Positions 1 to 64,000 of a stretch of DNA of 64,000 nt are shown piece after piece (within the stretch, counting starts at the first letter, position 1; every line of letters begins with the position of its first letter). Under the pieces are notes generated by a model, which saw only the letters and a program-made list of their open reading frames with translations, did not search any database and was not told the DNA's origin. The stretch comes from Rhodospirillaceae bacterium bin65 (GTDB lineage: Bacteria > Pseudomonadota > Alphaproteobacteria > Bin65). The stretch is from assembly GCA_002238725.1 (NCBI GenBank), contig MPMX01000007.1, positions 1 through 64,000 on the forward strand. The letters run 5' to 3'. The translations under genes and the position numbers were made by a program.

Positions 1-362
1 TGCATGGGCCGCAGCTCCGGCGCGAAGCCGTTGTCGTCCTGCGTCCGGCGGAAATGCAGCTTGCCGGCGGAGACGGCGTCGCAGCCGTGCCGCCGCAGCC
101 GGTGCGCCCAGCTTTCCGGCCGGCCGCGCCAGGGCTGGGCGCTGCTCCAGCAGCGGATGTCGTGGACGTAGCGGCCGGTATGCATCGCCGCGCGCGCCGG
201 CACGCAGATCGGGCTGTTGGTGTAGGCCTGCGTGAAGCGCACGCCGCGGCGCGCCAGCCCGTCCAGGTTCGGCGTCTGCACGAGCGGATGGCCGGCGCAG
301 CCCATGACGTGGCGCGCGAACTCATCCGCCATGATCAGCAGGATATTGCCGCCGCTTGCCAT
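1..362 (-). CDS. sulfatase, N-terminal part (cut by window edge)
   Basis: The minus-strand frame runs from an ATG at 362-360 to the window edge without a stop, giving about 120 residues of an arylsulfatase-type hydrolase. The N-terminus reads NILLIMADEF, the usual first strand with metal-binding Asp. It is followed by QTPNLDGLARRGVRFTQAY and the sulfatase signature PICVPARAAMHTGRY. The Cys in CVPAR is the residue that is converted to formylglycine in Cys-type sulfatases, so the enzyme needs a formylglycine-generating activity elsewhere in the genome. Substrate cannot be told from this fragment; choline- or aryl-sulfate esters are common in the family. No signal peptide is visible at this start. 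The gene diverges from dusA with a 121-bp gap. Confidence 0.88.
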   Translation of the reverse strand, partial: MASGGNILLIMADEFARHVMGCAGHPLVQTPNLDGLARRGVRFTQAYTNSPICVPARAAMHTGRYVHDIRCWSSAQPWRGRPESWAHRLRRHGCDAVSAGKLHFRRTQDDNGFAPELRPM

Positions 363-483
363 AGGACCGCTCCCGGAGTCCGTTTCGAGACGGTCATCCG
401 TGCGCGCGGATTGGCAAAACGTCAAGCGGGTAGGGTACGCCAACGCCTTGAAACCGCTGCCGCCGATAGGCATCTTCGCTCCT

Positions 484-1515
484 ATGGCGACCAGCATACC
501 GCGGCAGGGGAGTGCGGCGCGGCCGGGCGAGGGCCCCGACCGGCGCCTGTCGGTGGCGCCGATGATGGACTGCACCGACCGGTTCGACCGCTTTTTCCTG
601 CGCCGGATCACCCGGCGGGCGCTGCTCTATACCGAGATGGTGACGACCGGGGCGATCCTGCACGGCGACCGCGACCGGCTGCTCCGCTTCGATCCGGCGG
701 AGCACCCTGTCGCTCTGCAGCTCGGGGGGTCCGAGCCGGCGGCGCTCGCCGAATGCGCGCGCATCGGGGCGGAGCGCGGCTATGACGAGATCAACCTGAA
801 TGTCGGCTGCCCGAGCGACAGGGTGCAGTCGGGCCGGTTCGGTGTCTGCCTGATGGCGGAGCCGGGCCTGGTCGCGGATTGCGTACGGGCGATGCGGCGC
901 GCCGTGACAGTGCCGGTCACGGTCAAGTGCCGGATCGGCATCGACGGGCGCGACGACTACGGATTCCTGCGGGATTTCGTTGCCGCGATTGCCGACGCCG
1001 GCTGCCGAACGGTCATCGTCCATGCCCGCACGGCGATCCTGACCGGCCTCACCCCGAAGCAGAACCGGGAGATCCCGCCCCTGCGCTACGGGGTTGCGGC
1101 CCGCCTCAAGGCCGATTTCCCGGACCTCGAGATCGTCCTGAACGGCGGCATCGCGTCCCTCGACGAGGCCGAGGCCCATCTCGAAACCTTCGACGGCGCG
1201 ATGATCGGGCGCGCGGCCTACCACACGCCCTGGTCGCTCGCCGATGCCGACGCCCGGCTGTTCGGTGCGCCGGCGCCGTGCCGGACCCGGCGCGAGGCCG
1301 CGCTTGCCATGCTGCCCTATATCGAGCGGGAACTCGCCGCCGGCGTGCCGCTGCACCGCATCCTGCGCCACATGACCGGCCTGTTTCACGGCGTGCCCGG
1401 CGGCCGGGCCTGGCGGCGCACTCTGTCGGAGAATGCGCACAAGCCGGGCGCCGGGCCGGACGTCCTGCTGGCGGCGCTCGCGTTTACCGAACCGGGCGAC
1501 CGGGCCGCGGCCTAG
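484..1515 (+). CDS. dusA: tRNA-dihydrouridine(20/20a) synthase DusA
   Basis: Flavin enzyme that reduces uridine in the tRNA D-loop to dihydrouridine using NADPH; cytosolic. The 343-residue protein has the TIM-barrel Dus fold motifs: SVAPMMDCTDRFDRF near the start, NLNVGCPSDRVQSG with the catalytic Cys at residue 109, KCRIGID, GLTPKQNREIPPLRYG, and NGGI for FMN phosphate binding. The DRVQSG and PKQNREIPPL forms fit the DusA subgroup. The frame is open further upstream to 232, but those extra residues overlap the divergent sulfatase and have no homologous look, so the ATG at 484 is preferred. It is followed after 49 bp by the penicillin-acylase gene on the same strand. Confidence 0.93.
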   Translation: MATSIPRQGSAARPGEGPDRRLSVAPMMDCTDRFDRFFLRRITRRALLYTEMVTTGAILHGDRDRLLRFDPAEHPVALQLGGSEPAALAECARIGAERGYDEINLNVGCPSDRVQSGRFGVCLMAEPGLVADCVRAMRRAVTVPVTVKCRIGIDGRDDYGFLRDFVAAIADAGCRTVIVHARTAILTGLTPKQNREIPPLRYGVAARLKADFPDLEIVLNGGIASLDEAEAHLETFDGAMIGRAAYHTPWSLADADARLFGAPAPCRTRREAALAMLPYIERELAAGVPLHRILRHMTGLFHGVPGGRAWRRTLSENAHKPGAGPDVLLAALAFTEPGDRAAA

Positions 1516-1564
1516 CGGTTCCGCCGGCCAACGGCATTCAACTTCCCGGAAAGGATCGGCCGAC

Positions 1565-3829
1565 GTGATCGCCGCCCGCACTGCCGCACTTGCTCTCAGC
1601 CTGCTGCTCATGGGGTGTTCGCTGCTCCGGCCCCTGCCGGACAAGACAAGCCTGGAAGAAAGGCTGGCCGTCTTCCCGACCGACGGCCTGCCGCTCAAGG
1701 CGGCGGTCGCCATCGACTGGAACGAGAACCAGATCCCCTTCATCACGGCCGAGCACGACGAGGACCTCGCATTCGCGCTCGGCCTGGTCCACGCCCATCT
1801 GCGGCTCGGCCAGATGGAGGTGCTGCGGCGCATCGCGGCGGGCCGGATTTCCGAGATGGCCGGGCCGCTCACCGTCGATATCGACCATGCCCTGCGCATC
1901 CTCAATTTTGGCCGTGGCGCCGAGCGGACGCTGGCCGAAATGCCGGCCGACACCCGAAAGTGGATAGACCGGTTTGTCCAGGGCGTGAACCACTACCAGC
2001 GCACGATCGAAGACCTGCCCCACGAGTTTCACCTGTTCGGCCTCAAGCGCGAACCCTGGACGCCGCGCGACGTGCTGACCGTCGGGCGCATCGCCGGCAC
2101 CGATGTCAACTGGCTGGCCTGGTTCCGCCTGCTCAAGCTGCGCCAACGCGAGGACTGGCCGCAGCTCTGGCAACGGCTCGCAAAGGTCGGCGGCGATTCC
2201 ACCCTCAGCTTCAGCGCCGGTACGCGGGCCGGCCGGCTGGAGCGCCTGCTCGGCACTGCGGCCCGCTCAGGCAGCAATTCCTGGGCGCTCGCCGCCCGGC
2301 GCAGCGCAACCGGCGGCGCGCTGATCGCCAACGATCCCCATCTCGGCATCACCATGCCGAACCTGTGGATTCTCGCCGGCGTCAGGTCGCCCGGCTTCCA
2401 CGCCGTCGGCATGATGATCCCGGGCGTGCCCTTCATCGCCGTCGGCCGCAACGCCGATATCGCCTGGGGCGGCACCAACATGCGCGCGGCGTCGAGCGAC
2501 CTTTACGACATCTCCGGCCTGCCGCCTTCGGCCATCCGCAGCCGGGAAGAAGAAATCAAGGTCCGCTGGTGGCCCGACCGGACGGTGCAGATCCGGGAAT
2601 CGTCGCTCGGCCCGGTTATCTCCGATGCGCCGCCGCTCGAATGGCAGGGCGGGCCGCTGGCGCTGCGCTGGGTCGGCCATGAGCGCGGCGACGAGATCAC
2701 GGCGATGGTCAAGGTGATGAAGGCGCGGAATTTCGAGGATTTCCGGCGCGCGTTCGCGAATTTCGCCGTCTCGGCCCAGAACATGATCTATGCCGACCGG
2801 GACGGGAATATCGGCCAGGTGATGGCGACCGTCCTGCCGATCCGGCCGAAAAAGCTGCCGCCCGATTTCATCCTGAGCGCTGCGGACGATACCTGGCGCT
2901 GGAAGGGTTTTCTGAACGTTCTGCAATTACCGTCAACATATAACCCGACAATCGGCTACGTCGCGTCGGCCAACAACAAGCCGGCCGAGGCGCCGGTGCC
3001 GGTCGGCCGCTTCTTCTCCGCCGACGACCGCATCGACCGGATCGGGCAGATGCTGGCCGCGAAGGCGAAAAACAGCGTCGACGACATGAAGGCGATCCAG
3101 CTCGATGTCTACATGATCTCGTCGGTCGCCGTCCGGAACGCGATCGTCCGGCGCGCCGACGCCCTGGGGCTGGCGCAAAGCCTGTCGCCCGGCGGGGCGA
3201 AGGCGCTGGCGCTGATGCGCGCCTGGGACGGCCACTACCGGGCGGAGGACCGCGGCCCGGTGGCCTTCGAGCTGGTCTACCGGCATTTCTCGCAGGCGCT
3301 GGCCGAGCGCAAGGTCGGCGCCGACCATGCCGAGGCCTATAGCGGCTTTTCCCGCATCAAGCGCATGCTGATCGAGGATTTCGCGGCGCTCGACGACGGC
3401 GCGGCGGCGGGCTTGTTGCGCGCGGCCTTCGACGCCGCCGGGGCACGCCTCGGCGATTTCGCGGCCTGGGGCGACATGCACCGGCTCAGCCTCGCCCATC
3501 CGCTGTCCTTCGCGCCGCTGATCGGCAGCCGCTACCGCTTCGGCGACCGACCCGCCGCCGGCTCGTCCGACACGCTGATGAAGACCGCCCACAGCCCCAG
3601 CGAGGCGCGTCACAACACCCGCTACGGCCAGCAGGCGCGGCATATCTCCGACATGGCCGACATGGACGACAACCGCTTCCTGCTGCTCGGCGGCCAGGAC
3701 GGCTGGTTCAACAGCTCGACCGCCCTCGACCAGGTGGCGCTCTGGCAGCGTGGCGACTATATCCGTCTGCCCATGCGGGCCGAGAGCCTGAAAGCCTGGC
3801 GCACCCGGACGATGCGCTTGCAGCCGTGA
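1565..3829 (+). CDS. penicillin acylase family lipoprotein
   Basis: N-terminal-nucleophile amidase of the penicillin/acyl-homoserine-lactone acylase group, which cleaves amide-linked acyl groups. The preferred start is GTG at 1565, with AAGGA at 1551-1555 placed nine bases before it; earlier in-frame starts lie inside dusA. Residues 1-18 form a lipoprotein signal peptide ending in the lipobox LMGC (Cys18), so the protein is probably anchored in the envelope. The autocatalytic site is SGSNSW, with Ser237 the expected new N-terminus of the beta chain; NDPHLG and WGGTN follow as in the family. At 754 residues it has the usual precursor length. The natural substrate is not known: quorum-signal acylation, antibiotic or fatty amide are all possible. 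A short A+T-rich patch lies near 2926-2945. Confidence 0.9.
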   Translation: MIAARTAALALSLLLMGCSLLRPLPDKTSLEERLAVFPTDGLPLKAAVAIDWNENQIPFITAEHDEDLAFALGLVHAHLRLGQMEVLRRIAAGRISEMAGPLTVDIDHALRILNFGRGAERTLAEMPADTRKWIDRFVQGVNHYQRTIEDLPHEFHLFGLKREPWTPRDVLTVGRIAGTDVNWLAWFRLLKLRQREDWPQLWQRLAKVGGDSTLSFSAGTRAGRLERLLGTAARSGSNSWALAARRSATGGALIANDPHLGITMPNLWILAGVRSPGFHAVGMMIPGVPFIAVGRNADIAWGGTNMRAASSDLYDISGLPPSAIRSREEEIKVRWWPDRTVQIRESSLGPVISDAPPLEWQGGPLALRWVGHERGDEITAMVKVMKARNFEDFRRAFANFAVSAQNMIYADRDGNIGQVMATVLPIRPKKLPPDFILSAADDTWRWKGFLNVLQLPSTYNPTIGYVASANNKPAEAPVPVGRFFSADDRIDRIGQMLAAKAKNSVDDMKAIQLDVYMISSVAVRNAIVRRADALGLAQSLSPGGAKALALMRAWDGHYRAEDRGPVAFELVYRHFSQALAERKVGADHAEAYSGFSRIKRMLIEDFAALDDGAAAGLLRAAFDAAGARLGDFAAWGDMHRLSLAHPLSFAPLIGSRYRFGDRPAAGSSDTLMKTAHSPSEARHNTRYGQQARHISDMADMDDNRFLLLGGQDGWFNSSTALDQVALWQRGDYIRLPMRAESLKAWRTRTMRLQP

Positions 3830-4318
3830 AAGAGATGTCGGCTGCACGAGGCAACTCGCCCATTCGTCATATCGACCGGAGCAGTCCGAAGGGCTGCGGA
3901 GCGGAGATATCTTTGGGGATTATATCTGTGACTATGCGTTGGCAGCCCACAGCCGCTCCAATTGCCGAGGCCGCAAGATCCCCTCAGTGCCACCCCGGAT
4001 GGAGCGAAGCGGAAGTCCGGGGACCAGAGCCGCCCGGCACGCCTGCCCTGAGCGAAGTCGAAGGGGCCTCGCCTCGTGGCTCTGGGCCCCGGATCGGGGT
4101 CCGGGGCGGCAATGTTGGTGTCTTTCGGACATCGACGAACGAGCGGCCCTTGCAGTTTCCACCGGCTTCCTCTCGCCGTCGGAGGGAAATCCGGCACTGC
4201 ATGGTCAAGCATATAAATCCCATATCTTTCCTGCACGGAGGCGGGTTCGAAGCGCGGTACCGGAAGGATTTCTCCACTCGCTACGCTCGGTCTAATTGAC
4301 GGATCGACAGGGCGGCTC
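3830..4318. other. 489-bp gene-free gap with a repeat copy
   Basis: This gap separates the penicillin-acylase gene from the alpha/beta hydrolase. I see no convincing gene in it; the open frames here have no family resemblance. Its middle part (3989 to about 4190) is copy A of the dispersed repeat described separately. The remainder, 3830-3988, shows nothing that I recognise. Confidence 0.7.
3989..4190 (+). repeat. dispersed repeat copy A (122-bp inverted-repeat core plus flank)
   Basis: The core 3989-4110 begins GCCACCCCGGAT and ends GTCCGGGGCGGC, an imperfect 12-bp terminal inverted repeat, and contains the internal segment GCCCTGAGCGAAGTCGAAGG. About 80 bp of conserved flank follow (CGACGAACGAG ... 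CACCGGCTTCC). The same 122-bp core lies at 15089-15210, and an inverted, interrupted copy lies at 5245-5624. It holds no open frame of note, so it is best read as a small non-autonomous mobile repeat. Confidence 0.8.
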
Positions 4319-5149
4319 TTGACCTTGCACGTCCACCATCGCGAACGGGGCGCCGGGCCACCGCTCGTTCTGCTGCACAGCGCCGGCACGGGCGCCTCGC
4401 AATGGCGCGGCGTGGCGGACCGGCTTGGCGGCCGGCGTCGCCTGCTCATGCCCAACCTGCGCGGCTACGGCCGCACCCCGGCGCCGGACCCCGCTGCGCC
4501 GCCGCTCGACGAAGAGGTCGCCGTGGTCCGGGAAATGGCGGCGCTGGCCGGCGCGCCGGTCCATCTGGTCGGCCATTCGCTCGGCGCGCTGGTGGCGCTG
4601 CACCATGCATTGCGCCATCCCGAAACGGTGGCGGGACTCACCCTGATCGAGCCGGTGATCGTCGGCATCCTGCACGCCGGCCTGGCGGACGGCGACCCGG
4701 CGGCCGGGCGCAGCCTGGACGAGATCGGCGCCATGATCGCCGCCTTCCAGGAAGCGATAGCCGACGGCGACACCGCCGCGGCGATGCGCGCCTTCACCGA
4801 ATACTGGGAGGGCTCCGGCGCGTGGGACGCGATTCCGGCGGCGGCCCGGCTGCCCTTCTTCGCCCGGGCGGAGAAGATGGCGGCCGACGTCGACCTGGCC
4901 TGGGCCGACCGGACCGGCCGGGGGCGGTTCGCGGCGCTCGCCCGTCCCGCGCAGGTGCTGAGCGCCGAGCGCACGACCCCGGCGGCGCACGACATGGCCC
5001 GGCGCATCGCCGATGCCCTGCCAGACGCCGAGTTCGCGACGATCCCGGCTGCCGGCCACATGGCCCCGGTCACCCACCCGGCCGCGGTGGCGGACCTGCT
5101 GCTGGAGTTCGGGGAGCGGATACCGGGTTGGGCAGGCCGCGCCGGCTAG
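4319..5149 (+). CDS. alpha/beta-fold hydrolase
   Basis: Serine hydrolase of the alpha/beta superfamily, 276 residues, predicted cytosolic; substrate unknown. Landmarks in order are LVLLHSAGTGASQW (oxyanion-hole region), the nucleophile elbow GHSLG with Ser87, and a late AAGHMAPVTHP segment giving the catalytic His. The acidic member is probably in the segment before it, but I cannot fix it. The start used is TTG at 4319 because no ATG occurs early in the frame; an in-frame start further down would remove the first strand. It stands alone between two repeat-filled gaps, so its context gives no functional hint. Confidence 0.82.
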   Translation: MTLHVHHRERGAGPPLVLLHSAGTGASQWRGVADRLGGRRRLLMPNLRGYGRTPAPDPAAPPLDEEVAVVREMAALAGAPVHLVGHSLGALVALHHALRHPETVAGLTLIEPVIVGILHAGLADGDPAAGRSLDEIGAMIAAFQEAIADGDTAAAMRAFTEYWEGSGAWDAIPAAARLPFFARAEKMAADVDLAWADRTGRGRFAALARPAQVLSAERTTPAAHDMARRIADALPDAEFATIPAAGHMAPVTHPAAVADLLLEFGERIPGWAGRAG

Positions 5150-5244
5150 AACGGATTCTCGACGCGCTCGTCCCGTGGACGTTCTTCAAGGCCGGGAAAA
5201 GCGAGCAGGTGATCGACGAATGAGCCTCTGCCCGCCTGCGCGGC

Positions 5245-5624
5245 GGCGGGAGGAAGCCGGTGAAAACTGCAAACGTTACTCGTTCGTCGACGGCCAAAAC
5301 CAATTTTACCGCCCCGGACTTGTTCCCATAAGCGCTAACTTTGGTGCCTGCGGCATGTTTCGAGACGCTCAATTGGCCAAAACAGTGGCCGACGAGCCGG
5401 TTCGCCGGCCGATTCCAACAATTTCTTCCCCTTCGTCGGGCCTGAGGACCAGTGGCAAGCAGGACTCACTGCCATTCAAGTTCCGCCCGCGAAACAAGTT
5501 AGCGCTTATGGGACTTGTTCCGGGGCCCAGGGCCTGCCCTGAGCGAAGCCGAAGGGCCAACCCGAAAGGCCTTGGCCCGTGGCCCCTGGGCCCCGGATCT
5601 CCGCTGCGCTCCGTCCGGGGCGGC
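5245..5624 (-). repeat. dispersed repeat copy C, inverted and split by a nested element
   Basis: This is copy C of the repeat at 3989-4190 and 15089-15290, in the opposite direction. The flank with GGAAGCCGGTGAAAACTGCA (5251 onward) is the reverse complement of the flank that follows the core in copies A and B. The core runs from CCGCCCCGGAC at 5309 to GTCCGGGGCGGC at 5613-5624. It is broken at 5326/5327 by a 184-bp inserted element; the 11-bp sequence GGACTTGTTCC appears on both sides of the insert. Taking out the insert and one duplication leaves a core like that in A and B. The region lies in the 635-bp gap 5150-5784, which holds no gene I can support. Confidence 0.8.
5327..5510. mobile_element. 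184-bp MITE-like element with 15-bp terminal inverted repeats
   Basis: The left end CATAAGCGCTAACTT (5327-5341) is the exact reverse complement of the right end AAGTTAGCGCTTATG (5496-5510). The sequence GGACTTGTTCC directly flanks both ends (5316-5326 and 5511-5521), as expected for an 11-bp target-site duplication. No transposase frame fits inside, so it is a non-autonomous element that would be moved in trans. A duplication of this length is in the range known for the IS4-like group; that assignment is inference. Confidence 0.85.
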
Positions 5625-5784
5625 AACGACGGAATTATTTTTACCGAAGGCTATCGGAGCGGCGTATCGAAGGGCCGGCTGCTGCCGTTGCCCGATAACG
5701 CGCCCGCCGGTACAACCGGTCAGCCCCGTAGTGCAGCCACAAACAGCCGTGCAGGCGGCCGGGGCGCAGGAAGGACACAATCGC

Positions 5785-6816
5785 ATGAGCAACACCGGTA
5801 CGGGCAGGCCCGTCCATCTCGTCGGCAGCGCGCCGTTTGCGGCCGCGGAGGAGATGTTCCGCGCGGCGGCGGAGCATCTGGGGCCGCATCTCAGGCGCCT
5901 GCCCGACGGCGAGGTCGGCGAGCGCGACAGCTGGATCAAGTGGCAGCATGCGCGCATCGGCCGGAGCCCGCAGTTCCGGCTCGTCGAGGTCGACCCGGTC
6001 TATGTCCCGGTGGCTCCTTACGAACTGGTCGAGGGCGTGGCCTCGGCCGACGACATCGAACTGCCGGATCTCGGCTACGCCGACGCGGCCATCGAGTCCT
6101 ACGCGACGTTCGACCGGCTGACCGGCGAAGGCGTCATCCCGCCCGGCGTGCGCTTCCAGGTCGGCCTGCCGACGCCGCTCTCGGTCGCCAGCGTCTATGT
6201 CGTGCCGCCCTCGCGCGCCCTGTTCGAGCAGGCCTACGGCCGAGCGATGGGGCGGGAGCTGGACCGGATCGTGGCCGCAGTCCCGGCGGAGAAGCTGGCG
6301 ATCCAGTGGGAGGCCGCGGTCGAGTTCGCGCTGCTCGAAGGCGTCATGCCCGGCCACCTGGGCGACGACATGCTCGACGGCATCACCGGCCGGCTCGCCG
6401 GCTGCGTCGATCTCGTGCCGGCGGGCGTCGAGGCCGGCCTCCATCTGTGCTACGGCGATTCCGGGCACAAGCATTTCTGCGAGCCGGCCGACGCCGGCCA
6501 CCTGGCCGCCGTAGCGACGGGCGTCTCGGCGAAGGCCGGCCGCGCGATCGACTGGATCCACATGCCGGTGCCGAAAGAGCGCGACGACGACGCCTATTTC
6601 GCGCCGCTCGCCGGGCTGCGCCTCAAGCCGGGCTGCGAACTCTATCTCGGCCTGGTCCACACCACCGGCGGCATCGAAGGCACCCGCCGCCGCATCGCCG
6701 CCGCGGAGAAGGTCGTACAGGATTTCGGCATCGCCACCGAATGCGGCCTGGCGCGGAGGCCTGCGGAGACCATCCCGGCGCTGTTAAGGCAGCATACGGA
6801 GGTGGTGGGGGCGTAA
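5785..6816 (+). CDS. MetE-like (UROD/MetE superfamily) zinc protein of unknown substrate
   Basis: The 343-residue protein starts at ATG 5785 behind a good AGGAAGGA ribosome site at about 5769-5776. It has no recognised named function. The pattern LHLCYGDSGHKH (His220, Cys222) and the late TECGLARRP (Cys320) match the H-x-C and C-G-L zinc ligands in the C-terminal barrel of cobalamin-independent methionine synthase. The total length fits a single barrel rather than the two of MetE. By analogy it may activate a thiol for methyl transfer, but neither methyl donor nor acceptor is evident. It stands alone: upstream is a repeat region, downstream an A+T-rich island. An earlier in-frame start at 5515 would run back through repeat DNA and is rejected. 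Confidence 0.7.
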   Translation: MSNTGTGRPVHLVGSAPFAAAEEMFRAAAEHLGPHLRRLPDGEVGERDSWIKWQHARIGRSPQFRLVEVDPVYVPVAPYELVEGVASADDIELPDLGYADAAIESYATFDRLTGEGVIPPGVRFQVGLPTPLSVASVYVVPPSRALFEQAYGRAMGRELDRIVAAVPAEKLAIQWEAAVEFALLEGVMPGHLGDDMLDGITGRLAGCVDLVPAGVEAGLHLCYGDSGHKHFCEPADAGHLAAVATGVSAKAGRAIDWIHMPVPKERDDDAYFAPLAGLRLKPGCELYLGLVHTTGGIEGTRRRIAAAEKVVQDFGIATECGLARRPAETIPALLRQHTEVVGA

Positions 6817-6958
6817 TGGGGGAATGTCAGTTGTTGCATCGCAGCCATGTTCGGTAGACACTATGAATAACTCAGGATACGATAGGAAAAATAATAACAA
6901 TCTATGCGTTATCTGGTATGTACATTTTAATTTACACTTCTGAACTAGGGAGGTTTAG

Positions 6959-7810
6959 TTGACTGAAAGAGGTGACCCGTGGGATATCCCAGAATGGCAT
7001 TCGATACGTCAAGAGGCTATGCTGATTCAACAACTTTTAGGTTCCGGAGCAACGGCCCTAGGCCGAGCGAACTATGCTGACAAAAAAGGAGTATACTACA
7101 CAGCATTTTTTGGCCTGTCTGTTGGTCTCGAACGCTTATGCAAGCTGGTATTGATCGTAGACTATGCACTCAAGAATCAAGGGCAAATGCCATCGCAAGA
7201 TCTAGTAAAGAAATTTGGACACAATATTGTGAAGCTCATGCGTAAGGCGGAGCGGGTTTCCGTTGCACATTCTCTGTCTCTAGACTATCAGAAACCTGAA
7301 GATTCTGTGGCGAAGGCAATTGTAACGAATCTGGACGCCTTTGCTGACGCTCAGCGGGGTCGATATGCGAACTTCGCATCAATATGCGATCCGAACTTGA
7401 CGCGGGATGAACCACTCAGTAAATGGTGGAATCAGGTTGCGAAGGAAATTCTTAATCAACGTTACTTTGGGACAGCTGCGCAAGAGCGGATAGAGAACAA
7501 CGCTAGAGTTATAGATGCAATGCTTTCAAAGTATACTATTGTGCAACACTTTTCAGAAGAAAGGGAGCAAATTGACAATTTGGAGACTGCATCAATTCGA
7601 ACCGGGCAGACCGAAATTGTGCAGAAGTGGTCTCGCTACCACTCGCTCACCATTATTCGTTGGCTCTCAGGTATTTATTCGAAACTAGCTTACGGTGCTG
7701 TTTGTAAACATCAACACGATGCATTTTTCGGGACTTGGGAATTTTTCTATACCTATACTGTTAGCGACAATTTCCTTAAATCGCGCAAGATATGGCCACT
7801 CAATCGCTAG
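6959..7810 (+). CDS. hypothetical protein, HEPN-like features, A+T-rich
   Basis: I do not recognise this 283-residue protein by name. It starts with TTG at 6959, with GGGAGG six bases upstream. Its base composition is far below its neighbours (one 60-base line counted by hand has 26 G+C), and its codon use is different, which points to transfer. The N-terminal third is mostly helical in appearance: GLERLCKLVLIVDYAL, then GHNIVKLM, and R99-x4-H104 (RVSVAH). That arrangement resembles HEPN domains, which act as RNases in many toxin and phage-defence systems through an Rx4-6H motif. The rest (KWWNQVAKEIL, KWSRYHSLTIIRW) gives no family. There is no antitoxin-like partner next to it. The HEPN reading is an inference and may be wrong. 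Confidence 0.6.
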   Translation: MTERGDPWDIPEWHSIRQEAMLIQQLLGSGATALGRANYADKKGVYYTAFFGLSVGLERLCKLVLIVDYALKNQGQMPSQDLVKKFGHNIVKLMRKAERVSVAHSLSLDYQKPEDSVAKAIVTNLDAFADAQRGRYANFASICDPNLTRDEPLSKWWNQVAKEILNQRYFGTAAQERIENNARVIDAMLSKYTIVQHFSEEREQIDNLETASIRTGQTEIVQKWSRYHSLTIIRWLSGIYSKLAYGAVCKHQHDAFFGTWEFFYTYTVSDNFLKSRKIWPLNR

Positions 7811-7928
7811 TTACTCGACCGACAAAATTGCGCGAGTCGAATTAGTAATCCGCGGAAGAATAGTCACAATCTCATTATTTTTCCCGGTCTACTCCAAAAT
7901 GCGCTCAAACTAAGTTTTTGGCTGCAAC

Positions 7929-7972
7929 TTGAATATTGGAATTTTCGATCTATCTATACAAACGAACGTTTG
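7929..7972 (+). promoter_or_regulatory. candidate promoter and TetR-type operator
   Basis: The perfect palindrome CAAACGAACGTTTG (7959-7972; two 6-bp arms and a 2-bp centre) lies 95 bp before the TetR-family gene. Just upstream there is a weak promoter pair, TTGAAT (7929-7934) and TATCTA (7951-7956), 16 bases apart. A repressor bound at the palindrome would block this promoter. TetR proteins that control beta-oxidation genes often bind palindromes of this size, so autoregulation is likely but not shown. Confidence 0.45.
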
Positions 7973-8066
7973 GTAGACATCGTTGTGCCTGTACTTGAGA
8001 GCTACAATTTCCGCATCAGACGCCTGCCAACACCCACTCCTCATTCCTAATCGACTCCCCAACCCC

Positions 8067-8696
8067 ATGCCCACCCGAAAGACCGACCGCGATGCTGTGA
8101 TCGATGCGGCGCTGGAGCTGTTCCGGACCCGGGGCTATCACCATACCTCGGTGGCCGAGATCGCGGCGGCGTGCGGTCTGTTGAAGGGCAGCGTCTACCA
8201 TTATTTCGCCGGCAAGCAGGACATCGCGGCGGCGGCGCTCGACCGGGTGATCGCCGACTCGCGCCAGAAGATCTTCGGCCTGGCGGGCGACCCGGCCGTG
8301 CCGCCGCCGCAGCGGCTGCGCAATCTTGCCGACGCGGTCGAGCGCTATTTCGCCGGGCGCGACGGCGGCTGCCTGATGGGCTCGCTGGCGCTGGAGGTCG
8401 GCGATTCGATTCCCGAATTCCGCGCGCGGGTGCAGCGCTATTTCGATGACTGGAAGGCCGCGCTCACCGCCGTGCTCGAAGGCCGCTACGGCGCTGCCCG
8501 GGCCGGCGAACTGGCCGAGGACGCCATCGCCCGCGCCCAGGGCGCCGTCCTGCTCATGGAAGTGACCAAGGACCCGGCGGTGCTGCGCCGGGCCTGCCGC
8601 GACACCGTCGCCCTGCTCGACCCGAACGAAACCTCCGCCGCCGGTTCGCCCGGCGCCGCAAGAGAACACCCGGAGCCATGGAAACACGCATCGTAA
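8067..8696 (+). CDS. TetR/AcrR family transcriptional regulator
   Basis: One-component repressor of 209 residues. The N-terminal helix-turn-helix is typical: AALELFRTRGYHHTSVAEIA, then GLLKGSVYHYFAGKQDI. The C-terminal ligand-binding half is variable. ATG 8067 is chosen because the TetR domain begins there; the frame is open slightly earlier without similarity. The last 19 bp overlap the thiolase gene, so the two are transcribed and probably translated together. Its place at the head of thiolase, hydroxyacyl-CoA dehydrogenase and acyl-CoA dehydrogenase genes suggests that it senses an acyl-CoA or fatty acid and controls this block. The palindrome at 7959-7972 is a likely operator. Confidence 0.88.
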   Translation: MPTRKTDRDAVIDAALELFRTRGYHHTSVAEIAAACGLLKGSVYHYFAGKQDIAAAALDRVIADSRQKIFGLAGDPAVPPPQRLRNLADAVERYFAGRDGGCLMGSLALEVGDSIPEFRARVQRYFDDWKAALTAVLEGRYGAARAGELAEDAIARAQGAVLLMEVTKDPAVLRRACRDTVALLDPNETSAAGSPGAAREHPEPWKHAS

Positions 8697-9823
8697 TCGC
8701 CGGCTACAAACGCTCGCCCTTCCACTTCGCCACCAAAGGCGCGCTCGCCAAAATCCGGCCCGACGAGCTCGCCGCCGCCGCGATCCGCGCACTGGTCGGG
8801 GAGAGCGGCGTCGATCCGGCCGATATCGAGGACGTGATTCTCGGCAACGCCATGCCGGAGGGCGAGCAGGGTATGAACATGGGCCGCTACGCCGTGTTCC
8901 TGGCCGGCCTGCCGGTCGCGACCGCGGGCACGACCGTCAACAAGTGGTGCGGCTCGTCCATGCAGGCGATCCACAACGCCGCCGGGATGCTCAGCCTCGG
9001 CGCCGGCGAGGCCTATGTCGCCGCCGGGGTCGAGAGCATGACCCGGGTGCCGATGGGCGGCTTCAACCCGGCGCCCAATCCGGGGCTGATGGCGCGCTGG
9101 CCGGAGACCTACCATTCCATGGGCCAGACCGCGGAGACCGTGGCCGAGCGCTACCAGGTCACCCGGGAGCGCCAGCAGGAATTCGCCGTCGCGTCCCACC
9201 GCAAGGCGGCGCAGGCGCGCGCCGACGGCCGCTTCGCCGACGAGATCGTGCCGGTCGAAACGCCGGATAAGGACACCGTGAGCGAGGACGGCGGCATCCG
9301 GCCGGACACCTCGGTCGAGGCCCTGGACGGCCTCAAGCCGGCCTTCCTGAAGGACGGCACGGTCACCGCCGGCACCTCCTCGCCGCTCACCGACGGGGCC
9401 TCGGCGACTCTGATCTGCACCGAGGATTATGCCGACCGGAACGGCCTCGCCAAGCTGGCGCGCATCCGGGCGATCGCCACCACCGGGCTGGAGCCGGAGA
9501 TCATGGGCATGGGGCCGGTCGAGGCGACGCGCAAGGCGCTCGACCGGGCCGGGCTCAATACTGCCGATATCGATGTGTTCGAACTGAACGAAGCCTTCGC
9601 GTCCCAGGCGCTGGCCTGCATCCACGAACTCGGCCTCGATCCCGAGCGGGTGAACCGGGACGGCGGCGCCATCGCCATCGGCCATCCGCTCGGCGCGTCG
9701 GGCGCGCGGATAACCGGCAAGGCGGCCTCGGTCCTGAAACGCGATGGCGGCCGGTTCGCCGTCGCCGCTATGTGCATCGGCGGCGGCCAGGGCATCGCCA
9801 CGGTCCTGGAAGCGGCCGGGTGA
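8678..9823 (+). CDS. acetyl-CoA acyltransferase (thiolase)
   Basis: Thiolase of 381 residues that cleaves 3-ketoacyl-CoA with CoA (or condenses two acetyl-CoA). The nucleophile is Cys91 in NKWCGSSMQA. The two late catalytic segments GGAIAIGHPLGASGAR (His) and MCIGGGQG (second Cys) are intact, as is ELNEAFASQALA. The start ATG at 8678 lies inside the end of the tetR gene. Followed by the hydroxyacyl-CoA dehydrogenase/enoyl-CoA hydratase gene, it fits the FadA-type last step of beta-oxidation. A biosynthetic acetoacetyl-CoA thiolase role is possible but less likely in this neighbourhood. Confidence 0.92.
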   Translation: METRIVIAGYKRSPFHFATKGALAKIRPDELAAAAIRALVGESGVDPADIEDVILGNAMPEGEQGMNMGRYAVFLAGLPVATAGTTVNKWCGSSMQAIHNAAGMLSLGAGEAYVAAGVESMTRVPMGGFNPAPNPGLMARWPETYHSMGQTAETVAERYQVTRERQQEFAVASHRKAAQARADGRFADEIVPVETPDKDTVSEDGGIRPDTSVEALDGLKPAFLKDGTVTAGTSSPLTDGASATLICTEDYADRNGLAKLARIRAIATTGLEPEIMGMGPVEATRKALDRAGLNTADIDVFELNEAFASQALACIHELGLDPERVNRDGGAIAIGHPLGASGARITGKAASVLKRDGGRFAVAAMCIGGGQGIATVLEAAG

Positions 9824-9828
9824 AGCGG

Positions 9829-9941
9829 CCCCTCGATACGGCCCCTCGATACGGCCCCTGCGGGGCCTACTCGGGATGAGGGTTGGTTCAGCATTATCCT
9901 CACCCTCACCCTGAGGTGCCGCGAAGCGGCGTATCGAAGGG
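9829..9941. repeat. paired palindromic repeat, locus 1
   Basis: Two inverted copies of one repeat fill the gap between the thiolase and the next gene. The plus copy (9829-9882) reads CCCCTCGATACGG, a GC hairpin, then CTACTCGGGATGAGGG; its first 13 bp are present twice in tandem (9829-9841 and 9842-9854). The minus copy (9909-9941) reads CCCTGAGG ... GCGTATCGAAGGG. The same pair recurs at 12345-12463 and 23071-23193. Confidence 0.8.
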
Positions 9942-9978
9942 CGGGTGCACCCCGGCAGTCGGGAAAGGGCAGGAACGG

Positions 9979-12300
9979 ATGGATATCAAGAAAGTCGCCG
10001 TCATCGGGTCGGGGGTGATGGGCAGCGGGATTGCCGCCCAGGTCGCCAACGCCGGCGTGCCGGTGGTGTTGATGGATATCGTGCCCGAGGGCGCGGAGAA
10101 CCGGAACGCGCTGGCCGAGGGCGCGATAGCGCGCCTGCTCAAGCAGGACCCGGCGCCCTTCATGCACAAGCGCAATGCGCGGCTGATCGAGCCGGCCAAT
10201 CTGGAGGACGATCTGGAGAAACTGGGCGATTGCGACTGGATCGTCGAGGCGGTTCTAGAAGATTCGGTCGTAAAGAATACTGTATACAATAAAATAATCT
10301 TATACAAAAAGCCCGGTGCGGCCGTCACGTCGAACACGTCGACCATCCCGCTGGTCCGGCTTCTGGACGGCATGGACGAGGATTTCGCGGCGAATTTCTT
10401 CATCACCCATTTCTTCAACCCGCCGCGCTATATGCGCCTGCTGGAGATCGTCTCCGATGCGCGCACCGACCCGGCGGCGGTCGAGGCGGTGCGCCGCTTC
10501 TGCGATGTCCGGCTCGGCAAGACCGTTATCGCCTGCAACGATACGCCCGGCTTCATCGCCAACCGGATCGGCGGCTACTGGATCCAGAGCGCGATCAACG
10601 GCGCGCTGGATATCGGGCTGACGGTGGAAGAGGCCGACGCCGTCGGCGGCCGGCCGATGGGCGTGCCCAAGACCGGCATCTTCGGCCTCATGGACCTGGT
10701 CGGCATCGATCTCATGCCGCAGGTCGCGGCCAGCATGATGGCGAGCCTGCCGCCGGACGATCCCTATGTCCGGGATTTCCGCGAGCACGATCTTGTCCGG
10801 CGCATGATCGAGACGGGCTACACCGGCCGCAAGGGCAAGGGCGGCTTCTATCGGCTCAACCGGGAGGGCGGCGGCCGGGTAAAAGAATCGATAAGCCTTG
10901 AGAGCGGCGACTATGCGCCGTCGCGCCGGTCGGAACTGGAAAGCGCGCGGGCCGGAGCCAAGGACCTGCGCGCCCTGGCCGAGCATCCGGACCGCGGCGG
11001 GCAGTGGGCCTGGCGGGTGCTCTCCAACGTCATCGGCTACAGCGCCGCGCTGGTGCCGGAGATCGCGGACTCGGTCGCCGATGTCGATGCCGCCATGCGC
11101 CTGGGCTACGCCTGGAAACGGGGCCCGTTCGAACTGGCCGACCGGCTCGGCCCGGCCTACGTCGCCGGCCGGCTGCGCGCCGAGGGCCGGGGCGTGCCGG
11201 CGCTGCTCGACCGGGTCGGCGACGGCAGCTTCTACCGCGTCGAGGACGGCAGCCTCCAGGTCTTCGGCGCCGACGGCGCCTACCGCCAGGTCGAACGGCC
11301 GGAAGGCGTGCTGCTGCTCGAGGATATCAAGCGCGCCTCCGAGCCCATCGCGCGTAACGGTTCCGCCAGCCTGTGGGATATCGGCGACGGCGTCGTCTGC
11401 TTCGAGGTCCACACCCGGATGAACGCCCTCGACCCCGACGTTGTTACGTTGTTTCAGAAATCCCTGAAATTGGTCGAAAAGGAATACAGGGCATTGGTGC
11501 TCTACAACGAGGGCGCGAACTTTTCCGTCGGCGCCAATCTCGGCCTTGCGCTGTTCGCCGCCAATGTCGGCGTCTGGCCGATGATCGAGAGCATGCTGGA
11601 AAACGGCCAGAAGGCGATGAAGGCGATGAAATACGCCGCCTTCCCGGTCGTCGCCGCGCCTTCGGGCATGGCGCTGGGCGGCGGCTGCGAACTGCTGCTC
11701 CACGCCGCCGCCGTGCAGGCCCATGCCGAAACCTATGCCGGCCTGGTCGAGGCCGGGGTCGGCGTGCTGCCGGGCTGGGGCGGCTGCAAGGAAATGCTGG
11801 TCCGCCACACGCGGGACGAAACGCGTCCGAACGGGCCGCTGCCGCCGGTCGCCAGGAGCTTCGAATACATCTCGACGGCTGCTGTCGCGAAATCGGCGCA
11901 GGAGGCGCGGGCCATGCACATCCTGCGCGAGGGCGACGGCATCACCATGAACCGGGACCGGCTGCTCTACGACGCTAAACAGAAAGCCCTTTCTCTATTG
12001 GAGGGCTATGAGAAGCCCGAACCGGTCGACCTCAACCTGCCCGGGCCGAACGGCAGGGCGGCGCTCGATCTGGCGGTCGAGGGTTTCGCGCTCCAGGGCG
12101 TGGCCCTGCCCCACGACCGGATCGTCGCCGGCGAGATCGCCGCGGTGCTGACCGGCGGCGCCACCGACGTAACCGAGACCGTCTCCGAAGACCGGCTCTT
12201 CGCCCTGGAGCGCGAGAGCTTCATGAAACTGCTGAAGACCGAGCCGACGCTCGCCCGCATCGAGCACATGCTCGACACCGGCAAGCCATTGCGCAACTAG
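9979..12300 (+). CDS. 3-hydroxyacyl-CoA dehydrogenase / enoyl-CoA hydratase fusion
   Basis: Bifunctional beta-oxidation enzyme of 773 residues. The order is dehydrogenase first, hydratase second, the reverse of E. coli FadB. The N-terminal Rossmann fold shows VIGSGVMGSGIAAQVANAG, followed by TSNTSTIPL, ITHFFNPPRYM (catalytic His) and NDTPGFIANRIG. The hydratase part has GMALGGGCELLL and YAGLVEAGVGVLPGWGG for the oxyanion hole and acid/base side chain. It starts at ATG 9979 after AGGA. It lies between the thiolase and an acyl-CoA dehydrogenase, so the three make a full cycle. An A+T-rich in-frame patch at 10253-10310 codes for residues around 92-111. Confidence 0.92.
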   Translation: MDIKKVAVIGSGVMGSGIAAQVANAGVPVVLMDIVPEGAENRNALAEGAIARLLKQDPAPFMHKRNARLIEPANLEDDLEKLGDCDWIVEAVLEDSVVKNTVYNKIILYKKPGAAVTSNTSTIPLVRLLDGMDEDFAANFFITHFFNPPRYMRLLEIVSDARTDPAAVEAVRRFCDVRLGKTVIACNDTPGFIANRIGGYWIQSAINGALDIGLTVEEADAVGGRPMGVPKTGIFGLMDLVGIDLMPQVAASMMASLPPDDPYVRDFREHDLVRRMIETGYTGRKGKGGFYRLNREGGGRVKESISLESGDYAPSRRSELESARAGAKDLRALAEHPDRGGQWAWRVLSNVIGYSAALVPEIADSVADVDAAMRLGYAWKRGPFELADRLGPAYVAGRLRAEGRGVPALLDRVGDGSFYRVEDGSLQVFGADGAYRQVERPEGVLLLEDIKRASEPIARNGSASLWDIGDGVVCFEVHTRMNALDPDVVTLFQKSLKLVEKEYRALVLYNEGANFSVGANLGLALFAANVGVWPMIESMLENGQKAMKAMKYAAFPVVAAPSGMALGGGCELLLHAAAVQAHAETYAGLVEAGVGVLPGWGGCKEMLVRHTRDETRPNGPLPPVARSFEYISTAAVAKSAQEARAMHILREGDGITMNRDRLLYDAKQKALSLLEGYEKPEPVDLNLPGPNGRAALDLAVEGFALQGVALPHDRIVAGEIAAVLTGGATDVTETVSEDRLFALERESFMKLLKTEPTLARIEHMLDTGKPLRN

Positions 12301-12344
12301 GGCGTCTTGCGTTGCTGAAGATCGTGTTACCCGATGGCCCGCCG

Positions 12345-12463
12345 CCCCTCGATACGGCGCGCAAGCGCGCCTACTCGGGATGAGGGGATAATGTTCGAAT
12401 CACACCCTCGCCCTGACCCTCGCCCTGAGTAGCCCCGGAATCATTCCGGGGCGTATCGAAGGG
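12345..12463. repeat. paired palindromic repeat, locus 2
   Basis: Plus copy 12345-12387 (CCCCTCGATACGG, hairpin GCGCGCAAGCGCGC, CTACTCGGGATGAGGGG) and minus copy 12423-12463 (CCCTGAGTAGC, hairpin CCCCGGAATCATTCCGGGG, GTATCGAAGGG) face each other across about 35 bp. The hairpin stems are strong, but their sequence differs between copies while the outer arms are kept. It lies between the fusion gene and the acyl-CoA dehydrogenase. Confidence 0.82.
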
Positions 12464-12492
12464 CGGCGCCCCGGCGACAAGGACCGACTCCC

Positions 12493-14304
<1,812 letters not shown>

Positions 14305-14478
14305 GCGCGCGTCGCGGGCCGGCGCGCCTCGCTTTCACATCCGGCTGATCGGGGTTTGCGCGCTGGCGCGTTCCCGGTCACAATGGCGGGGCGTGCGGAG
14401 CTGCAAAGGGCGGCGGCGCGCCCCGTCCTAGTAATCGGGCGAAGAACGGCGGCAGCGCCGCAGCACCGGGCCGGAACC

Positions 14479-14805
14479 ATGCTTACCACTGCCAAATTCG
14501 CCATCGGCCAGGTCGTCAGACACCGGCTCTATCCGTTCCGCGGCGTGATTTTCGACGTCGATCCCGAGTTCGCGAATACCGAGGAATGGTGGCAGTCGAT
14601 CCCCGAGGAGGTCCGGCCGCGCAAGGACCAGCCTTTCTACCACCTGCTCGCCGAGAACGCGGAGACGACCTACACGGCCTATGTCTCGGAACAGAATCTG
14701 GTGCCGGACGACAGCGGCAAGCCGGTCGGCCACCCCAAGGTGAAGAGCATGTTCGGCGACTTCGGCGGCGACCACTACCAGTTCCGCAAGGAAACGGCGC
14801 ATTGA
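14479..14805 (+). CDS. hspQ: heat shock protein HspQ
   Basis: Small protein of 108 residues of the HspQ/YccV family, known in E. coli as a specificity-enhancing factor for Lon protease and as a hemimethylated-DNA binder. The family pattern is clear: KFAIGQVVRHRLYPFRGVIF, DVDPEF, EEWWQSIP, DQPFYHLLAEN and YVSEQNL. The ATG at 14479 is used because the family begins there; the frame is open to 14356 without similarity. It stands alone, with repeat DNA downstream. Confidence 0.92.
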   Translation: MLTTAKFAIGQVVRHRLYPFRGVIFDVDPEFANTEEWWQSIPEEVRPRKDQPFYHLLAENAETTYTAYVSEQNLVPDDSGKPVGHPKVKSMFGDFGGDHYQFRKETAH

Positions 14806-15367
14806 GGGCTGGCGCGCGGCACAGTCTGCCATTCGCGATAAACCGGCCCAATGCCGAAACCTGCGCAACGCTCCGGAAGCCTGCGGGCGCGAGGGCCCGA
14901 CGGAATACGCCAGTCTCGACGACTTCAAGGCCGCGCATGACCGGTATGGTAGCCGGTACCGTGAATTACCCCTCGGTGCCACCCCGGAAGGAGCGGAGCG
15001 GAAATCCGGGGTCCAGGGCCACAGGCAAACGCCTTTCGGGCCGCCCCTTCGGCTTCGCTCAGGGCAGGCTCCCGACGCACCCTTCGTTGCCGCCCCGGAC
15101 GGAGCGCAGCGGAGGTCCGGGGACCAGAGTCGCCCGGCACGCCTGCCCTGAGCGAAGTCGAAGGGGCATCGCCTTGTGGCTCTGGGCCCCGGATCGGGGT
15201 CCGGGGCGGCATTGTCGGGTATTTTCGGGCGTCGGCGAACGGGCGGCGTTTGGAGTTGTCGCCGGTGTCCCCCCGCCGCGCGTCAAGTAATCGGGATAAC
15301 GCCCGTTTCAAACCTTCCCCTAAATAGTCGGCCGGGCTTTCGGGAAAATGTCTCCGAAAATTCCGGG
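14806..15367. other. 562-bp gene-free gap with repeats and a possible gene remnant
   Basis: The gap lies between hspQ and the converging FAD-oxidase gene. Positions 14976-15070 hold a partial or rearranged copy of the dispersed repeat (GCCACCCCGG ... CTTCGGCTTCGCTCAGGGC), and 15089-15290 the full copy B. Before them, near 14891-14970, one frame reads GPTEYASLDDFKAAHDRYGS, which looks like a piece of a protein but has no start or family I know; it may be a gene remnant. Confidence 0.55.
15089..15290 (+). repeat. dispersed repeat copy B (122-bp inverted-repeat core plus flank)
   Basis: The core 15089-15210 has perfect 12-bp terminal inverted repeats, GCCGCCCCGGAC and GTCCGGGGCGGC, and is 122 bp like copy A. 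Positions 15120-15211 match 4020-4111 at nearly every base, including the internal GCCCTGAGCGAAGTCGAAGG. The 3' flank (GGCGAACGGGCGG ... CGCCGGTGTCC) is a diverged form of the flank in A and C. Confidence 0.82.
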
Positions 15368-16828
15368 TCAGAAAATTTTGCCCGGGTTCATGATTCCCTT
15401 CGGATCGAGCTGCGCCTTCAGCGCCCGCATCAGGTCCAACTCCAGCGGCGCGCGATAGCGCGCCAGCTCGGCTTTCTTGATCCGGCCGATGCCGTGCTCG
15501 GCGCTGATCGAGCCCTCCATGTCCGCGACGATGTCGTGGACGATCCGGTTGAAGCGGGGCCGCTCGGCCATGAAGCCGTCATGGGTCCAGCCCTCGGCCG
15601 GCTGGTTCATGTTGAAATGGATGTTGCCGTCGCCGACATGGCCGAAGGCGACGACGCGGATGCCGGGCACCGCAGCTTCGCAGGCCGCCGTCGCGACGCG
15701 GATGAAGTCGGCGACCCGGCTGACCGGCACGGCGACATCGTGCTTGACCGACGCGCCCTCGAACCTCTGCGCCTCGCTGATCGATTCGCGCAGCCGCCAC
15801 AATGCCCGGCCCTGGGCCTCGCTTTCGGCGATCACCGCGTCGCACACATCGCCGTCCGCCATGGCCCGGTCCAGCACTTCCTCCAGCCCGGCGCGCAGGG
15901 AGCCGTCGGCGCGCTGACCGGTCAGTTCGATGAGCTGATAGCAAGGATGAACGCGGTCGAACGGATCGCGGTTGCCGGCAATATGGTCGAGCGCCATCCG
16001 GAGCGAAACCCGGGTCATGATCTCGTAGCCGGAGACGCCGCCGCCGGTTTCCCGCTGCAGGGTCGAGAGAATGCGCAGGGAGGCCTCCGGGCCGGGCACG
16101 GCGGCCAGCGCCGTCACGGTTTCCCGCGGCTTGGGGAACAGCTTGAGGACCGCGCCGGTGACTATGCCGAGGGTGCCTTCCGCGCCGATGAACCACTGCT
16201 TCAGGTCGTAGCCGGTGTTGTCCTTGCGCAGGCCGCGCAGCCCGTCCCAGAACCGCCCGTCCGGCAGCACGACTTCGAGGCCGAGGACCAGCTCGCGCAT
16301 GTTGCCGTAGCGCAGCACGCCGACGCCGCCGGCGTTGGTCGAGATGTTGCCGCCGATCTGGCAGGTGCCTTCCGCGCCGAGGGAGAGCGGAAACAGCCGG
16401 TCGGCGTCATTCGCCGCCTGCTGGACGGTCTGGAGGATGCAGCCGGCGTCCACGGTCATCGTGTTGTTGACCGGATCGAGGTCGCGGATGCGGTTGAGCC
16501 GGGCGGTCGACAGGACGATCCCGGAGAAGCGCTCGTAGGGGATCGAGGCGCCGACCAGGCTCGTGTTGCCGCCCTGGGGCACGACCGGCAGGCCGGCCCC
16601 GTTACACAGGCGCAGGACCGCGGCCATCTCCTCGACCGAGCCCGGTTTGACGACCGCCGCCGCCACGCCGACATAGTTGCCGCGCTCCTCCGTCAGATGG
16701 GGCGCCATGCCGTCGGCCGAATCGATCCAGCCCCGGTCGCCGACCAGCTCATGGATTTTCGCCAGCGTTGTCGCCCTCTCGCGGTTAGCGGGGTCGTTGC
16801 TGGCGGCTGGATTGGGCAATTCATTCAT
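15368..16828 (-). CDS. FAD-linked 2-hydroxyacid dehydrogenase (D-lactate/D-2-hydroxyglutarate type)
   Basis: Flavoprotein of 486 residues of the VAO/GlcD family, which oxidises a D-2-hydroxyacid and passes electrons to a carrier. The FAD-binding half has VPQGGNTSLVGASIP and GNISTNAGGVGVLRYGNMRE. The C-terminal half has the metal-site segment FGHVGDGNIHFN and SAEHGIGRIKK. The ATG at 16828 is preferred; an upstream start at 16861 would add 11 residues without similarity. The family covers D-lactate, D-2-hydroxyglutarate and glycolate enzymes, and the precise substrate is not readable here. It converges on hspQ and its repeat gap. Confidence 0.87.
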   Translation of the reverse strand: MNELPNPAASNDPANRERATTLAKIHELVGDRGWIDSADGMAPHLTEERGNYVGVAAAVVKPGSVEEMAAVLRLCNGAGLPVVPQGGNTSLVGASIPYERFSGIVLSTARLNRIRDLDPVNNTMTVDAGCILQTVQQAANDADRLFPLSLGAEGTCQIGGNISTNAGGVGVLRYGNMRELVLGLEVVLPDGRFWDGLRGLRKDNTGYDLKQWFIGAEGTLGIVTGAVLKLFPKPRETVTALAAVPGPEASLRILSTLQRETGGGVSGYEIMTRVSLRMALDHIAGNRDPFDRVHPCYQLIELTGQRADGSLRAGLEEVLDRAMADGDVCDAVIAESEAQGRALWRLRESISEAQRFEGASVKHDVAVPVSRVADFIRVATAACEAAVPGIRVVAFGHVGDGNIHFNMNQPAEGWTHDGFMAERPRFNRIVHDIVADMEGSISAEHGIGRIKKAELARYRAPLELDLMRALKAQLDPKGIMNPGKIF

Positions 16829-16938
16829 GGGCGTCGTTCCATCGCTGCGCAGGCCGGGCAATGGTAGCAGGTGCGGACGCCGGAAAACAAACGGCGCCGG
16901 CCCGAAACCGGCGCCGCGCGACAGGTTGAGGAGGCAAT

Positions 16939-17040
16939 CTTTCGATACGGCGCTGCGCGCCGACTCGGGATGAAGACGCTGGAATGGCGCCGAATCCCTC
17001 GCAATCCTCCCTGATCCTGAGGAGCCGCCGCTCTCGACGG
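16939..17040. repeat. paired palindromic repeat, locus 3 (degenerate)
   Basis: A plus copy at 16939-16974 (TTTCGATACGGCGCTGCGCG then CGACTCGGGATGAAG) is followed by a worn inverted copy at 17010-17040 (CTGATCCTGAGGAGCCGCCG then CTCGACGG). It lies in the 424-bp gap 16829-17252 upstream of the cold-shock gene; no gene is seen in that gap. Confidence 0.6.
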
Positions 17041-17116
17041 TCTGACCGCCGGCGACGCCGGACCGCGCGGATCATTGAATTCTCCGGAAAATCGTCTACA
17101 TACCCACGCATACGTT

Positions 17117-17217
17117 TTGCATTCGATCTGTGCGAACTAAATAACCGCTACGTCGATTAGCTTAGTGATCCCCTGACAATGTGAGCGTTGACCGACCGCG
17201 CTGTCACATGGTGTGAC
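17117..17217 (+). promoter_or_regulatory. candidate promoter and leader stem of the cold-shock gene
   Basis: TTGCAT (17117-17122) and TAAATA (17138-17143), 15 bases apart, form a weak promoter pair. They would give an untranslated leader of about 100 bases, as is usual for cspA-type mRNAs. The leader contains the perfect stem GTCACA-TGG-TGTGAC (17203-17217), 35 bases before the start codon, which could be an RNA hairpin or a protein site. Confidence 0.3.
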
Positions 17218-17252
17218 GCGCGAACCCAAGACTTCTTTCAGAGGAAATGACT

Positions 17253-17459
17253 ATGGCTATCGGTACTGTTAAGTGGTTCAACGCGGCCAAGGGTTTTGGC
17301 TTCATTGAGCCGGAAGACGGCTCGAAGGACGCGTTCGTCCATATTTCGGCCGTGGAGCGCGCCGGATTGACGTCGCTTAGCGAAGGACAGAAAGTTTCGT
17401 ACGAGCTGCAACCCGGACGCGACGGCAAATCTTCCGCCGAGAATCTTTCCATCGTCTGA
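17253..17459 (+). CDS. cold-shock protein, CspA family
   Basis: Single cold-shock domain of 68 residues that binds single-stranded RNA and DNA. The whole domain is visible: GTVKWFNAAKGFGFI (RNP1), DAFVHISAVERAG (RNP2) and the end SAENLSIV. Two ATG codons lie close together at 17247 and 17253; the AGAGGA site at 17240-17245 sits almost on top of the first but seven bases before the second, so 17253 is chosen, giving the family's usual start MAIGTVKWFN. The long leader suggests control at the RNA level. Several cspA paralogues usually exist, so no numbered symbol is given. Confidence 0.93.
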   Translation: MAIGTVKWFNAAKGFGFIEPEDGSKDAFVHISAVERAGLTSLSEGQKVSYELQPGRDGKSSAENLSIV

Positions 17460-17474
17460 CAACCGCGCAAGATC

Positions 17475-17500
17475 CCGCCTCCGGCTCCTATTGGGGGCGG
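17475..17500 (+). terminator. candidate terminator after the cold-shock gene
   Basis: CCGCCTCC (17475-17482) pairs with GGGGGCGG (17493-17500), an 8-bp stem with one T-G pair and a 10-base loop, 16 bases after the stop. The T tract after it is poor (TCGCTTTCG), so termination strength is uncertain. Confidence 0.4.
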
Positions 17501-17602
17501 TCGCTTTCGTCTGCCGCTGGGCCCCGACGTCGCATGGCGCGCGAACCCATCGATGTCGTTCGATTCTGAAGGGTCGGGGTTGTGCGCCGAATAACAGGCG
17601 CT

Positions 17603-17638
17603 CATCCTGAAGAGCGGCGAAGCCGCGTATCGAAGGAC
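17603..17638 (-). repeat. single palindromic repeat unit
   Basis: One minus-direction unit of the paired repeat family: CATCCTGAAGAG, hairpin CGGCGAAGCCG, then CGTATCGAAGGA. No partner copy is seen next to it. It lies between the cold-shock gene and the recQ stop codon, where both genes converge. Confidence 0.6.
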
Positions 17639-17652
17639 GCTCGCGCCGCCCG

Positions 17653-19458
<1,806 letters not shown>

Positions 19459-19562
19459 CGCGATGCGGGGTGCCAGTGTGGGCAGGCGGGAAACGGCGCG
19501 CGACCCTATCGCTCCCACCGGCGCTTGGAAACAGCGTCGAATTTCCCTACCCTCGCCGCGCC

Positions 19563-20741
19563 ATGGACCATACCCTGACCGAAGACCAGGCCCGGATCGA
19601 AGCGGCGGTTGGCGCGATCTGCGACCGGTTCGACGACGCTTTCTGGCTGGAGCGCGACCGCGACGGCGGTTTCCCGTTCGCGTTCCACGCCGCCATGGCC
19701 GAGGGCGGCTGGCTTGGCATCGCCATGCCGGAGGCCCAGGGCGGCGCAAACCTCGGCATCGCCGAGGCGGCGGTGATGATGCGCCGGGTCGCGCAGTCGC
19801 CGGGTGCCATGGCGGCCTGCTCGTCGATCCACATGAACATCTTCGGCCCGCACCCGATCGTCGTGTTCGGGACCGAGGAACAGAAGCAGCGCTGGCTGCC
19901 GGACCTGATCGCGGGCCGGATCCGCGCCTGCTTCGGCGTCACGGAGCCGAATGTCGGGCTCGACACCACCAACATCAAGACACGCGCGGTGCGCACCGGG
20001 CCGGAAAGCAACGCCGGCTATACCATCAGCGGCGAGAAGATCTGGACGTCGACGGCGCAGGTCGCCGACCGCATCCTGCTGCTCACCCGCACGACGCCGC
20101 GCGAGGATTGCAAGCGGCCGACCGACGGCCTGACCCTGTTCTTCACCGCGCTCGACCGCGAGAAGATCGAGGTGCGGGAGATCGACAAGATGGGCCGCAA
20201 AGCCGTCGATTCGAACATGCTGTTCATCGAGGGATTGCAGGTGCCGGCGGAGGACCGGATCGGCGAGGAGGGCCAGGGCTTCGAATGCCTGCTCCACGGC
20301 CTCAATCCGGAGCGCTGCCTGGTCGCCGCGGAAGCCATCGGCATCGGCCAGCAGGCCTTGCGCCGCGCCGCCGATTACGCCCGGGAGCGCGTCGTCTTCG
20401 GCCGGCCGATCGGGCAGAACCAGGGCGTCCAGCATCCGCTCGCAGAAAGCTGGGCGGAGCTTGAGGCCGCCTGGCTGACGGTCCAACACGCCGCGGGCCT
20501 GTACGATGCCGGGAAGCCCTGCGGCCCGCAATGCAACGCCGCCAAGTATCTCGGCGCCGAGGCCGGCTTCCGGGCCTGCGAACGCGCAGTGCTGGCCCAT
20601 GGCGGCATGGGCTACGCCAAGGAATTCCATGTCGAGCGGCTGCTGCGCGAGGTCATGATCTGCCGGATCGCGCCGGTCTCGCGCGAACTGATCCTCAGCC
20701 ACATCGCCGAAAGGGTGCTCGGCCTGCCGCGGAGCTATTGA
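19563..20741 (+). CDS. acyl-CoA dehydrogenase
   Basis: FAD-dependent dehydrogenase of 392 residues with the standard acyl-CoA dehydrogenase layout: an N-terminal helical domain, CFGVTEPNVGLDTTNIKT (flavin contact), the beta domain with YTISGEKIWTSTAQVA, and a C-terminal helical domain ending LAHGGMGYAKEFHVERLLRE. The catalytic base is not certain from the sequence alone. The start ATG at 19563 gives the family's usual N-terminus. It is not near the fad block at 8678-14304, and the only neighbour on its strand is the monooxygenase 1.1 kb away, so its substrate remains open (short- or branched-chain acyl-CoA are common in this group). Confidence 0.9.
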   Translation: MDHTLTEDQARIEAAVGAICDRFDDAFWLERDRDGGFPFAFHAAMAEGGWLGIAMPEAQGGANLGIAEAAVMMRRVAQSPGAMAACSSIHMNIFGPHPIVVFGTEEQKQRWLPDLIAGRIRACFGVTEPNVGLDTTNIKTRAVRTGPESNAGYTISGEKIWTSTAQVADRILLLTRTTPREDCKRPTDGLTLFFTALDREKIEVREIDKMGRKAVDSNMLFIEGLQVPAEDRIGEEGQGFECLLHGLNPERCLVAAEAIGIGQQALRRAADYARERVVFGRPIGQNQGVQHPLAESWAELEAAWLTVQHAAGLYDAGKPCGPQCNAAKYLGAEAGFRACERAVLAHGGMGYAKEFHVERLLREVMICRIAPVSRELILSHIAERVLGLPRSY

Positions 20742-20751
20742 GCCCGATGCG

Positions 20752-21627
20752 CTAACGGGTCTTCCGGGTCTCGGCCCGGACGTTCAGATAGTTGCCGGCG
20801 AAGATGACGACGGCGCCGACGACGACCCAGAGATCGATGAGTTCCGCATAGGCCAGCCAGCCCACGATCATCGCAAGCGGCAGCCGCACGAAATCCATCG
20901 GCACGACGACATTGGCGTCGACGAGGCTGAGCGCGCGGGCCATGCAGTAATGCGCGGTCAGGCTGCAGACGCCGACAATCCCGATCCAGCCCCAGTTCCA
21001 GCCCGACGGCCAGATCCAGGCGTCCAGGCCTGCCAGCAGGGCGAGCGGCGTCTGGATCGCCACCATCCAGAACAGCATGGTCAGCGGCGCATCGGTCCGC
21101 ATCAGCCGGCGGGTCAGCACATAGGTCGAAAAGGCGAAACCCAGCGCCGACAGCAAAGCCGCGATCTGCGGCATGCCGACCGGTGAAATGCCGGGCCGCA
21201 GGATGATCAGCACTCCTGCGAAACCGAGCAGGACGGCCGTGACGCGCACCAGGGTGATCTTCTCTCCCAGGATCAGCGCGGCAAGGATCAGCGTCCAGAT
21301 CGGCGTCGTGAATTCCAGCGCAAACACCTCGGCAAACGGGATGAAGGCGATGGCATAGAACCAGGCGTATTGAGCGCCGAGATGGACAACGCTCCGCGCG
21401 CCGTGGGTTGCGAATTTGCGGGTGCGCACACGGTGCCAGCCGGTGAGCTGAAACAGCACCAGCAGAATGCCCAGCCCGACCACGCCGCGCCAGAACAGCA
21501 GCTGGAAGATCGTGACCTCGGCGGAAAGCTCGCGCCCCGCCACCGCTATCGACATCAGCGAAACGAATGTCCCGACCATCCAGAACGCGACCTTCAGGAT
21601 CGGCGCAAGGGATGAGGCGGCGGTCAT
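20752..21627 (-). CDS. EamA/DMT family transporter
   Basis: Inner-membrane protein of 291 residues with about ten hydrophobic helices in two EamA repeats, as in drug/metabolite transporters. Examples of its segments are VGLGILLVLFQLTGW, FALEFTTPIWTLILAALILG, and FAGVLIILRPGISP, which is the usual end of repeat 1. ATG 21627 (MTAASSLAPILKVAF) is chosen because upstream codons, open to 21765, are Arg/Pro-rich and not membrane-like. The last bases abut the acyl-CoA dehydrogenase stop on the other strand (a 10-bp gap). Substrate unknown. Confidence 0.87.
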   Translation of the reverse strand: MTAASSLAPILKVAFWMVGTFVSLMSIAVAGRELSAEVTIFQLLFWRGVVGLGILLVLFQLTGWHRVRTRKFATHGARSVVHLGAQYAWFYAIAFIPFAEVFALEFTTPIWTLILAALILGEKITLVRVTAVLLGFAGVLIILRPGISPVGMPQIAALLSALGFAFSTYVLTRRLMRTDAPLTMLFWMVAIQTPLALLAGLDAWIWPSGWNWGWIGIVGVCSLTAHYCMARALSLVDANVVVPMDFVRLPLAMIVGWLAYAELIDLWVVVGAVVIFAGNYLNVRAETRKTR

Positions 21628-21863
21628 TCGGCAGCGGTTTCCTCGTCGGGTTCGGGGAGGGCAGGCGCTGGGGCACGATGGCCGGGAACCCTCGCCTGCG
21701 CCCATTCCGGCCCGGCGCGGGATCATCCGACAGAAACGGGCCTGCCGGCAAACGATATTCCGCAACCGGGCAATGCGGCCTCGTCACTTGCCCCGCAAAG
21801 GCCGACGCCCTACTCACGGGGCGGCATGAAGATTTCGCGGGTGAATTCGGGAGGGACTCTGCC

Positions 21864-23039
21864 GTGGCCAGGATCCTGATCGCAGGCGCCGGGATCGCCG
21901 GGCTGACGGCGGCCGGCTGCCTGCTGCTCGCCGGGTACGAGGTCGAAGTTTACGAACAGGCCCCGGAACTGGGCGAGATCGGCGCCGGCATCCAGCAGAG
22001 CGCCAACGCGACCCATGTCATGCGTCATCTGGGCGTTCTGGACGCGCTGGAGGAGACGGCCTTCCTGCCGCCGGTCACGGAATTCCGCCTGTTCGACAAT
22101 GGCGAAGTCCTGCAGGCGCTGGCGCTCGCCGCGACCCATGAGGACCGGCATGGCGCGCCCTATCTCCAGCTCCACCGGGCCGACTACCACGCTGTCCTGG
22201 CCGCGCGGATCGAGGCGCTGGACCCCGGCTGCATCCGCCTGAACGCCACCGCCGCCGGCTTCCGGGAAAACGGCGATGGCGTAACCCTCCTGCTCGCCGA
22301 CGGGACGGAAATCTCAGGCGATGTCCTGATCGGCGCCGACGGCATCAAATCGGCAGTGCGGCGCCAGATCGCCGGCGAAAACCGGCCGCAATATACCGGC
22401 GATTCGGCGTGGCGCCTGACCGTGCCGATCGAGCGGCTGCCGGCGGGGTTCCTCGACGCCAAATCCTCGATCTGGGTCGGGCCCGGCAAGCATGCGGTGG
22501 TTTATTTCCTGCGCGGCGGCAGCCTGCTCAACTTCGTCGGCGCTGTGGAACTGGAGGAAGAGATCGAGGAATCCTGGACCCAGCGGCGGCCCTGGACCGA
22601 ACTGAAGGCCGATTTCGACAGCTGGCACCCGGATATCCTGACGATCATCGAGGCCGCCGACCGCGACGCCTGTTACCGCTGGCCATTGAACGTGCACCCG
22701 CATCTTGAGCGATGGGGCACCGCGCGCGCCACGCTCGTCGGCGATGCCGCCCATCCGATGCTGCCTTACATGGCCCAGGGCGCAGCCGTCGCCGTGGAGG
22801 ACGGCGCAATCCTGACCCGGGCGCTGGCCGGTGCCGGCTCGGTGCTGGAGGCGCTGGCGCTGTACGAAACCCATCGCAAGCCCCGCGCCCGCCGCGTCGT
22901 CGACGAAGCCCGCGACAACCGCCGCCTGTTCCATCTGCCGAACGAAGCCGCGTTGCGCACGGCCTTCGCCGCGCGGAACATGGACCGGGAACGCTCCGAC
23001 TGGCTCTACAACTACAACCCGCTGACCGTGGACCTGTAG
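21864..23039 (+). CDS. FAD-dependent monooxygenase, salicylate-hydroxylase type
   Basis: Class A flavoprotein monooxygenase of 391 residues. It has all three flavin motifs: GAGIAGLTAAG at the N-terminus, LIGADGIKSAVRRQ (DG motif) and LVGDAAHPMLPYMAQGAAVA (GD motif). Such enzymes hydroxylate small aromatic acids with NAD(P)H and O2; salicylate, 3-hydroxybenzoate and kynurenine are typical substrates. The start is GTG at 21864 with GGGAGGG about eight bases before it; no closer ATG fits. It diverges from the EamA transporter with a 236-bp gap in which I see no further features. No ring-cleavage gene is near. Confidence 0.88.
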   Translation: MARILIAGAGIAGLTAAGCLLLAGYEVEVYEQAPELGEIGAGIQQSANATHVMRHLGVLDALEETAFLPPVTEFRLFDNGEVLQALALAATHEDRHGAPYLQLHRADYHAVLAARIEALDPGCIRLNATAAGFRENGDGVTLLLADGTEISGDVLIGADGIKSAVRRQIAGENRPQYTGDSAWRLTVPIERLPAGFLDAKSSIWVGPGKHAVVYFLRGGSLLNFVGAVELEEEIEESWTQRRPWTELKADFDSWHPDILTIIEAADRDACYRWPLNVHPHLERWGTARATLVGDAAHPMLPYMAQGAAVAVEDGAILTRALAGAGSVLEALALYETHRKPRARRVVDEARDNRRLFHLPNEAALRTAFAARNMDRERSDWLYNYNPLTVDL

Positions 23040-23070
23040 CCGGGGCCGGCGGCGGCGCACGGCAATGTAT

Positions 23071-23193
23071 CCCTCGATACGGCGCTGCCGCGCCTACTCG
23101 GGATGAGGGAGGTTAGGGATAAGCATTTCTCGTTGCATCCCCGTTACCCTCACCCCGAGTAGCCCCGGATTTAATCCGGGGCGTATCGAAGGG
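23071..23193. repeat. paired palindromic repeat, locus 4
   Basis: Plus copy 23071-23109 (CCCTCGATACGGCGCTGCCG then CGCCTACTCGGGATGAGGG) and minus copy 23147-23193 (CCCTCACCCCGAGTAG, hairpin CCCCGGATTTAATCCGGGG, CGTATCGAAGGG). It fills the first half of the 343-bp gap 23040-23382; the second half is the argD leader, in which I see no other structure. Confidence 0.82.
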
Positions 23194-23382
23194 CGCGCCA
23201 TCCCGCCGCCTCGCCTTTTTCGGCATTTCGCCTTATATCCCGCGGCGTTGAATCGCCTGCCAGGATGAGCGGACGGCGTTTTTCCGGAACGGGAGAGGCG
23301 TCGTCGTTTGCTTTTGCAGCAGGCATGACCCGCCCGGCGGCCGGAAGAATCGGCCACCGGCCCAGACGAAGGAGACAGGATC

Positions 23383-24579
23383 GTGATCCCGGCCCTCATG
23401 CCGACCTACCGGCGGACGGATATCGCTTTCGAGCGCGGTGAAGGCCCCTACCTTTACAGCACCGACGGCCGACGATTCCTGGACTTCGCCAGCGGCATCG
23501 CCGTGACCTGCCTGGGCCACAGCCATCCGGCGCTGGTCGAGGCGCTGACCGGGCAGGCGCAGAAGCTGTGGCATTGCTCGAACATCTTCACCATCCCCGG
23601 CCAGCAGGAGATGGGCGAGAAGTTCGTGCGCGACACCTTCGCCGACACGGTGTTCTTCGGCAATTCGGGCTCCGAGGCGGTCGAGCTCGGCATCAAGATG
23701 ATCCGCAAATATCATCACGCCAACGGCAACCCGCACAAATCGAAGATCGTCTGCATGAGGGGCGCGTTCCACGGCCGGACGCTGGCGACGATCTTCGCCG
23801 GCGGGCAGCAGGGCCATATCGAGGGCTTCGGGCCGCCGGTCGAAGGCTTCGTCCATGTCGCTTTCGGCAACATGAACGAACTGCGCGACGCCATCGACGA
23901 CGAAACCGGCGGCATCCTGTTCGAGCCGATCCAGGGCGAGGGCGGCTACCGCCCGGCGCCGGACGGATTTCTCGACGACGTCCGCGAGACCGCCGACGAG
24001 TTCGGCCTGCTCGTTTTGCTGGACGAGGTCCAGTGCGGCAACGGCCGGACCGGCAAGCTCTTCGCCCACGAATGGTCGAACATGACGCCGGACATCATGG
24101 CGACTGCCAAGGGCATGGGCGGCGGCTTCCCGGTCGGCGCCTGCCTGGCGACCGAAGAGGCGGCCAAGGGCATGACAGCCGGCACCCACGGCTCGACCTA
24201 TGGCGGCAATCCGCTCGCCATGGCGGTGGCCAACGCGGTCTGGGACGTGCTGACCGGGCCGGGATTCCTCGAGAATGTCCGCGAGCAGGGCGAGGCGCTG
24301 CACGCCGAACTCAGGACGCTCGTTGCCGACTATCCGGACGTCTATGTCGAAGCCCGCGGCCGCGGGCTGATGGCCGGCCTCAAGCTCGCCGACAGCCTGG
24401 AAACGCGCCAGGTGGTGGACTTCGTCCGCGAACGCGGCCTGCTGACGGTCGCGGCGGGCGAAAACGTCGTCCGCATGGCGCCGCCCCTGATCATCGGCCG
24501 CGACGAGATCGACGAGGCCGTCGCCCTGCTGCGCGCCGCAGCGGAGGAACTGACGGCCGAAGAGCGGAACGTTGCCTGA
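23383..24579 (+). CDS. argD: acetylornithine transaminase
   Basis: PLP enzyme of 398 residues that makes N-acetylornithine in arginine synthesis (class III aminotransferase). The PLP lysine is Lys243 in [53 protein letters not shown] and [12 protein letters not shown] are all as in ArgD. The start is GTG at 23383 behind an AAGGAGA ribosome site. Its end overlaps argF by eight bases, so the pair is co-translated. A 4-aminobutyrate or succinylornithine activity is possible within the family, but the argF neighbour settles the role. Confidence 0.93.
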
Positions 24580-25570
24580 CACGGGCGTCGCCCCGGGCCT
24601 GGACCGCCACGCGATTGCGACCGCCGGCGCCCGGCATTTCCTGGATCTCGATCTGGTCGGGCGATCCGAGCTGCGCCGGATCGTCGACGCCGGCAAGCGT
24701 CTGAAAACCGCCTGGCGGGCGGCGCCGCATGAAGAGAGGGCCGGCGCCTGGCCGGGCCGTCCGCTGGACGGTATGGCGCTGGCGATGATCTTCGAGAAAC
24801 CGTCGACCCGGACGCGCGTATCGTTCGAGCGGGCAATCAAGCAGCTCGGCGGCGACGCCATCGTCCTGGAGCGCGAAAGCAGCCAGCTCGGCCGCGGCGA
24901 AACCGTGGCCGATACGGCGCGCGTGCTCTCGCGCTATGTCGACGCCATCATGCTGCGCTGCACGAAGGAAGAGAAGCTGCTGGAACTGGCGGCCAATGCC
25001 GACGTGCCGGTGATCAACGGGCTGACCGACCGGACCCATCCCTGCCAGCTCATGGCCGACGTGATGACGTTCGAGGAGCATCGCGGCCCGATCGCCGGCC
25101 GGGCGGTCGCCTGGAGCGGCGACGGCAACAATATGGCGACCTCCTGGATCCATGCCGCGGTGCAGTTCGATTTCGAATTGCGGCTGGCGGCGCCGCACGA
25201 ACTGCCGCCGCCGTCCGATGTCGTGGACTGGGCCCGGGATCGCGGCGCCCGGGTGCATGTGACTGCCGATCCGGTGGAGGCGGTTTCCGGCGCGGATTGC
25301 GTCGTGACCGACGTCTGGATTTCGATGGGCGATACCGATGCCGCCGACCATCGCAATCTGCTGACGCCCTATCGCGTGGACAGCGCCATGATGGGTCATG
25401 CGAAGGACGGCGCCATATTCATGCACTGCCTGCCGGCCCACCGCGGCGAGGAGGTTGCGGCGGACGTGATCGACGGGCCGCAATCGGTGGTGTGGGACGA
25501 GGCGGAAAACCGGCTGCACGCCCAGAAGGGCATCCTTCTCTGGGCGCTGACGCCCGATCTTCTGGAGTAG
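24572..25570 (+). CDS. argF: ornithine carbamoyltransferase
   Basis: Makes citrulline from ornithine and carbamoyl phosphate. The 332-residue protein has the carbamoyl-phosphate loop STRT (78-81, in [13 protein letters not shown]), [25 protein letters not shown] and the ornithine-site [11 protein letters not shown]. The start used is TTG at 24572, inside the argD stop region; the next in-frame Met lies too far in. It is the second gene of an argD-argF-hslO operon. Confidence 0.93.
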
Positions 25571-25575
25571 ACAGC

Positions 25576-26574
25576 GTGACGGATGGCGGCCCGCCGGCTT
25601 CCGCCGATGCCGTGGCGCGGACCGATGTGCTGGTGCCGTTCCGGCTGGAGCGGGCCAACCTGCGCGGCCGGGCGGTCAGGCTCGGTCCGGCAATCGATGC
25701 GATCCTGACGCGCCACGATTATCCGCCGCCGGTCGCCGACCTGCTGGGCGAGGCGCTCGCGCTCGCCGCCGTGCTGGCCGGCACGCTAAAATATAACGGC
25801 GTCTTCACCCTCCAGGCCAAGGGCGACGGGCCGGTCGGCATGCTGGTGTGCGACGTGACCTCGGATGGCAACCTGCGCGGCTATGCCGAGGTCGACAAGG
25901 CGGCCTGGGCCGCGCTGGGCAAAACCGGGCCGGACGGGCCGGTGCCGCGCTATCTGGGCGCCGGCCATCTCGCGTTCACGGTCGACCAGGGCGCGGATAT
26001 GGAGCGCTATCAGGGGATCGTGGAACTGGCGGGGGCGACGCTGACCGAGTGCGCGCAGCACTATTTCCGGCAGTCCGAGCAGATCGAGACCCTGCTGCGG
26101 CTCGGAGTCGGCCGCCCGGACGGCGCCGGATGGCAGGCCTCGGCCCTGATGATCCAGCGCGTGCCGATGGCCGGCGGTGTGGGCGGTGTGGGCGGCAGGG
26201 GCGGCGCGCCGAAGGCGGACGACAGCGGCCACGTTGACGAAGAACGCCGGGAGGACGACTGGCGGCGCCTCGCCATGCTGCTCGGCACGGTGCGCAACGC
26301 CGAGGCGCTGGCCCCGGACGCCGATCCGTTGCGCCTGCTGCACCGCCTGTTTCACGCCGACGGAGTCCGGGTCTTCGAAGCGCAGGCGCTGCGCGACCGG
26401 TGCCGCTGTTCCGACGACCGGGCCGAGAGCGCCCTGCGCATGCTCGATGCGGACGACCTGGCGGACATGACGATCGACGGTATCGTGACCGTCGCCTGCC
26501 AGTTCTGCAGCCGGGTCCGGCGCTACGACGAAGCGGCGCTGGCCGCTGTGCGCGGGGGCCGCGCGGCGGCCTGA
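25576..26574 (+). CDS. hslO: redox-regulated chaperone Hsp33
   Basis: Holdase chaperone switched on by oxidation, 332 residues. The four zinc cysteines near the C-terminus are present: C276-x-C278 (RCRCSDD) and C308-x-x-C311 (ACQFC). The N-terminal part LVPFRLERANLRGRAVRLG and the segment LAFTVDQGADMERYQGIVEL fit the family. A flexible Gly linker at residues 200-210 (GGVGGVGGRGG) is coded by a degenerate 9-bp tandem repeat at about 26172-26207. The GTG start at 25576 lies five bases after the argF stop. This is the last gene of the operon. Confidence 0.93.
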   Translation: MTDGGPPASADAVARTDVLVPFRLERANLRGRAVRLGPAIDAILTRHDYPPPVADLLGEALALAAVLAGTLKYNGVFTLQAKGDGPVGMLVCDVTSDGNLRGYAEVDKAAWAALGKTGPDGPVPRYLGAGHLAFTVDQGADMERYQGIVELAGATLTECAQHYFRQSEQIETLLRLGVGRPDGAGWQASALMIQRVPMAGGVGGVGGRGGAPKADDSGHVDEERREDDWRRLAMLLGTVRNAEALAPDADPLRLLHRLFHADGVRVFEAQALRDRCRCSDDRAESALRMLDADDLADMTIDGIVTVACQFCSRVRRYDEAALAAVRGGRAAA

Positions 26575-26706
26575 CGCCGGAACGGCAGCAGGCCGTGACC
26601 GCACGGTCGCGGACTTATTTTCCGAAAATTCCGCTGTTTTGGTTCGATCGCTCAATTTCTTTGTTGTATAACGTGTTGAAATTACGCTGTTTTCCGGCTT
26701 ATCGAA

Positions 26707-26728
26707 AAACAGACACACCGGTCTGTTT
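26707..26728. other. 22-bp palindrome, candidate terminator or operator
   Basis: AAACAGAC (26707-26714) and GTCTGTTT (26721-26728) pair exactly around a 6-base loop, followed after a few bases by a run of five T. It lies 133 bases after the hslO stop, so it may end that operon. The same form would also suit a TetR-like dimer, but no regulator gene is near. Confidence 0.35.
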
Positions 26729-26895
26729 ACCGTCTATCTTTTTGCATCCGGCCCGGTCGTTCCGATACCTCCCCGTCTTGGGAAGGGGAGATCGGCGGGG
26801 CGACAGCCGCGCACCGCCGGCCCGATGCGCGAAAAGGGGGCGGTTCTGTCTTTGTCGGCGCACACCTCCATCGACCCCGCTGCCCGCGCCCACTC

Positions 26896-26913
26896 CCCCC
26901 GCTGAAGCGGGGG
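26896..26913. repeat. strong GC hairpin
   Basis: CCCCCGC (26896-26902) pairs with GCGGGGG (26907-26913) around the loop TGAA. There is no T tract after it, so it is not a standard terminator. A looser CTCCCC/GGGGAG hairpin lies upstream, near 26770-26792. Confidence 0.5.
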
Positions 26914-26951
26914 AAGAACGGGATCGGCGTTTTCGGCAGGGAATCCGCGGA

Positions 26952-26978
26952 TGTCATGGAATGTCATGATTCGTCATG
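26952..26978 (+). repeat. TGTCATG heptamer array 1
   Basis: Three heptamers at 10-bp steps: TGTCATG-GAA-TGTCATG-ATT-CGTCATG. A second array with two base differences over 27 bp lies at 27069-27095. The 10-bp step places each heptamer on the same face of the helix, as for cooperative protein binding. Confidence 0.65.
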
Positions 26979-27068
26979 CCGCTCCCGTTCCAACAACTGT
27001 GCCGCCCCGGCCCCCGAACCGCCCGCGCCGACACGCGAGGCTTTGGCGCCGGGCGACGCATCTGCATG

Positions 27069-27095
27069 TGTCATGAAATGTCATGATCCGTCATG
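27069..27095 (+). repeat. TGTCATG heptamer array 2
   Basis: Second copy of the array: TGTCATG-AAA-TGTCATG-ATC-CGTCATG, beginning 117 bp after array 1 and in the same direction. Confidence 0.65.
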
Positions 27096-27120
27096 ACCTG
27101 TTTGTTTCCCTCGCCCCCTT

Positions 27121-27267
27121 CCCGTCATTCCGACCGGAGCGGCGCAGCCGCGTAGTGGAGGAATCTCCCCGTGGCAGAGACCCGCCCGGCGCGCTGTAGT
27201 CGGGCGCTGGCGGCGCGCCGGGTCGATTCCTCCGCTCCGCCGCCCCGACTCCGGTCGGAATGACGGG
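27121..27267. mobile_element. 147-bp element with 19-bp terminal inverted repeats
   Basis: The ends CCCGTCATTCCGACCGGAG (27121-27139) and its exact reverse complement (27249-27267) bound a 147-bp stretch. Further in, GTGGAGGAAT and ATTCCTCCGC also pair, so the whole could fold into one long hairpin. No coding frame and no clear target duplication are seen. It has the build of a MITE; no second copy occurs in this window. Confidence 0.7.
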
Positions 27268-27349
27268 AGAATAGTAATAATGCCTATTATAGGGAATATT
27301 ACAGATTTGTCAAGTCGTTCGTTGCGGAATCCGGCGCGTGCCGGCGCTC

Positions 27350-30300
27350 CTACCGCGGGATGAAATAGCGGTCGTCGTCGGCTTGGCGGGCGGGGCCGGT
27401 TTCGGCGAGGGCGGCTAGCACTTCGGCGACCCGCCGTTTGCGCTTCGCGGTGTTGCGGCCCGCGAAGGCTTTGCCCAGACTTTCCACCGCCAGCGGCACG
27501 GCGGCCCGGCGCAGCATGTCGGCGACGGCGCGCAACTGGTCCAGCCCGTCCTCCGGCCAGTCCGGCTTGCCTGCGGCGGGCGCGGCGAGGTCAGCCTTGG
27601 TCTGCTCGCCGTCCTCCGGCCGTTTCACCTTATGGCCGAGCTTCGGAATCTGGTAGTCCGGCCGCAGCCAGCGGACATGGCCGCGCCGCTCCTCCTCCGC
27701 CCGTTCCCGGTTCAACGCGACGAGGCGGGACAGCAATTCCTCCTCCGCCTCCTCCTGCTCCGGCGTTTTGTGCGGCGACGGCGCGGTCGCGCCCGGTTTG
27801 CCGACCAGCGCCGGGATCAGGTCCGTCCAGGCGTAGGCTTCGAACGCGGCGCGGTCGATATCGTCGTGGATTTCCCTGAGCACCGAGATCAGCCCGGCCT
27901 CGTGAATGTCCCGTTCTTTGTCGGAAAGGGATGGGACATCGCAGCCAGCGTCCAGTTCCCGCACCCGCTCCAGCGCGTTGTAAAACATGGTCGTCGTGAG
28001 AAAATCGTGCTCCGCTAGCCGTTCCTTGCGGAAGGTGTCGAGGCGGTCGCCGAGATCGGCAAGTGCCGTCTTCCGATCATCTTGCACGCCAAAATCGGGA
28101 AACGGCATAGGGTCGAAAGTGCGGGATTTGCTGTAGCGCGGATCGTTGCCCATTCCGAGCCATCCGCCAGCCGCAATCGACCAACAAACATTCATCCTGG
28201 ACGAAAGCACCGCCAACAGGCCCGCTGCCTCCGAACCGACGCAGACGAGCATATTGTCCGGTCGGATTTCAACATCGAGAAACTGGAAGAACCGGTGTTT
28301 CGACGTTTCGACCGTCGTAATATAGCGGTCCAGCGGTGCCAGCACCGGTCGCAAATCGGACCGTGGCTCGCCGAAAATCCACCAGTTCTCGCGATAGGTC
28401 TTGCGGTTGTTCTGATCGCGCTCCGGTTTCACCCGTTCGGCAACATGCTGATACACTATCGGGAACCGCTCGCGCACCTCCTCGGCCGTCAGGGAATACA
28501 GGTCGATGACCATGACGCCGCGTGGGCGCTGTGCAATGTCCCGCCCGTTTCGGTAAGGCAGGATGTGGTGTTCGAGACCCGGCGTCCTGCCGAGACCAAG
28601 CGCCGTAGCCTGTTGCGGGTTGACGATGAAACCGGGGCCATGGAGCGCTACGCCTCGGCTACAGATTGCTTCATTCGCGATCAGCGGTTGGACTGCCGAT
28701 AGGTTGGCCCCGATCTTTAAATTCGCATTTACCTTGCCTACGCGCTCTTTGAGTTCGACGACCGGCGTATCCGTGTTCAGCCCGCTCTCCTGCCCGACCG
28801 TCGCCAGCTTTCCTTCGCGCTCGCCGCTCGCCGCAACTGTCATGGCGATGCGCACCGCGGCCTTGTCCGCCGCCTTGAGCCAGGGATGGTCCGGTACGGC
28901 GTAGACCAGCGACAACGGCTCCCTCGCCTTCGTGTGCCGGTCGATGACGCGCCGGGAGAAGGTCTGCGTGACCGAGTTGGTGGTGATGAAGCCGAAGCGG
29001 CGCAGCGGGTTGGCCTCGCCCTTCTTCGGCTTGCGCAGCAGGCGAATGGCAGCCTCGTCCCAGAAATGCATCACATAGTCGGCGCCACCGGGAATCTTCG
29101 GCCGCGCCTTCCAGCAGGCTTCGGCATAGCCATCGCCCAGTTCGGTGCGCATGTCCTTGCCGCCGATAAAGGGCGGATTCCCCACGATGAACTCGGCCTC
29201 CGGCCAGTCCGCGCGGCGCGGATTCTCGTATCGGTACAGCGGAACGGTGGCGTCGGGATCGGGAATCTCCTCGCCGGTGACCGGGTGGCGCTTCACGGTG
29301 ACGCCGTCCCAGCGGGACAGCGGCTTTCCGTCTTCGCCGCGCAGCAATTCCTGCTTGTCCCAAGCCAGGATCGCGTCCTGCTGCCGGATCGTGCCATAGG
29401 CGTGCAGCACAGGTTCCTCAATCAGCTTTATCGGGACTGTGCGGAGCTGCCATTTCAGATAGCCGAGCCACAGCACGAGATCGGCGATGGCGACGGCGCG
29501 GGGGTTCAGCTCCAAGCCGTAGAACTGGCTTGGATCGACCGTTTCCCCCTTCATCGCCAAGCGCGGCTCCACCTCGCCGAGATCGACCAGCGCCTCCATC
29601 ACCTCGCCTTCGAGGCGCTTCATCATCTCCAGCGCGACATAGAGGAAATTGCCGGTGCCGCAGGCCGGGTCGAGCACGCGGGTCGTGCAGAGCGTGTGGT
29701 GGAAATCCTTGACCGTCCTCAGCGCGCCGTCCCGGTCGCCGGCCGCCTCCTGCTCGTGGGCGCGGGCCAACGCCTCGGCCCAATCGGCGCGCAGCGGCTC
29801 GATAATCGTCGGAACGATCAGCCGTTCGACGTAGGTGCGCGGCGTGTAATGGGCGCCGAGCTTCGCGCGCTCCCTCCTGTCCAGCGCCCGTTCCAGCATG
29901 GTGCCGAAGATCGCCGGCTCGACATCGCGCCAGTCTCGCGCGGCGGCGGTCCGAAGTTCGTTTATGTCCTCCCTGCCCAGCGCAATCGCCGTGCGGTTGC
30001 GGAACAGCGCGCCGTTGAAGCGTTTGACCGTTGCGTTCAGGTGGGGGGCGTAGCCGCCTTCGTCCATGACCCGCCACAGGCTCTCCAGCGCCGGCGCGAA
30101 ATGCTGCGGCGTCTCGGCCATGTCGCCGAGCAGCTTTTCGAAGCCCTTCTCCGGCAGCAGGCCGGCATCTTCGGCGAACATGGTGAACAGGCAGCGCATG
30201 AGGAATTCGGCGGCTTCCTTGGGATCGTGCTTGCCCTCGAGGTTGCGGGCGATGCGGGCGAGCCGTTCGGCGATGTCTCGCGTGACTTCGGCACTGCGCT

Positions 30301-30976
30301 TTGTGGGATCGAGGGACTGCGGATCGGTCCAGATCGCGCGCAACCGGGCGCGGATCTCGGGGTCGCGCAGGCCGGCCAGCGGGATGGAATAGCCGGCGCG
30401 GTCGGGGAACTGGACGTAGTTTTTCCCCAGGCCGGAGAAATCGGCGTAGACCTCGACGACGTAACCGACATCGACGACCAGGATGAAGGGCGGCCAGCCG
30501 TGTTCCTTCGGCAGGGCGCGGGCATAATCCTCCGCCTGCCGCTTTGCCTTGCGCATCGCGCTGTCCCAGCCCCGCGTGCCGCGGATCGCCGTGCCGGTCT
30601 TGACCTGTGCGGCGTCCTCGGGGAGCAGGGAGGGCTGATTCGGGTCGGCCTTTTTCGCTTTCGCAATTTCGGCCGATTGCTTGGCCTCCATGACGAAACA
30701 GCCGCGCCGGTACAGGTCGATCCAGCCGGGCGACGTGCTGCCGTCGTCGTGCTTGAAATCGATGCGCCGCTCGAAGACGTATTCGTTGAGTTCGTTGCGT
30801 TCTCGCGTCGGTTTGGGTCGCGGCAGATCGAGTAGATCGCAAAGTTCATCGGCGAACATCTGGAAGTTCGCCGATTCCGCGCCGCCGGATTTCTCCCAGC
30901 GGGCGATGAATTTGTCGACTGCGGCAGGGTCCGCGCCGTCGCCGGGCACTGCCGCTGTATCGTCCGTTCCGCTCAT
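27350..30976 (-). CDS. type IIL restriction-modification enzyme (MmeI-like)
   Basis: Single-chain nuclease and adenine methyltransferase of 1208 residues. The N-terminal nuclease site is D87-x9-E97-x-K99 (WIDLYRRGCFVMEAKQ), the same spacing as I recall for MmeI. The helical spacer follows, then the methyltransferase with GAHYTPR (about 374-380), motif I DPACGTGNF (about 436-444) and motif IV NPPF (600-603). The following 400 residues would hold the target-recognition domain. Enzymes of this kind cut about 20 bp from their site and protect the genome by methylating one strand, so no partner gene is needed. The start is ATG 30976; a TTG at 30994 is possible. It follows argE by 25 bases. The region 28080-28750 is visibly lower in G+C, as if the recognition part had been exchanged. 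Confidence 0.88.
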   Translation of the reverse strand: MSGTDDTAAVPGDGADPAAVDKFIARWEKSGGAESANFQMFADELCDLLDLPRPKPTRERNELNEYVFERRIDFKHDDGSTSPGWIDLYRRGCFVMEAKQSAEIAKAKKADPNQPSLLPEDAAQVKTGTAIRGTRGWDSAMRKAKRQAEDYARALPKEHGWPPFILVVDVGYVVEVYADFSGLGKNYVQFPDRAGYSIPLAGLRDPEIRARLRAIWTDPQSLDPTKRSAEVTRDIAERLARIARNLEGKHDPKEAAEFLMRCLFTMFAEDAGLLPEKGFEKLLGDMAETPQHFAPALESLWRVMDEGGYAPHLNATVKRFNGALFRNRTAIALGREDINELRTAAARDWRDVEPAIFGTMLERALDRRERAKLGAHYTPRTYVERLIVPTIIEPLRADWAEALARAHEQEAAGDRDGALRTVKDFHHTLCTTRVLDPACGTGNFLYVALEMMKRLEGEVMEALVDLGEVEPRLAMKGETVDPSQFYGLELNPRAVAIADLVLWLGYLKWQLRTVPIKLIEEPVLHAYGTIRQQDAILAWDKQELLRGEDGKPLSRWDGVTVKRHPVTGEEIPDPDATVPLYRYENPRRADWPEAEFIVGNPPFIGGKDMRTELGDGYAEACWKARPKIPGGADYVMHFWDEAAIRLLRKPKKGEANPLRRFGFITTNSVTQTFSRRVIDRHTKAREPLSLVYAVPDHPWLKAADKAAVRIAMTVAASGEREGKLATVGQESGLNTDTPVVELKERVGKVNANLKIGANLSAVQPLIANEAICSRGVALHGPGFIVNPQQATALGLGRTPGLEHHILPYRNGRDIAQRPRGVMVIDLYSLTAEEVRERFPIVYQHVAERVKPERDQNNRKTYRENWWIFGEPRSDLRPVLAPLDRYITTVETSKHRFFQFLDVEIRPDNMLVCVGSEAAGLLAVLSSRMNVCWSIAAGGWLGMGNDPRYSKSRTFDPMPFPDFGVQDDRKTALADLGDRLDTFRKERLAEHDFLTTTMFYNALERVRELDAGCDVPSLSDKERDIHEAGLISVLREIHDDIDRAAFEAYAWTDLIPALVGKPGATAPSPHKTPEQEEAEEELLSRLVALNRERAEEERRGHVRWLRPDYQIPKLGHKVKRPEDGEQTKADLAAPAAGKPDWPEDGLDQLRAVADMLRRAAVPLAVESLGKAFAGRNTAKRKRRVAEVLAALAETGPARQADDDRYFIPR

Positions 30977-31001
30977 GGCGCGAAAGCTGCGCAAGCCCCG
31001 G

Positions 31002-32201
31002 TCAGGTCAGCGCGGCGATATCGCCGTCGGCCGCGGCCCATTCGACCAGGCGCTCGACATAGCGGGCGCCGGCGGCGAGCTGGGCGATTTCGATGAACTC
31101 GTCGGGCTTGTGGGCCTGGGCGATGTCGCCGGGGCCGCAGACGACGGCCGGGATGCCGGCGTTCTCGAACAGGCCGGCCTCGGTGCCGTAGGCGACCTTT
31201 TCGGTATGGTTGGCGCCGGTCAGCTTGCGCGCGAGCGCGACCGCCGGCGATCCGCCGCCGGCCTGCAGCGGCGGCGACAGGGCCATAATTTCGGTTTCGA
31301 CACCCGCTCCCGGCGCGACAGCCTGCATCTTCGGCAGTAACTCGGCCCGAACGTAGTCGCTCAACGGGTCCAGGACTTCTTCCGCCGCCACGCCCGGTAT
31401 CGGCCGGAATTCCCAGTCGAAGCGGCAGCGGACCGGCACGATGTTCACGGCGCTGCCGCCTTCGATGACGCCGATGTTGAAGGTGGTCCAGGCCGGCGTG
31501 AAGCCTTCGTCCGTCCGCCCGGCGGCGCGCAGCCCGTCGACGATCTCCTCGATCCTGCGGATGATCTTCATGGCGCAGACGACGGCGCTGACCGCTTCGT
31601 GCGGGCGGCTCGAATGGGCTTCGAGGCCCGTCACCGTCGTCCGCATCGCCGCAATGCCCTTGTGGCCGTCGACCACGCGCATGGACGTCGGCTCGCCGAC
31701 CAGGACGAGCGACGGCTTGGGCAGGTCGCGGCCCAGCCGCTCAATCAGGTGCGGCACGCCCTTGCAGCCGACCTCCTCGTCGAACGAAAAGGCGAAATGG
31801 ACCGGTATCCGGAGATTTGCCGCTTTCAGGGCCGGCGCCATGGCGAGCGCAATGGCGATGAATCCCTTCATGTCGGCGGTGCCGCGGCCATAGAGCCTGC
31901 CGTCCTTCTCCGTCAGTGCAAACGGGTCGGAGTTCCAGGCCTGGCCGGCGACCGGAACGACATCGGTATGGCCCGAAAGCGCCACGCCGCCTTCCGCGCC
32001 GTTCCCGCCGCCTCCGGAGATCGTTGCATACAGGTTCGCCTTGGTCTCGTCGGCGCCGGGCGCGAGGCGGCTTTCGATGCCGAGACCGTCGAGATAATCC
32101 CGGATCCAGTCGAGCATCGGCATGTTGGGCTTCGACGACGTCGTATCGAAGCCGACGATGGTTTCCAGGATCGAACGGATATCTGCGAGGCGGGCAGTCA
32201 G
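31002..32201 (-). CDS. argE: acetylornithine deacetylase
   Basis: M20-family metallopeptidase of 399 residues that releases ornithine from N-acetylornithine. Zinc and catalytic segments are LSGHTDVVPVAGQAW, YGRGTADMKGF, FSFDEEVGCKGV and VGEPTSMRVVDGHKG, with AHKPDEFIEI near the end. The start is odd: no ATG, GTG or TTG occurs at the right place. The best candidate is CTG at 32201-32199, seven bases after GGAAGGAG (32217-32210 on the minus strand), just behind the trkH stop. An ATG at 32267 would overlap trkH by 62 bases and add residues without similarity. The final step of the arginine block lies at 23383-25570, so argE is apart from its partners. Confidence 0.88.
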   Translation of the reverse strand: MTARLADIRSILETIVGFDTTSSKPNMPMLDWIRDYLDGLGIESRLAPGADETKANLYATISGGGGNGAEGGVALSGHTDVVPVAGQAWNSDPFALTEKDGRLYGRGTADMKGFIAIALAMAPALKAANLRIPVHFAFSFDEEVGCKGVPHLIERLGRDLPKPSLVLVGEPTSMRVVDGHKGIAAMRTTVTGLEAHSSRPHEAVSAVVCAMKIIRRIEEIVDGLRAAGRTDEGFTPAWTTFNIGVIEGGSAVNIVPVRCRFDWEFRPIPGVAAEEVLDPLSDYVRAELLPKMQAVAPGAGVETEIMALSPPLQAGGGSPAVALARKLTGANHTEKVAYGTEAGLFENAGIPAVVCGPGDIAQAHKPDEFIEIAQLAAGARYVERLVEWAAADGDIAALT

Positions 32202-32205
32202 CGGA

Positions 32206-33651
32206 CTACTCCTTCCAGAAGGACGGCAGGAACAGGACCAATACTGCAAATATCTCCAGCCGGCCAATCAGCATGCCGGCCGAGAGCAGCCATTTCGCCG
32301 TATCGTTCAGCCCGGTGTAGCTGCTCTCCGGCCCGATGATCTGCCCCAGTCCCGGTCCGACATTCGCGATGGCGCTGGCGGCGCCGGAGAGCGCCGTGAT
32401 CGGGTCCAGCCCTGTCATCCCGAGCAGCAGGGCCAGAACCCCGAAGGATAGCGCGAAGAACAGCAGGAAGCCCATGACCGACTGGGCGACTTCATCGGTG
32501 ATCGGCCGACGGTTGTAATAGGGGATGAACACGCCGCGTGGCTGCATGAGGCGCGATACCTGGACCCGGCCGACCGCATAGGCGACCTGGAACCGGAAGA
32601 TCTTGACGCCGCAGGTCGTGGAGCCGGCGCAGCCGCCGACGAACATCAGCAGAAAGAACATGGCGAACGGGAACGGCCCCCATTTGTCGAAGCCTTCGGT
32701 GGAATAGCCGGTCCCGGTCATGACCGAGGTCACGTTGAACGCCGCCTTGGTGATCGCCGCGCCCATGGTCTCGTCGCGGTCGAAGACCAGCCACGCGAAG
32801 ACCAGCAGGATGGCGGCGGCGAGAACGCCCAGAAACACGCGGACCTGGCTGTCTTTCGCCAGCGGGTCGACGCGGCCGCGCACGGCGTCGATATAGTAGA
32901 CGAACGGCAGGCTGCCGATGATCATCGCCACGAACAGGATCCACTGGATCAGCGGCGGATAGGCGCCGATCGAGGCGTCCCGCGTCGAGAAACCGCCGGT
33001 CGCGATGCTCGTCATGGCGTGGTTGACGGCATCGAACGGCGCCATCTGCGCCGCCCACAGCACGACCGCGGTCAGGACGGTGAGGCCGATATACACGCCG
33101 CCGATGCCGGCAGCGAGCTGTGCCGCCCGGGGCAGCACCTTTTCCGGCGTCTCGAAGGCCTCGGTCCGGAACAGCTGCATGCCGCCGACGCGCAGCACCG
33201 GCAGGAATGCCAGCGCGAAGACGATGATGCCGATGCCGCCGAGCCATTGCAGGATCGAGCGCCACAACAGAATGCCGGGCGGTGCGTTGTCCAGCCCGAT
33301 GATGACCGTGGCGCCGGTTGTCGTAATGCCCGACATCGCTTCGAAAAACGCGTCGGTATAGGACATTTCGAGCTTGGAAAAGGCGAAGGGCAGCGCCGAG
33401 AAGGCGGCGATGATCAGCCAGCTCAGGACGGTGAAGGCGAAGGCCTGGCGCAGATTGAGGCGGAAACCGTCGGCCCGGTTGGCCAGGATCAGCGAGATGC
33501 CGACAAACAGCGTGACCCCGGACGCCTTGACGAACGCAGACCAGTCTTCGCCCATCGCCAGCAGGTCGGTCGCCGCGGGCACAAGCATGATGACGGCGAG
33601 AATCGCCAGCAGCACACCGCAGATGAAGAAGACCGGTCGAAGATCCAGCAA
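32206..33651 (-). CDS. trkH: Trk-type potassium uptake protein TrkH
   Basis: Inner-membrane potassium channel subunit of 481 residues with four pore repeats. Filter segments are visible as SGITTTGATVI, TSIATGGFST, SVMTGTGYSTEG and AIANVGPGLGQ. FVGGCAGSTTCGVKIFR is a family signature. The gating partner TrkA is not in the window. The start is TTG at 33651 with a poor ribosome site. It reads into argE (4-bp gap to the presumed argE start). Confidence 0.92.
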   Translation of the reverse strand: MLDLRPVFFICGVLLAILAVIMLVPAATDLLAMGEDWSAFVKASGVTLFVGISLILANRADGFRLNLRQAFAFTVLSWLIIAAFSALPFAFSKLEMSYTDAFFEAMSGITTTGATVIIGLDNAPPGILLWRSILQWLGGIGIIVFALAFLPVLRVGGMQLFRTEAFETPEKVLPRAAQLAAGIGGVYIGLTVLTAVVLWAAQMAPFDAVNHAMTSIATGGFSTRDASIGAYPPLIQWILFVAMIIGSLPFVYYIDAVRGRVDPLAKDSQVRVFLGVLAAAILLVFAWLVFDRDETMGAAITKAAFNVTSVMTGTGYSTEGFDKWGPFPFAMFFLLMFVGGCAGSTTCGVKIFRFQVAYAVGRVQVSRLMQPRGVFIPYYNRRPITDEVAQSVMGFLLFFALSFGVLALLLGMTGLDPITALSGAASAIANVGPGLGQIIGPESSYTGLNDTAKWLLSAGMLIGRLEIFAVLVLFLPSFWKE

Positions 33652-33800
33652 GTGGAGCCCGCTTTCAAAGGGTCGAAGTCGGCCTGGTCGCCGGAACTGC
33701 CTGCGAAGCGCGGACTATACGCTGCAGCAGGCGACCGGCAAAGCGCCCCGAACCGGCCGAGGCGCCCGCAGGGACGCCGGCGGCGCGGCCGGGCCTTCGC

Positions 33801-34406
33801 CTAGCTGCCGTTCCCGATCATGGTCAGGAACTCGCGCCGGGTCGCCGGATCGTCCCGGAACGCGCCGAGCATCCGGCTGGTCACCATGCCCGCGCCCGCC
33901 TTGTGGACGCCGCGGGTCGTCATGCATTGGTGCGACGCCTCGATTACGACGGCGACGCCGCGCGGATCCAGCACCTCCTGCATCGTGTTGGCGATCTGCG
34001 CGGTCAGCTTCTCCTGGATCTGCAGCCGCCGGGCATAGGCGTCGACCAAGCGGGCGATCTTGCTGATCCCGACCACCCGGTTCTTCGGCAGGTAGCCGAT
34101 ATGGGCCTTGCCGAGGATCGGAACCATATGATGCTCGCAATGGGATTCGACGCGGATATCCCGCAGCACGACGATCTCGTCATAGCCTTCGGTTTCCGAA
34201 AAGGTCCGGTTGAGGAATTCCACCGGATCGACGGCATAGCCGGAAAAGAATTCCTCATAGGCGCGGACCACGCGCGACGGCGTGTCGAGCAGGCCTTCGC
34301 GATCCGGATCGTCGCCGGCCCAGCTTAACAGGGTGCGGACCGCCGCTTCGGCTTCCCTGCGTGATGGGCGCGACGGCCGCTTGGCTGCGGATGAAGGTTC
34401 GCTCAT
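33801..34406 (-). CDS. folE: GTP cyclohydrolase I
   Basis: First enzyme of tetrahydrofolate synthesis: GTP to dihydroneopterin triphosphate. The 201-residue protein holds the zinc ligands in [10 protein letters not shown] and SHQCMTTRG, and [30 protein letters not shown] is the usual core. The ATG at 34406 begins the protein. The first 20 residues are Ser/Arg-rich and variable. It lies between secD and trkH on the same strand, where secF would usually be found after secD. Confidence 0.95.
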
Positions 34407-34506
34407 GGCAACACCCCGGACGGGCGGTCTTCGGCGCCGCCGGCAGCCGGCGACAAGCGGCCACCGTCGACGCAGACCGGTGAAACGATGATCGGATCGA
34501 GCACGG

Positions 34507-36108
34507 CTAGATCGGCAGGGTTCGCGGCTTCGCGCGCCGCCACCATCCGACGACGAGCAGCCGGGTTACCATGATTGCCGTGAACATGGAGGTCGCCAGC
34601 CCGATCGACAGGGTGACGCCGAAGCCCTGCACCGGCCCGGAGCCGAACAGGAAAAGCAGCAGCGCGGCGATGAATGTCGTCAGGTTGGAATCGATGATGG
34701 TGGTCAGCGCGCGCCGGTAGCCCGTGTCGATTGCCGACAACGGCGTGCGGCCGGCGCGGACTTCCTCCCGGATGCGTTCGAAAATCAGCACGTTGGCGTC
34801 GACCGCCATGCCGATGGTGAGCACGATGCCGGCAATGCCCGGCAGGGTAAGCGTCGCCTGCAGCAGCGACAGGGCCGCGGCGATCAGCACCAGGTTGGTC
34901 AGCAGCGCGACATTGGCGTAGAGGCCGAAGCGGCCATAGGCCATGACCACGAAGGCGATGACGAGGATCAGGCCGATGATGCAGGCGATCTTGCCGGCAT
35001 CGATGGAATCCTGGCCCAGCTCCGCGCCGACCTGGCGCTGTTCCTCGATGCTGAGCGGCGCGGGCAGGGCGCCGGCCCGCAGCAGCAGGGCCAGCTCGTT
35101 CGCCGACTGGATGGTGAACCGGCCGGTGATGATGCCCGATCCGCCGCAAATTGCCGACTGGATCACCGGCGCGGAAATCACCTCTTTGTCCAAAACGATG
35201 GCGAAGGGCTTGTCGACGTTGGCCTGGGTGATCTTGCAGAACTGGCGGGCGCCCGACGTATCGAAGCGGAACGACACGACGGGCCGGCCGTCCTGGAAAG
35301 TCTGGCTGGCGTCGACGATATGCTGGCCGTCCAGCGCCACCTCTTCCACCAGCAGGTATCGCTGGCGGTACCCGTCCTTGCTGTCGACCAGAATGTAGCC
35401 GGGCGGCGCTTCGTTGGTCTGCGTTCCGTCCAGCGACGGGTGCAGCAGGTGGAAGGTCATCTTCGCCGTCGTGCCGATCTTCCGGCGCAGCGATTCAGGA
35501 TCCTTTTCGCCCGGCACCTGGATCAGGATCCGGTCGTCGCCCTGGGCCTGGATGATCGGGTCGATGGCGCCGGTCGGGTCGATCCGCTGGCGCAGGATTT
35601 CGATCGCCTGGTCGACCGTGCGCCTGGCGAGCGCCGTGCGGCCGGTCTCCGTCATGCGCATGACGCCGCGGCCGTTATCGAAGTCGAACTCATAGTGCGC
35701 GCTGGCGCCGGTCAGCGCATTGGCGCTGCCGCCCAGATCGGCAATCACCTCGCGCAGCGCCCGCCGCGCAATCTCCTCCTGGGACGGATCGACCAGGCGG
35801 AAGGATACCTGCTGGTCCCGGGCCCGGAGACGCAGATACTTGACCCGATATTCGGCATTGCGGAACGCGGCGCGCACCTGCTTGCGCACATCCTGCATGC
35901 GATCCTTGATGACGTCGGTGAGATCGACCGAATAGAGCAGGTGAATCCCGCCCTGCAGGTCGAGGCCGAGATTGAAGGTCTCGCTGGGCAGCCAGCCGGG
36001 GACCTTTTCCAGGAATTTCCTGTCCAGCGCATTGGGGACGGCAAAAGCCAGGCCCAGAAGACAGACGAACGCAACGGCGATCACCTGTCCGCGCGAAATA
36101 TTAATCAT
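34507..36108 (-). CDS. secD: protein translocase subunit SecD
   Basis: Membrane protein of 533 residues that uses the proton gradient to aid Sec export. It has an N-terminal membrane helix ([16 protein letters not shown]) and then the signature [18 protein letters not shown] long periplasmic region has the pattern [19 protein letters not shown] and VPGEKDPE. Five C-terminal helices include [18 protein letters not shown] and [17 protein letters not shown]. It is preceded by yajC at a 55-bp gap. SecF, which normally follows as a separate gene or as a fusion, is absent here; the next gene is folE. Confidence 0.95.
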
Positions 36109-36163
36109 GGAAGCAGGCCTGTAGCTGGTGCGTTGCCATCGTGCGCGAAACGGCGTCGGCGGC

Positions 36164-36562
36164 TCAGCTCCTCCGGCCGCCGAACAGGCCGCCCAGCAGA
36201 CTGCGGCGCTCGCCGGAATCGTTGGCGGCGGAAGGCGTTTGCCCCGGGCCGCCGGGTTTCTTGTTCATGATGCCCTGAATGGAGTTGCGGTCGATGGAAA
36301 CCTTCACATCGGGCGCGATCTCCATCTCGATCTCCGGCCCGTCGCCGGCCTTGGTCACCTTGCCGATCAGGCCGCCGCTGGTCACGATCTTGTCGTTTCG
36401 CTTGACCGCGGCGACCATCTCGCGATGTTGGCGCGCACGTTTCTGCTGCGGCCGGATCATGAAGAAATACATGACCACGAACAGCAGGACGATCATGAGC
36501 AGAAACGAGAAATCCGGCGAACCGCCGCCCCCGGTTTGAGCCCAGGCTTCCGATACCAGCAT
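36164..36562 (-). CDS. yajC: preprotein translocase subunit YajC
   Basis: Small single-span membrane protein of 132 residues associated with SecDF. The helix FSFLLMIVLLFVVMYFFMI is followed by the invariant RPQQKRARQHREMVAAVKRNDKIVTSGG and a GKVTKAGDG beta segment. The Gly/Ser/Arg-rich C-terminal tail is longer than in E. coli (110 residues). It begins the yajC-secD pair, with a divergent promoter region shared with the DUF815 gene. Confidence 0.95.
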   Translation of the reverse strand: MLVSEAWAQTGGGGSPDFSFLLMIVLLFVVMYFFMIRPQQKRARQHREMVAAVKRNDKIVTSGGLIGKVTKAGDGPEIEMEIAPDVKVSIDRNSIQGIMNKKPGGPGQTPSAANDSGERRSLLGGLFGGRRS

Positions 36563-36745
36563 GACCGACTCCCAGATGTCTTGTCTTCGCGTTGGCGCGC
36601 CCGAAAAGCCGCCGTTGGCCGGGTGTGCTGCGAGATGCCCGGCAATATCGCGCCGGACGCCCGCCTGTTTGACGCGAAGGGCCGGCGCCCGATAGTGTCG
36701 CCGGAACGATCCCCGCCGCGGCGCTATGTTTGCTGCGGCGGATTA

Positions 36746-36751
36746 TATAAT
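36746..36751 (+). promoter_or_regulatory. possible -10 box before the DUF815 gene
   Basis: TATAAT lies 29 bases before the chosen start, in an otherwise G+C-rich leader. No matching -35 is seen at the right distance, so this is only a hint. An in-frame ATG at 36750 overlaps it. Confidence 0.25.
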
Positions 36752-36779
36752 GTGGCGCCGGAACGATTCACACCCGCCG

Positions 36780-37637
36780 ATGACCGACCCCTCTCAACGC
36801 GCGCATCTGTCGCGGATCGCGGATGCCCTGGAACGGCTGGCGCCGCCGACGCCGCCGGCCGCCGCGCTCGATGACGGCGACGCCTTCATCTGGCACGCCG
36901 ACGGCCGACGGCTCGAGCTTGTGGCGGAGGTCAACCGGGTCGATCTCGACCTGCTTCGGGGCATCGACCGGCAGCGCGACCAGTTGCTGGAAAACACCCG
37001 CCGTTTCGCAAAGGGCCTGCCGGCCAACAATGCGCTGCTGTGGGGCGCGCGCGGCACCGGCAAGAGCTCGATCGTGAAAGCCGTCCACGCCACGGTGAAC
37101 GGCGAGTCCGGCGGAACGCTGGCGCTGGTCGAGATTCACCGGGAGGATATCCCGACGCTGCCGGCGCTTCTGGGCCAACTGCGGATGAGCAGCCGGCCCA
37201 GCATCCTGTTCTGCGACGACCTCTCCTTCGACGGGCAGGACGCCTCCTACAAGTCGCTGAAGGCGGTGCTGGAAGGCGGCATCGAGGGCCGGCCGGCCAA
37301 CGTGATTTTCTACGCCACGTCCAACCGGCGCCATCTCATGCCGCGGGACATGATCGAGAACGAACGCTCGACGGCGATCAGCCCGTCCGAAGCCGTGGAA
37401 GAGAAAGTCTCGCTCTCCGACCGGTTCGGGCTCTGGCTCGGCTTCCATGCGTGCGATCAGGAGACCTATTTCGCGATTATCGAGGGATACGCAGCGCGCT
37501 ACGGTCTCGACATCGGCCGGGATACCCTGCGCGCCGAGGCCCGGGAGTGGGCCGTGACCCGCGGCTCGCGGTCCGGCCGCGTCGCCTGGCAATATGTCCA
37601 GGATCTGGCCGGGCGGCTCGGCAAGCGCCTCGATTAG
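36780..37637 (+). CDS. DUF815 family ATP-binding protein
   Basis: AAA-type ATPase of 285 residues, conserved but without a settled function. Walker A is LLWGARGTGKSSIVK, and Walker B is ILFCDDLSFDGQDASYKSLK; NVIFYATSNRRHLMPRDM and EEKVSLSDRFGLWLGFHACDQ are DUF815 family signatures. The start ATG at 36780 gives the common MTDP.QRAHLSRIADALERL beginning; upstream ATGs at 36726 and 36750 are possible. It stands between the yajC block and pcm, and its TAG stop overlaps the pcm TAA stop on the other strand by three bases (37635-37637 within 37634-37637). Confidence 0.87.
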   Translation: MTDPSQRAHLSRIADALERLAPPTPPAAALDDGDAFIWHADGRRLELVAEVNRVDLDLLRGIDRQRDQLLENTRRFAKGLPANNALLWGARGTGKSSIVKAVHATVNGESGGTLALVEIHREDIPTLPALLGQLRMSSRPSILFCDDLSFDGQDASYKSLKAVLEGGIEGRPANVIFYATSNRRHLMPRDMIENERSTAISPSEAVEEKVSLSDRFGLWLGFHACDQETYFAIIEGYAARYGLDIGRDTLRAEAREWAVTRGSRSGRVAWQYVQDLAGRLGKRLD

Positions 37638-38269
37638 CCGGCGGTTCCGCTCACCAGCGGAACGAATCGGACGCTGGTGAGCGGTTCCTCGTCGAAGCCG
37701 TCGGCGGTCCGCCGGATGCGCCACAGGGTCTGGGTGCCGCCTGCGGCGCCGACGGGAATAACCAGGCTGCCGCCGATCCGGAGCTGCTCCAGCAAGGCCT
37801 CGGGCACCGTGTCCGCCGCTGCCGTCACGATGATCCGGTCGAAGGGCGCCTGCTCGGGCCAGCCGAGGCCGCCGTCGCCGATCTGCGCGGTCACGTTGCC
37901 GATGCCCAGACCGTCGAACCGGCGAACCGCGTCGACATACAGGCCGCGAATGCGTTCGACGGAATAGACCCGCCGGGAAAGCCGCGCCAGGATCGCCGTC
38001 TGGTAGCCGGAGCCGGTGCCGATTTCCAGCACCTTGCATCGTTTGTCGAGCGTCAGCGCCTGGGTCATCAGGCCGACGATCAGCGGCTGGCTGATCGTCT
38101 GGTCGCTGCCGATCGGCAGGGCCCGGTTGTCGTAGGCGCTCTCGCGGAACAGTTCGGGGACGAATTGTTCCCGGGGCGTCTTCTCGATTGCGGTCAGCAC
38201 GTCCGTCTGCGTCACCCCGCCCTGGCGGAGTTCCATGATCAATCGGATCTTGCGGGTTTCGGCGATCAT
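37634..38269 (-). CDS. pcm: protein-L-isoaspartate O-methyltransferase
   Basis: Methylates damaged isoaspartyl residues using S-adenosylmethionine, starting their repair. The 211-residue protein contains the SAM loop LEIGTGSGYQTAILARL (81-97), TPREQFVPE, NRALPIGSDQTISQPLIVGLMTQ (substrate loop) and DRIIVTAAADTVPEALLEQL. The start ATG at 38269 is 38 bases after surE. The surE-pcm pair is a well-known stress neighbourhood. Its gene ends by overlapping the converging DUF815 stop. Confidence 0.94.
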   Translation of the reverse strand: MIAETRKIRLIMELRQGGVTQTDVLTAIEKTPREQFVPELFRESAYDNRALPIGSDQTISQPLIVGLMTQALTLDKRCKVLEIGTGSGYQTAILARLSRRVYSVERIRGLYVDAVRRFDGLGIGNVTAQIGDGGLGWPEQAPFDRIIVTAAADTVPEALLEQLRIGGSLVIPVGAAGGTQTLWRIRRTADGFDEEPLTSVRFVPLVSGTAG

Positions 38270-38307
38270 GCGGCGCGGATGGCGGAGGCGGCGGGAAGCG
38301 CGCGGCC

Positions 38308-39090
38308 TCAGTCGAAGACCGCCTTCAAGGTGCGAACCGTGGGGCGGTCGGTCAAATCCAGATGCACCGGCGTAATCGCGGTGTAGCCGTCCATCACGGC
38401 GGCGAGATCGGTCTCGGGGCGGTTCGGCTCCTCGTTGCGCAGCGATCCGATCCAGTAGTAGGGCACCCCGCGCGGATCCCGCCGCTCCAGCAGATGGTCG
38501 CCGACCTTGCGCCGGCCGAGGCCGACGACACGCGATCCCTTGACGGCAGCCGGCCCCCCGGCGGGAAAATTGACGTTGATCAGCACGCCTTCCGGCCAGC
38601 CGGCCTCGACAAGGCGGCGCACGATGTCCGGCGCGAGCCGGCGCGCGGTCTCCCAGTCGGGCCGCGTGCCGTCCTCGTAGACCTGGCTGAGCGCGATCGA
38701 GGGCACGCCCGTCAGCGTCCCTTCCATGGCGGCGGCGACCGTGCCCGAATACGTCAGGTCTTCGCCCAGGTTGCCGCCCCGGTTGATGCCGGAGAGCGTC
38801 AGATCCGGCTTGCGGTCCTTCAGCAGATGGCCGACCGCCATCAGGACGCAATCGGTCGGCGTGCCGTCCACCGAATAGCGGCGCTCGCCGCGCTTCGTCA
38901 TGCGCAGGGGCTGGCGCAGGGTCAGCGAATGGCCGGCGCCGCTCTGTTCGGCCTCCGGCGCCACGATCCAGACATCGTCCGACAGGCCGTGCGCGACCTC
39001 GACCAGAATCTCAAGCCCCCTGGCGTTCACCCCGTCGTCGTTGGTCACGAGGATGCGCGCCTTCGACAGGTCGACGATGCGCCGGGTCAA
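38308..39090 (-). CDS. surE: 5'/3'-nucleotidase SurE
   Basis: Metal-dependent phosphatase for nucleoside monophosphates and short polyphosphate, 260 residues. The metal site is [13 protein letters not shown] (Asp18, Asp19), followed by [28 protein letters not shown] and [26 protein letters not shown]. The start is TTG at 39090-39088, overlapping the serS stop (TTGA); there is no other start near enough to save the first strand. Translational coupling to serS is therefore likely. Confidence 0.94.
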
Positions 39091-40358
39091 GCGGCGATCC
39101 TGTCGATCCCGCCCATATACGGACGCAGGGCTTCGGGGACGACGATCGATCCATCGGCCTGCTGGTAGTTCTCCATCACCGCGATCAGGGTCCGCCCCAC
39201 GGCGAGGCCGGACCCGTTCAGCGTGTGGACGAATCGGGTGCCTTTTCCGCCGGCGACCCGGAAGCGGGCATTCATGCGCCGGGCCTGGAAATCGCCACAG
39301 TTCGAGCAGCTCGATATTTCGCGATAGGCGTCCTGTCCCGGCAGCCAGACCTCCAGATCGTAGGTCTTGCGCGCGCCGAAGCCCATGTCGCCGGTCGACA
39401 GCACAACGACCCGGTAGTGTATGCCGAGGCGCTTGAGGATTTCCTCGGCGCAGGCCGTCATGCGCTCGAGCTCCGCCTCGGACCCGTCCGGGTGCGCGAT
39501 GCTGACCATTTCGACCTTGGAAAACTGGTGCTGGCGCAGCATGCCGCGGGTATCGCGGCCCGCGGCACCGGCCTCGGAGCGGAAGCAGAGGGTGTGGGCG
39601 GTGTAGCGGCGCGGCAGGGAATTTTCGTCGACCGTCTGCCCGGCGGCGATATTGGTCAGGGGCACCTCGGCCGTCGGGATCAGCCACATACCCTCTTCCG
39701 TCCGGTACTGATCCTCGGCGAATTTGGGCAACTGGCCAGTGCCGTAGAGCACATGATCGCGCACCAGCACCGGCGGCGAGATTTCGGTATAGCCGAACTC
39801 GCCGGTGTGGGTATCGAGCATGAACTGGGCGAGCGCCCGTTCGAGCCGGGCGAGCCGGCCGGACAGCAGGACGAAGCGCGCGCCGCTCAGGGTCGCGGCG
39901 GTATCGAAATCCATCTCGCCGAGCGCCTCGCCGAGATCGAAATGCTGCCTGGGCTCGACATCGAATTCCGGCCGGTCGCCGACCCGGCGGACTTCGATAT
40001 TCGCTTCCTCGTCCTCGCCCACCGGCACGTCGTCGAACGGCAGGTTCGGAATCACCTCCAGCGCCGCGGTCAGCGCCGCCTCGGCCTCTTTCTGTTCGGC
40101 TTCCAGTTGACCGAGGCGGTCTTTCATCGCGCCGACCCGGGCGATGATGTCGCCGGCCTCCCGGCCCTCGGCTTTCGCCTTGCCGATCTCCTTCGACAGG
40201 GCATTGCGTTCCGATTGCAGCGTCTGCGCTTCGGTCTGCGCTGCGCGGCGGCGGCTATCGAGGGCGATGAGAGCTACGCTCTCGGGCGCCAGGCCGCGGC
40301 GCGCCAGAGCAGTGTCGAAGGCTTCGGGATTATCGCGAATCCACCGGATATCGTGCAT
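39087..40358 (-). CDS. serS: serine-tRNA ligase
   Basis: Class II aminoacyl-tRNA synthetase of 423 residues. The N-terminal coiled coil for tRNA binding covers about residues 30-105 ([23 protein letters not shown] ... then [13 protein letters not shown]). The catalytic core has [25 protein letters not shown] (motif 2), [20 protein letters not shown] and [18 protein letters not shown] (motif 3); each is complete. ATG 40358 begins the usual [15 protein letters not shown]. It precedes surE by a TTGA overlap and follows tatC after 132 bp. Confidence 0.97.
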
Positions 40359-40490
40359 GGCTCGGAACGGCTCGGATTTTCAGCAGAGGCCCTGTTCGTT
40401 ACCGCATATAGCGGCGGCGGCGTCCGACATCCACCGCCGCCGCGCGCTTCGGCGAATGGGTCGCGCGCGGCCCGGCGCCGGCCGGTGAAT

Positions 40491-41438
40491 TCAGTCCGCG
40501 AGTTCCGCCTGCATCGCCGCGTCTTCCTCGGCGCGTTTCTTCTCGATCATGCGGGCAAGGAAGATGGACACTTCGTAGAGAAACAGGATCGGGATCGCGA
40601 GGCCGATCTGGCTGATCACGTCCGGCGGCGTCAGGATCGCGGCGAAGACGAAAACCAGGACGACGGCATATTTCCGGAATTTCGCCAGGCCCTTGGACGT
40701 CACCAGGTCGACCTTGGCCAGCAGCGTCAGCACCACAGGCAGCTGGAAAGCGATGCCGAAGGCGAAAATCAGCTTGATGACGAGGGAGAGATATTCCTCG
40801 ACCTTCGGCAGCAGTTCGATCCGCGCGCCGGATTCGCCGGTGTTCTGGAACGCGGCGAAAAATTCCCACGCCAGCGGCATGATCGCATAATAGACCATGG
40901 CGCCGCCGGCGAAGAACAGGATCGGCGTGGCGATCAGGAATGGCCGGAACGCGGACTTTTCCTTGCTGTACAGGCCCGGCGCCACGAATTTCCAGAGTTG
41001 AATGGCGAAGATCGGGAAGGCCAGGAAGGCGGCCGCATAGAAGCCGATCTTGATCTCGGTGAAGAACACTTCGTACAGCTTGGTATAGATCAGCGTGGCG
41101 TCTTCGTTCCGGGCGCGCAGAATGTCCATCAGCGGTTTGGACAGGAAATCGAAGATTTCCGAGGCAAAGAAAACGCACACGCCGAACGCGATCAGCAAAG
41201 CCACGAAGCACCACATCAGGCGCCGCCGCAGCTCCACCAGATGCTCCATCATCGTCATCCGGTTCTCGTCCGGATGGTCTTTCGCGGAAGTCTCGCCGGA
41301 TGCCGCTTCGGCCTGTTCGTCGGCCGGCGCCTCGTCCGCCTGTTCGGATGCACCGCCGGCCGCGGCCTCCTGATTTTCGTCAGGAGCGTCCGGCGCGGCC
41401 GCTTCCTCTTCTTCCTTTTCGGGGTCGCGGTCGGCCAT
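40491..41438 (-). CDS. tatC: Sec-independent translocase subunit TatC
   Basis: Six-span membrane protein of 315 residues that receives twin-arginine signal peptides. The core begins MTMMEHLVELRRRLMWCFVAL, and includes FASEIFDFLSKPL, FFTEIKIGFYAAAFLAFPI and LTPPDVISQIGLAIPILFLYE. About 60 acidic and Ala-rich residues precede the core, longer than usual for TatC, where the core starts within ten residues. The ATG at 41438 overlaps the tatB stop (TGATG), so no shorter start is needed. It is the third gene of tatA-tatB-tatC. Confidence 0.95.
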   Translation of the reverse strand: MADRDPEKEEEEAAAPDAPDENQEAAAGGASEQADEAPADEQAEAASGETSAKDHPDENRMTMMEHLVELRRRLMWCFVALLIAFGVCVFFASEIFDFLSKPLMDILRARNEDATLIYTKLYEVFFTEIKIGFYAAAFLAFPIFAIQLWKFVAPGLYSKEKSAFRPFLIATPILFFAGGAMVYYAIMPLAWEFFAAFQNTGESGARIELLPKVEEYLSLVIKLIFAFGIAFQLPVVLTLLAKVDLVTSKGLAKFRKYAVVLVFVFAAILTPPDVISQIGLAIPILFLYEVSIFLARMIEKKRAEEDAAMQAELAD

Positions 41439-41902
41439 CAGGAGCGGACCTTGCGCTTGACCGGCGAATCGTGGCCGGCCCGGCGGCTGCTGTAGCGCGG
41501 CCGCGCCTTGCGCGGCGCCTTGCGGTGCTTGGGCCAGTTGTCCGCGCCGTCGCCCGGGGTGACATTGCGCCAGGCCGGCGCCGGCGTCCAATAGCTGTCA
41601 TAGCCGTTGCCGGACGAATCCTCGTCCACGCCGGCATAATCGAAATCGCCCGCCATAGTCTCGATGGCGTTCATTTCATCGCTCGCGGCGTTGGCGACCT
41701 TGTCGATATCGTCCTGGAGCTTGTCGAGATCGGCCTCGCGGGCCAGATCGTCCAGACCGGAGCGGAATTCGCGGGACAGCGCCTTCAGCCGGCCGACGCC
41801 CTCGGTCACGCCCTTGACGACCTTCGGCATGTCTTTCGGGCCGACGATCATCAACGTGATGACGGCGATGATCGCCATTTCCATCCAGCCGAGATCGAAC
41901 AT
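41438..41902 (-). CDS. tatB: Sec-independent translocase subunit TatB
   Basis: Membrane-anchored protein of 154 residues that forms the signal-peptide receptor with TatC. MFDLGWMEMAIIAVITLMIVGP is the typical N-terminal hairpin entry, then KDMPKVVKGVTEGVGRLKALSREFRSGL, an amphipathic helix. The tail is long, acidic and then basic (PKHRKAPRKARPRYSSRRAGH) and not conserved. It starts 67 bases after tatA. Confidence 0.94.
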   Translation of the reverse strand: MFDLGWMEMAIIAVITLMIVGPKDMPKVVKGVTEGVGRLKALSREFRSGLDDLAREADLDKLQDDIDKVANAASDEMNAIETMAGDFDYAGVDEDSSGNGYDSYWTPAPAWRNVTPGDGADNWPKHRKAPRKARPRYSSRRAGHDSPVKRKVRS

Positions 41903-41969
41903 CGCCCTACAACTGCGGTCTGCGTTTCCCGACCGCCTACCCCTGCACGACCCCCGATACGGCCGCGGG

Positions 41970-42203
41970 TCAGGCCTTGTTGACCTCGTCGACCTTGGCG
42001 CCGGCGGTCTGGCCGCCCTTGCCGTCTATGACCTTGGCGTCGTCGCCACTGCCGCCGGCCGCTTCCGCATCGCCCTTCAGGCCCTTGCGGAACTGCGTGA
42101 TGCCGCTGCCCATGTCGCGCATCAGGCCGGGGATTTTCCGGCCGCCGAATAGCAGGAGTATGACGGCGACGATGATCAGGATTTGCCAGATGCTCAGGCC
42201 CAT
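41970..42203 (-). CDS. tatA: Sec-independent translocase subunit TatA
   Basis: Pore-forming component of 77 residues. The single helix WQILIIVAVILLLFGGRKIPGLM is followed by the amphipathic MGSGITQFRKGLKGD and an acidic, Gly-rich tail. ATG 42203 has AGAGGTGG just before it on the minus strand. The gap of 102 bp to the fbpC stop may hold the tat promoter; none is clear. Confidence 0.95.
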   Translation of the reverse strand: MGLSIWQILIIVAVILLLFGGRKIPGLMRDMGSGITQFRKGLKGDAEAAGGSGDDAKVIDGKGGQTAGAKVDEVNKA

Positions 42204-42305
42204 TCCACCTCTCCCCTGTCCGATTCGTCTCCGGCGGTCCGGCCGCATTTCCGAGGCTCTGTCCGGCCGGCCGATGCGCCGTTCCGGCGCGGGTCGTTGC
42301 CCGAC

Positions 42306-43388
42306 CTATTTAGCGTTTGCCGAAGGAAAAACAAACACATGCGCCGGGTCTAGCGTCACCGCGACGCAATCGCCCTCCCAGGGCGCACTGTGGGCCGGCG
42401 TACGGGCATACAGCGTTTCACCGGGCCGGTCCGCCGCTTCCAGCGCGACGAGCGTGTTGGCGCCGATCGGCCGGCTGCGCAGGACCCGGGCGCGCACCGT
42501 GCCGCTATCGGCGAAGTCGAAACCGATACCGACTCCCTGGTAGCGGACAAGCACGTGCGCCGATTTACCGGGCGGCAGAGTGCCCGCATCGACCATCCCC
42601 CAGCCCGTGTCTATTGTTCCCGATTCCCCGACGATACCGGTCAACCGGTTGGAGTCGCTCATAAAATTTGTTACGAAGGGACTCGCCGGGCGGTCGTAGA
42701 CGGAGGCGGGCGGTCCGAACTGCATCAGCCTGCCATCGCGCATGACGCCGATCCGGTCGGCGACATACATGGCCTCCTCCGGATCGTGGGTCACGACGAC
42801 TGCTGTCGTCGCGGTTTCCCGCAGAATGGCGAACAACGTGTCGGCCAGGCCATGCCGCAGGCGCGCATCGAGGCCGGATAGCGGCTCGTCCAGCAGCAGC
42901 ACCCCCGGCGACGGCGCCAGCGCCCGGGCAAGCGCGATCCGCTGCTGCTGACCGCCGGACAGGGTGTGGGGATAGGCGCCGGCAAGCCCGGACACCCCGA
43001 CCCGTTCCAGCACCTCGCCAACCCGTTTGCGCCGCTCGGCGTCGCCGAGATGCCGGAGGCCGAAGGCGACGTTGTCGGCCGCGCTCAGATGCGGGAACAG
43101 CGCGTAGTCCTGGAACAGGAAACCGACATTGCGCCGTTCGGGCGGAAGATTGGGGCCCGAAGCGGCACCGACCGGCTTCCCGCCGATGACGATCCGGCCG
43201 TGCTGGATGGTCTCCAGCCCGGCCACGAGGCGCAACAGGGTGGACTTGCCGCAGCCCGACGGGCCGAGGAGCGCCAGAATCTGGCCCTCGCCGATGTCCA
43301 GCGAAATCTCCTCCAGCGCCGTAACCCGGTCGAACCGGTGGGTCAGCGACTCGATCGACAGGTCCGGTCCCGGCGGCGCAGCCGTCAT
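42306..43388 (-). CDS. fbpC: iron(III)-type ABC transporter ATPase
   Basis: ATP-binding subunit of 360 residues. Walker A LLGPSGCGKSTLLRL, the Q-loop FLFQDYALFPHLSA, signature LSGGQQQRIALARAL, Walker B LLLDEPLSGLD and the H-loop VVVTHDPEEAMYV are all intact. The C-terminal domain (HVLVRYQGVGIGFDFADSG) is of the TOBE type, as in FbpC/AfuC. The start ATG 43388 overlaps the fbpB stop (ATGA). It belongs to the fbpB-fbpC pair, without a periplasmic binding protein in the window; polyamine or thiamine use is possible, since the ATPase alone does not define the substrate. Confidence 0.88.
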   Translation of the reverse strand: MTAAPPGPDLSIESLTHRFDRVTALEEISLDIGEGQILALLGPSGCGKSTLLRLVAGLETIQHGRIVIGGKPVGAASGPNLPPERRNVGFLFQDYALFPHLSAADNVAFGLRHLGDAERRKRVGEVLERVGVSGLAGAYPHTLSGGQQQRIALARALAPSPGVLLLDEPLSGLDARLRHGLADTLFAILRETATTAVVVTHDPEEAMYVADRIGVMRDGRLMQFGPPASVYDRPASPFVTNFMSDSNRLTGIVGESGTIDTGWGMVDAGTLPPGKSAHVLVRYQGVGIGFDFADSGTVRARVLRSRPIGANTLVALEAADRPGETLYARTPAHSAPWEGDCVAVTLDPAHVFVFPSANAK

Positions 43389-45154
43389 AACGGTGCGCCC
43401 GCAGCGATCGGCGCGACTCCTGCCGCCTCGTGCGGCTCGCTGCTGCGCCGCATGGCCCGGGACAATAGGATGACCGGCAGGATGCCGGCCAGTACGATCG
43501 CCAGGGCGGACGGCGCGGCTTCGACCAGTTGTTCGTCGGTGGCGTATTCGTAGGTCCGCAGCGCCAATGTATCGATACCGAACGGTCGGAGCAGCAGGGT
43601 CGCCGGCAGTTCCTTCAGAACGTCGACGAAAATCAGGAGCCCGGCAGCGGCGATGCTGGGCCGGAGCATCGGCGCGTGGATGCGCCGGATGACGCCGAAA
43701 GCGCTGACCCCCAGCGTGCGCGCGGCATCGTCCATATGCCCGGTGATGCGGGTCAGGCCGCCGTCGATCGCGCCATGGGAGATTGCCAGGAAACGCACGG
43801 CATAGGCGAGGAGGAGAGCGAACAGCGTGCCGTTGAAGATCAATCCGGGCGACACGCCGAACGCTTCTGCGCCGATGGCGTTGATCTGCCTGTCGAGGGC
43901 TGCCAACGGAATGACGATCCCGACCGCGAGGACCGCGCCCGGCACGGCGTAACCGACGGCGGCCAGGCGCGTCAGCCCGCGAAACAGGCGGCTCGCCGAC
44001 CGCCGGGCCGCATAGGCGAGGAACAGGGCGACCGCCACCGTCAGGACCGCCGCCGAAGCGGCCAGGGCGACGCTGGTGAGCGTAAGGCGGAAAAAGTCCG
44101 CGTTGACCACTTCGGCGGCGGACAGCCAGGTCCACCAGGCCAGCGCGCCCGCCGGCACCGCGAATCCGAACGCGACCGGCGTTGCGCAAAAGACGACCGC
44201 GAACGCGGCGCGCCAGCCGTGCAGGCGCCAACCCGGCAGGGGCCGGTAGCGGATCGACAGCTGATGGAAGGCCGCGCGGCCGCGCGAACGGCGCTCCAGC
44301 GCCAGGATCGCGAACACGAAGATCAGGAAGACCGACGCCAGCTTTGCCGCGCCGGCCGGGCTGCCGTCGGCCAGCCAGACCCGGAAAATGCCGGTCGTGA
44401 ACGTATCGACGCCGAAATGCTGCATGGCGCCGAATTCGTTCAGCGCCTCCAGCAGGGCGAGCGCCATGCCGGCGACGATGGACGGCCGGGCCAGCGGCAG
44501 CGCCACACGCCACATCGCCTGCGCCGGCGTGCAGCCCAGCGTGCGGCTGACCTCCAGCGAGCAGATCGACTGTTCGAGAAACGCCGACCGGCTGAGCAGG
44601 TAGACGTAGGGATACAGGACCAGGCTCAGCATAACGATCGCGCCGGTCAGCGAACGGATGTTCGGGGCCGCATAGTCGTCGCCGGTCCAGCCGAACAGGT
44701 CGCGCAGCCCGGTCTGGACCGGTCCGGAAAAATCCAGCAGGCCGGTATAGGTATACGCGATGACGTAGGCCGGCATGGCGAAGGGCAGCAGGAGCGCCCA
44801 GGAAAAGAACTGCCGGCCCGGAAAACGGCACAGGCTGACCAGCCAGGCGGCGCCGACCCCGCCGATCAGCGTCAGCACGCCGACGCCCGCGATCAGCCAC
44901 AAGGTGTTGGCCACATATCGCGGCAGGACGGTCGAGGCCAGATGCGCCCACAGATCGCCCGTCGGAAAGAACAGATGCGCCAGCACCACGGCGATCGGCA
45001 GCAGCACGACGGCCAGAACGGCGGCCACCCCGATTCCCCACACCGCCTGCGACGGCCTGAGGGATGAGGCTACTCCGGCTCCTGGACTTGGGTTCGGCGC
45101 TTCGGCGGGCAATTCGGCAGGCACGGGACAGCCCCGACGGTCAGACGATACCAA
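43385..45154 (-). CDS. fbpB: iron(III)-type ABC transporter permease (two-domain)
   Basis: Inner-membrane permease of 589 residues with two fused membrane domains of about six helices each. Each domain shows the loop that contacts the ATPase: EALNEFGAMQHFGVDTFTTG in the first half and DVLKELPATLLLRPFGIDTL in the second. FRVWLADGSPAGAAKLASVFL is typical of FbpB/AfuB iron permeases. The start is uncertain: TTG 45154 with AAGGG just upstream, or GTG 45124. The palindrome at 45170-45186 lies 16 bases before the first of these. Confidence 0.87.
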   Translation of the reverse strand: MVSSDRRGCPVPAELPAEAPNPSPGAGVASSLRPSQAVWGIGVAAVLAVVLLPIAVVLAHLFFPTGDLWAHLASTVLPRYVANTLWLIAGVGVLTLIGGVGAAWLVSLCRFPGRQFFSWALLLPFAMPAYVIAYTYTGLLDFSGPVQTGLRDLFGWTGDDYAAPNIRSLTGAIVMLSLVLYPYVYLLSRSAFLEQSICSLEVSRTLGCTPAQAMWRVALPLARPSIVAGMALALLEALNEFGAMQHFGVDTFTTGIFRVWLADGSPAGAAKLASVFLIFVFAILALERRSRGRAAFHQLSIRYRPLPGWRLHGWRAAFAVVFCATPVAFGFAVPAGALAWWTWLSAAEVVNADFFRLTLTSVALAASAAVLTVAVALFLAYAARRSASRLFRGLTRLAAVGYAVPGAVLAVGIVIPLAALDRQINAIGAEAFGVSPGLIFNGTLFALLLAYAVRFLAISHGAIDGGLTRITGHMDDAARTLGVSAFGVIRRIHAPMLRPSIAAAGLLIFVDVLKELPATLLLRPFGIDTLALRTYEYATDEQLVEAAPSALAIVLAGILPVILLSRAMRRSSEPHEAAGVAPIAAGAPL

Positions 45155-45169
45155 GCGCCCTTAACATCA

Positions 45170-45186
45170 CTGCAAATGATTTGCAG
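45170..45186 (-). promoter_or_regulatory. Fur/Mur-like operator before fbpBC
   Basis: CTGCAAATGATTTGCAG is a perfect 17-bp palindrome with a single central base. TGCAAAT-ATTTGCA arms of this type are known for alphaproteobacterial Fur/Mur metal regulators. The sequence TTGCAA lies directly upstream on the minus strand and could be a -35 box, putting the palindrome in the promoter spacer, where binding would block transcription. The -10 is poor. Fur-type control under iron or manganese is an inference. Confidence 0.55.
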
Positions 45187-45214
45187 TTGCAATGTGCCGC
45201 AGGATTGCTGCCGT

Positions 45215-45907
45215 TCAGTCGATCTCGGCGCTCTGTTCCCGGCTTTCCGCCATTTCCGCCGCCGCCGCACTTTCCGCAACGTCCCGGAAGGCCTCGATGG
45301 CCGGCCGCTTGTCGAGCAAGCCCGAGGCCTTGAGGTCGGCGACGCCCGGAAGATCGCCGATATTTTCCAGGCCGAAATGATCCAGAAAGGCCTGGGTGGT
45401 AATCCAGGTAAGCGGGCGGCCCGGCGTCTGACGGCGCCGGCCAGGTTTGATCCAGCCGGCCTCCAGCAGCAGGTCGAGCGTGCCGCGGCTTTGGCCGACG
45501 CCCCGGATTTCCTCGATCTCGGAGCGGGTTGCGGGCTGATGATAGGCGATGACGGCCAGCGTCTCGATCGCGGCGCGCGACAGCTTTCGCGTTGTCGAGC
45601 GCTCGACCTTCAGCGCGTCTCCCAGGTCGGGCGCGGTGCGAAAGGCCCAGGCGTCGCCGGCTCTGTAAAGCTCGACGCCCCGGTTCTCGTACAGGCTGCG
45701 CAGGATTTTCAGTGCAGGATCGAGTTGCCCCGGGTCGGCCAGCCTCTGCGCCAGTTCCGATTCCCGGACCGGTTCGGCGGCCGAGAACAGCACCGCCTCG
45801 ATCAGCCGGACCGTCCGGCTGTCGGCCGCCACCGTTTCGGGTTCGGGCGCGCCGGCCGGTTCCGGCGGTGCGGCGCCGGGGGCTGCCGGCAACTCCCCGC
45901 CGCTCAT
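45215..45907 (-). CDS. scpB: segregation and condensation protein B
   Basis: Kleisin-interacting winged-helix protein of 230 residues in the SMC-ScpAB condensin complex. The core is VRLIEAVLFSAAEPVRESELAQRL, then LSRAAIETLAVIAYHQPATRSEIEEIRGV and LLEAGWIKPGRRRQTPGRPLTW, complete as in the family. The ends are Ala/Pro/Glu-rich. It overlaps scpA by ATGA (45904-45907). In related genomes the tat genes tend to follow; here the fbp pair comes first. Confidence 0.94.
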   Translation of the reverse strand: MSGGELPAAPGAAPPEPAGAPEPETVAADSRTVRLIEAVLFSAAEPVRESELAQRLADPGQLDPALKILRSLYENRGVELYRAGDAWAFRTAPDLGDALKVERSTTRKLSRAAIETLAVIAYHQPATRSEIEEIRGVGQSRGTLDLLLEAGWIKPGRRRQTPGRPLTWITTQAFLDHFGLENIGDLPGVADLKASGLLDKRPAIEAFRDVAESAAAAEMAESREQSAEID

Positions 45908-46683
45908 CGTTCGCGGCCGTCGCGCAGCAGGATGGGCCCGAAAGCGCGATCCTGCCGGATTTGCACGTCGCCCGCGCGCGCCATTTCCAGGCTGGCGACG
46001 AGCGTCGAGGCGACGGCCGAGCGCATGGTCAGGCCCTCGCGCAGTTCCGGGGGCAGGAAGGTCGCCAGGTCGGTCCAGTCCGGGAGATTCCCCAGCAGTG
46101 CCTTCAGCCGTTCGCGCGCTTCTTCGATGGAAAGCAGTTCGGCCGGTTCGGTAATGTGCAGAACCGCGCGGTCGGCGCGCTGGCGGTTCCTGGCGTAGGC
46201 GCTCAGCAGGTCGAACAGCGATACCTCGAAGACGACGCTGGAGGAGACGGCCATGCCGTCCGGCGCGCCGCGAACGAACCGGTCCTGCCCCAGCTGAGGC
46301 CGGGCCATCAACCGGCCGGCGACGTCCCGCAATGCCTCCAGCCGCTTGAGTTGAAAGGTCAGGGCCGCCGCCATTTCGGCGCCGCTCGGTTCGTCTGCGG
46401 ATTCGTCCCGCGGCAGCAGCAGGCGCGATTTCAGATAGGCCAGCCAGGCCGCCATCACGAGATAGTCGGCGGCCACTTCCAGGCGCAACGAACGGGCTTG
46501 GGCGATGAAGGCGAGATACTGATCCGCAAGCTGCAGGATCGAAATCCTGGTGATGTCGACCTTCTGGTCCCGGGCAAGCGCGAGCAGCAGGTCGAGCGGA
46601 CCTTCGAACCCCTGCAGATCGAGGAAAAGCCGGTCGCCGGCGTGCGCCGGGCGATCGTCTTCCATCTCGAAATCGTCGTCCAT
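45904..46683 (-). CDS. scpA: segregation and condensation protein A
   Basis: Kleisin subunit of 259 residues that bridges the SMC heads. FLDLQGFEGPLDLLLALARDQKVDITRISI is the N-terminal signature, followed by DYLVMAAWLAYLKSRLLLP, and the C-terminal winged helix ends with VASTLVASLEMARAGDVQIRQD. The start ATG 46683 follows the site-2 protease stop by 11 bases. The initial acidic stretch MDDDFEMEDD is variable. Confidence 0.94.
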   Translation of the reverse strand: MDDDFEMEDDRPAHAGDRLFLDLQGFEGPLDLLLALARDQKVDITRISILQLADQYLAFIAQARSLRLEVAADYLVMAAWLAYLKSRLLLPRDESADEPSGAEMAAALTFQLKRLEALRDVAGRLMARPQLGQDRFVRGAPDGMAVSSSVVFEVSLFDLLSAYARNRQRADRAVLHITEPAELLSIEEARERLKALLGNLPDWTDLATFLPPELREGLTMRSAVASTLVASLEMARAGDVQIRQDRAFGPILLRDGRER

Positions 46684-46694
46684 GGCCGCGCAGT

Positions 46695-47402
46695 CTACCA
46701 CAAACGGATGACGCTTGCGCCGGTCACGGCCTCGAAATGCCGAACCAGCCCGTCGGCGAGGGGCCGGATCACCGCGTCGAACGGATCGATGGCGGCGCCC
46801 AGCCAGCCGGATACCAGCGGCAACAGGAAAAAGACGCCCAGGATGATGGCAAATCCATACGGCTCCAACTGCTTGTATCGCCAGGCGAGCCTTTCCGGGA
46901 GCAGGTGGAGGACCACCTGCCCGCCGTCCAGCGGCAGCAGCGGGATCAGATTGAACAGCGCGATCAGCACATTCACGAAAATCATCGCGGAGCAGACGCC
47001 GGCGACGATGCCTTCCGCCAGACCGACCGGCTCGACAAGCCCCTGGAGCAGCGCGAAGCCTATCGCCAGCACGATGTTCGTCAGCGGCCCGGCAGCGGCA
47101 ACCAGAAGCATGTCGCGCCGGGGTCTGCCCATCTTGAGCGGATCGATCGGCACCGGTTTCGCCCAGCCGAAGATGAACCGGCTCGGCGTCGGCAAAAACA
47201 GGATCGCCGCCGGGACGATGAGCGTGCCGACCAGATCGAGATGCCGGAGCGGATTGATCGACAGCCGGCCGTGTTCCGCCGGCGTCGGATCGCCCAGTCG
47301 CGCCGCCACGAAGCCGTGCGCGGCTTCGTGCATCGTGATGGCCACGATGGCGGCGCCCGCAATCAGCAGAATAACAACAGCTTGTGAAAATTCGCCGCTC
47401 AA
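46695..47402 (-). CDS. site-2 protease family (M50) membrane metalloprotease
   Basis: Intramembrane zinc protease of 235 residues, of the short, PDZ-less type. The zinc site is HEAAH at about residues 25-29 (TMHEAAHGFVAARLGDPTP), and the third ligand lies in LIPLLPLDGGQVVLHLLP. Several further hydrophobic spans are present (PLTNIVLAIGFALLQ, FAIILGVFFLLPLVSGWL). The start is TTG 47402-47400, overlapping the nagZ stop as TTGA. Its target is unknown; in alphaproteobacteria this gene is a frequent neighbour of nagZ and scpA. Confidence 0.88.
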   Translation of the reverse strand: MSGEFSQAVVILLIAGAAIVAITMHEAAHGFVAARLGDPTPAEHGRLSINPLRHLDLVGTLIVPAAILFLPTPSRFIFGWAKPVPIDPLKMGRPRRDMLLVAAAGPLTNIVLAIGFALLQGLVEPVGLAEGIVAGVCSAMIFVNVLIALFNLIPLLPLDGGQVVLHLLPERLAWRYKQLEPYGFAIILGVFFLLPLVSGWLGAAIDPFDAVIRPLADGLVRHFEAVTGASVIRLW

Positions 47403-48439
47403 GAGCCGGCGTCTCGCCCGATGTCCGCGCGGCCGGCGAGCAGCGCCGCCACGCGCGCGCGCGCTTCCTCCCGGTCGAAGTCTGCCAGCGTCCCCAGCAT
47501 GGCGCGCCCCGAAGCCACGCGATTCGAGCCGGCATCGTCCATAAGGCCGGCTCCTTCCACCACCTGTATCATCTCTTCCATGGCGCCATTGCAATGAAGC
47601 GCGATATCGCAGCCGGCGATCCGGCACCGACGGGCGCGCCTGTCGAACGGCCCTTCGAGCGCGTGCATCGACAGGTCGTCGCTAATCAGCAAACCGGGAA
47701 AGCCGATCTGGGTGCGTATGATGGTGCTGACCATGAGTTCGGACAAGGTCGCCGGCGCAGTCGCGTCCAGCGCTTCGTACACCACGTGGGCCGTCATCGC
47801 CCAGGGCATGTCGGCCAGCGCCGAAAATGGCGCGAAATCCGTTTCGCGCAGCAGGTCGACCGGCGCGTCGACCACCGGAAGACCGAGGTGGCTGTCGGTA
47901 AGGGCGCGACCGTGGCCGGGCATGTGCTTGACGACCGGGATCACGCCGGCGTCGAGCAGCGTTTGCGCAACGATCCGGCCGAGCAGCGCCACCCGCGCCG
48001 GCTCCGAACCGTAGGCGCGGTCGCCGATTACGTCGTGCGCGTCGGCGACGGGCACGTCGGCCACCGGCGCGCAGGCAACGTCGATTCCGAGGTCGAGCAG
48101 GTCGGCGGCAATCAGCAGCGTGTTGAGCTTCAGGGCCTCGGCGCCGCGGTCCGGATCTTCATCGTAGAGGCCGGCGAACACGGCCGCGGCCGGCGCCCCA
48201 TACCAGTGGGGCGGTTTCAGCCGCGCAACCCGGCCGCCTTCCTGGTCGATCAGCACCGGGGCGTCGCTGCGTCCGACAGTTTCGCGCAGCTCGCTGACCA
48301 GGGCCCGAACCTGGTCCGGCGCCTCGATGTTGCGGGCGAACAGGATAAATCCGAAGGGATCGGCGCTGCGGAAGAATCGCCGTTCCTCCTCCGACAGCCC
48401 GGTCGATGCGCAGCCGAGTATCGTTGCGCCGGCCGCCAC
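47399..48439 (-). CDS. nagZ: beta-N-acetylhexosaminidase NagZ
   Basis: Glycoside hydrolase family 3 enzyme of 346 residues that removes GlcNAc from muropeptides in cell-wall recycling. It has FILFARNIEAPDQVRALVSEL, LIDQEGGRVARLKPPHW, the signature VVKHMPGHGRALTDSHLGLP and the nucleophile region LLISDDLSMHALEG (Asp). The start is GTG at 48439, eight bases after the SPOR-protein stop; there is no ATG at the start of the fold. No signal peptide, so cytosolic. Confidence 0.93.
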   Translation of the reverse strand: MAAGATILGCASTGLSEEERRFFRSADPFGFILFARNIEAPDQVRALVSELRETVGRSDAPVLIDQEGGRVARLKPPHWYGAPAAAVFAGLYDEDPDRGAEALKLNTLLIAADLLDLGIDVACAPVADVPVADAHDVIGDRAYGSEPARVALLGRIVAQTLLDAGVIPVVKHMPGHGRALTDSHLGLPVVDAPVDLLRETDFAPFSALADMPWAMTAHVVYEALDATAPATLSELMVSTIIRTQIGFPGLLISDDLSMHALEGPFDRRARRCRIAGCDIALHCNGAMEEMIQVVEGAGLMDDAGSNRVASGRAMLGTLADFDREEARARVAALLAGRADIGRDAGS

Positions 48440-48446
48440 CGGAGGG

Positions 48447-49352
48447 CTACCCGCTGACGAGGAAGCAGTTGATCCGCCGCTTTCCCAACGTCCGGCACAG
48501 GCTGCGCGCCGTCTGCTTGTTTGCGATCGGCCCGGCCCGAAGCCGGTAGAAGATGCCTTTCGCGCCCAGGTCGACCCGCTCGACAACCATGTCGAGCCGG
48601 CCGAGCAGGCTGCGGTGCTGGCGCTTGAGGCCCTGTCCGTGATTCCTGGCCTTGGCCAATGTCCGGAACGCGCCGAGCTGAATGCGAAACGATACGGCCT
48701 TCGCTGTCCGGCGGCTTTTTGCGGCCGGTTTCCGGACGCCGGCGCTCGCTTTGGCGGCAATCGGAGCAACCTTCGGCACCACCCGGTTTGGCTGCGATGC
48801 CCGACTTGCCGAAGCCGCTTTTTTCGCCGCTGCGGGTTTTGCCGCTACGGGTTTTGCCGCTGTGGGTTTGGACGCGGCGAGTTTCGTGGCTGCAAGTTTC
48901 GTGGCGGCAAGTCTGGAAGCCGTACGCCGATAATGTCCGGCATCGGCGAGCAGGGTTGGAACCGGGCGACAGGCCGGGCCGGCCGCAGCGACAGCCGAAT
49001 CCTTGGGCCGTGCGGCCGTTTTGGCCGCCGGGACCGGCTTTTCGGGAGCGAACAGGTCCTCGACCGGCTTTCCGGGACTGCTTTTGCGATAGATGCCCAG
49101 GTCCTGGTGGGGCACCTTGAGGCCGCCCGGCTTTTCCGGTCGGACCTTGACCGGGCCCTGCGCCGCGCGAATCAACGGAACGCCGCCCTGGTGCGGCGCG
49201 GCCACGCCGCCACCCAGGCTGTAAACCACATAGACGCCGCCGAAGACCAGGGCTGCGACTCCGCCGATGCCGAGCAGCCACCGGTAAACGACGGCTGTCC
49301 AGCCGGGCGTGCGGGCTTCTTCGCTTTCGAGATCGTCGTCGTCGTCGATCAC
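48447..49352 (-). CDS. SPOR domain protein (cell-division type)
   Basis: Membrane-anchored protein of 301 residues with a C-terminal SPOR domain that would bind denuded septal peptidoglycan. There is a short acidic cytoplasmic N-terminus ([12 protein letters not shown]) and one helix ([22 protein letters not shown]). A long Ala/Lys/Pro-rich linker has repeats of the type [20 protein letters not shown]. The SPOR domain follows ([20 protein letters not shown] ... then [21 protein letters not shown]). The start is GTG at 49352, overlapping the argS stop as GTGA. The linker is coded by near-repeats at about 48830-48920, so its length may vary between strains. Confidence 0.87.
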
Positions 49353-51112
49353 CGCATTTCCTCTGCCGGCGCCACGCCGAACAGAACCAGGCCCGAGGCG
49401 ATGACCGTTGCAACGGCTTTCACCAGCGCCAGCCGGGCCAGGGTCAACGGAAGATCGTCCGGCCGGACAAAGCGCAATTCGGGCTCGTCCCGCCCCCGGT
49501 TCCAGTGCGCATGAAAGTCCGCCGCAATATCATACAAGTAATAGGCGATTCTGTGCGGCTCGTGTGTTTCAGCTGCGCTTTCGATTACTCTCGGCCACAT
49601 GGTAAGTTTTTTGATTAAACTTAATTCTCCTTCATTCGTCAAGGTTCCGAACTTTGCATTTACCAAAGAAGCATGGCCGGTATCGATATCCGGCAACACG
49701 TCCTTCGTCTGGCGAAACACCGAGTGGCTGCGCGCGTGGGCGTATTGGACATAGAAGACGGGGTTGTCCTTCGACTGCTCGGTCACCCTGGCGAAATCGA
49801 AATCGAGCGGCGCATCGTTGCGGCGCGTCAGCATGACGAAGCGGACGACATCCTTGCCGACCTCGTCCACGACATCGCGGACGGTCACGACGTTGCCGGC
49901 CCGCTTGGACATTTTCACCACCGTTCCGTCGCGGATGAGGCGAACAAGCTGAATCACCTTGACGTCCAGCGTCGCCGTCCCTCGCGTGACGGCGTCGACC
50001 GCCGCCGTCATCCGGGGGATATAGCCCTGATGGTCGGCGCCCCAGACGTCGATCAGCCGGTTTGCGCCGCGCTTCGCCTTGTCCTGATGGTAGGCGATAT
50101 CCGTGGCGAAATAGGTCCAGTCGCCGTTCGATTTTTTCAGCGGCCGGTCGGTAGCGTCACCGAATCGTGTCGCGCGGAACAGCGATTGCGGCCGTTCCTC
50201 CCAATCGTCGGGCAGCTTGCCCTTGGGCGGTTCCAGAATCCCGGTGTAGATCAGGCCGCGCCCTTCGAGATCGGCGAAGGCGGCGTCGACGGCGCCGGCC
50301 TCGACGAGCGAACGCTCCGACGTAAACACGTCGTGCCGGACGCCGAGCGCGGCCAGGTCGTGCCGGATCCGGTCCATCATGTAGCCGACAGCGAATTCCC
50401 CGGCGCGGGCCCGGTTTTCGTCGCTGCCGGACATCGGATCGGGCCGCTCGCCCGGCGGCAGCTTCAGCGCCGCTTCTGCCGCATCGATCACTTCCCGGCC
50501 GGGATAAAGGCCCTCGAATTCGGCCTCCGGCACCGCTTCGCCCTGAAGCTGCCGCATGCGTTTGAGCAAGGATTCCGCGAGGATATCGACCTGTCCGCCC
50601 CAGTCGTTGACGTAATATTCGCGGGTGACCGCATATCCGGCCTTCTCGAGCAAGGCAGCCAGCGCATCGCCGAAGACGGTGCCTCTTGCGTGGGCGATAT
50701 GGAGCAGGCCCGTCGGATTGGCGCTGGTGAATTCGACGTTGACCGGTTCGCCCTGCCCGAAATCGGCATCTCCGTAAGCCGGGCCGGCGGCAAGGATATC
50801 GGCCACCCGGTCCTGCCAGAACCGGTCGGCGACCCGGATGTTGATAAACCCGGGGCCGGCAACCTCGACCGCCGCCACGCTATCGAGCGCCCGCAACCCC
50901 TCGGCAATCTTCCCGGCCAGGTCGCGCGGCTTCGTGCCGGCGGCCTTCGCGAGCACGAGCGCCGCGTTGGTCGCCATGTCGCCATGGGCGGCGTCGCGCG
51001 GCGGCTCGCAGGTGACGCGCCCGAAATCGCTGTCGGCGGGCAGGACGCCGGCCTCGGCCAGCGCGGCCAGCACCGCCGCGATCTGATCGCGAAAATGGCG
51101 GAAGACATTCAT
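49349..51112 (-). CDS. argS: arginine-tRNA ligase
   Basis: Class I synthetase of 587 residues. The HIGH-type motif is HIAH (138-141, [13 protein letters not shown]), and [12 protein letters not shown] is the KMSK site. The DALR anticodon-binding domain forms the C-terminus ([15 protein letters not shown]). ATG 51112 is clear. At 49598-49675 (about residues 479-505) the coding sequence becomes strongly A+T-rich (23 G+C of 70 by hand count) while the frame and protein length stay normal. It follows dgt with 13 bases and precedes the SPOR gene by a GTGA overlap. Confidence 0.95.
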
Positions 51113-51125
51113 GGCAGCGGGTCCG

Positions 51126-52334
51126 TCAGCGTTCGGCGGCGATCAGCCGGTCATGTTCGTTCATGGCAAACCGGTCGGTCATTCCGGCAATATAGTCGGC
51201 GATGACGCGGGCGCGCCGGGCGGCTTCGCCCGTCCCTGCCCGGTGACGCCACGGCGACGGCATGGCCTCGGGCTCGTCGAAGAACAGGCCGAACAGGTTG
51301 CGCACGATATCCCGCGCCCTGCCGGTCATGCGCGTGACCTGCGGGTGCTTGTACATGTTTGCGAACAGGAAGTCCTTCAAGGCGCGGTCGTTGGCCGCCA
51401 TGGCTTCGGAAAAGGTTGCCGTCGCACGGCCGCGGCGGCGCACCGCATCCGGATGGCCGGGCCTGAAGGCGGATAGCCGCCGCCCGGTCTCGGCCAGCAG
51501 GTCGTCGACCATCAGGCTGATCAGCCGGCGGTTCGCCTCGTGGTTGAGGCGCGGCTCTTCCAGATCGGGATAGCGGTCCAGAACCTCGCGGAAGGCTTCG
51601 TCGACGAAGCCGACAGCCCGAACCTCGTCGATGGAGAACAACCCCGCGCGCAAACCGTCGTCCAGATCGTGGTTGTTATAGGCGATATCGTCCGCCAGCG
51701 CCGCGACCTGCGCCTCCAGCCCGGGCCAGGTATCGATCTCCAGGTCGTGCTGCGCAACATATTCGGCAATCGGCTCTGCGATGGGGGGTGGCGCCGGCCG
51801 GTCCTTCGCCGCCCGAACCAGCGGGCCGTTGTGTTTGACCACGCCTTCCAGGGTTTCCCAGGTCAGGTTCAGCCCGTCGAACTCGGCGTATTTGCGCTCC
51901 AGCCGCGTCAGGATCCGGAGCGTCTGGGCGTTGTGGTCGAAGCCGCCATGGTCCGCCATGCAGTCGTTGAGCGCGTTTTCGCCGGCATGGCCGAACGGGG
52001 TGTGGCCGAGGTCGTGCGCCAGGGCGAGGGTCTCCGCCAATTCCTCGTTCAGGCCCAGGCTCCGGCAAATCGAGCGGGCGATGTTCGAGACTTCGAGCGA
52101 GTGGGTCAGGCGTGTCCGGTAATGATCGCCCTCGTCGGAGACGAAGACCTGGGTCTTGTGTTTCATCCGGCGGAAAGCGGTGGAATGCACGATCCGGTCC
52201 CGGTCGCGCTGGAAGACGGTGCGCGTTCCGCACTCCGGCTCGGCGATCAGACGGCCGCGGCTGTGCGCCGGATCGCATGCATAGGGCGCATGGCGGACGC
52301 CAAAGGCGGGGTCGAGCGCATCGGACCGGTTCAT
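51126..52334 (-). CDS. dgt: deoxyguanosinetriphosphate triphosphohydrolase-like protein
   Basis: HD-domain dNTP triphosphohydrolase of 402 residues. The first part has [39 protein letters not shown] (first His) and [18 protein letters not shown] (HD). [19 protein letters not shown] follows; all are as in the alphaproteobacterial dGTPase-like proteins. ATG 52334 begins the operon that runs through argS, SPOR, nagZ and scpA. It diverges from erpA, with a 151-bp shared region and no clear promoter. Confidence 0.93.
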
Positions 52335-52485
52335 GGCTCAAAGCCTAGCGCTGCGACGCGTTGCGGACAATCGGCCAGCAGGTAGCAGCGGGCCGGCGCC
52401 GGCGACCGGTGGTTGTTCGGAAATTGACTATCGCCGCCGTTTCCTTAACTCTGGAGCAGGTTCCAACCGGCCTCGACGATCGCCC

Positions 52486-52833
52486 ATGTCCGCTTCCGCC
52501 ACGCCCGAATTCGGTATTACGGAAAACGCTGCAAAGCGGGTTGCCGAGTTGCGCGCCGCGGAAGGCAACGACGGGCTGATGCTGCGGGTCGCCGTGGACG
52601 GCGGCGGCTGCAACGGTTTCCAGTACCGCTTCGATTTCGACGACGCCGTCAACGATGACGACACGATTTTCGAGCGCGACGGGGTCAAGGTGGTCGTCGA
52701 CGAAATCTCGCTGGATTTCCTCGGCAACGCCCAGGTCGATTTCAAGCAGGAGCTGATCGGCAGCTATTTCGCGGTCGAGAACCCGAACGCGACGTCGAAC
52801 TGCGGCTGCGGCACCAGCTTTTCGGTCGACTGA
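52486..52833 (+). CDS. erpA: iron-sulfur cluster insertion protein ErpA
   Basis: A-type Fe-S carrier of 115 residues. The three cluster Cys are present: GGGCNGFQYRFDFD and SNCGCGTSFSVD at the end. The segment FGITENAAKRVAELRA is the usual N-terminus. The ATG 52486 is used because the frame's longer upstream part overlaps the divergent dgt gene. It is followed by xthA after 42 bp. Confidence 0.94.
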   Translation: MSASATPEFGITENAAKRVAELRAAEGNDGLMLRVAVDGGGCNGFQYRFDFDDAVNDDDTIFERDGVKVVVDEISLDFLGNAQVDFKQELIGSYFAVENPNATSNCGCGTSFSVD

Positions 52834-52875
52834 ACCCCGGGTGAGCAATTCCCGCCTGCGACGACGGCCGGCCCG

Positions 52876-53664
52876 ATGACCCGGATCGCGACGTTCAACG
52901 TCAACTCGATCAAGGCGCGCATGGCCAATGTGCTGGCCTGGCTGGACGAGTTCGACCCCGACATCGCGCTCTTCCAGGAGATCAAGTCCACCGAAGAGAG
53001 CTTCCCGCGCATGGAACTGGAAGCAGCGGGCTACAACATCGCGATCAGCGGCCAGAAATCGTACAACGGCGTCGCCATATTCTCCAAAATGCCGCTTGAC
53101 GTTGCCGAGACCTGCCTGCCCGGCGACGACGGCGACGAACAGGCGCGCTATATCGAGGCTGTCACGGAAACCGACGCCGGCGTTCTGCGCGTCGCCAGCA
53201 TCTACCTGCCCAATGGCAACCCGGTGGCCTCCGACAAGTTCGGCTACAAGCTCGCCTGGATGGAGCGGCTGATCGCCCACGCGAGTGGACTTCTGGAACT
53301 GGAAGAGCCGGTCGTCCTGGGCGGCGACTACAACGTGATCCCGCAGGACGAGGACTGCCACGATCCGGCGGCCTGGCAGGGCGACGCCCTGTTCCGGCCG
53401 GAGAGCCGCGCCGCCTTCCGCCGGCTGCTCGCCCTCGGCTACACCGAGGCGTTCCGGACGTTGAAGCCGCACGCCCGGGCCTACACCTTCTGGGATTATC
53501 AGGGCGGCGCCTGGCAGAACGACCGCGGCATCCGCATCGATCATCTGCTGCTTTCGCCGCAGGCGGCCGACCTGCTCACCGATTGCCGGATCGACCAGAA
53601 ACCGCGCGGCCGGCCGAAAGCCTCGGACCACACGCCGATCTGGTGCGAACTGGACGCCGCCTGA
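52876..53664 (+). CDS. xthA: exodeoxyribonuclease III
   Basis: AP endonuclease and 3' exonuclease of 262 residues (EEP family). RIATFNVNSIKARMANVLAWL, LFQEIKS (metal Glu), LGGDYNVIP, IRIDHLLLS and the end KASDHTPIWCEL (catalytic Asp-His) are all present. The ATG at 52876 begins the family's usual MTRIATFNVNS. It sits with erpA, as is common in alphaproteobacteria. Confidence 0.95.
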   Translation: MTRIATFNVNSIKARMANVLAWLDEFDPDIALFQEIKSTEESFPRMELEAAGYNIAISGQKSYNGVAIFSKMPLDVAETCLPGDDGDEQARYIEAVTETDAGVLRVASIYLPNGNPVASDKFGYKLAWMERLIAHASGLLELEEPVVLGGDYNVIPQDEDCHDPAAWQGDALFRPESRAAFRRLLALGYTEAFRTLKPHARAYTFWDYQGGAWQNDRGIRIDHLLLSPQAADLLTDCRIDQKPRGRPKASDHTPIWCELDAA

Positions 53665-53697
53665 TCGGCCGGCGCCGGACAGAGTTTCGGAAAGACC

Positions 53698-54075
53698 ATG
53701 TTCAAGATCACTTTCTGCCTGCGCCGGCGGCCGGACCTGACGCCGGAACAGTTCGATGCCTACTGGCGGGACGAGCACGCCCCGCTGGTGCGCCGCCATG
53801 CTGCAGCCCTCGGCATCCGGCGCTATGTCCAGAGCACGCGCTTCGACAGCGACCTCGCCGATGTGGCCGCGAAGGTACGCGGTGCGCCCGAACCGTTCGA
53901 CGGCGTCGCCGAGCTCTGGTTCGATAGCCGGGAAGCCATGGAAGCCGGTTTCTCGACGAAAGCCGGCCGCGCCGCCGGACGGGCGCTGCTGGAAGACGAG
54001 GCCCGCTTCATCGATTTCGAGAACTCGCCGATCTGGTTCGCCACCGAGCGCCGGATCGTCGGAGGCGAAGGGTGA
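53698..54075 (+). CDS. EthD domain protein
   Basis: Small dimeric alpha/beta-barrel protein of 125 residues. ITFCLRRRPDLTPEQFDAYWRDEHAPLVRRHA and YVQSTRF are typical of the EthD family, which takes part in ether (ETBE) degradation and in some polyketide and catabolic pathways; its biochemical role in general is unclear. It ends in a GTGA overlap with the thioesterase gene. No cytochrome P450 is near, so the ETBE role is not implied. Confidence 0.85.
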   Translation: MFKITFCLRRRPDLTPEQFDAYWRDEHAPLVRRHAAALGIRRYVQSTRFDSDLADVAAKVRGAPEPFDGVAELWFDSREAMEAGFSTKAGRAAGRALLEDEARFIDFENSPIWFATERRIVGGEG

Positions 54076-54476
54076 GCGACGCCGCAGCCGGTCCGGACGG
54101 GTCCGGACTCCGACCCTCGCCTTTCGGCAGCCTGGTCGGCTCGGAACTGAAATTCTGGCGCGACGGCGAGGCGGAGGTCCATCTGCCCTTCCGGGACGAC
54201 CTGCTGCAGCGCGGCGGCTTCGTCCATGGCGCCGTGCTGAGCTATCTGGCCGATACCGCCTGCGCCCGGGCGGCGGCGTCTCTCGTCGGCGAATGCCGGA
54301 CCGCCGAATACAAGATCAACTTTCTGGCGCCGGGTGCGGGCGAGATGTTCATCGGCCGCGGCCATGTCGTGAAGGCAACCCGGCGCACCGCGATCGCCCG
54401 GGCCGACGTGTTTGCGGTAAAGGAAGGCGCGGAAAAGCTGATCGCGATCGCGACGGCAACGCTGATGCGCGTGTGA
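54072..54476 (+). CDS. PaaI-type hotdog thioesterase
   Basis: Acyl-CoA thioesterase of 134 residues with the hotdog pattern FGSLVGSELKFWRDGEAEVHLP, then RGGFVHGAVLSYLADTA (catalytic loop, with HGG replaced by VHGA), then YKINFLAPGAGEMFIGRGHVV. The start is GTG 54072, overlapping the EthD stop. The coupling suggests both proteins act on one pathway; the substrate is unknown. Confidence 0.86.
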   Translation: MSDAAAGPDGSGLRPSPFGSLVGSELKFWRDGEAEVHLPFRDDLLQRGGFVHGAVLSYLADTACARAAASLVGECRTAEYKINFLAPGAGEMFIGRGHVVKATRRTAIARADVFAVKEGAEKLIAIATATLMRV

Positions 54477-54594
54477 CGCTATCGCCCGCTTCCCCGCCCG
54501 TTCGTTGATCGCCATCTGCAATCCTTTAGTCTTCCCCTTCGTCATGCCGGCCGCCTGAACCCGGCCCGTACGGATTTCAGCTATTTCCAGCCCT

Positions 54595-55809
54595 TTGCCC
54601 GACAGCGCCGCGCCGCCCAAAATCGGCGTCGAGTTCATCCTGCTGATCGCCCTGATGATGGGGATCACGGCGCTGACCATCGACATCATGCTGCCGGCCC
54701 TGCCGGCCATCGAGGCGCATTACGACCTTGTCGACACCAACGACCAGCAGCTGGTCATCGTCAGCTACATGGTCGGCTTCGGCATCGGCCAGCTGATCTT
54801 CGGCCCCTTCTCCGACCGCTACGGGCGCAAGCCGGTGCTGTATTTCGGCATGGCCCTCTACATGGTTGCGACCGTCCTGGCGGTGTTCGCCCCGGACTTC
54901 GACAGCCATCTGGCCGGCCGTCTGCTCCAGGGCGTGGCGGCCGGTGCGGCGCGGGTGATTTCGGTGGCGATCGTGCGCGACCGCTTCGCCGGCCGGGCGA
55001 TGGCGCGGGCGATGTCCTTCATCATGATGATCTTCATCATGGTGCCCGTGGTCGCGCCGGCGATCGGCGCCGGCATCCTGCTGTTCGGGCCGTGGCAGGA
55101 CATCTTCTGGTTCCTGCTCGGCGTCGGGGCGATCCTGACGTTCTGGCTCTGGCTGCGCCTCGAAGAAACCCGCCCGAAGGAAGCGCGCACGCCGCTCACC
55201 GTCCGGAGCCTCGCAAGCGCCACGGCGGCCACCCTGACCGACCGCCAGACCCTGTGCTACACAGCGGTCGTCAGCCTGACCTTCGGGCCGCTGCTCGCCT
55301 ACATCGCGGCCTCGCACCAGATTTTCGTCGGCCTTTACCGGATCGACGCTTGGTTCCCGGTCGCCTTCGGCGGGATTGCGCTGTTCAGCATCGCCTCCGC
55401 CTTCGTCAACGCCCGGCTGGTGCCGCGGCTCGGCATGCGCCGCCTGTCCCACAGCGCGCTGCTGATCCAGCTTGCCCTCGCGCTCGCGATCTCGGCCGTC
55501 GCCCTGGCGGGCCAGCCGTCGCTCCTCGCGCTGCTGGTCTTCCTGTCGCTTTCCATGTTCATGGTCGGCCTGTGCTTCCCGAACTTCAACGCGCTGGCGA
55601 TGGAACCCCACGGCGCAATCGCCGGCACGGCCTCGTCGATCGTCGGATTCGCCTCGACCGCCGTCGGTTCGGTCATCGGCTGGGCGATCGGCGACGCCTT
55701 CGAAGGCACTGTCCTGCCGCTCACCCTCGGCTTCGCCGCCTGCGCCGGCCTCAGCATCCTGATCGTGCTGATCGCCGAGCCGGGGCGCTTCATGCGGACG
55801 ACGGCGTAG
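54595..55809 (+). CDS. Bcr/CflA family drug efflux transporter (MFS)
   Basis: Twelve-span major-facilitator exporter of 404 residues. The family motif IDIMLPALPAI occurs in helix 1, GQLIFGPFSDRYGRKPVLYFG is the loop 2-3 signature, and RLLQGVAAGAARVISVAIVRDRF is typical of Bcr/CflA. The start is TTG 54595 with no clear ribosome site; no in-frame ATG fits before the first helix. It lies 281 bp before the polyketide synthase gene on the same strand, so a link with export of its product is possible, though not shown. Confidence 0.9.
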   Translation: MPDSAAPPKIGVEFILLIALMMGITALTIDIMLPALPAIEAHYDLVDTNDQQLVIVSYMVGFGIGQLIFGPFSDRYGRKPVLYFGMALYMVATVLAVFAPDFDSHLAGRLLQGVAAGAARVISVAIVRDRFAGRAMARAMSFIMMIFIMVPVVAPAIGAGILLFGPWQDIFWFLLGVGAILTFWLWLRLEETRPKEARTPLTVRSLASATAATLTDRQTLCYTAVVSLTFGPLLAYIAASHQIFVGLYRIDAWFPVAFGGIALFSIASAFVNARLVPRLGMRRLSHSALLIQLALALAISAVALAGQPSLLALLVFLSLSMFMVGLCFPNFNALAMEPHGAIAGTASSIVGFASTAVGSVIGWAIGDAFEGTVLPLTLGFAACAGLSILIVLIAEPGRFMRTTA

Positions 55810-56089
55810 CCGGCGCCAGGCCCCCGGCCGGCGGTCTCCCCAATTCTTCAAGTGCCGCCCCGGTCCGCGCGATGAACCGTTCCCGCTCATGTCGGGAAGC
55901 GTCTCCGGCCCGGGCGGCAATTCCCGGTTCACGAATTCAGCCCAATCGACGGATCGGCTGACCGGCAATCCATGCTGGACAGCATCTCTTCCTTCCCGCG
56001 ATATAGTCCGAAGCGGATAGCGAGCGATTTTCGGGTGCGTCGGCGCCGAAACGGGACGGACGCCGGTCGGCCTCGCAAGGGACTCTTCG

Positions 56090-59000
56090 ATGATGGAACG
56101 CGATATTTCCGTGGAACCGGCCTCGGCGCCGGCGAGCGAGCGAACGGGATCGGATCGGGAGGACACCTCCGGCAACGAGCCGATCGCCATCGTCGGCATG
56201 GCGTGCCGATTCCCCGGCGCGGCCGGCCTCGACGCGTTCTGGCGTCTGCTGGACGGCGGTGTGAACGCGGTCACGGAGGGGGAGCCCGGCTCCGGCATCG
56301 GGCGTGTCGGCGAACTGTTCCCCGAAGGGGCGGAGCTGCGCCGGGCCTGCCGTTTCGGCGCCTATCTCGACGAACTCGACCTGTTCGACGCCGCCTTCTT
56401 CCGCATCTCGCCGGTCGAGGCGCAGATGCTCGATCCGCAGCAGCGGCTGATGCTCGAGACCAGCTGGCGCGCGCTCGAAGACGCCGGCATGGACCCGGAC
56501 CGGCTCAAGGGCAGCCGGACGGGAGTCTACGCCGGGATCAGCAACAACGAATACCGTGGCCTGATCCTCGATGTCAGCGAGACGACCGAGCCCGCCGCCA
56601 GCCTCTACGCCGTCACCGGAACCTCCTTCAACACGGCGATCGGCCGGGTCGCCTACGCGCTGGGCCTGGAAGGGCCGGCGCTGGCGCTGGACACCGCCTG
56701 CTCGTCCTCCCTGGTCGCGATCCACCAGGCGGTCTCGAGCCTGCACCGGGGCGAGGCGGACCTCGCGCTCGCCGGCGGGGTCCACACCATCCTGTCGGGC
56801 CGGTTGCTGGAGCTGCGCGCCAACGCCGGGATGCTCTCGCCGGACGGGCGTTGCGCGACCTTCGATGCGGCAGCGAACGGCTATGTCCGCGGCGAAGGCT
56901 GCGGCATCGTCGTGCTCAAGCGGCTCGCCGAGGCGGAGGCGGACGGCGACCGCATCTGGGGCACGATCCGCGGCTCGGCCCTGAACCAGGACGGCGCCAG
57001 CCCCGGACTGACCGTGCCGAGCGGGCCGGCCCAGGAAAAGGTGATCGAAGCCGCGCTGCAGTCGGCGCGCCTTGCGCCTGCCGATGTCGACTATGTCGAG
57101 GCGCACGGCACGGGCACGGAAGTCGGCGACCCGGTCGAAGCCCGGGCGACCGGAACGGCCTACGGCCGCGGCCGCGACCCGGACCGGCCGTTGCTGATCG
57201 GCTCGGTGAAGACGAATATCGGCCATCTGGAGTCGGCGGCCGGCGTCGCCGGCGTCATCAAGGTCATGCTGGCGATGAACCGGGGGATCATCCCCAGGCA
57301 TCTCCATTTCACAACGCCGAACCCGGAGATGGACTGGGACCGGCTGCGGTTGCAGGTGACCGCAGAGCCGACGGCATGGCCGGACACCGGCGGGCGGGCG
57401 GTGCGCGCGGGCGTGAGCGGTTTCGGCTGGTCGGGCACCAACGCCCATGTCGTGCTGGAACGATACGGCGCGGCTGACGGGACAGGCTCGGCTGCCGGCG
57501 CGGCGCGGCCGGTTGCGGTTCGCCTGCCGGACTCGGTCGCAGCGGCGGCGGAACCGGCGCCGGCCGGGCGCAGGGCCCGGCTCCTGCCGCTCTCCGGCCG
57601 GTCGGAGGCGGCACTGCGCGACGTCGCGGAACGCTATCTGTCCTGGCTCGACGACCGGGCGGACGATCTGGTGGGCGATCCGGCCGCCGAGGCGGCGCTG
57701 CTGGCCGACATGGCGTGGACGGCAGCCGCAGGGCGCAGTCATTTCGACCGCCGGGCGGGGGTCGTTTTCCGCGACGCCGGCTCGTTGCGCGAGGGTTTGG
57801 CGGCGCTTTCCGGGGCTGAAGGGCCTGACGCACCGCAGACCGCGACGAAGGTGGCGTTCGCCTACACCGGACAGGCGAGCCAATGGGTCGGCATGGGCGA
57901 AACGCTCTACGAGAGCGAGTCGGTCGTCCGGGCGGTGCTCGACCGCTGCGACGCCCTGCTGCGCGCAGACCGCGGCGGATCGCTGCTCGACGTCATGTTC
58001 GGCCGGCCCGGCGCGCCCGGCAGCCTCGACGATCCGCAATGGAAGCAGCCGGCGATCTACGCCCTGGAATGCGCGCTCACCGCGCTGTGGTCCAATATCG
58101 GCATCCGGCCGGATATCGTGTTCGGTCACAGCCTCGGCGAAATTGCGGCTGCCCACACCGCCGGCGTGTTCGGACTGGAGGACGGGCTGCGATTCGCGGC
58201 GGCGCGCGGCGGGCTGATCGGGGCGCTGCCCGGCGAAGGCGCGATGGCGGCCGTATTCGCCTCCCCGTCGCAGGTGGAGGCGGCCGTATCCGCGCACAAT
58301 GCGGCATCGGACGAGGTCGACATAAGCATCGCCGCCGACAACGGGGCTCATCAGGTGTTGAGCGGCCCGCTGGCGGCGATCGAGGCGATCGAACAGCGCT
58401 TCGAGGCCGACGACGTCCGGGTCCGGCGGCTGAGGAAGAGCCCGGCCTACCACAGCGCGATGGTGGAACCGGCGCTGGACGATCTTGAAGCGGCGATCCG
58501 GGATATCGATTTTGCGCCGCCTTCGCTGCCCTTCGTCAGCAACCTGACGGGCCGCGCAATCGCGCCGGGCGAAACGCTGGACGCAGCCTATTGGAAACGC
58601 CAGGCGCGCGAACCGGTGGCGTTTCGCGCCTGTATCGAGACCGTGGCGGCGCTGGGCGTGGATGCGATCGTGGAGATCGGGCCGCAATCGGTGCTCGGCC
58701 CGATGGCGCTTCTGGCCTGGCCGGACCCGGCAGAGGGCGGCGCGCCGGTTTCGATTTCGAGCCTGCGGCGTCCCGGGACGGACATCCCGGAGTCCGAGGT
58801 CGAGGACGCGTTCGCCGCCGCCGCCGCGGCAGTCTACGGGGCCCGGCTTCCGCTGCGCTTCGAGGGCTTGTTCGAAGGCGAGGTGCGGCGCCGGATCGCG
58901 CTGCCGGGCTATCCGTTCCAGCGCGAACGTCACTGGGTCGAGGGGTCGAAGCGCCGCCGCGCGGGCGTCGGCCACCCGTTGCTGGGCGACCGCCACGAAT

Positions 59001-62000
59001 CCGCCCGCGGCGACATCGTGTTCGAGACCGAGGTGTTTCCGTCCGAACCGACGTGGCTGAACGATCACCGGGTGTTCGGCCGGCTGATCGCTCCGGGCGC
59101 ACTCTACGGCGCCATGGCGGCCTACGCGTCGACCGGCGAGGGCGCAGGCCCGATCTCCGTCGACGACATGCAATTGCACAATGCGCTGGTCTTCCCGGAG
59201 GCGGATTCCGATGAGGATGGCGGCGCCGGCGCCGGGCGGAATTTGCAGGTCCTGCTCGACGCCCCGGCAGACGGATCGACGCGCCGGGTCCAGATTCTCA
59301 GCAAGGGCGACGCCGACGACGAATGGACGCTGCACGCGGAATGCCGGGTCCCGTCGTCGCCCGGCGCCGGCCCGCCGGAGCCGCTGCAGCGCATCGATCC
59401 GGCCGGTCTGAAGGCAGGTCTGTCGCCGGTCGACCTGCCGGCCTTCTACCGGGCCAAGGCCGGGGTCGGAATCGATCTCGGCCCGTCGTTCCGGACCCTT
59501 GAGGCGGTCTGGGGCCGGCCGGGCGAAGCGCTCGCCGAAATCGCGTTTCCCGCGGCGCTCGGTTCGAACGCGCTCGAAATCCACCCGCTGCTGCTCGACG
59601 GCTGCTTCCAGGTCGTGGGCGCGGCGCGCAACCCCGAGCCCGAGGATGAGGCGGTTACATACCTGCCGTTTGCGTGGGAGCGGCTGTGGCTGCGCGACCG
59701 GCTGCCGGACCGGCTGATCTGCCATCTCGAGTTGAGAGAGCGCCCGGCGGCTGCCGCGGAAGAATCGGAGCACGGCGATCCGCGGGAAATCATGGCCGCC
59801 GATCTCCGCCTCTACGACCGGAGCGGCGAACCCGTCGGCGAACTGGCCGGCTTTGCCGTGAAGCGGGCGACGCGGGCGGCGCTGCTCGCGGCCGTCGAAG
59901 GGGTCGAAGACCTGCTCTACGAGGTCGTGTGGCGCGACAGCGCTCTCCCGCCGGGCATGCCGTCAGCCGACTTCCTCGCCACACCTTCCGCCATTGCCGA
60001 AAGCGCAGACCTCTTTGCAGAGTATCTGGCCGTCGAAGACGTCGAAGCCGGCAGCCGGGCCGCCCTCCTGGCGGACCTGGAAACGCTGGCGCAGGGCTTT
60101 GCGTTGCAGACCCTGGACCGGCTGGGCTGGCAGCGCACCGCCGGCGAAACGGTCGAGTCCCCCAGGCTTCGGCAGCAGCTCAAGGTCGGGCCGGAGCATG
60201 AGCGCGTGTTCCGCCGGATGCTGGAGATGCTGGCGCGGGCCGGCGTGCTGGAAACGGCGGACGGCGGATTCGTCGTCAAAGTCGCGTCCGGCGATCCGCT
60301 GCCGGACGGGCTGCCGGCCGATCCCGACGCCTTCGCAGCCGGGATGGCGGAGAAATATACCCACGGTTCGGTCGAGGTCGGCCTGTTCCGGCGCAGCGCG
60401 GACGCCCTGCCCGACGTGCTGCTCGGCGGCATGGACCCGCTGACCCTGCTGTTCAGCAGCGGCGAGCCGACTGCCGCGGACCTCTACAAGAAAGCGCCGG
60501 TCGCCCGCGCCGCGAACCGCATGCTGGCGGACGCGACGGCGGCGCTCCTCAAGAATTTGCCGGCCGGCCGGAAGCTGCGGATTATCGAGGTCGGCGCCGG
60601 CACGGGTTCGGCGACCGCGGTCGTGCTCCCGGAACTGCCCGAGGGCGGTTACGACTACACCTACACCGACATTTCCGCCGGCTTCTTCTCCGAGGCGGAA
60701 TCGCTGTTCGGCGGTGCGGAAGCGTCGATCGACTACCGGGTGCTCGACATCGAGGTCGACCCGATCGAACAGGGCTTCGACCGCCACGGCTACGACCTGG
60801 TGATCGCCTCCAACGTGCTCCACGCGACGCGCTATCTGGACGAAACGCTCGACCATTGCTGCAAGCTTCTGGCGCCCTCGGGGCAGTTGCTGGCGCTGGA
60901 AAACCTGCGCGGCCAGGGCTGGCTCGACCTGACTTTCGGCCAGCTGGACGGCTGGTGGCGCTTCGCTGACGATTACCGCCCGAACCACGCGCTCGCCGAG
61001 CCCGCAGTATGGCGCCGGGCGCTGACGGATACGGGCTACGGCGATATTGCGATCCTGGGATTCGATGCGTCCGACCCTGACGCCCGGCCGGACCGCGGCG
61101 TGATCATGGCCCAGGGACCGGCGGACGTGACCGAGACACCCGGCCTGTGGGTGCTGGCGGCAGACCGTGGCGGGGCAGCGGCCGAACTGGCGAAGGAACT
61201 GGCGGCCCATAACCAGACGGTCGTTATCGCCGGCGCCGCGCCGGCCGAAGACGGCAACGGGACAATCGGTGCGTTCGTGGAGCCGGAGCGGCGCGAGTCC
61301 TGGAAATCCCTGTTCGAAGACCTGCCCTCAAACGTGCCGCTGCGCGGAGTCGTCCATCTCGCCGCGCTCGACGGCCACGGGGCCGAGGCGACGACCGGGG
61401 AAATGGCCGATAATGCCCGGCAGGCGGCGGCGAGCGGACTGGCGCTGGGCCAGGGCCTGCTGGACGCCGACACCGCGCCGGAAAGCGGCGTGTGGTTCGT
61501 CACCCGGGGCGCGCAGGTGCTGGAGCAGGAGCGCAATGGCCAGCTTGCCGGCGCCACGCTCTGGGGCCTCGGCAAGGTGATGGCGCGCGAGGCGGTCCAT
61601 CTGCAGCCGCGGATGATCGATCTGGATCCGGCCGACGAAATGCCGCTGGCCGAGCTCGCAAACGATCTGTTGTATCCCGACGCCGAGACCCATATCGCCT
61701 ACCGGTTCGGCCGCCGGCAGGGCGCCCGGCTGGTCCGGGCCGCAGCCGTCACGGACCGTCTGGCCCTGCCGGACGAGCCCGGATGGGAGTTGGAGCCCGA
61801 TGCCGGCGGCTCCCTCGACGCTATCGGGGTGGCGCCTGTACCTGCGCGCCGGCTTGCGCCGGGAGAGGTCCGCGCTGCGATCGAGGCCTTCGGCCTCAAC
61901 TTCCGCGACGTGTTTATTGCCATCGGCCTGGTCGACGATTCCATGGGCGGAGAATTCTGCGGCCGGGTGCTGGAAGTCGGGGAGGGCGTCTCCAGCGTCG

Positions 62001-64000
62001 CCGTCGGAGACCGCGTCGTCGGCATGACGTTCCGCAACTACGGGTCGGAGACGGTGACCCTGGAAAAAATGATTGTGCCTGCGCCGCCGGGATTCTCGGT
62101 CACCGAGCTTGCGACGATCCCGACGGCGTTCGTGTCTGCCGCGCTGTCATTCGAGCTTTCGGGGCTGAACGCCGGCGACCGGGTGCTGATCCACGCCGGC
62201 GCGGGCGGGGTCGGGCTCGCGGCGATCCAGTTGGCCCAGGCGGCGGGCGCGGAGGTCTTCGCCACCGCGAGCGCGCGGAAACGGGACTATCTGCGCTCCC
62301 TCGGCGTCAAGCATGTGTTCGACAGCCGAACGACGGCGTTCGGCCAGGACATCCTCGATGCCACGGGCGGCGTCGGCGTCGACATGGTGCTGAACAGCCT
62401 GACCGGCGAGGGCTTCATCGAGGCGAGCCTCTTGTGCCTCGCGAAGGGCGGCCGTTTCGTGGAAATGGGCCGGGTCGACATCCTGAGCGAGGAGGAGATG
62501 GCGGCGGCGCGCCCGGACGTGTCCTACGCCATCCTCATGATCGACGTGCTCAAGGAGGAAGAGCCCGAAAAGGCCGGAGAGATCCTGCGGCGGCTGATGG
62601 CGCGGCTCGAGTCCGGCGAACTGACTCCGCTCGTCCATGCCAGATGCCCCGTGTCCGAAACGGCGCGCGCGATGAAATGCATGCAGGGCGCGCGGCACAT
62701 CGGCAAGATCGTCTTGACCAATTCGGCGCTTGCCAGGGGCCGGCTGCGCGACGACCGGATCTATCTGGTAACCGGCGGCCTGGGCGGCATCGGCTGCGCG
62801 GTTGCCGGGTGGCTGGCAGAGCGCGGCGCCGGGACGATCGTGCTCAACGGCCGCCGTCCCCCGGACCCGGAAATCGAGGAAGAAATCGAGGCGCTGCGCC
62901 GGCGCGGCGCTACGGTGCAAGTCGAACTCGCCGACGTCACGGAGGCCGCCGCGATGGACGCGATGCTGGCGCGGATGGATGCCGCTCTGCCGCCGCTCGG
63001 CGGCGTCATCCACAGCGTCGGCGTGCTGGCGGACGCCGCCCTCGGCAACCAGAGCTGGGAGAGCTTCGAAACGGTATTGTGGCCGAAGATGCTGGGCGCC
63101 TGGCACTTGCACCGGGCGACGATGGATCGCGATCTGGACCTGTTCATCCTGTTTTCGAGCGCCGCCGGTGTGATGGGCAATCCCGGCCAGGCCAACCACG
63201 CAGCGGCCAACGCGTTTCTCGACCAGCTTGCGGCACATCGCCGGGCGCTGGGATTGCCCGGCCAGGCCATCGCCTGGGGCGCGTGGTCGGGACTCGGCGA
63301 AGCCGAAGAACAGCGCGAGCGCATCGCCCGGCGGCTCGAGGCGCGAGGCGCCGGCTGGATCAGCCCGCAGCAGGGCCTCAAGGCGTTCGACCGGCTGGTC
63401 CGGCAGGATCCCGCGACCTCCACGGTGGTGGCGATTGACTGGCCGGTGTTCGCCGAGGCGGTCGAGTACCATCCACCGCTGCTCGAAAATCTCCTGTCCG
63501 CCGCAACGGACGATGAGGACGATGCAGCGGAGGGGCCGGACGACCTGATGTCCCGATTCCGCGTGGCGCTGCCTTCGGAGCGCGACGCCCTGCTGATCTC
63601 CTTCCTCCAGCGTGAGGTTCAGGCGGTGCTGCGATTGCCGTCGGCGCCGCCGCCGGCGGTCGGCTTCTTCGACCTGGGCATGGATTCGCTGATAGCGGTG
63701 GAGTTGCGCAACCGCCTGAACCGCACATTCGCCGGAGAATACGCGGCGCCCAACACGCTGGTGTTCGACTATCCGGACATCGCCGCCCTCGCCGGTCATC
63801 TGGCCGGCGAACTCGGCGACGCCGGCTCTGCTGCTGCGCCGGAGGCTGTGACGGAGGCTGTCCCGCCGCAAGCGGCGCCACGCGATGACGACGGTATCGC
63901 GATCGTGGGCATGGCCGGCCGGTTCCCCGGCGCGCCGGACATCGAGACCTTCTGGCAGCGGCTCGAAGCGGGCCACGATGCCGTAACCGACGGGCGGACG
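56090..64000 (+). CDS. highly reducing type I polyketide synthase (cut by window edge)
   Basis: One open frame of 2637 residues to the window edge; it begins at ATG 56090 (or 56093). The order is KS, AT, DH, cMT, ER, KR, ACP, then a second KS. KS: DTACSSSL (Cys204), EAHGTGT (His339), NIGHLESAAG (His379). AT: GHSLGEIAAA (Ser681). DH: DHRVFGRLIAPG (His993) and HPLLLDGCFQV. C-methyltransferase: IIEVGAGTGSATA (about 1500). ER: NFRDVFIAIG (about 1938), then HAGAGGVGLAA. KR: VTGGLGGIG (2227 on), with His in place of the usual Tyr at 2370 (GQANHAAAN). ACP: FFDLGMDSLIAVELRNRL (Ser2533). The second KS starts at about 2604 (GIAIVGMAGRFPG). The module can carry out full reduction and methylation. The upstream gap 55810-56089 has a TATAGT at 56002-56007 but no good -35. 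Confidence 0.95.
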   Translation, partial: MMERDISVEPASAPASERTGSDREDTSGNEPIAIVGMACRFPGAAGLDAFWRLLDGGVNAVTEGEPGSGIGRVGELFPEGAELRRACRFGAYLDELDLFDAAFFRISPVEAQMLDPQQRLMLETSWRALEDAGMDPDRLKGSRTGVYAGISNNEYRGLILDVSETTEPAASLYAVTGTSFNTAIGRVAYALGLEGPALALDTACSSSLVAIHQAVSSLHRGEADLALAGGVHTILSGRLLELRANAGMLSPDGRCATFDAAANGYVRGEGCGIVVLKRLAEAEADGDRIWGTIRGSALNQDGASPGLTVPSGPAQEKVIEAALQSARLAPADVDYVEAHGTGTEVGDPVEARATGTAYGRGRDPDRPLLIGSVKTNIGHLESAAGVAGVIKVMLAMNRGIIPRHLHFTTPNPEMDWDRLRLQVTAEPTAWPDTGGRAVRAGVSGFGWSGTNAHVVLERYGAADGTGSAAGAARPVAVRLPDSVAAAAEPAPAGRRARLLPLSGRSEAALRDVAERYLSWLDDRADDLVGDPAAEAALLADMAWTAAAGRSHFDRRAGVVFRDAGSLREGLAALSGAEGPDAPQTATKVAFAYTGQASQWVGMGETLYESESVVRAVLDRCDALLRADRGGSLLDVMFGRPGAPGSLDDPQWKQPAIYALECALTALWSNIGIRPDIVFGHSLGEIAAAHTAGVFGLEDGLRFAAARGGLIGALPGEGAMAAVFASPSQVEAAVSAHNAASDEVDISIAADNGAHQVLSGPLAAIEAIEQRFEADDVRVRRLRKSPAYHSAMVEPALDDLEAAIRDIDFAPPSLPFVSNLTGRAIAPGETLDAAYWKRQAREPVAFRACIETVAALGVDAIVEIGPQSVLGPMALLAWPDPAEGGAPVSISSLRRPGTDIPESEVEDAFAAAAAAVYGARLPLRFEGLFEGEVRRRIALPGYPFQRERHWVEGSKRRRAGVGHPLLGDRHESARGDIVFETEVFPSEPTWLNDHRVFGRLIAPGALYGAMAAYASTGEGAGPISVDDMQLHNALVFPEADSDEDGGAGAGRNLQVLLDAPADGSTRRVQILSKGDADDEWTLHAECRVPSSPGAGPPEPLQRIDPAGLKAGLSPVDLPAFYRAKAGVGIDLGPSFRTLEAVWGRPGEALAEIAFPAALGSNALEIHPLLLDGCFQVVGAARNPEPEDEAVTYLPFAWERLWLRDRLPDRLICHLELRERPAAAAEESEHGDPREIMAADLRLYDRSGEPVGELAGFAVKRATRAALLAAVEGVEDLLYEVVWRDSALPPGMPSADFLATPSAIAESADLFAEYLAVEDVEAGSRAALLADLETLAQGFALQTLDRLGWQRTAGETVESPRLRQQLKVGPEHERVFRRMLEMLARAGVLETADGGFVVKVASGDPLPDGLPADPDAFAAGMAEKYTHGSVEVGLFRRSADALPDVLLGGMDPLTLLFSSGEPTAADLYKKAPVARAANRMLADATAALLKNLPAGRKLRIIEVGAGTGSATAVVLPELPEGGYDYTYTDISAGFFSEAESLFGGAEASIDYRVLDIEVDPIEQGFDRHGYDLVIASNVLHATRYLDETLDHCCKLLAPSGQLLALENLRGQGWLDLTFGQLDGWWRFADDYRPNHALAEPAVWRRALTDTGYGDIAILGFDASDPDARPDRGVIMAQGPADVTETPGLWVLAADRGGAAAELAKELAAHNQTVVIAGAAPAEDGNGTIGAFVEPERRESWKSLFEDLPSNVPLRGVVHLAALDGHGAEATTGEMADNARQAAASGLALGQGLLDADTAPESGVWFVTRGAQVLEQERNGQLAGATLWGLGKVMAREAVHLQPRMIDLDPADEMPLAELANDLLYPDAETHIAYRFGRRQGARLVRAAAVTDRLALPDEPGWELEPDAGGSLDAIGVAPVPARRLAPGEVRAAIEAFGLNFRDVFIAIGLVDDSMGGEFCGRVLEVGEGVSSVAVGDRVVGMTFRNYGSETVTLEKMIVPAPPGFSVTELATIPTAFVSAALSFELSGLNAGDRVLIHAGAGGVGLAAIQLAQAAGAEVFATASARKRDYLRSLGVKHVFDSRTTAFGQDILDATGGVGVDMVLNSLTGEGFIEASLLCLAKGGRFVEMGRVDILSEEEMAAARPDVSYAILMIDVLKEEEPEKAGEILRRLMARLESGELTPLVHARCPVSETARAMKCMQGARHIGKIVLTNSALARGRLRDDRIYLVTGGLGGIGCAVAGWLAERGAGTIVLNGRRPPDPEIEEEIEALRRRGATVQVELADVTEAAAMDAMLARMDAALPPLGGVIHSVGVLADAALGNQSWESFETVLWPKMLGAWHLHRATMDRDLDLFILFSSAAGVMGNPGQANHAAANAFLDQLAAHRRALGLPGQAIAWGAWSGLGEAEEQRERIARRLEARGAGWISPQQGLKAFDRLVRQDPATSTVVAIDWPVFAEAVEYHPPLLENLLSAATDDEDDAAEGPDDLMSRFRVALPSERDALLISFLQREVQAVLRLPSAPPPAVGFFDLGMDSLIAVELRNRLNRTFAGEYAAPNTLVFDYPDIAALAGHLAGELGDAGSAAAPEAVTEAVPPQAAPRDDDGIAIVGMAGRFPGAPDIETFWQRLEAGHDAVTDGRT

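Follow-up and report, generated by a model that had tools for sequence, protein, structure and literature searches.

A 184-bp gene-less element with IS186-type ends, very probably inserted by an IS4-family transposase into the palindrome of a pre-existing REP-like repeat

The window, that is, the whole 64-kb stretch of DNA analysed here, carries an alpha/beta hydrolase gene that ends at 5149 and, downstream of it, an open frame from about 5785 that has no Pfam match. The two frames are co-oriented, and between them lies a copy of a dispersed REP-like repeat (copy C) that is interrupted by a second element. This second element occupies positions 5327–5510 (184 bp, no strand assigned) and is bounded by perfect 15-bp terminal inverted repeats (TIRs), CATAAGCGCTAACTT, at 5327–5341 on the forward strand and at 5496–5510 on the reverse strand, with a 154-bp interior between them. 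The 11-bp sequence GGACTTGTTCC is present as an exact direct repeat on both sides, at 5316–5326 and 5511–5521 (both forward), and is taken as the target-site duplication (TSD). Six-frame translation revealed no frame within the element long enough for a transposase, and its G+C content is 0.565 versus 0.672 for the window. The search of positions 5150–5800 against Rfam gave no match. All the parts described in the initial annotation, namely the 184-bp insert, its exact 15-bp ends and the 11-bp duplicate on either side, were located within 5316–5521.

The window was also scanned for inverted-repeat pairs of at least 12 bp, 50–2500 bp apart, that are abutted by a direct repeat of at least 8 bp. 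The pair bounding the 184-bp element is the only one of this kind in the 64 kb, and none arose when the window was simulated 20 times with a first-order Markov model.

The right part of the interrupted repeat lies at 5511–5632 (forward), and a blastn search with positions 5511–5640 returned 63 matches genome-wide. The element is inserted centrally in a palindrome of the repeat, GCCCCGGA-CTTGT-TCCGGGGC, which the insertion splits into a left arm at 5311–5318 and a right arm at 5519–5526 (both forward). The 11-bp duplication is itself centred on this palindrome, with the two arms placed around CTTGT. At the insertion point the uninterrupted copies read GCCCCGGACTTG(T/A)TCCGGGGCCCAG. The intact palindrome core, CCCCGGACTTGWTCCGGGG, has 17 exact occurrences genome-wide and eight more with one mismatch, while the reversed control pattern has no match in the genome. 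When the 184 bp and one duplicate are removed, exactly this core is restored in copy C, and the site before the insertion is expected from the sequence to have read CCCCGGACTTGTTCCGGGG.

Because uninterrupted cores occur 17 times elsewhere in the genome, the repeat is considered to be older than the insert, and the order of events proposed in the initial annotation is borne out. The same annotation had held that the deletion would restore a core like that of copies A (3980–4178) and B (15016–15278), two uninterrupted copies in the window for which no strand is assigned. This holds for the genome-wide copies, whose core is regained exactly, but not strictly for A and B, which have the same palindrome with another centre (GCCCCGGACCCCGATCCGGGGC); the restored copy C aligns locally to them slightly better than the uncut copy, or equally well. 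Copies A and B alone are therefore a poor test of the order, and the genome-wide copies are the decisive comparison. A second dispersed repeat, distinct from the first, is found in the window at 12408–12465 and 23138–23195; it has a palindrome resembling GCCCCGGA..TCCGGGGC and a tail that reads GTATCGAAGGGCG.

The 184-bp element is present in one copy in its own genome, where it never appears as part of the repeat. No full-length relative was found in the 385 relatives searched, and none was found in plasmids. As the element is single and such relatives are lacking, there would appear to have been no spread to multiple copies, and signs of recent activity are not seen. A 34-bp match to the interior in a congener (G005) is attributed to chance, as Haloarcula matches this stretch similarly and the element's own genome has no such match.

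IS186/IS421 of E. coli, of the IS4 family, has ends identical to the 15-bp end of the element. A scan of viral contigs with the end plus AA (17 bases) returned 1339-bp elements having both ends, which were identified as IS186B/IS421 of E. coli and carry the annotation 'IS4-like element'; the viral-contig scan for short paired ends gave no match. The duplications at the IS186 copies mostly have the form GG-N6-CC, which is consistent with the published target GGGG(N6/N7)CCCC (PMC6925257), and many of them lie in palindromes; the copies examined duplicate 10 bp.

Related insertion sequences (IS) are present in other genomes. The IS4 family is characterized by a DDE transposase with a Y(2)R(3)E(6)K motif and by duplications near one helix turn (PMC2266710). 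The congener G006 has a 339-aa open frame related to the IS186 transposase, which matches PF01609 and NF033592 (E 3.6e-30); the NF033592 match falls below the model cut-off and begins only at profile position 101. The string YRLRWQVELVFKRFK in the congener transposase conforms to the IS4 motif. No matching flanking duplication was found at this frame, and in view of this and of the partial profile coverage the frame may be decayed. In the same congener a 689-bp internally deleted IS copy is bounded by CATAAGCGTCAACTTGT and CATAAGCGTTAACCTGT; its 11-bp duplication is exact and reads GGACAATATCC, close to GGACTTGTTCC of the window. In the genome G622 the two parts of an IS186-like transposase are on separate contigs, beside ends that are exact in 15 of 15 positions, and the stop codon is 171 bp from the end, the same distance as in IS186. 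Rhizobium IS4 elements with the ends CATATGCGCTAGGTT likewise give 11-bp duplications.

In the window's own assembly no IS186-like transposase was found, and its one PF01609 match has no such ends nearby. It is possible that an IS copy was missed by the assembly, which is 96% complete and consists of 94 contigs. From the lack of an IS186-like transposase it would appear that the element was mobilised in trans or that the source IS has been lost. The earlier reading that the insert is non-autonomous and that its transposase must act from elsewhere agrees with these observations, and to that reading the present analysis adds the family to which the mobiliser belongs and the finding that the insertion falls exactly in the middle of the palindrome. 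In the four MITE-bearing MAGs, the transposases detected with PF01609 lack matching ends, and they were rejected.

The element behaves like a MITE of an IS186-like IS4 element. It is short, lacks a transposase gene, and has perfect TIRs and a TSD; its TIRs are shared with autonomous elements, being identical to the ends of IS186 and of the IS in G622 and agreeing in 13 of 15 positions with those of the deleted IS copy in the congener. The occurrence of many copies per genome, which is usual for MITEs and not strictly required, is not seen here. A duplication of 11 bp lies within the range of 7–13 bp given for the IS4 subgroups (PMC2266710). When the ends are compared with the consensus of the IS231 subgroup, CAT-------AA--TAA--- (PMC2266710), the CAT, the AA at 11–12 and the T at 15 match, and the AA at 16–17 is absent (TG on the left, GT on the right), whereas IS186 itself matches the whole pattern. 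The published target of IS186 is GGGG(N6/N7)CCCC (PMC6925257), whereas the target in the window is CCCC-GGACTTGTTCC-GGGG, which is palindromic and has GG-N7-CC inside but lacks GGGG..CCCC; the element is therefore IS186-like and not IS186. Because of the single copy, the partial agreement with the end consensus and the different target, it is classed as MITE-like and non-autonomous, present in a single copy and bearing IS186-type ends.

It may be asked whether the element is simply an internal-deletion derivative of one IS186-like IS that has lost its transposase gene. The agreement of its ends with IS ends, and the presence of the 689-bp internally deleted copy in the congener, would fit such an origin. 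The interior, however, is unlike IS186, the IS of G006, the deleted copy of G006 and the copy in G001; no similarity to the IS bodies or to the window flanks rises above the level of shuffled sequences. Only the right end, which reads CATAAGCGCTAACTTGTTT, continues (GTTT) like the ends of the congener IS. The element is therefore not a simple deletion of any sampled IS, and an origin of this kind is rather unlikely.

Retention of the element as a transcribed hairpin, a terminator or a small RNA between the flanking genes is very improbable. Its single strand does fold better than shuffled sequences (z -4.16) and the open frames on either side of it are co-oriented, but the paired TIRs make up much of the fold, and the element has no Rfam match, is present in a single copy and has no relatives in the congeners. 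It is more improbable still that the 184 bp are native to a longer version of the repeat and were lost from the other copies. Both parts together are seen at one locus only, as this would allow, but all the other copies would have to have lost the 184 bp precisely. This reading is refuted by the intact palindromes, of which at least 17 are exact, and by dozens of further copies that lack the insert, and the perfect TIRs and the 11-bp duplication mark an insertion. The initial annotation had named copies of the repeat that always contain the 184-bp part as the outcome that would speak against an insert, and the genome-wide copies lack that part. An artefact of assembly or binning, by which the element was wrongly joined to the contig, has a negligible probability, since a precise 11-bp duplication with both repeat flanks in place is not expected from it, even though the element is unique in this draft genome of 94 contigs.

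The 184-bp sequence is thus considered a MITE-like element that was very probably inserted by an IS4-family (IS186-like) DDE transposase into a REP-like repeat that was already present. The single copy, the lack of an IS186-like transposase in the assembly, the dissimilar interior, the departure from the IS186 target and the possible decay of the G006 frame count against this reading. The transposase of an IS186-like IS, acting in trans, would recognise both CATAAGCGCTAACTT ends, and the element would be excised from its donor site, presumably by cut-and-paste chemistry. It would then be joined to staggered cuts 11 bp apart, centred on GCCCCGGA-CTTGT-TCCGGGGC, and repair of the gaps would yield the duplication of GGACTTGTTCC. 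The transposase may have been supplied by an IS that is now lost, unassembled or transferred, and the choice of the target may have been guided by the palindromic, hairpin-prone centre of the REP-like repeat. The nested insertion is a clear, textbook-like case and not a novel type of element.

Gene-less elements with such ends were also sought in bacterial genomes, with two ends 139–169 bp apart matched on the inner 12 bases only. Six loci were obtained in Deltaproteobacteria, Lentisphaerae and Nitrospinota MAGs, and the outer CAT is present in all of them. Three of the six have exact 11-bp duplications (CCCCTCCAGGG, GGGCTCCACAG and CCCCCACACCC). These related elements (L035–L040) are 177–189 bp long and have the same 15-bp ends and GC-rich targets. 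They differ from the element in the window in that their interiors vary between hosts and often have palindromic repeats inside, and some hosts have multiple copies. Gene-less elements of this kind, as in L035 (7460–7647), L039 (86–269), L196 and L197, often have interiors made up of two palindromic-repeat copies in inverted orientation (e.g. TGTCATTCTGAGCGAAGCGAAGAATCTC), and palindromes in interiors of this type look as if they were nested there.

Other arrangements of IS186-type ends were also observed. A Lentisphaerae MAG (G387) has a 545-bp element with ends of the same type and a 10/11-bp duplication (L091, 1171–1715), which encodes a 23S rRNA intervening-sequence protein (PF05635, E 4.8e-12) and whose flanking arms are similar to the interior of the gene-less 177-bp element in G387. 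On contig 7 of G387, two ends of the same type have the same orientation and a spacing of 603 bp (L092, 1210–1827); GGGCGCTGCCC and its reverse complement stand before them, and the stretch between them has tandem repeats. A 586-bp element in G534 (L186, 243–828) has the same ends, a truncated GIY-YIG domain (PF01541) and palindromic repeats of the type GTCATTCCGGCGAAAGCCGGAATCC close to both ends. In G386 two IS186-type ends stand back to back with no interior (CATAAGCGCTAATTTAAGTTAGCGCTTATA; L061, 1501–1530), possibly a deletion remnant. In G389, a Nitrospinota MAG, an AT-rich stretch of differing character directly abuts an IS186-type end at a contig edge (L054, 1–300), and this junction may be a misassembly.

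It is conceivable, though doubtful, that the elements with IS186-type ends form a cross-phylum class of small carriers with constant 15-bp ends, which insert into palindromic repeats of the host and acquire palindromes specific to that host as well as small genes, such as the intervening-sequence protein gene in L091 and the GIY-YIG fragment in L186. The element in the window would then be a gene-less member.

The clean nested insertion gives the order of two mobile repeats. By 15 identical terminal bases, gene-less elements of uncultured bacteria from several phyla are tied to the well-studied IS186 type of transposase, and a non-autonomous example is added to the use of repetitive palindromes as landing sites by the IS4 family. 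The general understanding of such elements is unchanged.

Among known systems, IS186/IS421 of E. coli and the element in the window are alike in the terminal 15 bp, in a GC-bounded and often palindromic target, and in a duplication of about one helix turn. In contrast, IS186 is 1339 bp long with a transposase and makes a 10-bp duplication in the copies examined, whereas the element in the window has no gene, an unrelated interior and 11 bp. The IS of the congener G006 (L180 and L184), from the same genus, is similar in the ends of its deleted copy, CATAAGCGTYAACYTGT, and in its 11-bp duplication GGACAATATCC, which resembles GGACTTGTTCC; it differs in that a transposase or a remnant of one is present and in its dissimilar interior. 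The literature search found no paper that joins ISRm22, IS186 and MITEs. ISRm22, of the IS4 family, sits inside REPs of Sinorhizobium meliloti in ten of the ten copies tabulated (PMC1525189), and provides a precedent for IS4-type targeting of REP palindromes. The likeness to the case described here is one of target and family: in both, an IS4-family insertion lies in alphaproteobacterial repetitive palindromes and the duplication has GC pairs at its ends (PMC1525189), ISRm22 being autonomous with 10 copies in REPs and the element in the window being one non-autonomous copy.
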